DNA of 37,130 nucleotides, from contig JANYDS010000062.1 in NCBI GenBank assembly GCA_025363475.1, positions 1 to 37,130 on the forward strand, read 5' to 3'. A program made the translations under genes and the position numbers. Under the pieces are notes generated by a model. That model saw only the letters and a program-made list of their open reading frames with translations, was not told the DNA's origin and made no database searches. This DNA is from Terriglobia bacterium. GTDB lineage: Bacteria; Acidobacteriota; Terriglobia; Bryobacterales; Bryobacteraceae. Shown here piece after piece: positions 1 through 37,130 of this stretch (its first letter is position 1; every line of letters starts with the position of its first letter).

Positions 1-137
1 AGGGCAACGCAGGGATGCGACCCGAGCGCCGATTCAAGTCCGGAATGGATGGCGGTCTCACGACCGCCTCCTGTTAACCCGCCGCCACACCATCTAAGGA
101 CGGTCATTTTTTTGTCCAACCGATGGGGTCCACTTCA
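1..137. mobile_element. possible end of an insertion sequence (weak)
   Basis: No gene can be called here. The stretch contains a perfect 7-bp hairpin (51-57 with 62-68, loop TCAC). It ends in a segment that on the minus strand reads TGAAGTGGACCCC, then TTGGACA a few bases on, which resembles the terminal repeats of some IS3-type elements. Homology to the TonB-receptor fragment stops exactly at this point, after residues NWNI, and the TGA that ends the fragment lies in this segment. An insertion that truncated the receptor is therefore plausible. No transposase can be recognised in the short open frames that enter from the left edge. This is inference from resemblance only. Confidence 0.25.
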
Positions 138-1180
138 CTTCGCAATGTTCCAGTTTTGAATGTAAGGCGTGCGCAGATTCGGATCGAACGTGCTGAAAGT
201 CAGCTGTTTGCTCGCGAACGGATTGCTGTTCAGCGGAACCTGCTGAAGCGGCCTATTGGTCGGAGTTACAGGTACTGCCAGGTTCGAAAGATTCTGGTAG
301 CTCGCCGGGGTGTTGGAGAAGGTTTGTCCGAGACCCGGCGCGTAAACGGTGGGGAGCTGCGTTGGCATAGATGTTGAGGCGCTCATAACCTACGCCATAG
401 CCGACGCGGAGAACTGTCTTGTCTACGCCGAACCACGGCAGCGACCACGCGAGCCCGAGGCCCGGCGCGAAGTTGTTGTTATCGCCTTTGTACAGCTCGG
501 CATCAGGATGGGGTCCGTTGGGGCCTACCTGCTGCGGGGTGATAAGTTGCCCGTTCAGAACGCCGGGATGAAATTCATCAGCCAACGAAGTGCCTGAAAT
601 ACCAAACAGCGAGTAGCCGCCGCCAGCCGGAGCGATTGCGTTTCCGTGCGCTTCAAATGGAACCTGATAAAGCTCACAACGGACACCCAGATTCACTGTG
701 AGCTTCCGAGTGAACTTAATATCGTCCTTGAAAAAACCGGACCATTCGTGCTGCTTGATCAGGGCATAACGTTCCAGCCCAGGCAGACACGTTGCGCTTC
801 CGGAGGGAGCGTGCAACGTTTTCGACACCGAATTCACCGAACCGGAAAGATCGAGGAGCAGGTTTTGCGCGACGCCGAGATTGGCGCCGAGTGTGGGGGG
901 ATTGTTGGATGTCAGACCCTGAATCGGCGCAGTGCCGGCTCCGAGGAAAGCGCGCGGAACGACATTGGCGATGTCTTCGCCGGCGCAGGAAATCAGGCGC
1001 GCTTCGATGCCGCCTTTAAATGAGTGCTTCCCTTTGAGCCAGGTAACTGTATCGCCATATTGGTAATTCGGCGTGATGTTTTTGTAGCCGTCAAGCGCCC
1101 CGTCGATCGGCACCAGTGGAGTGACTGTCAGAGGGCTGATGAGGTCCCTGGTGATAGAGTGCAGTGTCTCCGCCAGTTCG
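135..1180 (-). pseudogene. TonB-dependent receptor (Oar/CarA-type) fragment, frameshifted
   Basis: The minus strand encodes an internal piece of a large outer-membrane TonB-dependent receptor of the type abundant in Acidobacteriota. Recognisable stretches are NITPNYQYGDTVTWLKGKHS, GGIEARLIS, GFFKDDIKFTRKLTVNLGVR and FAPGLGLAWS followed by VGYGVGYERLNIY. The frame is lost near position 360: NIYANA in one frame continues as QLPTVYAPGLGQTFSNTPA in another. It then ends at TGA (135-137) right after PYIQNWNI. The N-terminal carboxypeptidase-like and plug domains and the C-terminal strands are missing, so only about 345 of the roughly 1000-1200 codons usual for the family remain. The upstream end meets an unrelated plus-strand fragment at about 1120-1195. 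It is almost certainly non-functional. Confidence 0.8.
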
Positions 1181-1735
1181 TTTATCGTAGCTTCGTATGC
1201 GAACCGGACCTCGCCGGTTAAGCGTGGCAAATGGCTGCTCGAAAATATCCTGGGTGCTCCCCCGCCCCCGCCTTCTCCGAATGTGCCTGCACTCAAGGAG
1301 AATATGGCTGGAGAACAGGCTCATTCAGTTCGCGAGCGTCTGGAAGAACACCGCGCCAACCCGTCCTGCGCAAGCTGCCACAAGGCGATGGATCCCCTCA
1401 GCTTCGCTTTGGAAACATTCGATGCGATCGGATCCTGGCGGACTGCGGGCGAAGACGGCGCGACAATTGACGCGTCGGGTGAACTGGCCGATGGAACCCG
1501 GCTCAACGGACCCGCCAGCCTTCGGACTGCGCTGATGAAGCGGCCCGAAGACTTCGTAAGAACAGCGATTGACAAGCTTCTGACTTACACACTCGGGCGC
1601 GGGACTGAACCCTATGATGCGGCGGCTGTGCGCCGGATCGTGCGGCAATCGGCGGGCACTGGTTACAAATGGTCTTCAGTGATTCTCGCCATAGTGCAGA
1701 GCGCACCGTTCCAGATGCGCATTGCGGCGGATTAG
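1175..1735 (+). pseudogene. C-terminal fragment of a DUF1588/DUF1585 cytochrome-like protein
   Basis: The fragment carries only the last two domains of the DUF1587-1592-1588-1585 family. The DUF1588 part shows ANRTSPVKRGKWLLENILG, a proline-rich spacer and the haem-type motif CASCH (about 1365-1380). The DUF1585 part shows LLTYTLGRGTEPYD and ends near VILAIVQSAPF. It aligns well with the end of the intact paralog at 7449-9956 (NRTSPVLRGKFLLKNLLG, CASCHNVIDP, LMTYALGRGLEYYD). The N-terminal roughly 600 residues, including the first CxxCH and DUF1592, are missing; upstream sequence reads as receptor on the other strand. No start codon or ribosome-binding site is convincing. Its TAG stop overlaps the convergent stop of scoB. 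Confidence 0.8.
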
Positions 1736-2415
1736 GCTCCGCGCATTGTTGGCACGGCAGATTCGTCAGGAATGATCAAGTCCGCGCCTGTTGCGTTCCT
1801 CACGTCCGCGACGGTCAAACCCGGCGCGATCTCGGTTAGCACCAGCCCTTCAGGAAACACACGGATCACTGCCATTTCCGTCACGATGGTTTCCACCACA
1901 CGCAGCCCGGTGAGCGGCAGCGTGCAGGCTTTCAGAATCTTGGGCGCGCCAGATTTCGTAGTGTGCTCCATGGCAACGATCACGCGCCGCGCACTCGCCA
2001 CCAGATCCATGGCACCGCCCATACCCTTCACGACTTTGCCGGGAACCATCCAGTTCGCCAGGTTACCTTCCTGATCGACTTCCATCGCCCCGAGGACGCT
2101 CAGGTCCACATGCATTCCCCGGATCATCGCGAATGATTCGGCGCTCGAGAAATATGCGGAGCCGGGAATTTCAGTTACCGTCTCTTTGCCTGCGTTAATC
2201 AGGTCTGGATCTTCGGTACCGGCCAGCGGGTACGCGCCGACTCCCAGCATGCCATTTTCCGACTGCAGCACGACTTCGATTCCCGGCGGTACGTGGTTCG
2301 CAATCAAGGTGGGGATACCGATTCCCAGATTTACATAAAAGCCGTCGCGCAATTCCAGAGCGATGCGACGTGCGATTCGTTCGCGCTTTTCAGCGTCGGT
2401 GATCTGTGTTTTCAT
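1732..2415 (-). CDS. scoB: 3-oxoacid CoA-transferase, subunit B
   Basis: This is the beta subunit of a family I CoA-transferase (succinyl-CoA:3-ketoacid type). It moves CoA between succinyl-CoA and acetoacetate or another 3-oxoacid in the cytoplasm. The protein has 227 residues, the normal length. Diagnostic features are [14 protein letters not shown] near residue 30 and the catalytic glutamate in QSENGMLG (Glu53), which forms the glutamyl-CoA thioester intermediate. The start ATG overlaps the stop of scoA in an ATGA, so the two subunits are translationally coupled. Its TAA overlaps the tail of the convergent DUF1585 fragment. Substrate range cannot be read from the sequence; acetoacetate is the family default. 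Confidence 0.93.
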
Positions 2416-3113
2416 GACCGCTCCCCGCGAACCGTCCGGCGTTCAATTCGCTTCTCATAGTAGTTACCCTTGACAATACGCTTCACGTAGATGCCCGGCG
2501 TCACTACATGATCGGGGTCGATCATGCCCGGTTCCACCAGTTCCTCCACTTCCGCGATCGTGATCTTCGCGGCGGTAGCCATCACGGAATTGAAATTCTG
2601 CGCGGTCTTGCGATAGACAAGGTTCCCCATCCGGTCACCCTTCCAAGCCTTGATAAGCGCAAAATCAGCGGTGAGGGCGCGTTCGAGCAGGTAGCTCCGT
2701 CCGTCAAATTCCCGCGTTTCTTTTCCTTCGGCCACCAGCGTGCCGACGCCTGCGGGCGTGTAGAAAGCAGGAATGCCGGCACCTCCGGCGCGGATGCGTT
2801 CGGCGAGGGTACCCTGGGGTACCAGCGTCAGATCAATTTGTCCGGCGATGACCTGCGCCTCAAGAAACTTGTTTTCTCCCACGTAGCTGCCGACGTGGGA
2901 ACCGATCATGCCCGCTTCAAGCATGACGCCCATGCCGAAACCGTCGACGCCCATGTTGTTGCTGATCGTCTTCAGTCTCTTCACACCCTTGCGCACGAGT
3001 GCCGCAATCAGATTCTCGGGAATACCGCACAGGCCGAAACCTCCGAGCATGACGGTCGCGCCGTCGTTAATATCGGCAACAGCCTCATCAGCACTGCGAA
3101 CTTCTTTGTTCAC
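2412..3113 (-). CDS. scoA: 3-oxoacid CoA-transferase, subunit A
   Basis: This is the alpha subunit of the same CoA-transferase as scoB. The 233-residue protein shows the family signature [13 protein letters not shown] near residues 24-36, the NNMG stretch and [11 protein letters not shown]. The start is GTG at 3113, with AAAGGA about 8 bases upstream. Together with scoB it would form the heterodimer or heterotetramer needed for activity, letting the cell use or release ketone bodies or feed polyhydroxyalkanoate breakdown into central metabolism. The gene is first in a two-gene operon. It sits among decayed fragments but looks intact itself. Confidence 0.93.
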
Positions 3114-3185
3114 GCAATAGTCCTTTCCGCGGCATCAATTGTGCCCGCCGGATATCCTTCTATCTTCAGAGTTGAACCCGGGCCT

Positions 3186-3390
3186 TCAGGGTTCAACCCC
3201 GAAGGCAAGAAGCACGTTGCCAGGCCGTCCGCCGCAGGCACCATACCCGGAATTCACATATAGCATGTCCCCCACCACCACGGGACCGGGTCCGATGATG
3301 GAAGCGCCGTTGGCCGAAACCAGATTGACCATCTCAAAGCCGTGATTCGTATCGTACTCGTTCCAGGCCACGACGATGCCCCTGCAGTTG
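3186..3390 (-). pseudogene. C-terminal fragment of a PQQ-type beta-propeller protein
   Basis: About 65 codons resemble the last blade of secreted PQQ-binding-like beta-propeller proteins (polyvinyl-alcohol-dehydrogenase-like). The clearest stretch is ANGASIIGPGPVVVGDMLYV followed by NSGYGACGGRPGNVLLAFGV. Nothing before this blade survives. Upstream on the same strand the reading frame runs into sequence that reads as ankyrin repeat on the opposite strand. There is no start codon with a ribosome-binding site. It is a dead gene tail left by rearrangement; its parent is not in the window. Confidence 0.7.
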
Positions 3391-3395
3391 ACCGC

Positions 3396-3703
3396 ACTTG
3401 AAGCCGTCTCAAGGTCGCGCTCGCTTCTGGCAATGACATAAACGCTCAATGTGAACGGCCAAGCCGCTTTGCATGGAACTGCTTACATGGGTTCGACCAT
3501 GCTGATTCAGTATCTGGCGGCTCACGGAGCCAAACTCGACCTGACCAACAGGCTGGGCCAGAACCCGTACTACATTACCCAGGGTGTTTATCAGGCCGGA
3601 TCGTTCTTTGTGAGACAAGGAAGCAGGCGAACTGTTGCGCGGGCTCGGCGCGGATATTATGCTTGGCGCGGAAGTGAAACACACGGACCAGGTGGACTGC
3701 TAA
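3396..3703 (+). pseudogene. frameshifted ankyrin-repeat C-terminal fragment
   Basis: Three reading frames must be stitched to recover the protein. KVALASGNDINA (about 3403-3445) is followed after a shift by VNGQAALHGTAYMGSTMLIQ and HGAKLDLTNRLGQNPYYI. A one-base shift near 3616 then gives KEAGELLRGLGAD, ending at TAA 3701-3703. The stitched product matches the end of the intact ankyrin protein at 4465-6096 (QRGNDVNAKDIFGDTPLHGA, TPLTVANGV). It is therefore a decayed paralog of that gene's tail. It lies back to back with the PQQ-propeller fragment and has no promoter or start of its own. Confidence 0.75.
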
Positions 3704-3714
3704 CCTAAATGAGT

Positions 3715-4338
3715 TCAGGGCAATAGCGCCGCAAGTTGCGGCTGAGCGCCTGCTGGCAAGGGCGTGTGACTTGTGTTCATCGCCATGGAAAGCAGGACGT
3801 AGTAACCGAGCAAGCCCTCTGTATCCATCACGCCTTCTTCTCCGAAGCGCGCCACTGCACGGGTCCAGGTGCCGTCAGCTACCTGATGGGTGTTCAGCAG
3901 TTCCGTGCTGAAATCATAGATCGCGTTCTGGTCCTCACTCATTCCCCCAGGTCGTTTACCCAGGGCAATCGCGGCCACAGTGTTTTCATCCACTCCGGCG
4001 CGGATTGCCGCGGGCCGGTGTGAGTTCCAGAGATACTGCCGGGTCCATTGACGGGCCACAATCAGAATGGCGATTTCAGTGAGTTGATGGCTGATCGTCT
4101 TTTTCTCGCGTACGACGTAGTCGCCCAGAGACTTGGTTCGCACCATGACTTGCGGGCTGCGTGACAGCGCCACCAGCCAGCCAGACAATTCTCCGCCAGC
4201 GGGTGCAGTTACTTCGGCAGGCGCTTTCTTCTGCGCCACGGTCATTTTTTCGGCGGAAACCGGGAGCAGGCGGGCTTCGGCGCGACGTGCGGAGAAGGAG
4301 ATCAGCAGGAGAGAGTCGATGCGCCCGATGCGGTTCAT
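3715..4338 (-). CDS. carboxymuconolactone decarboxylase / AhpD-like family protein
   Basis: The protein belongs to the alpha-helical carboxymuconolactone-decarboxylase fold. The diagnostic block is EIAILIVARQWTRQYLWNSH near the middle, followed by the roughly 80-residue tail around IALGKRPGGMSEDQ, ATGVMDTEGLLGYYVLLSMA-like sequence and a short Pro/Leu-rich end. It has no CxxC pair, so it is not an AhpD-type peroxidase reductase. Many family members of this size in Acidobacteriota have unknown substrates. I chose ATG at 4338 (MNRIGRIDS), which begins a short hydrophobic segment that may be a signal; a GTG at 4377 would add 13 residues. It lies about 126 bp after the ankyrin gene, same strand, and could be read with it. 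Catalytic role unassigned. Confidence 0.75.
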   Translation of the reverse strand: MNRIGRIDSLLLISFSARRAEARLLPVSAEKMTVAQKKAPAEVTAPAGGELSGWLVALSRSPQVMVRTKSLGDYVVREKKTISHQLTEIAILIVARQWTRQYLWNSHRPAAIRAGVDENTVAAIALGKRPGGMSEDQNAIYDFSTELLNTHQVADGTWTRAVARFGEEGVMDTEGLLGYYVLLSMAMNTSHTPLPAGAQPQLAALLP

Positions 4339-4464
4339 CTGACCAATATATCCACCCGGCGGAATATCGGCAGGCACCGTTTATATATGTTAGCTGTGCA
4401 CTTGTTTCTGTTTATCACTCAGTTAAGACGCAGCTATTTTACGACCAGATGATGCTGCTGGCGG

Positions 4465-6096
4465 CTATTTCCGGGCGTCCGGAACGGATTCGCCTGAGGA
4501 CCATTCCGCTTCCTGTTTCTGTACCCTCTCCAGGTAGGCTCTTGCGAGAGCGGGGTGCGTGGAGAAGCAGTCGAGACACTCTGTCCCGTCGCTCGTCTGA
4601 CCTTCCGTCGGAATTCCCGCAGCACTCATATATTTCTTGAGCAGTTCCGCCACTTCGGTCTGCACTTTATAGAAGCAGTCGTACTGAACACCGTTGGCGA
4701 CGGTCAGGGGCGTCCACCCGCGGATATCGCGTGCGTCGGTTTTCGCGCCAGCCTTAAGCAGAAACTCGATGATCGAGGTGGCTCCGCGGTAAGCTGCGCC
4801 GTGCAATGGTGTATCGCCGAAAATGTCCTTCGCATTCACATCATTCCCGCGCTGAAGGCAGATTTGCACGGCTTCCAGTTGCTCCGCTTCCTGCGTCTGC
4901 AGCGATCCGCCGTCCTCTCCGGGGTTCCAGATCATGACTCCCGCCGCAGCCATGAGGGGAGTGACCTGGTCAGCCGTCGGGACCGCCGGATCGGCACCGG
5001 CGGCTAGCAGCACATTCATGGCCTCCACATCCGTATTCTTCGCCGCAAGTAAGAAGGCCGTCGCACCCAGCCTGTTCAGCCGGTTGCGCTGGCCGTCCTT
5101 CATACCGTCTTTGCTCATGCGGGCGTTCACGTTCACGCCCTTGGCGAGCATTTTCTTCATAAGATCGATACTGTCCACAGTACCTGTTTCGATGGGACCG
5201 GGGACGCCAAAGCCGAAGCTGGACCGGCGTGTACGTTCGAGCTGGTGCAGCGCGTTCCATCCGACTTGCGCACGGTTCGGATCTGCGCCGCGGTCGAGGA
5301 GCATAGCGGCGAGTTCCCAGTGCCCGTTGGCGCAGGCGAGAATCAAAGCGGTTTCTCCGTCAGACAGGGTATCGTTTACGTCCACGCCGGCATCTAAAAG
5401 CACCTTCGCGGCGGCAATGTGCCCAGCCCGGACGGCGAAAAGGAATGCAGAAAACGAAGTGGGTTCGATGCGCACCCGGTTCAACCCGGTGGCACCTCCG
5501 CCGGACGTTCGCGCCTTGTTGCTGGTGCGGGCATTTTTGTCGGCCCCAAACTCGATCAGCATCTGAATTGCAGCCGCATTATTTCGACCGGCGGCCCACA
5601 TGAGTGCCGTCTCGCCCAGCGAATTATCGCGCGCGTTGACCTTTGCACCATGCACCAGCAGCGCCTTCACCACATCCGCCTTGCCTGTTCGGGCCGCCGT
5701 CATCAGAGCAGTCTCACCTTCGGGGAGAGAGGTGTTCGGGTCTGCTCCTGCATCGAGAAGCCTGGATACGATCACAACATCCCCGCGCTCGGCAGCGAGT
5801 GAAAGCGGCATCACGCCATAGCGGTTCGCCAGATCGATCTTCGCGCCGGCATCGATCAGCAGGCTTACCGCTTCCCGGTCGCTCCTGTCGACAGCCCAGT
5901 GCAACGCGGTGGTACCATCCGCCGCCGGTGCGTTCAATTCAACTGATTTGGACTTCACGATCGTCGCCGCCAGAACACGGTCGCCGCGTCGTATCGCATC
6001 AATGAGCGGCGTGCTCCGTGGAGCGGCCATGAGACCCGCCGATCCCAGCAACGCCGATCCGAACAACATCAGTGTCAAACAGAATTTTGCAGCCAT
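4465..6096 (-). CDS. secreted ankyrin-repeat protein
   Basis: A 543-residue protein with an N-terminal signal peptide (FCLTLMLFGSALLGSAGLMA, cleavage probably near residue 25). It is followed by ankyrin repeats over roughly residues 28-480, seen as repeated DGTTALHWAV, GETALMTAARTGKADVV, GETALMWAAGRNNAA, DGETALILACANGHWELA and GDTPLHGAAYRGA blocks separated by GADxN turns. The C-terminus carries two Cys in ECLDCF. Ankyrin repeats bind proteins; the partner is unknown. The start lies 12 bp after the DUF1552 stop, so it is the third gene of the DUF1592-DUF1552 operon, a recurring arrangement in Acidobacteriota. It probably acts in the periplasm with those two proteins. A decayed paralog of its tail lies at 3396-3703. 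Confidence 0.88.
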   Translation of the reverse strand: MAAKFCLTLMLFGSALLGSAGLMAAPRSTPLIDAIRRGDRVLAATIVKSKSVELNAPAADGTTALHWAVDRSDREAVSLLIDAGAKIDLANRYGVMPLSLAAERGDVVIVSRLLDAGADPNTSLPEGETALMTAARTGKADVVKALLVHGAKVNARDNSLGETALMWAAGRNNAAAIQMLIEFGADKNARTSNKARTSGGGATGLNRVRIEPTSFSAFLFAVRAGHIAAAKVLLDAGVDVNDTLSDGETALILACANGHWELAAMLLDRGADPNRAQVGWNALHQLERTRRSSFGFGVPGPIETGTVDSIDLMKKMLAKGVNVNARMSKDGMKDGQRNRLNRLGATAFLLAAKNTDVEAMNVLLAAGADPAVPTADQVTPLMAAAGVMIWNPGEDGGSLQTQEAEQLEAVQICLQRGNDVNAKDIFGDTPLHGAAYRGATSIIEFLLKAGAKTDARDIRGWTPLTVANGVQYDCFYKVQTEVAELLKKYMSAAGIPTEGQTSDGTECLDCFSTHPALARAYLERVQKQEAEWSSGESVPDARK

Positions 6097-6108
6097 GGTC
6101 GCGAAGCC

Positions 6109-7452
6109 TTAGAGGTCGGACAAAATGCCTGTGCTGTCGCCGATCTTCAGCTGACTCACATCCACGCCAACTTTGTTCAGCAGCGAGAGTCCGGCGTTCA
6201 TCAGGGGAGTATTCATGGCATAGCGAATGTGCCGTCCGCCTTTAAGGGTCCCGTTTCCGCCCCCGGCCGTGATGAACGGCATGTCGATCGGGGAGTGCTG
6301 ATCGCCATCGCCCATGCCTGCGCCATAAACAAGAATCGAGCGGTCGAGCAAAGTGCCGTCGCCATCCGGCGTTTTTTCCAGCCGGTCAATAAATCCGGCG
6401 AACAGCGAGACATGATAGGCGTTTATTTTTGTATTTTGTTCGATGTTGTGCGGATCGCGCTGATGATGCGACACCGAATGATGGGCTTCCGGCACGCCGA
6501 TCAGGGGATAGGACCGCGGACTGAGCTCGCGTGAAATTTGCAGTGAACTCACCCGCACGATGTCTCCCTGAAATGCCAGATGTTGCAGATCCATCAGCAT
6601 CGCCACGTGATCTTCAAACTTTTCCGGAACTCCGAGCGGTGCTTCGGCCAGCGGAAGGGGCGAACTTGCGTTGTTCTTCTCAGCCTTCTGAATCCGCACT
6701 TCGATTTCGCGGACCGCGTCCACATAGTCGCTCACCATGCGGCGGTCGCCGACACCAAGACGGCCTTCCAGACGCTTGATATCATCGCGCACGGCGTCAA
6801 GAATGCTGCGATCCTGCCGGCTTTGTTCCAGACGGGCGGCGGCGCTGCCACCCTCTCCGAACAGTCTTTGGAAAACCGCGCGCGGATCCCGTTCCGGGGG
6901 CAGGGGGGTGTTATCTGTCCGCCAGGACGTGCAGTTGAGGTAAGAGCAACTGTAACCGCTCTCGCAGTTGCCTACCTGAAAATTTGATTCCGTTGTCAGT
7001 TCGAGCGAACGCAGCGATGTATCGCCGCCCAACTTGTCCGCTGCGTACTGGTCAATGGTCTTGGCTGCCTGTAAGTCTGAGCCTTCAGTCCTTTTCGGCC
7101 TGACGCCGTTCAGCCAGCCCCCGGCAGCGCGGGTGTGTACTCCGCCGCCATCTTTGGTGCTGAGGACGCCCAGATTGCTGAGTCCGCTGAGCACATTGAC
7201 CTTTTCACGATAACGCTCGAGGGGCTTCAGGATCGGAGTCAGGTCATAGTTGGTACCGCCGTTTCCCGCCGGGTGGAAATTCGGCAGATACATCCCGTTG
7301 GGCACATAGAAGAAAGCCATACGCGGCACGCCAGTTGACACAGTAGCGGCCCTGCCTGCCGGAATCATTGCATCAAGAAACGGCAGCGCCACGGCTGCTC
7401 CGGCACCGCGCAGAAACGTTCTACGTGCAAGGGACTTTCCGGTGATGATCAT
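6109..7452 (-). CDS. DUF1552 protein with Tat signal
   Basis: This 447-residue protein starts with a twin-arginine signal (ARRTFLRGAGAAVALPFLDA) and then the DUF1552 body, recognised by MAFFYVPNGMYLPNFHPAG, PILKPLERYREKVNVLSGLS, RSILVYGAGMGDGDQHSPID and the C-terminal LTGGGN-like PFITAGGGNGTLKGGRHI region. The family is related to sulfatase/DUF1501-like alkaline-phosphatase-fold proteins and is exported folded, presumably to bind a metal or cofactor. Its reaction is unknown. Its ATG overlaps the stop of the upstream cytochrome-like gene by 4 bases, so the two are co-translated. Pairing of DUF1552 with DUF1592-type proteins is typical of Planctomycetes, Verrucomicrobia and Acidobacteria. Confidence 0.9.
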   Translation of the reverse strand: MIITGKSLARRTFLRGAGAAVALPFLDAMIPAGRAATVSTGVPRMAFFYVPNGMYLPNFHPAGNGGTNYDLTPILKPLERYREKVNVLSGLSNLGVLSTKDGGGVHTRAAGGWLNGVRPKRTEGSDLQAAKTIDQYAADKLGGDTSLRSLELTTESNFQVGNCESGYSCSYLNCTSWRTDNTPLPPERDPRAVFQRLFGEGGSAAARLEQSRQDRSILDAVRDDIKRLEGRLGVGDRRMVSDYVDAVREIEVRIQKAEKNNASSPLPLAEAPLGVPEKFEDHVAMLMDLQHLAFQGDIVRVSSLQISRELSPRSYPLIGVPEAHHSVSHHQRDPHNIEQNTKINAYHVSLFAGFIDRLEKTPDGDGTLLDRSILVYGAGMGDGDQHSPIDMPFITAGGGNGTLKGGRHIRYAMNTPLMNAGLSLLNKVGVDVSQLKIGDSTGILSDL

Positions 7453-9956
7453 TGTTGTTTTCCTTTTTCCGGCAGCCCTGTAGCCTTAGCTTGGGCCAGC
7501 GGCCCGGTTCGCGGGGATGGTGCCAGTTCAATGGGTTCCGCCCGCCGCATTAAGAACGGAGGACTGTTTACAATCCCGGTAATCAGTTCGCTGAGTTTGT
7601 ATTTACCCGGCGCGGCGTCGCGAACGACTTTTCGGACTGCGGGCATGTCGTAATACTCGAGACCGCGACCCAGTGCGTATGTCATCAGTTTCTGGGTCAG
7701 TGTGTTGATGAATGGTTCCGGATTGCGTGTCAACGCGGTTCGAAGCTCCGCCACGTTGGAGAATGATGTCCCGTCAGGGAATGCTCCGGTGGTGTCGAGA
7801 TCATTGTAGGATTCGTCCTTCGTCCGGAACCGACCTGTGGCGTCAAAACTTTCAAGCGCGAAGCCAGCCGGATCAATCACGTTATGGCAGCTGGCACACG
7901 CGGGATTGGAACGGTGCACCGCCATCCTGGTTCTCATCGTCTGCTGCTTCGCCTGGGTCCTCGGTTCGGGAAGCGCCGGGATGTTGGGCGGCGGATCGGA
8001 GGGCGGCGAGCCCAGCAGGTTCTTCAGCAGGAACTTACCCCGCAGAACAGGTGAAGTGCGGTTCGGATGCGACGTAATAGTGAGGATACTTGCCTGCCCC
8101 AGCAGGCCGCGCCGCGAGCTGTCCGGCGCAAGTTCGACACGCCGGAACGTCGTACCCTGAATATTGGGAATCCCGTAGTGTTTCGCCAGCCGTTGATCAA
8201 CAAAGGTGTAGTTGGCAGTCAGCAGTTCGATCGCAGAACGGTTTTCACGCAGGACAGTGTCGAAGAGCAGTTCTGTTTCCTTCCGCATGCTGCGGCGCAG
8301 AGTCTCATCGAACACCAGCGTGTACGGGAAACTTGGTTGAACGGTTTCGAGGTTCCGGAGTTGCAGCCACTCATCCGCGAAGTTTGTGGAAAGCGCGTCG
8401 GACCTGCGGTCAGCCGTCATTCGGCGCAGTTGGCGGCCATATTCCTGCGGGTCGGTCAGGAGGCCTTTTTCCGCGGAAGTGAGGAGGGCGTCGTCCGGAA
8501 TGCTGCTCCACAAAAAAAAGGAAAGCCGAGATGCCAGCTCCAGGCTGCCCAGGCGGTAATTGAACGCAGCCGAACGTTGTATTGCAGCAGGCCGCACAGC
8601 CGCCCGGTCGGCAGGATTGACGGGGTCCGCTTCGAGGCGGAATAAGAATGCCGGGGTCACGAGCATCTTGCGAAGCGCGAGTTCGATACCCCCTTCAAAA
8701 GTTCCGCCGCCCGTTCGGCCAGACCGGTAAAAGCTCATCAGTGAATCAACGTCTGCCGCTGCGGCTCCGGCACGATAAGCGCGGCGGCTCAGCCGCGAGA
8801 TAATGCTCTGCGCGCAACCATTTTCTTCAGATGAGTTGCTCGGATAACAAGAGAAAATCTGATGGCGGCTCGGTGTTTCACCAGGGCTGTGATCGTTGTA
8901 GGGGCCAATAATCGTGAGCGCAGCCAGTGTCGGCGCTGGTCCTCCCGGCCCGCCGTCGTTCCCGGCAATCTGCGGATTCTCGAACGGCTCGCGGAACTGC
9001 TCGATCAGATCGGCTGGCTTGCGGAAGAATGTTGCGGTGACGTCATGCGGGCCGCCGGTGACATGGACTCGTACGGTATATCGGGGCTGTGCCCGCTCCG
9101 TGCTTCCGGCGCGGCTCGGTTCGAGTGGGATCAGTTTCACCTGTTCACCATCCAGGCTAATCTCAAACTGATGCGCTGATGTGAGCCGCTGCGTGCCACT
9201 CAGATCAACCCTGACGTCGTAGTCACCTTCACGGGGAAACGTATACCTGGTCGTCATGCCGCCCCGCGTGCCAAATGGGAGGCCTTCGATGTGTTCATAT
9301 TGCTCCAGGTCCGGACGAACACGAAAGGTCTTCGAATCGACTCCCGGAGAAGCACTCCCTACAGCTAGTCGCGCGACGGTCTTCGCGGCGAAAAGATAAC
9401 GTTCCATCAGGGACTGCGACATGCGCAGAGTCCCGGCCATATTGTCGAACCCGTTGCTCGAATCGTCTTCCGGCAGCAAATCGGCCACGGGGATGTCGAG
9501 TGCCAGCAAATCCCGGACCGCATTCTGATATTCAGTGCGGTTCAGGCGATGCAGTGCTTCCGTACGGCCTGGATTAGGATGCGCCAACCATGCCCGGTCG
9601 AGCTCTTTTTCGAGGTAGGAACGGAATCCGTCGAGAACCTTGCCCTCCGGCCGGGGCGTGCCCGCCGGAGGCATCATGCCGACGCGGAGCCGGGAAACGA
9701 CACTTTCCCATTCGCGGGCGTGGCTCCCGGCATCACCGGGGTCGAGAACAGTGAGGTCGAGTCCTCCGCTGTTTACTTTGGAGTTGTGACAGCTGTAGCA
9801 ATAAGTTTTAACCAGGGTCCTGCATTGCGCTGCGGAGGGAGGTTCCCCAGCCGGGGTCTGGGCGCGGGCGGACACCATCAGAAAACCAGTAGCCGTTAAG
9901 AGAGCAGCTATCGTTATCTGCACCATCGACATGGGCGGTACATAGGGAACTCGCAT
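7449..9956 (-). CDS. DUF1587/1595/1592/1588/1585 c-type-cytochrome-like protein
   Basis: An 835-residue secreted protein. In order it shows a signal segment (about 10-32); a PSD1-like haem motif CYSCH (53-57); DUF1587 (HRLNRTEYQNAVRDLLALDI); a carbohydrate-binding-like beta region around 210-320; DUF1595 (ALRKMLVTPAFLFRLE); DUF1592 (LELASRLSFFLWSSIPDDAL); DUF1588 with the second motif CASCH near 687-691; and DUF1585 (KLMTYALGRGLEYYD). Two CxxCH sites imply a dihaem periplasmic redox protein, but the electron partner and substrate are unknown. ATG 9956 has no good ribosome-binding site; ATG 9932 or 9926 would give a tighter signal peptide. First gene of the operon with DUF1552 and the ankyrin protein. 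The last two domains exist again as a dead fragment at 1175-1735. Confidence 0.9.
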   Translation of the reverse strand: MRVPYVPPMSMVQITIAALLTATGFLMVSARAQTPAGEPPSAAQCRTLVKTYCYSCHNSKVNSGGLDLTVLDPGDAGSHAREWESVVSRLRVGMMPPAGTPRPEGKVLDGFRSYLEKELDRAWLAHPNPGRTEALHRLNRTEYQNAVRDLLALDIPVADLLPEDDSSNGFDNMAGTLRMSQSLMERYLFAAKTVARLAVGSASPGVDSKTFRVRPDLEQYEHIEGLPFGTRGGMTTRYTFPREGDYDVRVDLSGTQRLTSAHQFEISLDGEQVKLIPLEPSRAGSTERAQPRYTVRVHVTGGPHDVTATFFRKPADLIEQFREPFENPQIAGNDGGPGGPAPTLAALTIIGPYNDHSPGETPSRHQIFSCYPSNSSEENGCAQSIISRLSRRAYRAGAAAADVDSLMSFYRSGRTGGGTFEGGIELALRKMLVTPAFLFRLEADPVNPADRAAVRPAAIQRSAAFNYRLGSLELASRLSFFLWSSIPDDALLTSAEKGLLTDPQEYGRQLRRMTADRRSDALSTNFADEWLQLRNLETVQPSFPYTLVFDETLRRSMRKETELLFDTVLRENRSAIELLTANYTFVDQRLAKHYGIPNIQGTTFRRVELAPDSSRRGLLGQASILTITSHPNRTSPVLRGKFLLKNLLGSPPSDPPPNIPALPEPRTQAKQQTMRTRMAVHRSNPACASCHNVIDPAGFALESFDATGRFRTKDESYNDLDTTGAFPDGTSFSNVAELRTALTRNPEPFINTLTQKLMTYALGRGLEYYDMPAVRKVVRDAAPGKYKLSELITGIVNSPPFLMRRAEPIELAPSPRTGPLAQAKATGLPEKGKQQ

Positions 9957-9967
9957 TTCCAGCCGAT

Positions 9968-10030
9968 ATTATATATAAATTCCAACACTTAAAACTGTTG
10001 AGTTAACTGACAGTTTTCGTAAATTTTACG
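9968..10030. promoter_or_regulatory. candidate promoter/operator region upstream of the DUF1592 operon
   Basis: The spacer between the FmdB-like gene and the DUF1592 gene is AT-rich and highly structured. It holds a TATAAT on the minus strand (9968-9973), an inverted repeat AAAACTGT/ACAGTTTT (9991-9998 and 10010-10017) and directly next to it a second one, CGTAAA/TTTACG (10018-10030) with a one-base centre. The repeats lie where a -35 region and operator would be for the TATAAT. No good -35 is visible. They could equally form a weak terminator for the FmdB-like gene. Confidence 0.35.
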
Positions 10031-10037
10031 TGATGCC

Positions 10038-10298
10038 TCAGCCGTGTTCCTTGATTGAGGCAGTAGTTGATTCCTTCTCAGCCTGCTTTTCATCGCGGTA
10101 TGAACCGCTCGCCGCATTCTGGCGGCGGGCAGTCTGTATATTTGACCGTCGGATTCCGTCGGAGCTCACAGCGAATCCGGAGATCAACTGCTCCAGTTCC
10201 TGGCTCCTGCAAAGCGGACATTCCACGCTCACGGACTTCAGCACCAGCAGTTCAAACTCCTTTGAGCACTTTCCGCAGCGATATTCATAGAGAGGCAT
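10038..10298 (-). CDS. FmdB-type zinc-ribbon protein
   Basis: An 86-residue protein. Its N-terminus is the FmdB/putative-regulatory zinc ribbon: MPLYEYRCGKCSKEFELL, then VECPLCRSQELEQLISGF. Two CxxC knuckles (Cys8/Cys11 and Cys27/Cys30) are the zinc ligands. The C-terminal 35 residues are polar and probably disordered. Small FmdB-like proteins occur widely in bacteria; a role as transcriptional regulator has been suggested but is not proven in general. The gene is oriented toward the DUF1592 operon with an 80-bp structured gap, and is divergent from the heparinase-like gene. Confidence 0.88.
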   Translation of the reverse strand: MPLYEYRCGKCSKEFELLVLKSVSVECPLCRSQELEQLISGFAVSSDGIRRSNIQTARRQNAASGSYRDEKQAEKESTTASIKEHG

Positions 10299-10357
10299 GG
10301 CCGCTTCATTCTATGACGAAACGGAACCGGCCGATCACAGTCCGGAGGAAACCGTCA

Positions 10358-10395
10358 ATGATTCAACCAGGCTGGCTTGATTCGATCAGGCTGGC
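10358..10395 (+). repeat. 19-bp imperfect tandem duplication at the heparinase-like start
   Basis: Two copies of a 19-base unit lie head to tail: ATGATTCAACCAGGCTGGC (10358-10376) and TTGATTCGATCAGGCTGGC (10377-10395), 16 of 19 bases identical. A strong ribosome-binding site (GGAGGA, 10343-10348) serves the ATG of the first copy, but because 19 is not a multiple of 3 that ATG reads out of frame. The gene's frame instead begins at the TTG in the second copy. Confidence 0.85.
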
Positions 10396-12407
10396 TGCAA
10401 TACTTGCATATTGTGCGAAGCGCCGAGGAAATCCGGTTTCGAGTGCGCCAGGAAGCGGCTAACCTCTGGCTCTTTGCCAGCACCCCTTCTCTGCCACCGG
10501 ATTTGTTACGACACACCGGCCGAACGATTCTCCCGTCGCCGGATGTAATCATCAAGCCGCTGCGCGGGTCGAATTTTTCGAGGGACATCGAACAACTCGC
10601 CGAGTCCATTTGCGAACACCGGTTTCCGCTTCTGGGCTACGTAGTTGAGACGGGCAAAGAGATTCGCTGGCGGCGGGATTACGTTCATGGGGTGGAAAGC
10701 GACCTTATCTTTTTCCGGCGAATCCCCTATCTGAACCCTGCGCTCGCCGGAGATCACAAGATCATCTGGGAACTCAACCGGCATCAGCATCTGGTTGTGC
10801 TGGCACAGGCCTGGAAATTGACCGCGAGGCCGGAGTTCCTCGATGAAATCGTGTGCCAGCTTGAGAGCTGGTGGCCGCAGAACACATTCGCGCGAGGGAT
10901 CAACTGGACCAGTGCCCTCGAAGTGGCATACAGGACGCTCTCGTGGGTCTGGATCCTTCACCTGGCTGGTACTGGTCTTCCAGAAAACTTCAGGGATCAA
11001 CTGCTCAACGAGTTATACCGGCATGGTGTTTATCTCGAATACAACCTGTCCGTCTACTTCTCGCCCAATACGCACCTGCTGGGAGAAGCGGTGGTCCTGC
11101 ACGCGCTGGGTGTGCTGTTTCCTCACTGGCCCAGGGCGAATCAATGGAAATCGGCGGGCGGGCGAATTGTAGCGGATGAAATGAAGAATCAGGTCCGCGC
11201 GGACGGGAGCCACTTCGAGCAGTCGAGCGCATACCACGTCTATTCCACCGACCTGTTCCTGTTCCATGCCCTGCTCGAACCGGCAGGCGCTGACTATATG
11301 GAGAGCCTGCGGCGTATGGCCGACTACCTGGCGGCACTGTCTTCCGAAGACGGTACGATCCCGCTGCTGGGCGATGATGACGGAGGCAGGCTGTTCTATC
11401 CCTATGGCGATCAGCGCCGCTTCGGTGCCGCAACGCTGGCGACCTGCTGCGTTTTCTTTGGCGCCGATCACTGGCCCTGCCTGCCGTCCGACATTAGTGA
11501 ACAGGCCGCATGGTGGCTGCCGGAGAAGGCCTTTCTTCCCCGCCCTGAGCGGGTGCCGTCCTCGCGAGAACAATTATTTCCCGACGCGAAAGTAGCAATC
11601 CTGTCTTCATTTCCGGCACATGTCCTGATTGATGCGCGGGCATTCGGTCACGCGAACGCGGGCCACAGCCACGCACATGCTTTGGCGATTGTCTGTCGCC
11701 GCGCGGGGCGTGACATTCTGATTGACCCAGGAACCTACACGTATGTGGGCGAACCCGAATGGCGCGCACGCTTTCGCGGGACGGCGTTTCACAATACAGT
11801 GTGCATCGACGGACTGGATCAGGCTACCGGGACCGGTTCTTTTCGCTGGACAAACAAACCGTCCAGCGAGGTTGTGCGCTGGATTCAAAACCAAGAATGG
11901 AGTCTTCTCGACGCGGTGTGCAGGTTTCACGGGTTCGAGCACCGCCGACTGGTGCTGTGGATCCCTCGTCTTGAACTGTTGGCAGTTGTGGATCTGGTTG
12001 ACCACGTAACGGGATCGAGCCAGAGAGAGGTTCACGAAATTCAGCAGTTCTGGCACTGCGGCGAAACGGTCGCTAAAGGATCGACGAGAAACTACCGGAT
12101 CGGGGAGGCTTTGCTGGTTCTGCCTTCTGCCGGTGAAGTCGTTGTGAGTGTAGGCGGAGAGTACGGATGGCAATCCGAAGTTCCCGGAAATAAGGTTCCC
12201 CGGCCGGTAATCATAGTCGGGCAAAAATCGGCTCTGCCAGTAGTATTTGGCGCGATTCTGTATCTGAATTCTGCGCCTGACAGGTCCTTGGTTGTCGAGG
12301 CTGCCGTCGACCGAATCAGGTTAGCTTGTGGCGGTCTGCGGATTGAGTTGCCGCTCGCATGCGACCCCTCAATTAATTGGACACGGGACGAACAGTCGGA
12401 GGCCTAA
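10377..12407 (+). CDS. heparinase II/III-like (alginate lyase family) polysaccharide lyase
   Basis: A 676-residue protein of the heparinase II/III family, which cleaves uronic-acid-containing polysaccharides by beta-elimination. The N-terminal half is the alpha-toroid (EVAYRTLSWVWILHLAGTGL, YNLSVYFSPNTHLLGEAVVL, with the catalytic-type NTHLLGE). The C-terminal half is the beta-sandwich with FGHANAGHSHAHALAIVCRR, a conserved His-rich block, and TAFHNTVCIDG. No signal peptide is visible, as in many members sitting in exopolysaccharide clusters. The start is taken as TTG 10377, the first possible in-frame start after a TGA at 10359; it lacks a properly spaced ribosome-binding site because of the tandem duplication. 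It is convergent with the exopolysaccharide operon and probably edits or degrades that polymer. Confidence 0.85.
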   Translation: MIRSGWLQYLHIVRSAEEIRFRVRQEAANLWLFASTPSLPPDLLRHTGRTILPSPDVIIKPLRGSNFSRDIEQLAESICEHRFPLLGYVVETGKEIRWRRDYVHGVESDLIFFRRIPYLNPALAGDHKIIWELNRHQHLVVLAQAWKLTARPEFLDEIVCQLESWWPQNTFARGINWTSALEVAYRTLSWVWILHLAGTGLPENFRDQLLNELYRHGVYLEYNLSVYFSPNTHLLGEAVVLHALGVLFPHWPRANQWKSAGGRIVADEMKNQVRADGSHFEQSSAYHVYSTDLFLFHALLEPAGADYMESLRRMADYLAALSSEDGTIPLLGDDDGGRLFYPYGDQRRFGAATLATCCVFFGADHWPCLPSDISEQAAWWLPEKAFLPRPERVPSSREQLFPDAKVAILSSFPAHVLIDARAFGHANAGHSHAHALAIVCRRAGRDILIDPGTYTYVGEPEWRARFRGTAFHNTVCIDGLDQATGTGSFRWTNKPSSEVVRWIQNQEWSLLDAVCRFHGFEHRRLVLWIPRLELLAVVDLVDHVTGSSQREVHEIQQFWHCGETVAKGSTRNYRIGEALLVLPSAGEVVVSVGGEYGWQSEVPGNKVPRPVIIVGQKSALPVVFGAILYLNSAPDRSLVVEAAVDRIRLACGGLRIELPLACDPSINWTRDEQSEA

Positions 12408-12428
12408 GCGAACCACTCCCTTGCGAAT

Positions 12429-12477
12429 CGCGGCTCTGTAAGCTTTTGCAATCATTCGTTGTCCGTTCTGAGCCGCG
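12429..12477. terminator. inverted repeat between convergent genes
   Basis: CGCGGCTC (12429-12436) pairs with GAGCCGCG (12470-12477) across a 33-base loop, between the ends of the heparinase-like gene and the glycosidase-like gene. It may act as a two-way transcription stop, but there is no U-run on either strand and the loop is long. Confidence 0.35.
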
Positions 12478-12497
12478 CGCGCAAGCAAGCAGTGTCC

Positions 12498-14264
12498 TCA
12501 CTTTTTCAGCATGTCAGCCTGGGCCAGCACGCTCGCCCGATACGCACCCCAATTGCGCGTGGCTGATTCCGAGAAGGCCTGCAACTGCGAATAATCCGAC
12601 TCCCAGGTGGTGTACATCATTCCGTCAATGCCGGGGATCGCATGGGCCTGCTGTAATTCCGAAGCTGCGGCCAGGGCACCGTCGTGGTTGTCATAGTATC
12701 CGGCAATAATTTGCCGATGCGGGACTGGCTGCTTCCTGTTTTCCCCGGAAAACCATGTAAGCGAATCCTTCAAGTGCTCCAGGTTCCAGTTCATGATGGT
12801 TACGTCAGAAGGAAGTCCCCGCCACGATCCTGCGATGTCACCCTCCACAAGGTAGTAGTTGTCATGCGCGTTGGCATAAGGGTCGAACATGTCGTTCCAG
12901 ACGTAAACAGCCGCGCCGGGCCGCAGGGAACGGTAAAGCTTTATTGTCTGCCCTACGTGCCAGGCGAGTAAGTCGCCAGCGGACAAGCCCTTCGCCCGGC
13001 ATGTGGCGCATGAATTCATTTGCCTCATTTCGTCGTACTGGAGAAAGATGCCCGCTTCGGCGGGCGTCGCTGCCAACACTCGACGCGCTGTTTCGTACGA
13101 CCAGGAATTTACATCCGGATCTGTGAGGCACAAGCCCAGCCTTCGGGAATCGACCGGTTGCGCGGCGTAATAATCGATCGCCACTTTCTGGCCCGGTTTC
13201 ATGGTCGTAGTTGCGGGGAGAGTTACCTCGGGCGGCACATGATAATCGTCGTGGGGGTCTGACGTCAGGAGCGGGTCACTGACTGGATCGTAATCAAGAC
13301 TTTCCCGAAAGACAGTCCCTGTTGTGGAATCGTAGACCTTGAGAGGAGCGCCGGCGCGTCTGATTAAGTCTACAAGCGCGGTTTCTTCCAGCATGACGTC
13401 GTCAAACCAGAGGCTCCCCTGGTTACCGCCCCAAACGCCGAAATAGAGCCAGACACTGGAACTGGACTGGCTGTTGAAGGCGACATCAACCTGAGTCCAG
13501 TCCTGAGTGGCGGACATTTTTATCTGCCTGTACGTTCGAATCGATTGCTGGTTGGCAGCCAGCACCTCAACCACAGGCGGCTCGCCCGAATAATTCAGGC
13601 TTTTGACAAATAACCGGATATGATACTGGTGCCATGGTGTTACTTTCAGGAGCTGCGAGAATCGGGCATTGCCTCTGGCGCCGGCAATTTTCCCTGAACT
13701 AACGCCGCTATGGCTCACGACAGAGTCGACGCCGGTACCCTGATCCGTCCAGGTATGAAACCAGCCGGTTTTACCGGACTCAAAGCCAGGGTTTTCCAGG
13801 CCTGAAAAGCTACTGATCGGGCGGAGCTTGCGCCCGGATTTCTCTACCTCAAACCGGGTGCCCGACACGCGCATCCCTTCAGCGCGATTTGGGTTGAAAG
13901 AAAGCGCGTCATTGGAATAACCAAACGGTACCCCGAGCGCGAGAACTTTCATCCCTTTGGCAAGTGTGTAGTCCATTGCCTGCCGCAGGTAGTGGCCCTG
14001 CTGGTCCGGCCAATGCGGAGAGGTGATGTAAGTAAAGCTGACATCCCAAAAAGCAATGCCGTTGTAACCCAGTGAGTGGGCGTGTTCAATCATGGTCTGG
14101 CTCGCCAGGAGTTCTGCGGGCGTGTTGATCTGACTGTGAAGCCAGACCCATAACTCCGGCGCGGCTGGCGGGTCCGCCAGGGTGGTGCGCTTGTTCGCGC
14201 ACGATATCGTGATGGCGCAACAAGCAAGGCAGACGCCCAGTATTCCGGTCTTGATCACATTCAT
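12498..14264 (-). CDS. secreted TIM-barrel glycosidase-like protein with inserted carbohydrate-binding module
   Basis: The protein has about 588 residues. It starts with an export signal rich in Cys (GVCLACCAITISCANK); the Cys could be a lipid anchor, but the lipobox is imperfect. A TIM-barrel-like N-terminus (IEHAHSLGYNGIAFWDVSFT) is interrupted by a CBM4/9-like beta-sandwich near residues 155-300 (LENPGFESGKTGW, QDWTQVDVAFNS, GSLWFDDVMLEE). The barrel then resumes with IFLQYDEMRQMNSCATC, whose Asp-Glu pair recalls GH20-type hexosaminidases. ATG 14264 is chosen; GTG 14279 is possible. It is the last gene of the exopolysaccharide operon, 21 bases after the flippase stop, so it may trim or process the exported polymer. 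Substrate unknown. Confidence 0.72.
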   Translation of the reverse strand: MNVIKTGILGVCLACCAITISCANKRTTLADPPAAPELWVWLHSQINTPAELLASQTMIEHAHSLGYNGIAFWDVSFTYITSPHWPDQQGHYLRQAMDYTLAKGMKVLALGVPFGYSNDALSFNPNRAEGMRVSGTRFEVEKSGRKLRPISSFSGLENPGFESGKTGWFHTWTDQGTGVDSVVSHSGVSSGKIAGARGNARFSQLLKVTPWHQYHIRLFVKSLNYSGEPPVVEVLAANQQSIRTYRQIKMSATQDWTQVDVAFNSQSSSSVWLYFGVWGGNQGSLWFDDVMLEETALVDLIRRAGAPLKVYDSTTGTVFRESLDYDPVSDPLLTSDPHDDYHVPPEVTLPATTTMKPGQKVAIDYYAAQPVDSRRLGLCLTDPDVNSWSYETARRVLAATPAEAGIFLQYDEMRQMNSCATCRAKGLSAGDLLAWHVGQTIKLYRSLRPGAAVYVWNDMFDPYANAHDNYYLVEGDIAGSWRGLPSDVTIMNWNLEHLKDSLTWFSGENRKQPVPHRQIIAGYYDNHDGALAAASELQQAHAIPGIDGMMYTTWESDYSQLQAFSESATRNWGAYRASVLAQADMLKK

Positions 14265-14285
14265 TTTTAGCGCTGGCACGCCCGC

Positions 14286-15578
14286 TCAGCCGGACGTGTT
14301 ATCGGTTGTGATAACTGCGGTATTCAGTACAAGTGTGGCAGTCCTCCGGTAGAAGAGTATGCACGACGTTCCGGCAAAAATATCCATCAGCGTGGTGGTC
14401 AGGGCAATGGCACGAACGGGGCGCATGAGTAACATCAGGGCAAAAATACACACAAAATTCAGCACCATCATTCGCGTGATGATTTTAGACCACTCTTTTT
14501 CATAGCCGAAGGCCAGCATGTAGTAGGTTCCGAAACACATGCTGACCGCATGAACCAGAGGTGTCAGCGACATAAGTCTGAGCAGTACTCCGGTTTCGAC
14601 GAACTTCGGCCCGTACAAAAACCGCACGGCGAGCGGGGCGAAAAAAAGCAAACCCATGCTAACAAAAAGAAACGGAGCTGTAGTCCACAGCACCTGCTTT
14701 CTCAGAAAACGTATTGCCTCTGGCCTCGAACCGGAGGCAAGCCGGCTCATATGCGGGTATACCGCGGCTGTGACGGGATTGGTAAGTGCTCGCGCGGCGA
14801 TGATGAGTCGCTGGGCCGCATTGAGGAGCCCCACCTGATCGGGAGCTGTTATATGGCCCAGAATCATGGTATTAGTCGACGACATTGCGGTCATGCTTGC
14901 CATGGAAAGAAAGACCGGCCAGCCTGCCGTCATGGCAATTCGCATGTCGGCCAGGGCGGGCCATACCAGCTGGATGCGAAGGCTTCGAAACACCAGAGTC
15001 AAGCCGAAAAGCGCCGAAAGGAGAAAGCCCCCCGACTGCAGGGCCGACACCATCATGTAATCAGAGCTCTTGTGAACCAGCGCGAAAACAAGGATCACTG
15101 ACACCAGCTTGGCCCCGTAATCCGAATACGCGATAAATCGCATCTTCTGCACTCCCTGCAGGAACCAGTTGGGTGACAAACAAAAACCAACCACCTGAAG
15201 GAAACTCAGGAAATAGAGCGGCCAGTGCGCGCGCAGGCTTGGAACAGCCCCCACCAGACAGACCATAACCAGAAAACACGCCACCAGCAAACATATTTTG
15301 CAGAGCATGATGGTGCTGTAGGTTCTGGCGATCAGGTCCGGATCGCCCTGTGCGATGGCGATCTGGCGGGTTCCGGTAACGGCAAAACCGAAATCAGTAA
15401 CTACCGCGAAATAGAGGACTAATGCCGTCCCCATCGCTGTCAACCCGAAGTTCGCGGGCCCCAATATTCGCGTCACATAGGGCAGCGTGACCAGTGGAAG
15501 TATATAGCCGCTGACCTGCACGCCAAGCAGGATCAACGTATCTTTAACCAGCCGGTGCCGTATTAGGTTTGACAGCAT
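14286..15578 (-). CDS. Wzx-type polysaccharide flippase
   Basis: A 430-residue multi-spanning membrane protein of the MATE/MOP superfamily. It would flip undecaprenyl-linked repeat units across the inner membrane. The first helix LILLGVQVSGYILPLVTLPY with VTRILGPANFGL is the classical Wzx/RfbX N-terminus, followed by about 12 hydrophobic segments. The start is ATG 15578, which shares one base with the TGA of the glycosyltransferase (TGATG), indicating translational coupling; a longer frame starting at 15704 would lie inside the upstream gene and lacks similarity. It belongs to the operon of MBOAT, SGNH protein and glycosyltransferase. Confidence 0.9.
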   Translation of the reverse strand: MLSNLIRHRLVKDTLILLGVQVSGYILPLVTLPYVTRILGPANFGLTAMGTALVLYFAVVTDFGFAVTGTRQIAIAQGDPDLIARTYSTIMLCKICLLVACFLVMVCLVGAVPSLRAHWPLYFLSFLQVVGFCLSPNWFLQGVQKMRFIAYSDYGAKLVSVILVFALVHKSSDYMMVSALQSGGFLLSALFGLTLVFRSLRIQLVWPALADMRIAMTAGWPVFLSMASMTAMSSTNTMILGHITAPDQVGLLNAAQRLIIAARALTNPVTAAVYPHMSRLASGSRPEAIRFLRKQVLWTTAPFLFVSMGLLFFAPLAVRFLYGPKFVETGVLLRLMSLTPLVHAVSMCFGTYYMLAFGYEKEWSKIITRMMVLNFVCIFALMLLMRPVRAIALTTTLMDIFAGTSCILFYRRTATLVLNTAVITTDNTSG

Positions 15579-16471
15579 CAGGCACCGCCCAGCAGGGCAT
15601 CGATCTCGAGGTTGGCAAGGCGCACAAGAAGTCCCTGATCGAAGCGGCAGTAACCCAGAAAGTGCAAAAGGGATACATCGGCGGGAACTGCCTGACGCTC
15701 CCAACTCATGTATTTTGGCTTAGGAAGATCAAAACTGCCGGCCGAGTTGGCAATACAGAAGTTTGACGCGATCTGTTCCGTTCCCCATTCCTTCCATCTC
15801 GGCCCCATCATGATGGACGCTTTGTCATAAAAATCTTCGACGAAAGCGCGGTTGACCGCACCCTGCGCGAAACCGGTAAAGCCGGAAGAGCCGCGAACGT
15901 ACAGCACCTGGCCAGCATCCGGGTATGTCGGCCCCTTCATTTCAAAGTCGGTGACTACGTTATCAGATTTTCTGGCGATGGCGTCTTCAACCCAGCTGTT
16001 CAGAGGCTTCTTGTGAATGCCCTCGGCCAGCGTGAATGGCCGATTCGCACCGATGCTTTCAATCACTTCGGGCAGCGGCCCCACGCAGAGTATGTCAGCG
16101 TCCATTTGCAGGACGTATTCGCTGGCGGACAGGTCCAGGCAGTACAGGAGTCGCTCCCATGTGCCGCCTCTCTGGATCCGGCCCGTGCTGATGCTTTCGA
16201 GCGGAACAAAATTCACCTGCGAGATATGGCGGCGAATCAGGTCTCGCGATTTTTCCGAAATTCCGTCAGCAACTATCGTGATTTTGCCGCGGCCAAGCCG
16301 CCGGTACAGCGCCTTAATCGCCAGAAGATAGAGGCGGACATCATAACCGGCCACCATGCTCACAATAGTAAAAGGTGCATCCTTTACCTGGATGGGTGGC
16401 GTGGTCAGCAGGCGGGGGATTTGACGATGGAACTTGAAGTACGCTATGTTCCGGCGCAGTCGATAGAACAT
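15578..16471 (-). CDS. GT-A-fold glycosyltransferase
   Basis: A 297-residue glycosyltransferase of the GT-A type. It shows an N-terminal nucleotide-binding strand (APFTIVSMVAGYDVRLYLLA) and the metal-binding DxD in VLQMDADILCVGPLP, typical of GT8-like and related enzymes that transfer a sugar from a nucleotide donor. The C-terminal half has WGTEQIASNFCIAN, an acceptor-side helix. I chose ATG 16471 (MFYRLRRNIAYFKF); an upstream extension to 16678 would overlap the preceding gene and has no family-like sequence. The downstream flippase gene overlaps its stop by one base. Likely job: adding a sugar to the lipid-linked repeat unit of the exopolysaccharide. Donor and acceptor unknown. Confidence 0.82.
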   Translation of the reverse strand: MFYRLRRNIAYFKFHRQIPRLLTTPPIQVKDAPFTIVSMVAGYDVRLYLLAIKALYRRLGRGKITIVADGISEKSRDLIRRHISQVNFVPLESISTGRIQRGGTWERLLYCLDLSASEYVLQMDADILCVGPLPEVIESIGANRPFTLAEGIHKKPLNSWVEDAIARKSDNVVTDFEMKGPTYPDAGQVLYVRGSSGFTGFAQGAVNRAFVEDFYDKASIMMGPRWKEWGTEQIASNFCIANSAGSFDLPKPKYMSWERQAVPADVSLLHFLGYCRFDQGLLVRLANLEIDALLGGA

Positions 16472-16556
16472 GAACTCGTTTCGCCTTAGGATGGTAGCAT
16501 GCGAACGGCAAAATTCATTCGTCGGGAGTTGCAGGTACCGGTTTGGGGCAGCAGGC

Positions 16557-17492
16557 TTATCGCGGTCGCGACAGGGCGGCGGCGAGCGCGTCGGTAAACC
16601 TTTCTGCTCCAGCTGAATTAAGATGGTAGCCGTCACGGAACATTTCAATTCCCCATGAATCCGGAGGGGCGGGAACAAGGATGGTCGTGCCGGTTCTATT
16701 CCCCGCCTCGATTAGTCCCTGTATCCCCGGCGGTGAGAAACCGGGCGGGACCAGGATATCGCAGCGCATGCGATATGGGGCGCACACAGACTGCATAAGC
16801 TCGAAGTGGCGGGTGGCCGTGGCCAGCACCTGGGCATCGGAAATCGGCGGAAGGCGCGCTTGATTGAAGCGGCGCAGCGATTCGGCATAGCCGGGTTCAG
16901 CGCGATTCAGAATAAAATGACGAAAATTGTTCAATTCCGCGTAAAAAAGGCTGTACCGTGCAAGGAACAAACCGGATATTTTGGTCAGATCATACCCGGA
17001 GTTCTTTCCGGCTTGCAGGAGATCATCGGTGCGGATCAAGTAAAAAGCAGAGTATTCGCCCCGGAGGCTATCGCCGATTAGTTGCGGAACGCTAAGACAG
17101 AGAACGATGCGGTTCGGACGGGATCCTTCCGCAAGCAGGCGCCGAATGCCAAAATACCAGTCGGCCCAGGACGTTTGTTCGATGACGAATCGGGCAGGGA
17201 CAGCATCATTCCGAAGCGCAGTTCGAAGACGATCAACATCCAGGCCTTCAAGAAGAAGGGAGTTGCCGAGCAGCAGCACCGAAGGCATTGAATCTGACCT
17301 GCGTAACGCAAGAGCGGCGCTGTAATCTTTAGATGTGCGCGACTCGATGCGGCTGATTCGCAGGAAACCCAGGCGGGTCACGACCTCGAAACCGCAAAGG
17401 AGCAGAGCAATGGTAACGAGCGCTGCTGCAATTGGGCGCGCGTAGTGCCTCGTCGCGACTCGCTCGTCAGAACTGGAAGTAAATGAAGGCAT
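16557..17492 (-). CDS. membrane-anchored SGNH hydrolase-like protein
   Basis: The 311-residue protein has one N-terminal membrane segment (IAAALVTIALLLCGFEVVTR), which places the rest outside the inner membrane. It then has an SGNH/GDSL-type fold: block I is SVLLLGNSLLLEGLD, with the nucleophile Ser in GNS, and the C-terminal catalytic pair is in DGYHLNSAG (Asp and His). Such proteins partner with MBOAT proteins to put O-acetyl groups on exported polysaccharides, as AlgJ/AlgX do with AlgI in alginate. It overlaps the MBOAT gene by 26 bases, so the two are coupled. Function as the extracellular half of an O-acetylation system is inferred. Confidence 0.8.
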   Translation of the reverse strand: MPSFTSSSDERVATRHYARPIAAALVTIALLLCGFEVVTRLGFLRISRIESRTSKDYSAALALRRSDSMPSVLLLGNSLLLEGLDVDRLRTALRNDAVPARFVIEQTSWADWYFGIRRLLAEGSRPNRIVLCLSVPQLIGDSLRGEYSAFYLIRTDDLLQAGKNSGYDLTKISGLFLARYSLFYAELNNFRHFILNRAEPGYAESLRRFNQARLPPISDAQVLATATRHFELMQSVCAPYRMRCDILVPPGFSPPGIQGLIEAGNRTGTTILVPAPPDSWGIEMFRDGYHLNSAGAERFTDALAAALSRPR

Positions 17493-18879
17493 TTGAATCC
17501 ATAGGCCCGGCCAGTGCCATCACGACGCACAAGACTGCAGCGCTCGCAATAGCCCATCGCGGGTGAGTTTTCTCAAAAGGGTATTCCTCGCCATACAATT
17601 CAAGGCGCAGATCAATCGCAAGCGTGGCCAGTGCGAGCACGCCAAGATAGCCGATCATCGGGAGGAACTCAGGTCGCCAGCCGAAATTCCGCAGATTGCC
17701 GAGCATCGTCAGCGCCTGGTCAATATTGCGGGCCCTGAAGAACAGCCAGCCGAGTCCAACCACAAGCATGGTTACCAGCCATCCGCCGGGATGGAATGCC
17801 GCTGTGTCGCTGTCCGTATCTTTTTTGCGCAAGCGGCCGAAAGCTCGTTCAATTGACAGCCAGAATCCCTGGAGGCCGCCCCAAAAAACAAACGTCCAGT
17901 TCGCCCCGTGCCACAAACCACCGAGGAGCATGGTAGCCATCAGATTGCCATAGGTCCGAGCTTCACCCCCGCGGCTGCCCCCCAGCGGGATGTACAGGTA
18001 ATCGCGCAGCCAGGAGCTCAGGCTAATGTGCCAGCGCCGCCAGAAATCGCGGAGGCTCGATGCCAGATAAGGCTGGCGGAAATTGACCATGAAATGAAAG
18101 CCAAGCAACTGGGCACTTCCCCGCGCGATGTCGCTGTAGCCGCCGAAGTCGCCGTAGATTTGCAGCGCAAAAGCGAAAACGCCGATCAGTGTTGCACCCG
18201 CATTGTTGCCAAGTTTACCGTCGAAGGCTGCGTTCGCCAGATGGGCGGCGTTGTCTCCGATGACCGACTTGCGGAACAGCCCGCAAACGATTAACATCAG
18301 ACCGCCAAAAACTTTCTCTCCGTCAAAGGTTCGGGGCTGCTGCACCTGCGGCAACAGGTGCGAAGGGCGCTGGATAGGGCCGGCAATAAGATGGGGGAAC
18401 AAAGAGATGAAAAGGGAATAATCAACAAAGCGGCGCGCCGGCTTCAGTCTGCCCTTGTAGATATCCACTATGTACGCAACTTCCTGAAACGTATAGAAAG
18501 AAATCCCGGGAGGTAGAACAATCTTCAGCAGGGGCATCAACCCGGTTGACACGCCGACAGACGCCAGCCCGTCAGTCAATGACTGGATAAAAAAATTCGA
18601 ATACTTGAAGATGCCCAGGATTCCGAAATTCAATACCAGTGATATAACCAGCAGCCTCCGCCGGTAGTTGCTGTCGGTGCTGTCGGCAATTTTCTGCCCC
18701 AGTATAAAATCCATGGTGGCGGAACCCAGCATGAGCAGCAGGAAACGCCAATCCCACCAGCCATAGAAGAAAAAACTCGCCAGCAACAGCATCCGGTTCT
18801 GGCGCCTGTGGTTCAGGCACCAGTAGGCCAGCACCACAAGGGCAAGGAACAGCAGATAGATCGGAGTGTCGAAGAGCAC
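17467..18879 (-). CDS. MBOAT-family O-acyltransferase (AlgI-like)
   Basis: A 470-residue polytopic membrane protein of the MBOAT family. Hallmarks are SFFFYGWWDWRFLLLMLGS, PPGISFYTFQEVAYIVDIYK, the signature DFWRRWHISLSSWLRDYLYI and the catalytic histidine in GGLWHGANWTFVFWG. AlgI-like members move acetyl groups across the inner membrane to acetylate polysaccharides. The start is GTG 18879 (LFDTPIYLLFL), the usual beginning of the family. First gene of a minus-strand operon that continues with the SGNH protein, glycosyltransferase and flippase, so the acyl acceptor is probably the polymer made by this cluster. The 130-bp spacer to the divergent gene at 19010 must hold the promoter, but none is clear. 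Confidence 0.93.
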   Translation of the reverse strand: MLFDTPIYLLFLALVVLAYWCLNHRRQNRMLLLASFFFYGWWDWRFLLLMLGSATMDFILGQKIADSTDSNYRRRLLVISLVLNFGILGIFKYSNFFIQSLTDGLASVGVSTGLMPLLKIVLPPGISFYTFQEVAYIVDIYKGRLKPARRFVDYSLFISLFPHLIAGPIQRPSHLLPQVQQPRTFDGEKVFGGLMLIVCGLFRKSVIGDNAAHLANAAFDGKLGNNAGATLIGVFAFALQIYGDFGGYSDIARGSAQLLGFHFMVNFRQPYLASSLRDFWRRWHISLSSWLRDYLYIPLGGSRGGEARTYGNLMATMLLGGLWHGANWTFVFWGGLQGFWLSIERAFGRLRKKDTDSDTAAFHPGGWLVTMLVVGLGWLFFRARNIDQALTMLGNLRNFGWRPEFLPMIGYLGVLALATLAIDLRLELYGEEYPFEKTHPRWAIASAAVLCVVMALAGPMDSNAFIYFQF

Positions 18880-19009
18880 AGGTGGTTAACAGTCGAGTGG
18901 CGGTGATGTCGTAGTAGACCAATGGTAGCAATTTCGTCGTTTTTGGGCCGTTTCACCGGATCGTTGAATCACGCTTGTGGTGAGTCACTGGAAGTACTCA
19001 TAATGGGGC

Positions 19010-19594
19010 GTGGAACCGTTCGCTCCGGTATACGACACCGCTCCACCAGCCCGGCGTTACCTTGAATCCAGACTCTGGCCGAATGGTCCGGTTTGTCCTC
19101 ACTGCGGAAGCGTCGGTCAGGCTGCGGAACTGCAGCCAACGGGTAATTCGCGCACCCACGCACGCGGCGGAACCTACCAGTGCAGAGCATGCCGCAAGCA
19201 GTTCTCCGTCACGGTTGGGACCATTTTTGAGGATTCGCGTATCCCACTCAACAAATGGTTGCAGGCTGTCTGCCTGATGTGTCTGACTCATGGCGGAGTC
19301 AGCGCAATAAGCCTGCAGAAGGAACTGGAACTGGGTTCGTATCGCTCCGCGAGGTTCATATTCCTGAAAATCCGCTGGGCTCTGCGCAAGAACTCACTGG
19401 CTGACCTGGGTTCTTCGAAAACAATCCAGATTTCGCTTGCGCCTGAACAGGCAATTATAGAGCTGTTTCTGGTGAAGCCCGATGCAGATACGCCACGCCC
19501 AGGGAAAGCGCGGCAGCGGTCGGTGTGGGCGGAGGTGAACGAGGGTATTGAACCGATCAATCAACCGGTAAAAGCCCGCATACTTGCTTTGTAA
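19010..19594 (+). CDS. IS1595-type zinc-ribbon/helix protein lacking the DDE domain
   Basis: The 194-residue product matches only the N-terminal DNA-binding part of IS1595-family transposases. It has ARRYLESRLWPNGPVCPHCG, then CRACRKQFSVTVGTIFEDS, then RIPLNKWLQAVCLM and SALQLQKEL-like SAISLQKELELGSYRSA with the helix ending in RWALRKN. Four Cys (CPHC and CRAC) are the zinc ligands. The DDE catalytic domain, which should start with DEKYIGG-like sequence, is absent; instead there is a 65-residue basic tail (PGKARQRSVWAEVNEGIEPI) of unknown kind. GTG 19010 follows a TAA at 19001. It is intact as an ORF, so either a truncated relic or a repurposed DNA-binding protein. Confidence 0.75.
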   Translation: MEPFAPVYDTAPPARRYLESRLWPNGPVCPHCGSVGQAAELQPTGNSRTHARGGTYQCRACRKQFSVTVGTIFEDSRIPLNKWLQAVCLMCLTHGGVSAISLQKELELGSYRSARFIFLKIRWALRKNSLADLGSSKTIQISLAPEQAIIELFLVKPDADTPRPGKARQRSVWAEVNEGIEPINQPVKARILAL

Positions 19595-19700
19595 TGTGCC
19601 GCGTACAAATTTTTATAGCTTAGTATCAGTCACTTACGAGGATTGGCGGATTCCAGAACACGCCCATGCCCTTAGCATGAGGCCGAGGGATCAACCTTAT

Positions 19701-21413
19701 ATGAAACGCGAAACTTTGTTTTGGATCATGCTAGCCGCCGGGTCCGGGTTTGCTGGCGCACAGACTCGTCTCGACCTGCGAACGCAGACAAAAACTCCTG
19801 ACCTTTCGGCCCTGGGTGCCACCAGCACTTTTCAAACAGGAGCGACTCTGCCTGCAACCTGCACCAGCGGCCAGTCTTATTTTCTTACTTTGGCTGAGCC
19901 GGGGGCGAACCTCTTCCTGTGCGCCTCGGCGAACACCTGGAGCCAGATAAAGAGTGCCGTCGCCGGGGGCGTACGGTCAGTAACCGGTGCCAATGATACG
20001 CTGCAGCGGACGGACGACAAGATGAATGTCATCTACACCGGCTCCGGGGCAGTGGCTGTGACTTTACCGCAACCTGGTACTGGCGGAGGGCCGGGCAGCG
20101 TATGGGAAGCATCTGTGTTTAACAGCTCAACCAACGGTACGTTGACACTGACTCCGGTCGGCACCGGAATCGACGGATATTCATCCGTGTCCGTGCCGCC
20201 GTTACAGGGGCTGTCAATCTGGAGTGACGGGACCACCTACCACAGCGGCAGCACAATTCTCCAGGCTGGCACGGGAATCCAGCTGATCAACCGGAAAATT
20301 TCTTCAGATACCTCCGTCATGCTCTCGACTGCGGATTATCAGGACGGAACAGGGCTTCGGTGCTTCTCGAATTCGGGCCTTGCGACTGCTTTTACGTGCA
20401 CAACGCCCACACTATTTTCCGCCTACGCCAATGGCATGCGAGTGAACTGGCAGCCGGACGTGGCCTGCGATGCCGCCCCGACCCTCTCGATCAATGGATT
20501 GCCGGCGGTGGCGATTGCGGAAACTGGCGGTGCATCACTCAAAACCGGCGACTGTGATACTCCCCGAAAAAATCTCACTCTCGCTTACAACTCAGCACTG
20601 GCGGGGGGGCCCTATTGGGAAATCGTCGGAGGCGGGACAGTGCCCGGGGCAAACGCCGGACTTCCAGCCACCCTTGCTCAGACAAACACCAGCAACCGTT
20701 TCAGCACAGGCACTCAGGACTTCTCGTCGGCCCAGCACACTTTGCCGACGGTAACCGGAACTCAGGCACTACTTCCCGCGGCTTGCACGCTGGGCGAATT
20801 GTATTTTGCGAGTGATGTACCGGCCGGACAGAATCTTTTCTACTGCACTGCAACCAACGTGTGGAGGCAGCAGTCGGGCGCTTCCGGCACAAAACGGGGT
20901 TCGATGCATTTTTCTACACTCGGCTACAACGGCGCGGGACTGGGTCCCTACATCAATTGGGTAAACAGCAGCACCAGCATCGGAGGAAACCTGGCCGCTG
21001 GCACATTCCCCTTTGCAGGATTTGGGAACGGATCCAATCCCACGGCCTCGTACAACTTTGTGTGGCCAGCGGATTTTGATGCCAGCGGCCGGGTAGACGT
21101 GACACTGGGCTTCGCGGATGGTTCTTATTCAGGAGGCAACGCTAAATTTGACGTTTCGATTGCATGTGTCGCCGCCAACACCGGCCTGGGTGCAGCCCCG
21201 ATCTTCGGGACATCCGCCACGACCGGCACCGTGGCGGTGGGTGGAGGCGATACTCTTATTACGTCTGTCATTTCCGCAGTTGATACCGTGGTGCCCTCTT
21301 GCTCACCGGACGAACTGGCATCGTTGAAGATCATGCGTGACACGTCCATCAGCGGTCAGGCCGGTATGCTGCAAATGATTCGGGTGTCTTTAACTTATTC
21401 GAGGCTCTTATGA
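19701..21413 (+). CDS. secreted beta-rich repeat protein of unknown function
   Basis: A 570-residue secreted protein. ATG 19701 has GAGGGA ten bases upstream and begins a signal peptide (KRETLFWIMLAAGSGFAGA); a longer frame from 19584 looks wrong. Two copies of a short module are visible: GATLPATCTSGQSYFL with LFLCASANTWSQ near residue 55, and ALLPAACTLGELYFAS with LFYCTATNVWRQ near 365. Each carries two Cys that could form a disulfide. The modules flank a Gly/Thr-rich beta region (VAVTLPQPGTGGGPGSVWEA) and are followed by a jelly-roll-like C-terminal domain. It resembles secreted proteins seen often in Solibacter-like genomes. No enzyme motif. It may be a surface or matrix protein, perhaps with the beta-helix protein encoded next. 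Confidence 0.7.
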   Translation: MKRETLFWIMLAAGSGFAGAQTRLDLRTQTKTPDLSALGATSTFQTGATLPATCTSGQSYFLTLAEPGANLFLCASANTWSQIKSAVAGGVRSVTGANDTLQRTDDKMNVIYTGSGAVAVTLPQPGTGGGPGSVWEASVFNSSTNGTLTLTPVGTGIDGYSSVSVPPLQGLSIWSDGTTYHSGSTILQAGTGIQLINRKISSDTSVMLSTADYQDGTGLRCFSNSGLATAFTCTTPTLFSAYANGMRVNWQPDVACDAAPTLSINGLPAVAIAETGGASLKTGDCDTPRKNLTLAYNSALAGGPYWEIVGGGTVPGANAGLPATLAQTNTSNRFSTGTQDFSSAQHTLPTVTGTQALLPAACTLGELYFASDVPAGQNLFYCTATNVWRQQSGASGTKRGSMHFSTLGYNGAGLGPYINWVNSSTSIGGNLAAGTFPFAGFGNGSNPTASYNFVWPADFDASGRVDVTLGFADGSYSGGNAKFDVSIACVAANTGLGAAPIFGTSATTGTVAVGGGDTLITSVISAVDTVVPSCSPDELASLKIMRDTSISGQAGMLQMIRVSLTYSRLL

Positions 21414-21461
21414 AGCAGAACTTTTCAATGCAGCCGTACATGAGACAGAAAGGTTCATAAG

Positions 21462-24400
21462 ATGAAGAAAATTTCAACAATCCTGTTACTCTGCGCGATT
21501 CAGGCCGTCGCCCAAATCCCCTCGATAACGGCAGTGACACTGGATACTGCGGCAACTGACAATACTTCGTTCCGTGTTTTCGTCACGACCGCGCAGGCGA
21601 GCTGGATCGAAGTCAAATACGGGACATCGAGCGGCAACTATCCTTACAACACGCGAACCATACAGGGACCCGCTGTAGCACTTTCCGTGGGCGGACTCAC
21701 GCCGGGCACCACCTACTACATTCTTGCCACCGCGCGACCGAACCTGAACAATGACACCAGCATATGTGCGACTCCAGCATGTGGGGCGCAGGAACTAACC
21801 GTCACGACTGCGCCCGGCACAGGGGCGCAGCCGCCCATTCCTCCCGCTACGTGGGCACTCACCCACCCCGATACCTCGGGTTATACGGTTGTGCCGATTG
21901 CGGTCATTAACTCCGTGACGGGAGAATGCGGGGCGACTCAGGCTGCGTCCAGCCCGGATGGCTGGTCGGTCGCGGCTGGGGACACGCTCTCAACGATCCT
22001 GTTGAGAATCGGTTATGGCACCGTGCTTGAATTCGACCAGGGCGCGGCGTGCGTTGTACCTTATCAGAACCCGAGCAACTACCAGGGATATACCCTCGGT
22101 GGAAAATCAATGGATCCCCGCGCATTGGGGGACATCAACTCCCAAAATCACAGATATATCGTTTTGCGCACGAAGTCCCTTGCGCCAGGCGATTTTCCGC
22201 CGTTTGGAGTTCGCATTACGCCCACCTGGTCAGCCAGGCTGGCAAAGATGTACATCCAGCGTCCGGCATCGCCGAATAGTGCTGCGGGACAGGTATTCGA
22301 TGCCGACAACAATGGTCCGGGCGTGCACCACTACTGGTTCGAAAATCTTGAGTTCGCACCCGCTCCGGGCTATTCGAATCCAGTGGATGCAGTGGATCCG
22401 CTGGCTTTCCAGTATTTCTTTCGGCTCGGGTCACAGTATCAGACAGTGAACAACGCCTATATGGTGCTCGACCGCCTCTATATGCACGGCTGGCCGCCGC
22501 CGATCCGACAGTACGACGCCGTGGAACTGGGAGGTAACTTTCAGGCGATGATTGGCTGTTACATCTCGCAAGTGCAGACATGGAGGATGACCGCATGGCC
22601 TCTATACGCTGGTGCTCTGGACGGCACCAACAGGACTATTTCGATTCCCCAGGAGAATTACCGCTTTCAGGTGGCAACTCCGATGCTTGGAATGTCCGGC
22701 CCGGCGACGGTAACTCTCAGCGAGAGTTCCGATTACAGGGGGACTGTGCTGGGCAATCTTTACAAGGATCATCTGGAAATTCAGTATTCGCCCGGGACGG
22801 CCCTGATTTCGTGCACAAACTGCGTTGCGACGCAGACATCGAACCTGGCTACGCCGGGCGATGCTTTCCCTCTCTTTTCCGGCCAGATTGTGGGAGGCCA
22901 GTTCACCAATCTGATATGGAATGCCAACTGTGAGACATGCACAAGTCGATATGGGATGGCGCTTGGGGTGCAATGGACAGATCCAAAGGCACCCGGCGGA
23001 GGGCCGTACCTGATTGACAACAACTACATCGACGGGGTGGGTGAGGGCTTCTATATTGATGCACTCTATTCCAACTACGGCAACGATGACATGACTTACA
23101 CGCACAACCACAACATCTGGCCCAAAAACTACTTCATCCGCGATGCCAACTGGGTTGGATGGCGTTTTAATGTACGGCAGCACTTTGAGATTAAGCGGGG
23201 CCATCGTTTCAACATCACCGGGAACGTTTTTTCGTATTCGTGGTCATATCAGAATTCGGGGCCGGGAATATTTTTGTCTTCGAGGCCGCAGTATGTCCCT
23301 CAAACCCTCGATTCCGGAATTACCGACATCACGGTCAAGAGCAACATTATTCGGCACGGCAGGTCGGGGATCGAGTGCTGGGGAATTGCGCCCATGGACA
23401 ATGGTGCGGGTTCCAGCGATTCCCAGGTGACTTCGCGGGTGGCGATTACCAATAACCTGATGTACGACCTCGGGAGGTACCTGTATTGCGACACCTCAAA
23501 TTGTCCCGGGTTCCAGTCGCCCTATTTCGCCATCCGGCCAGGTTGCCAGAATGTCACGATCAAAAACAACACCGGCGGGATGATGCAGGGCGATATTCCG
23601 GCTTGGCTTTATGTTGGAGGAGGGAACGTTCTACCGAGCTTTCTCGATTTCGAAAACAATATCCTCTACCTGTCTGCCGGAGCGGCATCCGGCAGCCCGA
23701 GCGTGTTGTGGGGCGGGATTCTGGGCGACTGGCCGACGCCGGATTATACCGGTCACGATGTCAAGCCATCGGTTAACTACTCGATCAATATGGACGCCTC
23801 GTTTTCCGCAGTACCGAACTTCAAATCGCAACTGGACAAGACCTTCGTGAACATCGGCAGCACGGTGGTGCAGGGTGCTTACATCTGGAAGAACAATATC
23901 GGAATCGGCGGCTACATCGGGGCTGCCGGGTCCATGACCGATATGACTTCAGCCCAGTTGCTGGCTATGTCAAACAAGATGCCTCCAGGCGATTTCTACC
24001 CTGCTGGCGCCACCATCAAAGCCAGGGAAAAAGCGATCAATTTCGCGAACCCGGCCGCTGGCGATTTTCATATTACCGGGCCCAGTTCGTCTAATCCGGG
24101 GGGACGCGGCGTCGACTATGATCAGCTCAACAGCGATGGAGGCCTCGTCACATCGGTGCAACCATTGCTACGGGCGTCCGACCGGGCAAGAATCCGCTAT
24201 ATCGCTCCGGATACCCGAACCTGCTATGTGGATTTCAGCAGTGATGGCACAAACTGGAGCCGTCAGGCGGATACTGGCGGAGCGCGAATCAGAAGTGTGA
24301 CGCTGACCGGGCTCGCAGCTTCCGGCGCATATGAATACCGGATTCTGTGCTACTTCGAGCAAATAAATGACGGTGTTCTTTACACCGAATATACGCCGGA

Positions 24401-24665
24401 CCAGATCACGAGAGGGAAATTTGAGACGCTGCCAGTCGGCACCGGGCGGATTTCGCTGCAATTTGAGGCAGCGAGTGTTCCAGGTGCGGTGCGGATGGAT
24501 GTAACACTCACACCTCTCGCGGGGCCGGCCGTGACCGCGTCGTGTTCTACTTCACCTTGTGCCATTCCGGCGCCAATAGGAGATTATTCGATGAAAACGA
24601 TTTACGTGGGCGCCGCGAATAATCAACTCACTGCGGGTAGTCCTGTCACTGTCGCCGTCCGTTGA
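21462..24665 (+). CDS. secreted right-handed beta-helix protein with Fn3-like ends
   Basis: The protein has 1067 residues. It begins with a signal peptide (ISTILLLCAIQAVAQIP), then an Fn3-like domain at about 20-115 (ASWIEVKYGTSSGNY, GLTPGTTYYILATARP). The long middle, about 230-760, has the Asn-rich turns of a parallel beta-helix (NNYIDGVGEGFYID, FNITGNVFSYSWSYQNSGPG, VKSNIIRHGRSGIECWG, VTIKNNTGG, LDFENNILYLS). A second Fn3-like domain lies near 900-985 and a short beta domain closes the protein. The fold is that of pectate-lyase-like or phage tail-spike proteins, but no catalytic set is recognisable. It lies 48 bp after the previous secreted protein and is probably cotranscribed. Likely role is carbohydrate binding or cleavage at the cell surface. 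Confidence 0.78.
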   Translation: MKKISTILLLCAIQAVAQIPSITAVTLDTAATDNTSFRVFVTTAQASWIEVKYGTSSGNYPYNTRTIQGPAVALSVGGLTPGTTYYILATARPNLNNDTSICATPACGAQELTVTTAPGTGAQPPIPPATWALTHPDTSGYTVVPIAVINSVTGECGATQAASSPDGWSVAAGDTLSTILLRIGYGTVLEFDQGAACVVPYQNPSNYQGYTLGGKSMDPRALGDINSQNHRYIVLRTKSLAPGDFPPFGVRITPTWSARLAKMYIQRPASPNSAAGQVFDADNNGPGVHHYWFENLEFAPAPGYSNPVDAVDPLAFQYFFRLGSQYQTVNNAYMVLDRLYMHGWPPPIRQYDAVELGGNFQAMIGCYISQVQTWRMTAWPLYAGALDGTNRTISIPQENYRFQVATPMLGMSGPATVTLSESSDYRGTVLGNLYKDHLEIQYSPGTALISCTNCVATQTSNLATPGDAFPLFSGQIVGGQFTNLIWNANCETCTSRYGMALGVQWTDPKAPGGGPYLIDNNYIDGVGEGFYIDALYSNYGNDDMTYTHNHNIWPKNYFIRDANWVGWRFNVRQHFEIKRGHRFNITGNVFSYSWSYQNSGPGIFLSSRPQYVPQTLDSGITDITVKSNIIRHGRSGIECWGIAPMDNGAGSSDSQVTSRVAITNNLMYDLGRYLYCDTSNCPGFQSPYFAIRPGCQNVTIKNNTGGMMQGDIPAWLYVGGGNVLPSFLDFENNILYLSAGAASGSPSVLWGGILGDWPTPDYTGHDVKPSVNYSINMDASFSAVPNFKSQLDKTFVNIGSTVVQGAYIWKNNIGIGGYIGAAGSMTDMTSAQLLAMSNKMPPGDFYPAGATIKAREKAINFANPAAGDFHITGPSSSNPGGRGVDYDQLNSDGGLVTSVQPLLRASDRARIRYIAPDTRTCYVDFSSDGTNWSRQADTGGARIRSVTLTGLAASGAYEYRILCYFEQINDGVLYTEYTPDQITRGKFETLPVGTGRISLQFEAASVPGAVRMDVTLTPLAGPAVTASCSTSPCAIPAPIGDYSMKTIYVGAANNQLTAGSPVTVAVR

Positions 24666-24683
24666 TTTCGAACGGTAGTTGGG

Positions 24684-24710
24684 CGCGCCCAGGAATTTCT
24701 CCTGGGCGCG
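24684..24710. terminator. strong hairpin between convergent genes
   Basis: CGCGCCCAGGA and TCCTGGGCGCG form a perfect 11-bp stem with a five-base loop, 19 bases after the beta-helix gene stop and before the convergent acyl-carrier gene. There is no U-run after it on either strand, so it may stop transcription only with help or protect the 3' end. Confidence 0.5.
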
Positions 24711-24772
24711 AGCCAAACCGTTTCGATCACCGCGATAACTGCAAAGGCAATACAAGACAGGAAAAATCAGAC

Positions 24773-25000
24773 TCAGGCGGTCACTCCAACCAACTTCCCG
24801 AGGTCGTTTATCGTTTCAGCAGACATGAACTGACGGGGCGAGAGCGACAGGCGAAAATGTTCGTCTGCGAACGCGATGAAACTCATCATCGCAAGAGAGT
24901 TCCAACTATAAAGTTCATCGAGTTTTTCCACGCCTGCCAAAGTACCGGACGGCAACTCAAGGATTTCGTTCATATGGCCCAGAAATTCCACTTTTGACAT
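24773..25000 (-). CDS. acyl carrier protein
   Basis: A 75-residue acidic four-helix acyl carrier protein. The phosphopantetheine serine is Ser35 in LYSWNSLAMMSFIAFADEHF; here the usual Asp of the DSL motif is Asn (NSL). The last helix reads ETINDLGKLVGV, as in other carrier proteins. It stands alone: no ketosynthase or adenylation gene lies nearby, unlike the fatty-acid acpP. Such stand-alone carriers are common near exopolysaccharide and exosortase loci. It ends in a convergent pair with the beta-helix gene and is divergent from the relic cyclase at 25063. Partner enzymes unknown. Confidence 0.88.
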   Translation of the reverse strand: MSKVEFLGHMNEILELPSGTLAGVEKLDELYSWNSLAMMSFIAFADEHFRLSLSPRQFMSAETINDLGKLVGVTA

Positions 25001-25062
25001 GTTTTGACTAAGTTATCACGTGGTCTGGCGGGCGGCCCCGGACCTGAGCGCTAAACTGAAGT

Positions 25063-25278
25063 TTGGTGCGAAATTTAGAATCTGGAAGCAGTGCTACGAA
25101 ACCTTCGGTGTGGCGGAACATTTGTGTCCAGAGGTTGGTCGACCAGCAGAGGTTGGTCGACCAGATAGATACGCCGGGAAATGACACGCACCGTACCCTG
25201 TTCAACTACCGAAGAGTAGTCGGACAAGGCCTAAGGACCGGGCGCTTTCTTCAGTGGTTTGAAGGTCGGATTCACTAA
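25063..25278 (+). pseudogene. C-terminal remnant of an asparagine-synthetase-like (lasso cyclase) gene
   Basis: The frame ending in TAA directly before the HPr-kinase-like gene encodes HRTLFNYRRVVGQGLRTGRF then LQWFEGRIH. This lines up with the C-terminus of the intact cyclase at 30297-32264 (ERTLLYCNVIDQCIMGGRFL, RWFEENPS), including the preceding LVDQIDTPGN versus LKRVDQAGPD. Only about 50 codons survive; the amidotransferase-like and synthetase domains are gone and the upstream bases read as unrelated sequence. It also contains a perfect 18-bp duplication. The finding shows that the plus-strand kinase and PqqD genes once followed a cyclase gene, as they do on the minus strand. Confidence 0.72.
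25129..25164 (+). repeat. perfect 18-bp tandem duplication
   Basis: The unit CAGAGGTTGGTCGACCAG occurs twice in a row (25129-25146 and 25147-25164) without a mismatch. It keeps frame and repeats six residues (QRLVDQ) in the cyclase remnant. Each unit contains the palindrome TGGTCGACCA. Confidence 0.95.
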
Positions 25279-26205
25279 ATGCAGCGGTGGTGCTACCAAT
25301 ACCACGGACTCAACGTGGAATCAGATATTGAGATCCCGGAACTGGATCTCTTCGCAGCGCGAGAACCCTTTCCGGAAGCGGATGTGCTGATTACTCTGGA
25401 AAAGTCGCCAGCAAGCCTGATTTCCGACGACAGGCTTGCCATCTCTCCCCGTCTGCCCGTGGTTCATGACCGCGAGTTCGGTCTTCGGATTCCTCAGGCG
25501 GCGGATTTTCGGGTGCAGGCTGGCCGTCGGATTTTGATTTCTCCCTCCGCTAGTGCTGATTTCAAGGCGATCAGGCAATATCTTTTGGGCTCGGTGTGGG
25601 CAGCTGTCTGTTACCAGCGAGGCATATTTGTGGTACATGCCAGTGCGGTTCGCGACGGCAACGCCGCAGTCATGTTCTGTGGCGCATCCGGGCACGGAAA
25701 GTCCACCACCGCTGCATTTCTCTCTGAACGAGGGTTTCCAGTGCTAAATGACGACCTGAGTTGTTGTAGTTTCCCTGCGGACGGTGGTCCTCAGATTTTT
25801 CCTTCCAGCCCCCGTATCAAGTTATGGGCAGACGCACTTCAGGCCTTGGGCCTGCCCCACAATGACGCTGAGGCGTGCCGGGTACGAACAGGTAAATTCC
25901 GGCTTCGTACCCACAGATCCACCGATCATAAGCCACTACCGGTTGCAGCCGTATATCTCCTTGAATGGGGAGAACCAGGTATTCGGAGGCTCTCCGGTCT
26001 GAACGCCCTCAGACAATTTCTTCACGCCGCAACTTACCGCGGACGGGTGATTGAAGAACTGGGTGAACTGAGTAATTATTCCAGGCACTGCGTTCACTTT
26101 CTGGAGCAGGTGCCTGTATTCCAGTTCACCCGGCACAGGTCTGTTTCCGAAGCCGCAGAAGCTACAGAACTCCTTACGGGGCACATTTCCGGCCTTCGTT
26201 TATAA
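25279..26205 (+). CDS. HPr-kinase-like protein, relic locus copy
   Basis: A 308-residue protein related to the C-terminal kinase domain of HPr kinase/phosphorylase (HprK), in the form found next to PqqD and asparagine-synthetase-like genes. The P-loop is CGASGHGKSTTAAFLSERGF (residues 134-153; Lys141, Ser142), preceded by GIFVVHASAV and followed by the acidic VLNDDLSCC. It lacks the N-terminal HprK domain and no HPr gene is near, so sugar-uptake control is unlikely. In lasso-peptide clusters such kinases (for example PadeK of paeninodin) phosphorylate the peptide's C-terminal Ser. The ATG follows the TAA of the cyclase remnant with no gap. The gene looks intact, but no precursor is visible beside it. 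About as divergent from the minus-strand copy as a distinct paralog. Confidence 0.8.
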   Translation: MQRWCYQYHGLNVESDIEIPELDLFAAREPFPEADVLITLEKSPASLISDDRLAISPRLPVVHDREFGLRIPQAADFRVQAGRRILISPSASADFKAIRQYLLGSVWAAVCYQRGIFVVHASAVRDGNAAVMFCGASGHGKSTTAAFLSERGFPVLNDDLSCCSFPADGGPQIFPSSPRIKLWADALQALGLPHNDAEACRVRTGKFRLRTHRSTDHKPLPVAAVYLLEWGEPGIRRLSGLNALRQFLHAATYRGRVIEELGELSNYSRHCVHFLEQVPVFQFTRHRSVSEAAEATELLTGHISGLRL

Positions 26206-26217
26206 TAGAGACCAGGT

Positions 26218-26502
26218 ATGGCAAACCGTATTGGGCGTGATAGTGTCGCGGTTCGAGCTTCCAACCTGCCGCTGATTCGGATTCAGGACGATGTAATAGC
26301 ACTGGACGAGCATGCAGGGGTTTATTATGCAATGAATTCGCCCGGGGCCAGGATTTGGGAGTTGATTGACCTCCCCGTTACCGTGGCTGTAGTGTGCGAA
26401 GTGATCTCCAGAGAATTCGCGGTCTCTGACGACACATGTTTTAGTGATGTGGTCGAGTTTTTGATCGAGATGAGGGCCAGAGGATTGATCACTCTATGCT
26501 GA
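26218..26502 (+). CDS. PqqD-like peptide-recognition protein, relic locus copy
   Basis: The 94-residue protein is a PqqD-family domain, the fold of the RiPP recognition element that binds leader peptides (B1 in lasso clusters). Typical are DDVIALDEHAGVYYAMNSPG, then RIWELIDLPVTVAVVCEVIS with EFLIEMRARGLI at the end. It lies 12 bases after the kinase gene, same strand, and is clearly co-transcribed. The downstream part expected in a lasso locus (B2 protease) is missing; its TGA overlaps an ATG (26496, ATGCTGA) of a 50-codon frame with no recognisable similarity. The protein may be an evolutionary leftover, or may act with the minus-strand locus. Confidence 0.85.
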   Translation: MANRIGRDSVAVRASNLPLIRIQDDVIALDEHAGVYYAMNSPGARIWELIDLPVTVAVVCEVISREFAVSDDTCFSDVVEFLIEMRARGLITLC

Positions 26503-26634
26503 CATTCAATTTTCATCGTTCCGGCAGGTACTGGAACCAGAAACTACAAGCGAAATGTTCTTTTTTCGCCGTACGGTTTGAAGCGCGGTATACTTTCGCT
26601 AGAGCGCACTTGCAGCGTTCCGGCTCGGAGGGTT

Positions 26635-27741
26635 ATGAAGACGTTTAAACATATTGCAATCGGGGTAGTCTTGGCTAGCACATGCGCGTTCGCCGGGCAA
26701 ATACAGATCGGTGAATACGCGGGGAATGTGATCAGTGGTGCCAACAGTGGTTTGACGGGGAACTACGTCACTTCTGCAGGAGGCGTTCAGTGCGCCGGTT
26801 TCGTGGCCCAAGGCAATACCTGCGTCGCAACCGGCACGGCCGGTGTGAGCGGATCTTTGGGTGCAGCATTGAAAAGAGGTTACGATACAACCTTGTTTTC
26901 AGGCGTAACACAGGGCGTAACGGCTCCGTCCCCTTATACGGGCTATTCGAAGGCTACAGCTGCCCCGGCAGGCAGCACCATGCCGGATGGCACAAATAAC
27001 GTGACATTCGCGATGATCTCGGACGGCGTTACTGGGCCGAACAGCAACAATGCGCTTACAATGAACACTCCGACCACGATCACGGTACCGATTGGTATCT
27101 TTGGCGTGAGCGACGTCTGGGCGATGCTCAACAACGTCTATGGAGAAGTGGGAGCCAATGACACATCGTTGACCTTCAATTTTGCCAATACCTCGAATGC
27201 GACAACGAATTTGACGGTAGTGACAGTCGATTTGATTAACAGTTCCAGTGCCCAGACAGCTGGCGGCCAGTCTTCCGCGAGTGGCGATGGGCAGATCCGC
27301 TCTGCCGTGGACTGCACCATAGTCGGCAGTTCCACATGCGACCAAGTCCCCCGCGGGCCGCTCAAAGACAGTAGCACCCTGGCTACCTCGATTAGTGTTA
27401 ACGGCGGGACAGCCACTGCCGGCTCGGTTGCCTTTTTAAGCCGACAGATTTATACGACAGCCTATAACACCACGAGCAACGCCCGCTATAGTGGTTCAAG
27501 TGGCAATGCGGTATTAGATGATCAGAACTTCTCGTTCGGATCCACCTATCAGAACATGTATCTCGTCAGCATGTCGGTTTCAGAGAAGGTCGGCTTGGCT
27601 GCTGCCAACAAAAGCGATACCGCACTTTCGGCGATAACAGTGAATACCTTTAACTCCGCGGTTCCTGAACCTTCTACATGGATTCTGATGCTGGCTGGAG
27701 TTGGTGCCATCATGGCGACGAAACGCAGGAAGTCGATCTAA
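26635..27741 (+). CDS. PEP-CTERM surface protein
   Basis: A 368-residue secreted protein. It has a signal peptide (TFKHIAIGVVLASTCAFA), a Ser/Thr/Gly/Asn-rich body without recognised domain, and a C-terminal PEP-CTERM sorting tag: VPEPSTWILMLAGVGAIMAT followed by KRRKS. The tag is recognised and cut by exosortase, coupling the protein to the envelope or an extracellular polymer; no exosortase gene is in the window. ATG 26635 has GGAGGG immediately upstream, slightly close; an upstream in-frame start at 26578 lacks any support. It is enclosed by the two kinase/PqqD loci and ends in a clear terminator. Confidence 0.88.
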   Translation: MKTFKHIAIGVVLASTCAFAGQIQIGEYAGNVISGANSGLTGNYVTSAGGVQCAGFVAQGNTCVATGTAGVSGSLGAALKRGYDTTLFSGVTQGVTAPSPYTGYSKATAAPAGSTMPDGTNNVTFAMISDGVTGPNSNNALTMNTPTTITVPIGIFGVSDVWAMLNNVYGEVGANDTSLTFNFANTSNATTNLTVVTVDLINSSSAQTAGGQSSASGDGQIRSAVDCTIVGSSTCDQVPRGPLKDSSTLATSISVNGGTATAGSVAFLSRQIYTTAYNTTSNARYSGSSGNAVLDDQNFSFGSTYQNMYLVSMSVSEKVGLAAANKSDTALSAITVNTFNSAVPEPSTWILMLAGVGAIMATKRRKSI

Positions 27742-27770
27742 TTTAAATCCTTTCCGGCGGTCTGTACTGT

Positions 27771-27803
27771 AAGCCACAACTCTTAGGAGTTGTGGCTTTT
27801 TTA
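27771..27803 (+). terminator. rho-independent terminator of the PEP-CTERM gene
   Basis: AAGCCACAACTC pairs perfectly with GAGTTGTGGCTT around a TTAG loop and is followed by TTTTTATT. The stem ends at the stop of the convergent PqqD-like gene. The other strand has no U-run after the stem. Confidence 0.92.
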
Positions 27804-28118
27804 TTCCGCAGCCGCGCGTTCCTGCGCAGAGCTGATTGGCACCAGGCGAATGAGCGATTTATTCAGCATGTCGTCCAGGAAGTCGATGACTTCCGTCTCG
27901 CACTCCGAGGGATCTACATCATAAGCCGCCTGCATTTCAAGACACAAATCCTCTACTGTTCGTATTCCATCCAGCAGCATCCAAATCCGCCCGGCAGTGT
28001 CGTCCAAGCCGTAGTAGTCGCCACTGCGAGGATCCGCCAGTACAACAGCCTGGTCGACCCGTTGGAGAAACAAATTATCTTGCTGGCAAACAATTGTGTT
28101 CAGACTGATTTTGTTCAA
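27801..28118 (-). CDS. PqqD-like peptide-recognition protein
   Basis: A 105-residue PqqD-family protein: VDQAVVLADPRSGDYYGLDD, then RIWMLLDGIRTVEDLCLEMQ, then VIDFLDDMLNKSLIRLV. This is the winged-helix fold that in lasso clusters (B1 protein) binds the leader peptide and hands it to the protease and cyclase. Last gene of the minus-strand locus. The start is TTG 28118, six bases after the sulfotransferase stop, with GGAG inside the end of that gene. A conserved Tyr/Trp-Pro leader motif is present in the small peptide encoded upstream, so the pairing is sensible. Clearly related to, but distinct from, the PqqD copy at 26218. Confidence 0.87.
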   Translation of the reverse strand: MNKISLNTIVCQQDNLFLQRVDQAVVLADPRSGDYYGLDDTAGRIWMLLDGIRTVEDLCLEMQAAYDVDPSECETEVIDFLDDMLNKSLIRLVPISSAQERAAAE

Positions 28119-28124
28119 CTTGAT

Positions 28125-28967
28125 TTATGGCTCCAGGTAACCGAGTCGTCGCATCATAGCACCATGATCGCGCACCACCCGGTGAATCTGTTCTCCAGTA
28201 AGCACTGTTCGCCAGCGGTCACGAACGCCACTTCGAAAGAATAATTGGGCTTTGGGGGAGCGCTCTCGAAAGCCCTCCTGTTCCTCCTGCTGACGCAGCA
28301 CGTTAAAAGCGGAAAGCGAAACGGCGCGACTGACCCGGTCCGCGTCCTCGGCAAGACCCAGGAACTTAACAGCTTTCATGAACGTTTCACAGGGATACTC
28401 ATGCAAATCCTCATATCGGACCACATGGACGGGTATCTGGGACTGGTCGATCCAGCTCATAACATGATTACTCCACGACAGAAGTCTTTGCCTGAGATGA
28501 GAGGCCAGTCGGCTGGGATTTGAAGCCAATGCTGTGTCATCGGAGTTCATTGAGTCGATGGTCCGATCCAAACTCCAGCCCATATGATCGGCGAGTGAGA
28601 TGCTCACGTCGAGCGGATTGCGAACCAGGTAGACGACCCCAAGGGATGCATCTGACGGGATAAGACTCTCAGACGGGGCAGCAGAATGGTAAGCATCGTG
28701 AATCTTCACGAAAAGAGTTTCTGAAGCCCGGTGCGCAATTTCGCGGTAAACGGGCGGTCGAAGCCTGTCCATTTCTTCAGCCGACAGGTCAGCCGACTCG
28801 ATTGACAACGCAGAATCGAAGACCGATCTGGACGAAGAAATCGCCGACGTGTTCAATGCATTGATACTGGCCGGGGTAACTGTGTTGCGTGAGAAGTTGG
28901 TAAGGAAAACACGGAACCAAGTGTTTCCCGACTTGGGGTATGACGCCAGCCAGGCGATTTTGCTCAT
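28125..28967 (-). CDS. PAPS-dependent sulfotransferase
   Basis: The 280-residue protein is a sulfotransferase of the cytosolic Sulfotransfer_1 type, which transfers sulfate from 3'-phosphoadenylyl sulfate to an O or N acceptor. The 5'-phosphosulfate loop is at the N-terminus: WLASYPKSGNTWFRVFLTN (residues 6-24). The 3'-phosphate site follows in VVYLVRNPLDVSISLADHMG, and a C-terminal helix in FRSGVRDRWRTVLTGEQIHR completes the fold. Its ATG overlaps the kinase stop (ATGA), so the two are co-translated. Within a putative lasso locus it may sulfate the peptide; small-molecule or sugar acceptors are also possible. No other sulfation gene is nearby. Confidence 0.87.
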   Translation of the reverse strand: MSKIAWLASYPKSGNTWFRVFLTNFSRNTVTPASINALNTSAISSSRSVFDSALSIESADLSAEEMDRLRPPVYREIAHRASETLFVKIHDAYHSAAPSESLIPSDASLGVVYLVRNPLDVSISLADHMGWSLDRTIDSMNSDDTALASNPSRLASHLRQRLLSWSNHVMSWIDQSQIPVHVVRYEDLHEYPCETFMKAVKFLGLAEDADRVSRAVSLSAFNVLRQQEEQEGFRERSPKAQLFFRSGVRDRWRTVLTGEQIHRVVRDHGAMMRRLGYLEP

Positions 28968-29872
28968 GCGGCAAAATCCTTCTCCAGCAGGTCAGCCACC
29001 TGAGAAGGACTCACGCGCTCCGGCCGCGACAACAGAGCGGCGCTGACAGTCGCGCCCAGTGCCGTCATCTGTGCAAAATATCGTTCTCTAAGATTCATAC
29101 TGCGCGCGATGTTTGGATGATAACCTGCGTTAGCGAGCGCACGTATTTTAAAAAGACCGGTAAGCGGTGTAACGTCCAAATCAGCGTGAAAGGAACTCTC
29201 GATCACATAGATCCTGTGAATGGGCGCTGGTGTTCGGTAAAACGAGTCTCGGAGAGGAAGGCTGAATTTTTGAATCCCGGGTCTTACGCGTTTCAATTGC
29301 TGCCCAGTGAGATCGAGAGCTTCCACGGCATCCTCCCACAGCATTAATGAAGGAAAGGCCGGGAGCACACTGAAAGATTCTCCCACGGTTACCGCGCAGA
29401 TTTCATCCGAAAGAACCGGGTATCCCCGCAAGTGCAGCGCTGCCGCGAGCGTGGACTTGCCGGAGCCGGAGGCACCAGCGAGAATAACTGCGCCCTTTGG
29501 GGTGAGTACTGCGCTCGCGTGAAGCGGCAACAAATCCCTCTGATAGAGCAGTGCCGCAAGCGGAGATCCCAGCAGGAAAAGGCGAACAGTCGCAGCGTGG
29601 GCTGAGACTGCGGGTTCAATGTCGATTTGGTTGCCGCCTGTGACCAAGTACCGACCGATGTTGTCAAGCTTCAGGAGGAATGACCCAGGACGAGCTTGGA
29701 AAAGCACGCCCGAGAAGAGTGGTTGCTCCAGAGCAGAGGGAACAGTTCCGACGCGGAAGATGACTTCGGGCGGTTCCCCTGCAGGAATAGCCCCTAAGTC
29801 AAGGTCAGAAAGAATCTTAATTCCAAAAGCCGAGCAGTAATAGGGTGCGGCATCCAACACTGCCAGCGCCAA
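28964..29872 (-). CDS. HPr-kinase-like protein, putative RiPP kinase
   Basis: A 302-residue protein with the HprK kinase core only. The P-loop is GASGSGKSTLAAALHLRGYP (residues 133-152, Lys139), preceded by LLPLHASAV (His118) and followed by VLSDEICAV. It is the same family as the kinase at 25279 but differs in most positions. The N-terminus begins at TTG 29872 without a good ribosome-binding site, four bases after the stop of the small peptide gene; coupling to it is likely. In paeninodin-type lasso clusters, such kinases phosphorylate the C-terminal Ser of the precursor. The peptide here ends in Ser, which fits. Phosphate donor and target are inferred. Confidence 0.8.
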   Translation of the reverse strand: MALAVLDAAPYYCSAFGIKILSDLDLGAIPAGEPPEVIFRVGTVPSALEQPLFSGVLFQARPGSFLLKLDNIGRYLVTGGNQIDIEPAVSAHAATVRLFLLGSPLAALLYQRDLLPLHASAVLTPKGAVILAGASGSGKSTLAAALHLRGYPVLSDEICAVTVGESFSVLPAFPSLMLWEDAVEALDLTGQQLKRVRPGIQKFSLPLRDSFYRTPAPIHRIYVIESSFHADLDVTPLTGLFKIRALANAGYHPNIARSMNLRERYFAQMTALGATVSAALLSRPERVSPSQVADLLEKDFAA

Positions 29873-29876
29873 TCAA

Positions 29877-30026
29877 TTAAGAGGTGTGGGACTGCGAGGC
29901 GTCCGCAGCCCCGCTAGTGGTATGTGTTAAAGCGTCCTTCAGCGATAAACACTCAACGATCGGCTTTACCCAGATGTGACGCTCGGGCGGTTGGCTTGCC
30001 TCTGCTATTTTGTTAATTTCAATCAC
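29877..30026 (-). CDS. putative lasso-type RiPP precursor peptide, GTG start
   Basis: This is a 49-codon gene starting with GTG 30026, with GAGGAG 10-15 bases upstream. The leader has Trp19, Pro22 and Val24 in IWVKPIVECLSL, matching the lasso leader pattern Y-x-x-P-x-L, with Thr34 exactly 15 residues after Trp19, where the conserved penultimate Thr of the leader usually lies. Cleavage after His35 would leave the 14-residue core TTSGAADASQSHTS. Asp42 is the only acidic residue there, at core position 7, and the only possible ring-closing side chain. The core ends in Ser, as in kinase-modified paeninodin. It sits between the cyclase and the kinase genes. An N-terminal Thr and a seven-residue ring would be unusual. 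The role is inferred from context and motif. Confidence 0.68.
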   Translation of the reverse strand: MIEINKIAEASQPPERHIWVKPIVECLSLKDALTHTTSGAADASQSHTS

Positions 30027-30296
30027 GACAATGTCTCCTCAGCGATTTAAAGTCTAAACGAGAACCAACTAACAGGCTCGAACTATCTCAGTATGACGCA
30101 TCAGGTTTAAAAAATCCAGCAAGCCGGTTCAGGGTGATTGCGACCCAACCACAGGGCGAATTACATAGAGCAAGTACCGTGCCATATACCTTGGCTATGC
30201 TGACATCGCAGTCTCATCCAAGGGCTCTGAAACAGGGCCCAATCCGGAATCGAAAATGCCGACTTGACCGCCAGTCCGCGACACACATATAGTTCA
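30027..30296 (-). other. 270-bp spacer between cyclase and precursor genes
   Basis: No gene is seen here. The length is large for a gap inside an operon, so the precursor gene may have its own promoter, but I find no convincing -10/-35 pair and no clear terminator. The only functional element visible is the GAGGAG ribosome-binding site just upstream of GTG 30026. Confidence 0.5.
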
Positions 30297-32264
30297 TCAG
30301 GATGGGTTTTCTTCAAACCACCGCAGGAAACGGCCTCCCATGATGCACTGATCGATCACATTGCAATAGAGAAGTGTTCTCTCGCGAGAATCGGGTCCGG
30401 CCTGATCAACTCGTTTCAGCAGCCCTGCCACACGATTCAGATCGAGCATCCTGCTGGCACGCGGGCTGGAAGCCAGGCGGGCCAACTCGTCCTCCAGTCG
30501 GGGCCGCGTCTTCTTGAGTGTGTCAAACCAGTCGGCCGCCTGAATGCCGCGGCCAGAATTGCTAAGCACCTCAGCCGGCAGTCTGTCTTTCATCGCTCGA
30601 CGAATTAATCGCCGGCTGATGCCGTCTTTCAGGCTCTGGTCTTCAGGCAGGGAGAGACAAAACTCAAACAGACGGACATCGCCAAGTACGTGTCGGGTCT
30701 CAACGCCAAACATTCCCTTGTAACCGTGCGCAATGGCACCGCCAAATCCGTTTCTGGCCGTGAGCTCATACCGCATCCGCCAAAAATCCGGCGTCGGACG
30801 CTGGTAAAAACTGTGGTGCCGTCCAAGTGCCCGCTCAGCCACTCGCTGGTGCGCGGCGAACGCCGGATGGATAGCAGAATACGCAGACCAAGGGGGCCGC
30901 GCTGAGATATTAATTTTCCCGCTGTGAACAGTCCTCTGAATCGTCAACCAAACATTTTCGGGTAGTATCGGCATCAGCCCTTTGTGCAACAGGATACGGA
31001 GGGCTGACCGCCCGGGGCTGTTTCGCGATAGTGCGCGAGCCTCGCGGAACGCCCGTTTCCACTGGCCGGAACGCAGAAGGTGCGGCAGCAAATCGTGCCC
31101 ATCCCAGCTGACTGTCAAATTGCCAGGTAATCCGGTAAGTATGACGCCAACTTTTCTTTCGGAGGCTTCTCGAAGGATCGATTCCCACCAGATTCTGTTG
31201 GAGGCATTGCGAAAAGGAGTTTCTGAGGCATTAAGGAACGCGTCGATATCGTCAAGGCAGAACTGACCCGTCCCGCGAATCAGATGCAGATTGATGTTTG
31301 GGTAGCGGCTGGCCATCGCCTGAACCAAACTCGTCTCGTCTGCATAATACCCGTGTTCCATCGGTTCATGGAAGTTCTCCGGTGGCACTGAAGTGAAAGT
31401 CTCAAGACGCTTGCCCTGACTCCCCAAAATTTGTGCGGCGACAGCGGCCACCGCCGTGGAATCCAGTCCGCCACTCATCATCACACCGACTTTTGAGGCA
31501 CTTCGGGTCTGATCGCGTATGACGCGGGTGAAGAGCGCTGTGAATGCTTCCACGTAATCCTCATCGCGCGAAAAATGAGTTCGCTTGTCCGGGTCGAACA
31601 CCCAAAAAGGTTTGACTTCAAACCGTCCGTTTCGAATCACAATGAAATGGCCACCCTCCAGGCGCTTTACGCCTGCAAACAGGCTGCTAAAGGGCTCTGG
31701 GGGCACAATCGCGAGAAAGTCGGCGAAGCTTTGTTCATCAATTTCGCGAGGAATGAAGGGCAGAGCGAAGAGGGCACGAGGGGCGGATGCAAAAGCTATG
31801 CGTTTCGCCGAGGCATGGAAGAAGAGTGGGCGTTCTCCCATAGGCGAACAGGCGATCAGCGTTTGACGGTTCGCTGCGTCATGCAGGGCAAACGCATAGG
31901 CTCCTGTGAGATAGGCCGGACAATCAGTGCCCCATCTGTCCCAGGCACGCAGGATGAAAGCGGAATCTGGCATCGATTTCGATTCTGAGGCGGGAATGCC
32001 CAGCGTTTCCGCCAGTTCAAGGCGGTTATCGATCCTCGCATCTGAAACCAGGACGTGTCGTTTCCCGGAATCGAATGCAGGTTGCGTGTCGAACAAATCT
32101 TCCGGGGTCACCCGCATCAACCGGTGGCCAAGCCCCGTGTTTTCGCGGATCCAGGTGCCGCCGCCGTGTCGTCCGTGGAAGCCCGGGGTCAAATCCATTG
32201 GAGCCAGATCACCCTGTGAGACCGGGCAACCGTCGAAGTTAACCAGGCCGAATATGGCACTCAT
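30297..32264 (-). CDS. asparagine-synthetase-like lasso-type cyclase
   Basis: A 655-residue protein with an N-terminal amidotransferase-like domain (MSAIFGLVNFDG) and a C-terminal ATP-dependent synthetase domain. The pyrophosphatase P-loop is VGVMMSGGLDSTAVAAVA (SGGLDS at 264-269). Position 2 is Ser, not the Cys needed for glutamine hydrolysis, so the enzyme cannot use glutamine. This is the pattern of McjC-type lasso cyclases, which adenylate an Asp/Glu side chain and join it to the peptide N-terminus. ATG 32264 is chosen because it gives the family N-terminus; a frame from 32351 adds 29 unmatched residues. First gene of the minus-strand locus, divergent from polA by 215 bp. Cell-wall or O-antigen amidation is an alternative, made less likely by the precursor-like gene. 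Confidence 0.82.
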   Translation of the reverse strand: MSAIFGLVNFDGCPVSQGDLAPMDLTPGFHGRHGGGTWIRENTGLGHRLMRVTPEDLFDTQPAFDSGKRHVLVSDARIDNRLELAETLGIPASESKSMPDSAFILRAWDRWGTDCPAYLTGAYAFALHDAANRQTLIACSPMGERPLFFHASAKRIAFASAPRALFALPFIPREIDEQSFADFLAIVPPEPFSSLFAGVKRLEGGHFIVIRNGRFEVKPFWVFDPDKRTHFSRDEDYVEAFTALFTRVIRDQTRSASKVGVMMSGGLDSTAVAAVAAQILGSQGKRLETFTSVPPENFHEPMEHGYYADETSLVQAMASRYPNINLHLIRGTGQFCLDDIDAFLNASETPFRNASNRIWWESILREASERKVGVILTGLPGNLTVSWDGHDLLPHLLRSGQWKRAFREARALSRNSPGRSALRILLHKGLMPILPENVWLTIQRTVHSGKINISARPPWSAYSAIHPAFAAHQRVAERALGRHHSFYQRPTPDFWRMRYELTARNGFGGAIAHGYKGMFGVETRHVLGDVRLFEFCLSLPEDQSLKDGISRRLIRRAMKDRLPAEVLSNSGRGIQAADWFDTLKKTRPRLEDELARLASSPRASRMLDLNRVAGLLKRVDQAGPDSRERTLLYCNVIDQCIMGGRFLRWFEENPS

Positions 32265-32479
32265 CCGGGAAGGATACTCATGAGAAAATGCGACAGCGCT
32301 TCCGAGTGGTCGGAGTCTGGGCCGGAGACCGGCCACCGACTGGCAAAACAATCCTGGTCTGGAGGGAGTTCGATTCGAATCACGCGCAGTGATTCAGTTT
32401 ACCCCACCAGGCTCCGGACGTAGAACCCCAAACATCCGAAACTTTCCGCCACCATCCCACTCGGCTATCCTAGACCCCA

Positions 32480-35011
32480 GTGATACCCCGCCTCTTCCTC
32501 ATCGACACCTACGGCTTCATCTTCCGTGCCTTCCACGCCCGCGCCCGCATGTCCGCCCCTCCCATGCGAACTACAACCGGCCTCCCCACTGAAGCCGTCC
32601 TCATCGTCCACAACATGCTGCGGAAACTGGCGAAAACCTACCAGCCGCAATACCTGGCCGCCATCTTTGAAAGCCTCGGCCCCACCTTCCGGGACGCCGA
32701 ATTCGCCGATTACAAAGCCAACCGCACCGAAACACCCCCCGATCTCATTGCGCAGATTCCTTATATAGAGAAGCTGCTCCACGCCCTGAATATCCCGGTC
32801 ATCCAGTACCCCGGCTATGAAGCTGACGACGTCATTGGCACCCTCGCCACCAAAGCTGCAGCGGCTGGCTTCGAAGTCGTCATCGTCTCCAGCGACAAAG
32901 ACATGCTGCAACTGGTCAATGACCATGTTTCGATGCTCAACCCCGCCAAGGATGACACCTGGTACGACGCAGCCAAAGTAAAGGAGTTCATGGGCGTGGA
33001 ACCCTGCCAGGTCCGCGATCTGCTCGCGCTCAAAGGTGACGCCGTCGATAACATTCCTGGCGCGCCCGGCATCGGTGACAAAGGCGCGGTAGATCTTCTC
33101 ACTCAGTTCGGCACCCTCGAAAACGCCCTCGCACGCGCTGACGAAGTCACCAAACGCACCTACCGGGAAAGTTTGCAGAACAATCGCGAGCGCATTGAAA
33201 TGAGTCAGCGCCTGGCCACCATCCATTGCGAAGTGCCTGTCCCTTTCGACCCCGATGCGCTTAGGATCCAGGCACCGGATACCGAAGCCCTCAAACTCAT
33301 GTTTAAAGAACTGGAATTTTTCACGCACCTCAAAGAACTGGGGCCTTCTGAAGATGCCCGCCCCCGTGATTTCGGTCCGATTGACAATGCCGCCGATTAC
33401 CTGAGCACGCGACCCGAAGGCACCTCCCTCTCGATCGCCCTTTCAACCGATCAAACCGAATTCGGCCTCGCCTTCCGCCCGTCTGAGGCCCGCAGTCTCC
33501 CCGCTGCGCGCCTCGCGGAACTCCAGCCGCACCTCGAAAACGCCGCGCTGCCCAAGTCTGCTGCAGACATTAAAACCCTGACCCTGCACCTGTTGAAGCA
33601 AGGCATTCAGCCCGCAGGCTTTCTCCACGACCTTTCTCTGTATGCCTTCCTTCTGGATGCCGACCCATCCGCCTGCACGCTCGACGCTCTGGTGGAACGC
33701 CGCCTCGATTTCCACGCCGGTCCGCGCGCCGATGAACGCGCCAGCTTTGTCCATGAACTCGCCGGGCGTCTGGCCCCTGAAATCAAGCGCTTTGAAGCCT
33801 TGTACCAGAATATTGAACTCCCTCTGACCGCCGTCCTGGCGCGCATGGAACACACCGGAATCCGCATTGACCCTGTGGAACTCAGTCGGCTCTCTGTACT
33901 GCTCGAAACCAGCATCACCGGACTTTCGGCCCGCATACACGAAATCGCAGGGCGTGAGTTCAATATCTCTTCTCCCCAGCAGCTGGGCAAAGTTCTGTTT
34001 GAGGATTTGAACCTGCCCGCGCCGGGCCGAACCGCAAAAACCAAAGCGATTTCGACAGCTGCCGATGTCCTCGAAGCGCTCGCTCCCGACCATGAAATCG
34101 TGCGCAAAGTCCTGGAATACAGGCAGCTCACCAAACTCAAAGGCACCTACGTCGATGCGCTCCCGGCCTTGATTGACCCCGCGACCGGTCGTTTGCACAC
34201 CAGCTTCAACCAAACCGGGGCCGCGACAGGGCGCCTTTCCTCTTCGAACCCCAACCTGCAGAACATCCCGATCAAGACCGAACTGGGTCGCGAAATTCGT
34301 GCTGCCTTCATCCCGCGCGACAACTGGACGCTGATCGTGGCTGATTACTCCCAGATCGAGTTGCGGTTGCTGGCCCACATGTCCGAAGATCCGGTGCTGC
34401 TCGATGCGTTCCGTAATGGAGAGGACATCCACACCCGCACTGCAGCGGAAGTGATGGGCGTGCCTCCGATGTTCGTCACACGTGAGGCCCGGAACAACGC
34501 CAAGGCGGTGAATTTCGGCATTGTTTATGGAATCAGCGCGTTTGGACTGGCTGCTAACCTCGGCATCTCACGCAAAGAAGCGGAAGCTTACATCAAGGCC
34601 TATTTTGAACGCTATGCGGGGGTGAAACGTTTTATTGAGGAAACGATAGCGACCACCCGCGTAACCGGAATCGCCCGGACGCTTTTCGGGAGGGAACGTC
34701 CCATCCCGGACATCAATGCCCGCAACCCCAACGCGCGCGGTTTTGCGGAACGGACGGCTGTCAATTCCCCACTCCAGGGGACTGCCGCCGACCTCATCAA
34801 ACTGGCGATGGTTCGCATTGACCGCAAGCTGGCGGGGATGCAGACCAAACTGCTTTTGCAGGTGCATGACGAACTGGTGCTGGAAGCTCCGGTTGAAGAG
34901 GCAGACCAGATCCGGCTGCTGGTTAAAGAGGAAATGGAAGCTGTGATGGAGTTGAAAGTACCTCTGGTGGTTGAGGTGGGAAGCGGGAAAAACTGGCGCG
35001 ATGCCAAATAA
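32480..35011 (+). CDS. polA: DNA polymerase I
   Basis: The 843-residue protein is family A DNA polymerase I, used for Okazaki-fragment maturation and repair. The 5'-3' nuclease domain covers about 1-285 (FLIDTYGFIFRAFHA, GYEADDVIGTLA, SSDKDMLQLV, GIGDKGA). A central domain follows at 300-460, then the polymerase domain, with motif A VADYSQIELRLLAHMS (about 620), motif B RNNAKAVNFGIVYG (about 672) and motif C LLQVHDELVLEAP (about 793). In the central domain the DxE of exonuclease motif I is absent (LSIALSTDQTEFGLAF), so proofreading is probably lost, as in Taq polymerase. The start GTG 32480 lacks a visible ribosome-binding site but gives the normal N-terminus. A core chromosomal gene, so it anchors the window in the chromosome. 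Confidence 0.97.
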   Translation: MIPRLFLIDTYGFIFRAFHARARMSAPPMRTTTGLPTEAVLIVHNMLRKLAKTYQPQYLAAIFESLGPTFRDAEFADYKANRTETPPDLIAQIPYIEKLLHALNIPVIQYPGYEADDVIGTLATKAAAAGFEVVIVSSDKDMLQLVNDHVSMLNPAKDDTWYDAAKVKEFMGVEPCQVRDLLALKGDAVDNIPGAPGIGDKGAVDLLTQFGTLENALARADEVTKRTYRESLQNNRERIEMSQRLATIHCEVPVPFDPDALRIQAPDTEALKLMFKELEFFTHLKELGPSEDARPRDFGPIDNAADYLSTRPEGTSLSIALSTDQTEFGLAFRPSEARSLPAARLAELQPHLENAALPKSAADIKTLTLHLLKQGIQPAGFLHDLSLYAFLLDADPSACTLDALVERRLDFHAGPRADERASFVHELAGRLAPEIKRFEALYQNIELPLTAVLARMEHTGIRIDPVELSRLSVLLETSITGLSARIHEIAGREFNISSPQQLGKVLFEDLNLPAPGRTAKTKAISTAADVLEALAPDHEIVRKVLEYRQLTKLKGTYVDALPALIDPATGRLHTSFNQTGAATGRLSSSNPNLQNIPIKTELGREIRAAFIPRDNWTLIVADYSQIELRLLAHMSEDPVLLDAFRNGEDIHTRTAAEVMGVPPMFVTREARNNAKAVNFGIVYGISAFGLAANLGISRKEAEAYIKAYFERYAGVKRFIEETIATTRVTGIARTLFGRERPIPDINARNPNARGFAERTAVNSPLQGTAADLIKLAMVRIDRKLAGMQTKLLLQVHDELVLEAPVEEADQIRLLVKEEMEAVMELKVPLVVEVGSGKNWRDAK

Positions 35012-35035
35012 AAAAGGGCTGGCCGAAGCCAGCCC
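35010..35035 (-). terminator. rho-independent terminator of the PEP-CTERM gene
   Basis: On the minus strand GGGCTGGC and GCCAGCCC form a perfect stem around a TTCG tetraloop, followed by TTTTTT. It lies about 22 bases after the stop of the gene at 35058 and overlaps the end of polA by two bases. Confidence 0.93.
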
Positions 35036-35057
35036 CAAAGGAGAAACGGATAAAGAA

Positions 35058-35852
35058 TTAAGCCTTAAACTTCTTGCGGAACAAGCCGAGGCCGAGGAGA
35101 GCAGAACCCATCAGGATCATGCTGGCCGGTTCCGGTGTGCCTGTCGCCTGGCTGGTGTGATAGTCGTACGCTACGGTATAAGCACCGTTCGTCGTGGTGC
35201 CCTGATGAGCCGTGATGTTGCCGCCGCCGCCGAAGAATGTCGAGCCGGTCGAAGTTGCATAATCGAAAGTGAATGTTCCGGTCGTATCGTAAGCGGTGAG
35301 TGCCGCTCCAGTGGAGTGAGTTACTGAGGTCGCAAAATTGAGCGGATTGTTGAGGCCCAGCAAGCCAATCAAGCTGGGATCAACAGTTGGAGACTGTGGC
35401 CCGCCCAGATAGACGAGAGTCGTACCTTTGCCGCCCGCAATTGTTTGGTTGGAAGTACCGTCGCCCACGGAGTACATAGTGATGGGAGACCCTATGGTAG
35501 GAAGGCCAGTTTTCAGCGCGGTCTTGTCAGCGGTGGGTGCCGTTCCGCCCAGGCTGAAGCCGGCGGTTGTAACAAACGAGAAATTCTGGCTGCTGACGTC
35601 GTTATTTTCAAAGGTCAGCGACGTTACGGTTTCATTTACGGAAAAGGAAATCGTCACTGAATCGAGGATGTCCAAACCCGTAATGCCGCCCACGTTGCGG
35701 AAGTAGTTGAACGTCTGGGTGGTGCCCGCATGTGTTACGTCAGTAGGCTGAACGGGAATGGTTCCTGTCTGCGTGATCGTGGTAGCGGAAGCTAGCCCCG
35801 CACCTAATACCACCAGCGCTACCGAGTTCATCATTCTCCGAGTTAAAGTCAT
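35058..35852 (-). CDS. choice-of-anchor E-type PEP-CTERM protein
   Basis: A 264-residue exported protein. It has a signal peptide (RRMMNSVALVVLGAGLASA), a beta-sandwich body beginning TTITQTGTIPVQPTDVTHA with DSVTISFSVNETVTSLTFEN, and the PEP-CTERM tag TPEPASMILMGSALLGLG ending in FRKKFKA. The body resembles the domain known as choice-of-anchor E, whose members carry different C-terminal anchors. The start is taken at 35852; ATG 35834 or 35831, just after GGAGA, would shorten the signal and cannot be excluded. A paralog without this tag is encoded divergently at 36249. It presumably sits on the outer surface or in the matrix. Confidence 0.85.
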   Translation of the reverse strand: MTLTRRMMNSVALVVLGAGLASATTITQTGTIPVQPTDVTHAGTTQTFNYFRNVGGITGLDILDSVTISFSVNETVTSLTFENNDVSSQNFSFVTTAGFSLGGTAPTADKTALKTGLPTIGSPITMYSVGDGTSNQTIAGGKGTTLVYLGGPQSPTVDPSLIGLLGLNNPLNFATSVTHSTGAALTAYDTTGTFTFDYATSTGSTFFGGGGNITAHQGTTTNGAYTVAYDYHTSQATGTPEPASMILMGSALLGLGLFRKKFKA

Positions 35853-36248
35853 TTTATGAGGCCTGCCTTTTAAGGTACTTATTTAAAGTCATAAGAAATC
35901 TCCATTGCGGGACTCCCCAGATGTAGAATACCAACCGATTCGGGGTTGAGCAAGGCTTTTGGCTTAATCCAGTACTGGTACCTTATCTCTAAAACCACAC
36001 CCCTGTCTTATGTCTCAAAGCGGCATTAGCCATTTAGATCTCAACGGTGAGATCATAACTGAGAGTTGGGATCACGATTGAGACCACTCGTGACTCAAGT
36101 CGTTGAGAACAAAAGCAATCGTAATCGGCCAGAAACGTGCAACTATGAAGAAACCCCTGAACTGGGGGAGATCGAATTTGTGTCCTTTTAATTAATGTTC
36201 CGAAGATTTCGTGGCAGAACAAAAGACAACAATGACCGCAAAGGCCAG
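35853..36248. promoter_or_regulatory. 396-bp divergent intergenic region with an inverted repeat
   Basis: No gene is supported here. The region lies between two divergent paralogous surface-protein genes and must carry both promoters. It contains a perfect 7-bp inverted repeat, GATCTCA-ACGG-TGAGATC (36037-36054), and several TGAGA/TCTCA words nearby, which may be an operator. I find no clear sigma-54-type (TGGC...TTGC) or sigma-70 element. Confidence 0.3.
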
Positions 36249-37130
36249 ATGAAAATGACTACAACGCAAGTATTGAAAGTTTTGACAATCTCTATGGTCG
36301 CCGCGCTGAGCGCCGCGACCGCCACTGCGGCGACGATCACGCAAACGCATACGTTTGCCACGGCACCAACTGATGTCAGTATTGCCGCTACCGCTCAGAC
36401 TTTCAATTTCTTCCAGTCATCGGGCGCGCCCGTCGGGGCCGTCCTCGACAGCGTCTCGCTCACTTTTTCGGTCAGCGAAAATGTCACCGATATCGGGCTT
36501 ACCAATACTGCGGGGACGACGCAAAATTTCTCGTACGTTCAGAAGGCTGCATTCAATACTGGGGGCACGGCACCCGCCGCAGACCGGGCCGCGCTGAAAG
36601 TGGGGCTGCCATCTGTTATCAATGGTGTCGTCCTCTATTCTGTGGGTGATGCCGGATCCGGCACCAGCCAGCCGATTCTGGTAGGTGAAACACTCAGGTT
36701 CCTGCCGCTTCCGCAATCAGCCAACATTGTCGCCGCGCGGATTGGTGAATTCTCTGCCCAAAACGGGAACGGAGTGGGCGGTTTTGCGGACGTCAATCCG
36801 TATGCCTTTACAAGGACAGTCGCCGCCACCGCGAACGCGCCGTACGACACCACAGGAACATTTACTCTGGCTTACAACACAATCACATCGACGTCTGCTT
36901 TCGGCGCGGGCGGCAATGTAACGGTAAGTCAAAACACCAACACCACCGGCACTTTTACGGTGGTCTATACCTACCACGTGCCGCCCGTACCCGATATGAC
37001 GATCACGAAGTCTCATACGGGAAATTTCCTGCTGGGCCAGGTGGGTGCAACCTATATTATTGGAACCTCGAACGTCGGCACGGCCGCGACCACGGGCACC
37101 GTAACAGTTGTGGACACTCTGCCGGCTGGC
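36249..37130 (+). CDS. choice-of-anchor E-type protein with DUF11-like repeat, truncated by window end
   Basis: An open frame of 294 codons runs off the right edge without a stop. The signal peptide is VLKVLTISMVAALSAATATA. The first 210 residues are paralogous to the protein at 35058: TITQTHTFATAPTDVSIA, DSVSLTFSVSENVTDIGLTN and GGTAPAADRAALKVGLPS match block by block. After VPPVPDMTITKSHTGNFLLG begins a DUF11-like/CARDB-like repeat (VGTAATTGTVTVVDTLPAG), a module that usually occurs in tandem in large surface proteins. The start is ATG 36249 or ATG 36255; AAGG lies upstream of both. The C-terminal anchor is outside the window. Confidence 0.85.
   Translation, partial: MKMTTTQVLKVLTISMVAALSAATATAATITQTHTFATAPTDVSIAATAQTFNFFQSSGAPVGAVLDSVSLTFSVSENVTDIGLTNTAGTTQNFSYVQKAAFNTGGTAPAADRAALKVGLPSVINGVVLYSVGDAGSGTSQPILVGETLRFLPLPQSANIVAARIGEFSAQNGNGVGGFADVNPYAFTRTVAATANAPYDTTGTFTLAYNTITSTSAFGAGGNVTVSQNTNTTGTFTVVYTYHVPPVPDMTITKSHTGNFLLGQVGATYIIGTSNVGTAATTGTVTVVDTLPAG

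What the first reader, a model, noticed from the sequence alone, without database searches (positions are those of the whole stretch)
29877..30026. Unannotated small gene: a lasso-type precursor peptide next to a cyclase, kinase, sulfotransferase and PqqD
The 49-codon GTG-start gene has a good ribosome-binding site and lies between the cyclase and kinase genes, with a gap of only four bases to the kinase start. Its leader has Trp19-x-x-Pro22-x-Val24 and Thr34 exactly 15 residues after Trp19, the conserved lasso leader spacing. The core has a single Asp as the only ring-forming residue and ends in Ser. A core starting at residue 34, 35 or 36 gives a 9-, 8- or 7-residue ring; Thr34 at the penultimate leader position predicts 7, an uncommon size, with an N-terminal Thr, also uncommon.
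Basis: partly seen in the sequence, partly recalled or inferred. Interest (0 to 1): 0.85.

Follow-up and report, generated by a model that had tools for sequence, protein, structure and literature searches.

The report
Lasso-type precursor with kinase and sulfotransferase
A short unannotated gene in an acidobacterium very probably encodes the raw peptide for a small ring-closed (lasso-type) natural product, made beside a peptide kinase and a sulfotransferase whose joint job remains unclear.

Summary
The 49-codon ORF is real and very probably a RiPP precursor. Homologues lie immediately 5' of the same kinase-sulfotransferase-PqqD genes in two congeneric genomes; their leader blocks differ mostly at third codon positions.

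The sulfotransferase leads to a large group: in 76 of the 80 best related loci an HPrK-like kinase sits directly 5' of it, with cyclase in 60, PqqD in 65 and B2 in 45 by tblastn or 54 by a local profile. At least 33 of the 80 hold a precursor of similar build: [WY]xxPx leader, acidic residue at core position 7-9, usually C-terminal Ser.

The penultimate leader Thr of this group is 13-14 residues after the aromatic, not 15, so Thr34 is best read as core residue 1, Ala32 as -2, and the ring as 9-membered (Thr34-Asp42).

The window lacks the B2 peptidase; the genome has one on another contig. Kinase plus sulfotransferase in lasso clusters was remarked on in 2014, so this is a variant of a known kind. 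Cleavage, ring closure, threading, phosphorylation and sulfation are all untested.

The parts
29877..30026 (-). precursor peptide gene (49 aa, GTG start, stop included)
29928..30026 (-). leader (residues 1-33 in the favoured register; Trp19 at 29970-29972, Ala32 at -2)
   Evidence: positional comparison of 41 peptides; cut site inferred
29880..29927 (-). core, residues 34-49; predicted ring Thr34-Asp42 (Asp42 codon 29901-29903); C-terminal Ser49 (29880-29882) predicted kinase site
   Evidence: inferred
30035..30040 (-). ribosome-binding site GAGGAG, 8 nt before GTG
30297..32264 (-). lasso-type (asparagine-synthetase-like) macrolactam cyclase, 655 aa
   Evidence: NF033535 359 bits (cut-off 525); PF00733
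28964..29872 (-). HPrK-like peptide kinase K2 (P-loop GASGSGKS, then SDE where DD is usual)
28125..28967 (-). sulfotransferase (Sulfotransfer_1); overlaps kinase by 4 nt
27801..28118 (-). PqqD/B1-like leader-binding protein (RRE)
25279..26205 (+). second HPrK-like kinase K1 (DD motif), 40% identical to the K1 of the G002 cluster
26218..26502 (+). second PqqD/B1-like protein, 43% identical to the G002 copy
25147..25266 (+). probable remnant of the 3' end of a second cyclase, directly before K1 as in G002
   Evidence: tblastn with G002 cyclase, 45% over 40 aa, E 2e-7 in a 1.3-kb search; with the window cyclase 32% over 57 aa, E 3e-5

Best explanation
The ORF is the precursor of a lasso-type (macrolactam) RiPP made by the operon cyclase - precursor - kinase - sulfotransferase - PqqD. 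Shown by sequence: the conserved leader, the conserved gene set, a single acidic residue in the core, and the C-terminal Ser. Inferred steps: PqqD (B1) binds the WxKPxVExLSL leader. The kinase phosphorylates the linear precursor, most likely on C-terminal Ser49, as paeninodin-type kinases do. The sulfotransferase adds sulfate from PAPS to a Ser or Thr of the core (the core has no Tyr). A B2 peptidase supplied in trans, most likely from the single B2 gene on contig C42, cuts between Leu33 and Thr34. The cyclase then joins the Thr34 amine to Asp42 to give a 9-membered ring with a 7-residue tail. Whether the tail is threaded is not known.
For: Conserved precursor at the same place in G005 and G002. 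A lasso cyclase model is the best match of the cyclase and lasso PqqD models of the PqqD; the PqqD's best solved chains are lasso B1 proteins 9x90, TbiB1 and TfuB1 (the last two recalled as lasso proteins). Kinase directly 5' of the sulfotransferase in 76 of 80 best-related loci. Precursors of similar build in at least 33 of the 80 loci, 26 of them at E <= 0.01. Acidic residue at core 7-9 in 39 of 41, against 11.8 on average and at most 22 in 5,000 shuffles. C-terminal Ser in 32 of 41. Order cyclase-precursor-kinase-sulfotransferase also in L066, L084, L099 and L111. All 12 genomes whose sulfotransferase locus, as held, showed no B2 by tblastn or profile have a B2 elsewhere. HPrK-like kinases phosphorylate the C-terminal Ser of linear lasso precursors (PMC8498205, passages seen, citing Zhu 2016).
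Against: A precursor profile trained without the three acidobacterial peptides does not recover the window peptide at E <= 10; it finds G005 at 0.054 and G002 at 0.081. The window peptide matches no NCBIfam or Pfam model. No B2 in the window, although 54 of 80 related loci have one nearby and the close relative G002 has one in its cluster. Ala rather than Thr at -2. Under the same register G002 would have a 7-membered ring, and the cores of G005 and G002 are only 13 residues. The kinase has DE where 66 of 70 sulfotransferase-adjacent motif strings have DD. Nine of 41 precursors do not end in Ser although their loci hold the pair, so the kinase site may differ. No evidence beyond gene linkage that the sulfotransferase acts on the peptide.
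Confidence: 0.7

Rival explanations
1. One reading: Thr34 is the -2 leader Thr, the core is residues 36-49 (14 residues) with a 7-membered ring.
For: Thr34 is Trp19+15, the spacing of the YxxPxL class (PMC10368454, passages) and of this genome's C42 precursor. Seven is within the 7-9 range given there.
Against: In the 41 tabulated peptides Thr is at +13 or +14 in 38, and only the window and G005 have it at +15 alone. Applied to G005 (Asp at +22) and G002 (Asp at +21), a core from +17 would put Asp at positions 6 and 5, outside that range.
Confidence: 0.12
2. The locus is decaying: B2 has been lost, a second cyclase is already a remnant, and the precursor is a leftover of a working ancestor like the G002 cluster.
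For: No B2 in the window while G002 has one in its cluster; cyclase remnant before K1; kinase DE motif, though G002 and G005 share it; rearranged gene order compared with G002.
Against: Cyclase, precursor, kinase, sulfotransferase and PqqD frames are all open and tightly packed; leader differences favour third positions; one B2 over the Pfam cut-off elsewhere in the genome, a layout also seen in 12 other genomes.
Confidence: 0.18
3. A macrolactam or linear RiPP that is not a threaded lasso: the cyclase closes a branched ring, or the product is only phosphorylated and sulfated.
For: Very short cores in G005 and G002 (13 residues); cyclase below the NF033535 cut-off; no threading evidence.
Against: The acidic residue is at position 7-9 in 39 of 41 group cores, as lasso macrolactam rings need; B1-like PqqD; B2 near 54 of 80 loci.
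Confidence: 0.25

Closest known systems
Paeninodin-type phosphorylated lasso peptides (PadeA/PadeK; NCBIfam NF033524)
   Same: Split B1/B2, HPrK-like kinase, C-terminal Ser, macrolactam to an acidic residue (PMC8498205, passages); 4 of 41 group precursors match NF033524 weakly (best E 0.0005).
   Different: The window peptide itself does not match NF033524; a sulfotransferase overlaps the kinase gene; Ala at -2; B2 not in the cluster.
Lasso clusters with HPr kinase and sulfotransferase noted in anaerobes (PMC4289311, Letzel 2014) and a sulfotransferase in Firmicutes clusters (Zhu 2016, as told in PMC8498205)
   Same: The same extra enzymes beside lasso genes; role called unclear in PMC4289311 (passages seen).
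   Different: The passages I saw give no product and no shared precursor type; here the pair is shown as a 5'-3' unit in 76 of 80 loci with a common precursor build.
Bradymonas BsfA/BsfK (PMC10368454, passages seen)
   Same: Phosphorylated lasso precursor with a non-Thr residue at -2; the paper reports Ile/Val(-2) in Acidobacteriaceae and cites predictions of Ala(-2).
   Different: BsfK acts on Ser3, the precursor ends in Asp, and that cluster has a nucleotidyltransferase; no sulfotransferase is named in its gene list.
Glycopeptide sulfotransferases Teg12, Teg14, StaL
   Same: Teg12 and Teg14 are the best solved matches of the sulfotransferase (E down to 1.8e-21), StaL close behind.
   Different: They sulfate a non-ribosomal glycopeptide (recalled); here the neighbour genes point to a ribosomal peptide whose core has no Tyr.

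Membership tests
lasso peptide precursor | short precursor with aromatic-x-x-Pro-x-hydrophobic leader beside B1 and cyclase | tested here: met
lasso peptide precursor | Asp/Glu at core position 7-9 for the macrolactam | tested here: met
   Asp42 = position 9 in the favoured register (7 or 8 in others)
lasso peptide precursor | Thr at leader position -2 (usual, not obligatory: Ile(-2) shown to work in PMC10368454) | tested here: not met
   Ala32 in the favoured register; Ala in G002 and G005 too
lasso biosynthetic cluster | lasso cyclase | tested here: inconclusive
   NF033535 is the best model (359 bits against 148 for asparagine synthase) but below its cut-off of 525
lasso biosynthetic cluster | B1 (PqqD-like RRE) | tested here: met
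   PF05402 over its cut-off; best NCBIfam model is a lasso PqqD, below its cut-off (57.5 of 80); best solved chain a lasso PqqD
lasso biosynthetic cluster | B2 leader peptidase in the cluster | tested here: not met
   none in window; one over the cut-off in the genome, on contig C42
lasso peptide | threaded tail | not testable with these tools
   needs MS/NMR
paeninodin family NF033524 | match to the curated model | tested here: not met
   window peptide has no match; 4 of 41 group peptides match weakly
paeninodin-type kinase substrate | C-terminal Ser | tested here: met
   Ser49; Ser in G002, G005 and 32 of 41 tabulated precursors in all
sulfated RiPP | sulfate on the peptide | not testable with these tools
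   only gene linkage

The most novel reading that the evidence does not exclude
The kinase and sulfotransferase form one conserved tailoring unit that makes phosphorylated and sulfated lasso peptides, with sulfate on Ser or Thr rather than Tyr (25 of 41 tabulated cores, including all three acidobacterial ones, have no Tyr). In the boldest form the sulfotransferase acts on the same C-terminal Ser or on its phosphate. This would be a widespread class of doubly charged lasso peptides, some of them matured by a B2 encoded elsewhere in the genome.
Probability: 0.35. Interest if true: 0.7.

Novelty: new variant of a known kind. Interest (0 to 1): 0.5.

Why it matters
A kinase plus a sulfotransferase in lasso clusters was noted in 2014 with an unclear role (PMC4289311). 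The comparison here gives a defined precursor type, a predicted cut site and ring, and exact masses, so the question can be tested directly. It also suggests that some precursor clusters rely on a B2 peptidase encoded elsewhere in the genome, which genome-mining rules that require a nearby B2 would miss.

Tried and rejected
Chance ORF: rejected because of conservation in G005 and G002 and third-position bias. A B2 remnant after PqqD1 (ORF 26496-26648): two B2 queries against the window give nothing better than E 1.3, and a local B2 profile finds nothing in the window. A missing cyclase in the G002 cluster: my own error (the greedy ORF choice hid it behind an antisense frame), corrected. DE as a mark of sulfotransferase-linked kinases: rejected, DD in 66 of 70 distinct motif strings. 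Tyrosine sulfation: rejected for this peptide, no Tyr in the core.

Not followed: one search listed 42 matches, the window's own included; I opened five of their loci (L010, L018, L023, L027, L037), and only L010 (G005) and L023 (G002) sit in this gene context. L054 and L055 were fetched and not analysed. Two papers on paeninodin were not held, so its leader spacing is recalled only and not used as evidence.

The 80 are not independent (L069/L072 share a contig, L065/L109 a genome, L122/L123 look near-identical, L066/L104 one MAG, L129/L139 one chromosome), and many are cut by contig ends, so gene counts are lower bounds. The 41 peptides are 38 from the profile search (31 at E <= 0.01, 7 at E 0.019 to 0.31) plus the three acidobacterial ones. 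Dropped: everything above E 0.4, among it one likely member (L079:5910-6167, E 0.8). Further precursor-like ORFs seen by eye (for example in L074, L075, L080, L114, L126, L134, L137, L139) are not in the table. The gathering motif fixes Pro at +3 and the iterated profile favours Thr at +13, so those two columns are biased upward. One search's output was cut in the middle.

Full report
Observation. On the same strand lie a lasso-type cyclase (30297-32264), an HPrK-like kinase (28964-29872), a sulfotransferase (28125-28967, overlapping the kinase by four bases) and a PqqD-like protein (27801-28118). The window is a whole contig of the assembly (G000:C84, 37,130 bases), and the cluster is not cut by a contig end.

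Conservation. A search of 61 genomes with the 49-mer gave, besides itself, one convincing match, G005 (E 1.6e-5, 47% over residues 7-40); a weak match in G002 (E 0.3) proved to lie in the same context. All three have precursor, kinase, sulfotransferase, PqqD in that order; the gap from precursor to kinase is 4 bases in the window and 58 in each relative. Identity to the window is 51-52% for the sulfotransferases, 40-43% for the kinases and 41% for the peptides. With a profile of the three peptides, only these 3 of 257 genomes of the order match strongly; a fourth (E 0.007) lies inside a 536-aa frame. The sulfotransferase profile finds 14 of 257 genomes at E <= 1e-40, of which only these three exceed 500 bits; the next is 273. 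In the 15-codon leader block second positions hardly change (0-2 differences) while third positions do (9-10).

The wider group. By record titles they come from many groups: Acidobacteria, Bacteroidetes, Chloroflexi, Desulfobacteraceae, Firmicutes, Proteobacteria, Planctomycetes, Verrucomicrobia, Cyanobacteria, Armatimonadetes and others (my reading of the titles). tblastn with the local genes put a kinase directly 5' of the sulfotransferase in 76 of 80, with cyclase in 60, PqqD in 65 and B2 in 45; 35 of 80 have all five. A local B2 profile raises B2 to 54 of 80. Many loci hold a short ORF with the [WY]xxP leader. A profile trained without the three acidobacterial peptides found 31 peptides at E <= 0.01, in 26 of the 80 loci, among 13,117 ORFs, and none in the same ORFs shuffled. 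The same profile did not find the window peptide at E <= 10, and found G005 and G002 only at 0.054 and 0.081. The window peptide is therefore tied to the group by its gene context and through its two close relatives, not by direct similarity.

Register. I lined up 41 peptides (38 from the group plus the three) on the leader aromatic. Pro at +3 is in all 41, but it is part of the search motif. Thr is at +13 in 28 and +14 in 10. Acidic residues peak at +22 (15) and +23 (21). Counting the core from two residues after that Thr (from +15 in the three without it), 39 of 41 cores have Asp/Glu at position 7-9, against 11.8 on average and at most 22 in 5,000 shuffles. In the window, +13 is Ala32, +15 is Thr34 and +23 is Asp42: a 16-residue core with a 9-membered ring. 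G005 gives a core starting T-G with Asp at 8, like both L106 cores and the L104 core, which have Thr(-2). G002 would have Asp at 7. A non-Thr residue at -2 is unusual but has precedent: PMC10368454 (passages read) shows Ile(-2) working, reports Ile/Val(-2) in Acidobacteriaceae, and cites predictions of Ala(-2).

Enzymes. The PqqD's best solved chains are a lasso PqqD (9x90), TbiB1 and TfuB1. The sulfotransferase's are the glycopeptide sulfotransferases Teg12 and Teg14, then cytosolic SULTs and StaL. The kinase has the P-loop and a DE pair where 66 of 70 distinct sulfotransferase-adjacent motif strings have DD; G002 and G005 have DE too. PMC8498205 (passages read) states that HPrK-like kinases phosphorylate the hydroxyl of the C-terminal Ser on linear lasso precursors. 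Ser is the last residue in 32 of 41 precursors, including all three here. Nine of 41 end otherwise although their loci hold the pair. No Tyr occurs in 25 of 41 cores, including all three here, so if the sulfotransferase acts on those peptides it must use Ser, Thr or another group.

Missing B2. The window has no B2. The genome has one over the Pfam cut-off, on contig C42, next to a second PqqD, cyclase and kinase with a separate precursor-like peptide of the +15 class; a second match, on C41, is far below the cut-off (E 0.145). I searched the genomes of 18 group loci in which tblastn saw no B2: 16 of 17 genomes have one over the cut-off. A later local profile showed that 5 of the 18 loci (L078, L101, L103, L110, L113) do hold a B2. 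For the other 13 loci, in 12 genomes, none is in the held stretch and all 12 genomes have one elsewhere. How far away was not checked for most: in G273 it lies about 10 kb from the sulfotransferase, in G277 several hundred kb from it, if contig C1 is numbered like the record. A B2 acting in trans is thus possible, not proved, and 54 of 80 loci do have a B2 nearby. G002 has an intact order cyclase, K1, PqqD1, B2, precursor, K2, sulfotransferase, PqqD2. The window has K1 and PqqD1 on the other strand, preceded by a probable remnant of a second cyclase and followed by a PEP-CTERM gene rather than B2; that protein is homologous to one beside the G002 cluster (36%). So the region is a rearranged relative of the G002 locus, and partial decay is a real alternative.

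Known or new. Searches of the paper library led to two statements of a sulfotransferase in lasso clusters: PMC4289311 (2014, passages: HPr kinase and sulfotransferase in some anaerobe clusters, role unclear) and PMC8498205 (2021, passages: sulfotransferase gene at the start of some Firmicutes clusters, citing Zhu 2016). I saw no report of a sulfated lasso peptide in those listings; the library lacks most subscription journals, so this is weak evidence of absence. PMC5067487 and PMC7533575 were seen in passages only. NCBIfam has a paeninodin-family model that 4 of 41 group peptides match weakly, and Pfam only one stray match. I therefore call this a variant of a known kind, and do not file it as a proven lasso peptide, because the usual Thr(-2) and a local B2 were tested and not met, the cyclase stays below its model's cut-off, and threading cannot be tested here.

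Noticed in passing
25147-25266 (+): Probable remnant of the C-terminal end of a second cyclase directly before kinase K1, as in the G002 cluster order.
   Followed up: partly
G000 contig C42, L053:4998-9056: A second lasso-type cluster in the same genome: B2, PqqD, cyclase, kinase, and between cyclase and kinase a precursor-like peptide with Tyr-x-x-Pro and Thr at +15, ending in Ala.
   Followed up: partly
26635-27741 (+) and 35058-35852 (-): PEP-CTERM-type proteins by their C-termini (no model search made); the first is 36% identical to one beside the G002 cluster.
   Followed up: partly
24773-25000 (-): Small acyl-carrier-like protein (PF00550 exactly at its cut-off) beside the cluster.
   Followed up: no
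L079:5298-6427: Four tandem precursor-like ORFs in front of one cyclase in a record labelled Armatimonadetes (three in the table); L087, L089 and L106 also have more than one.
   Followed up: partly
L140 (G005:C948) 1-3757: A further sulfotransferase-kinase-B2-PqqD set in G005, with a Tyr-containing precursor-like peptide near 2101(-).
   Followed up: no
19010-19594 (+): Frame that looks like the zinc-ribbon start of an insertion-sequence transposase (recalled resemblance, no search made).
   Followed up: no
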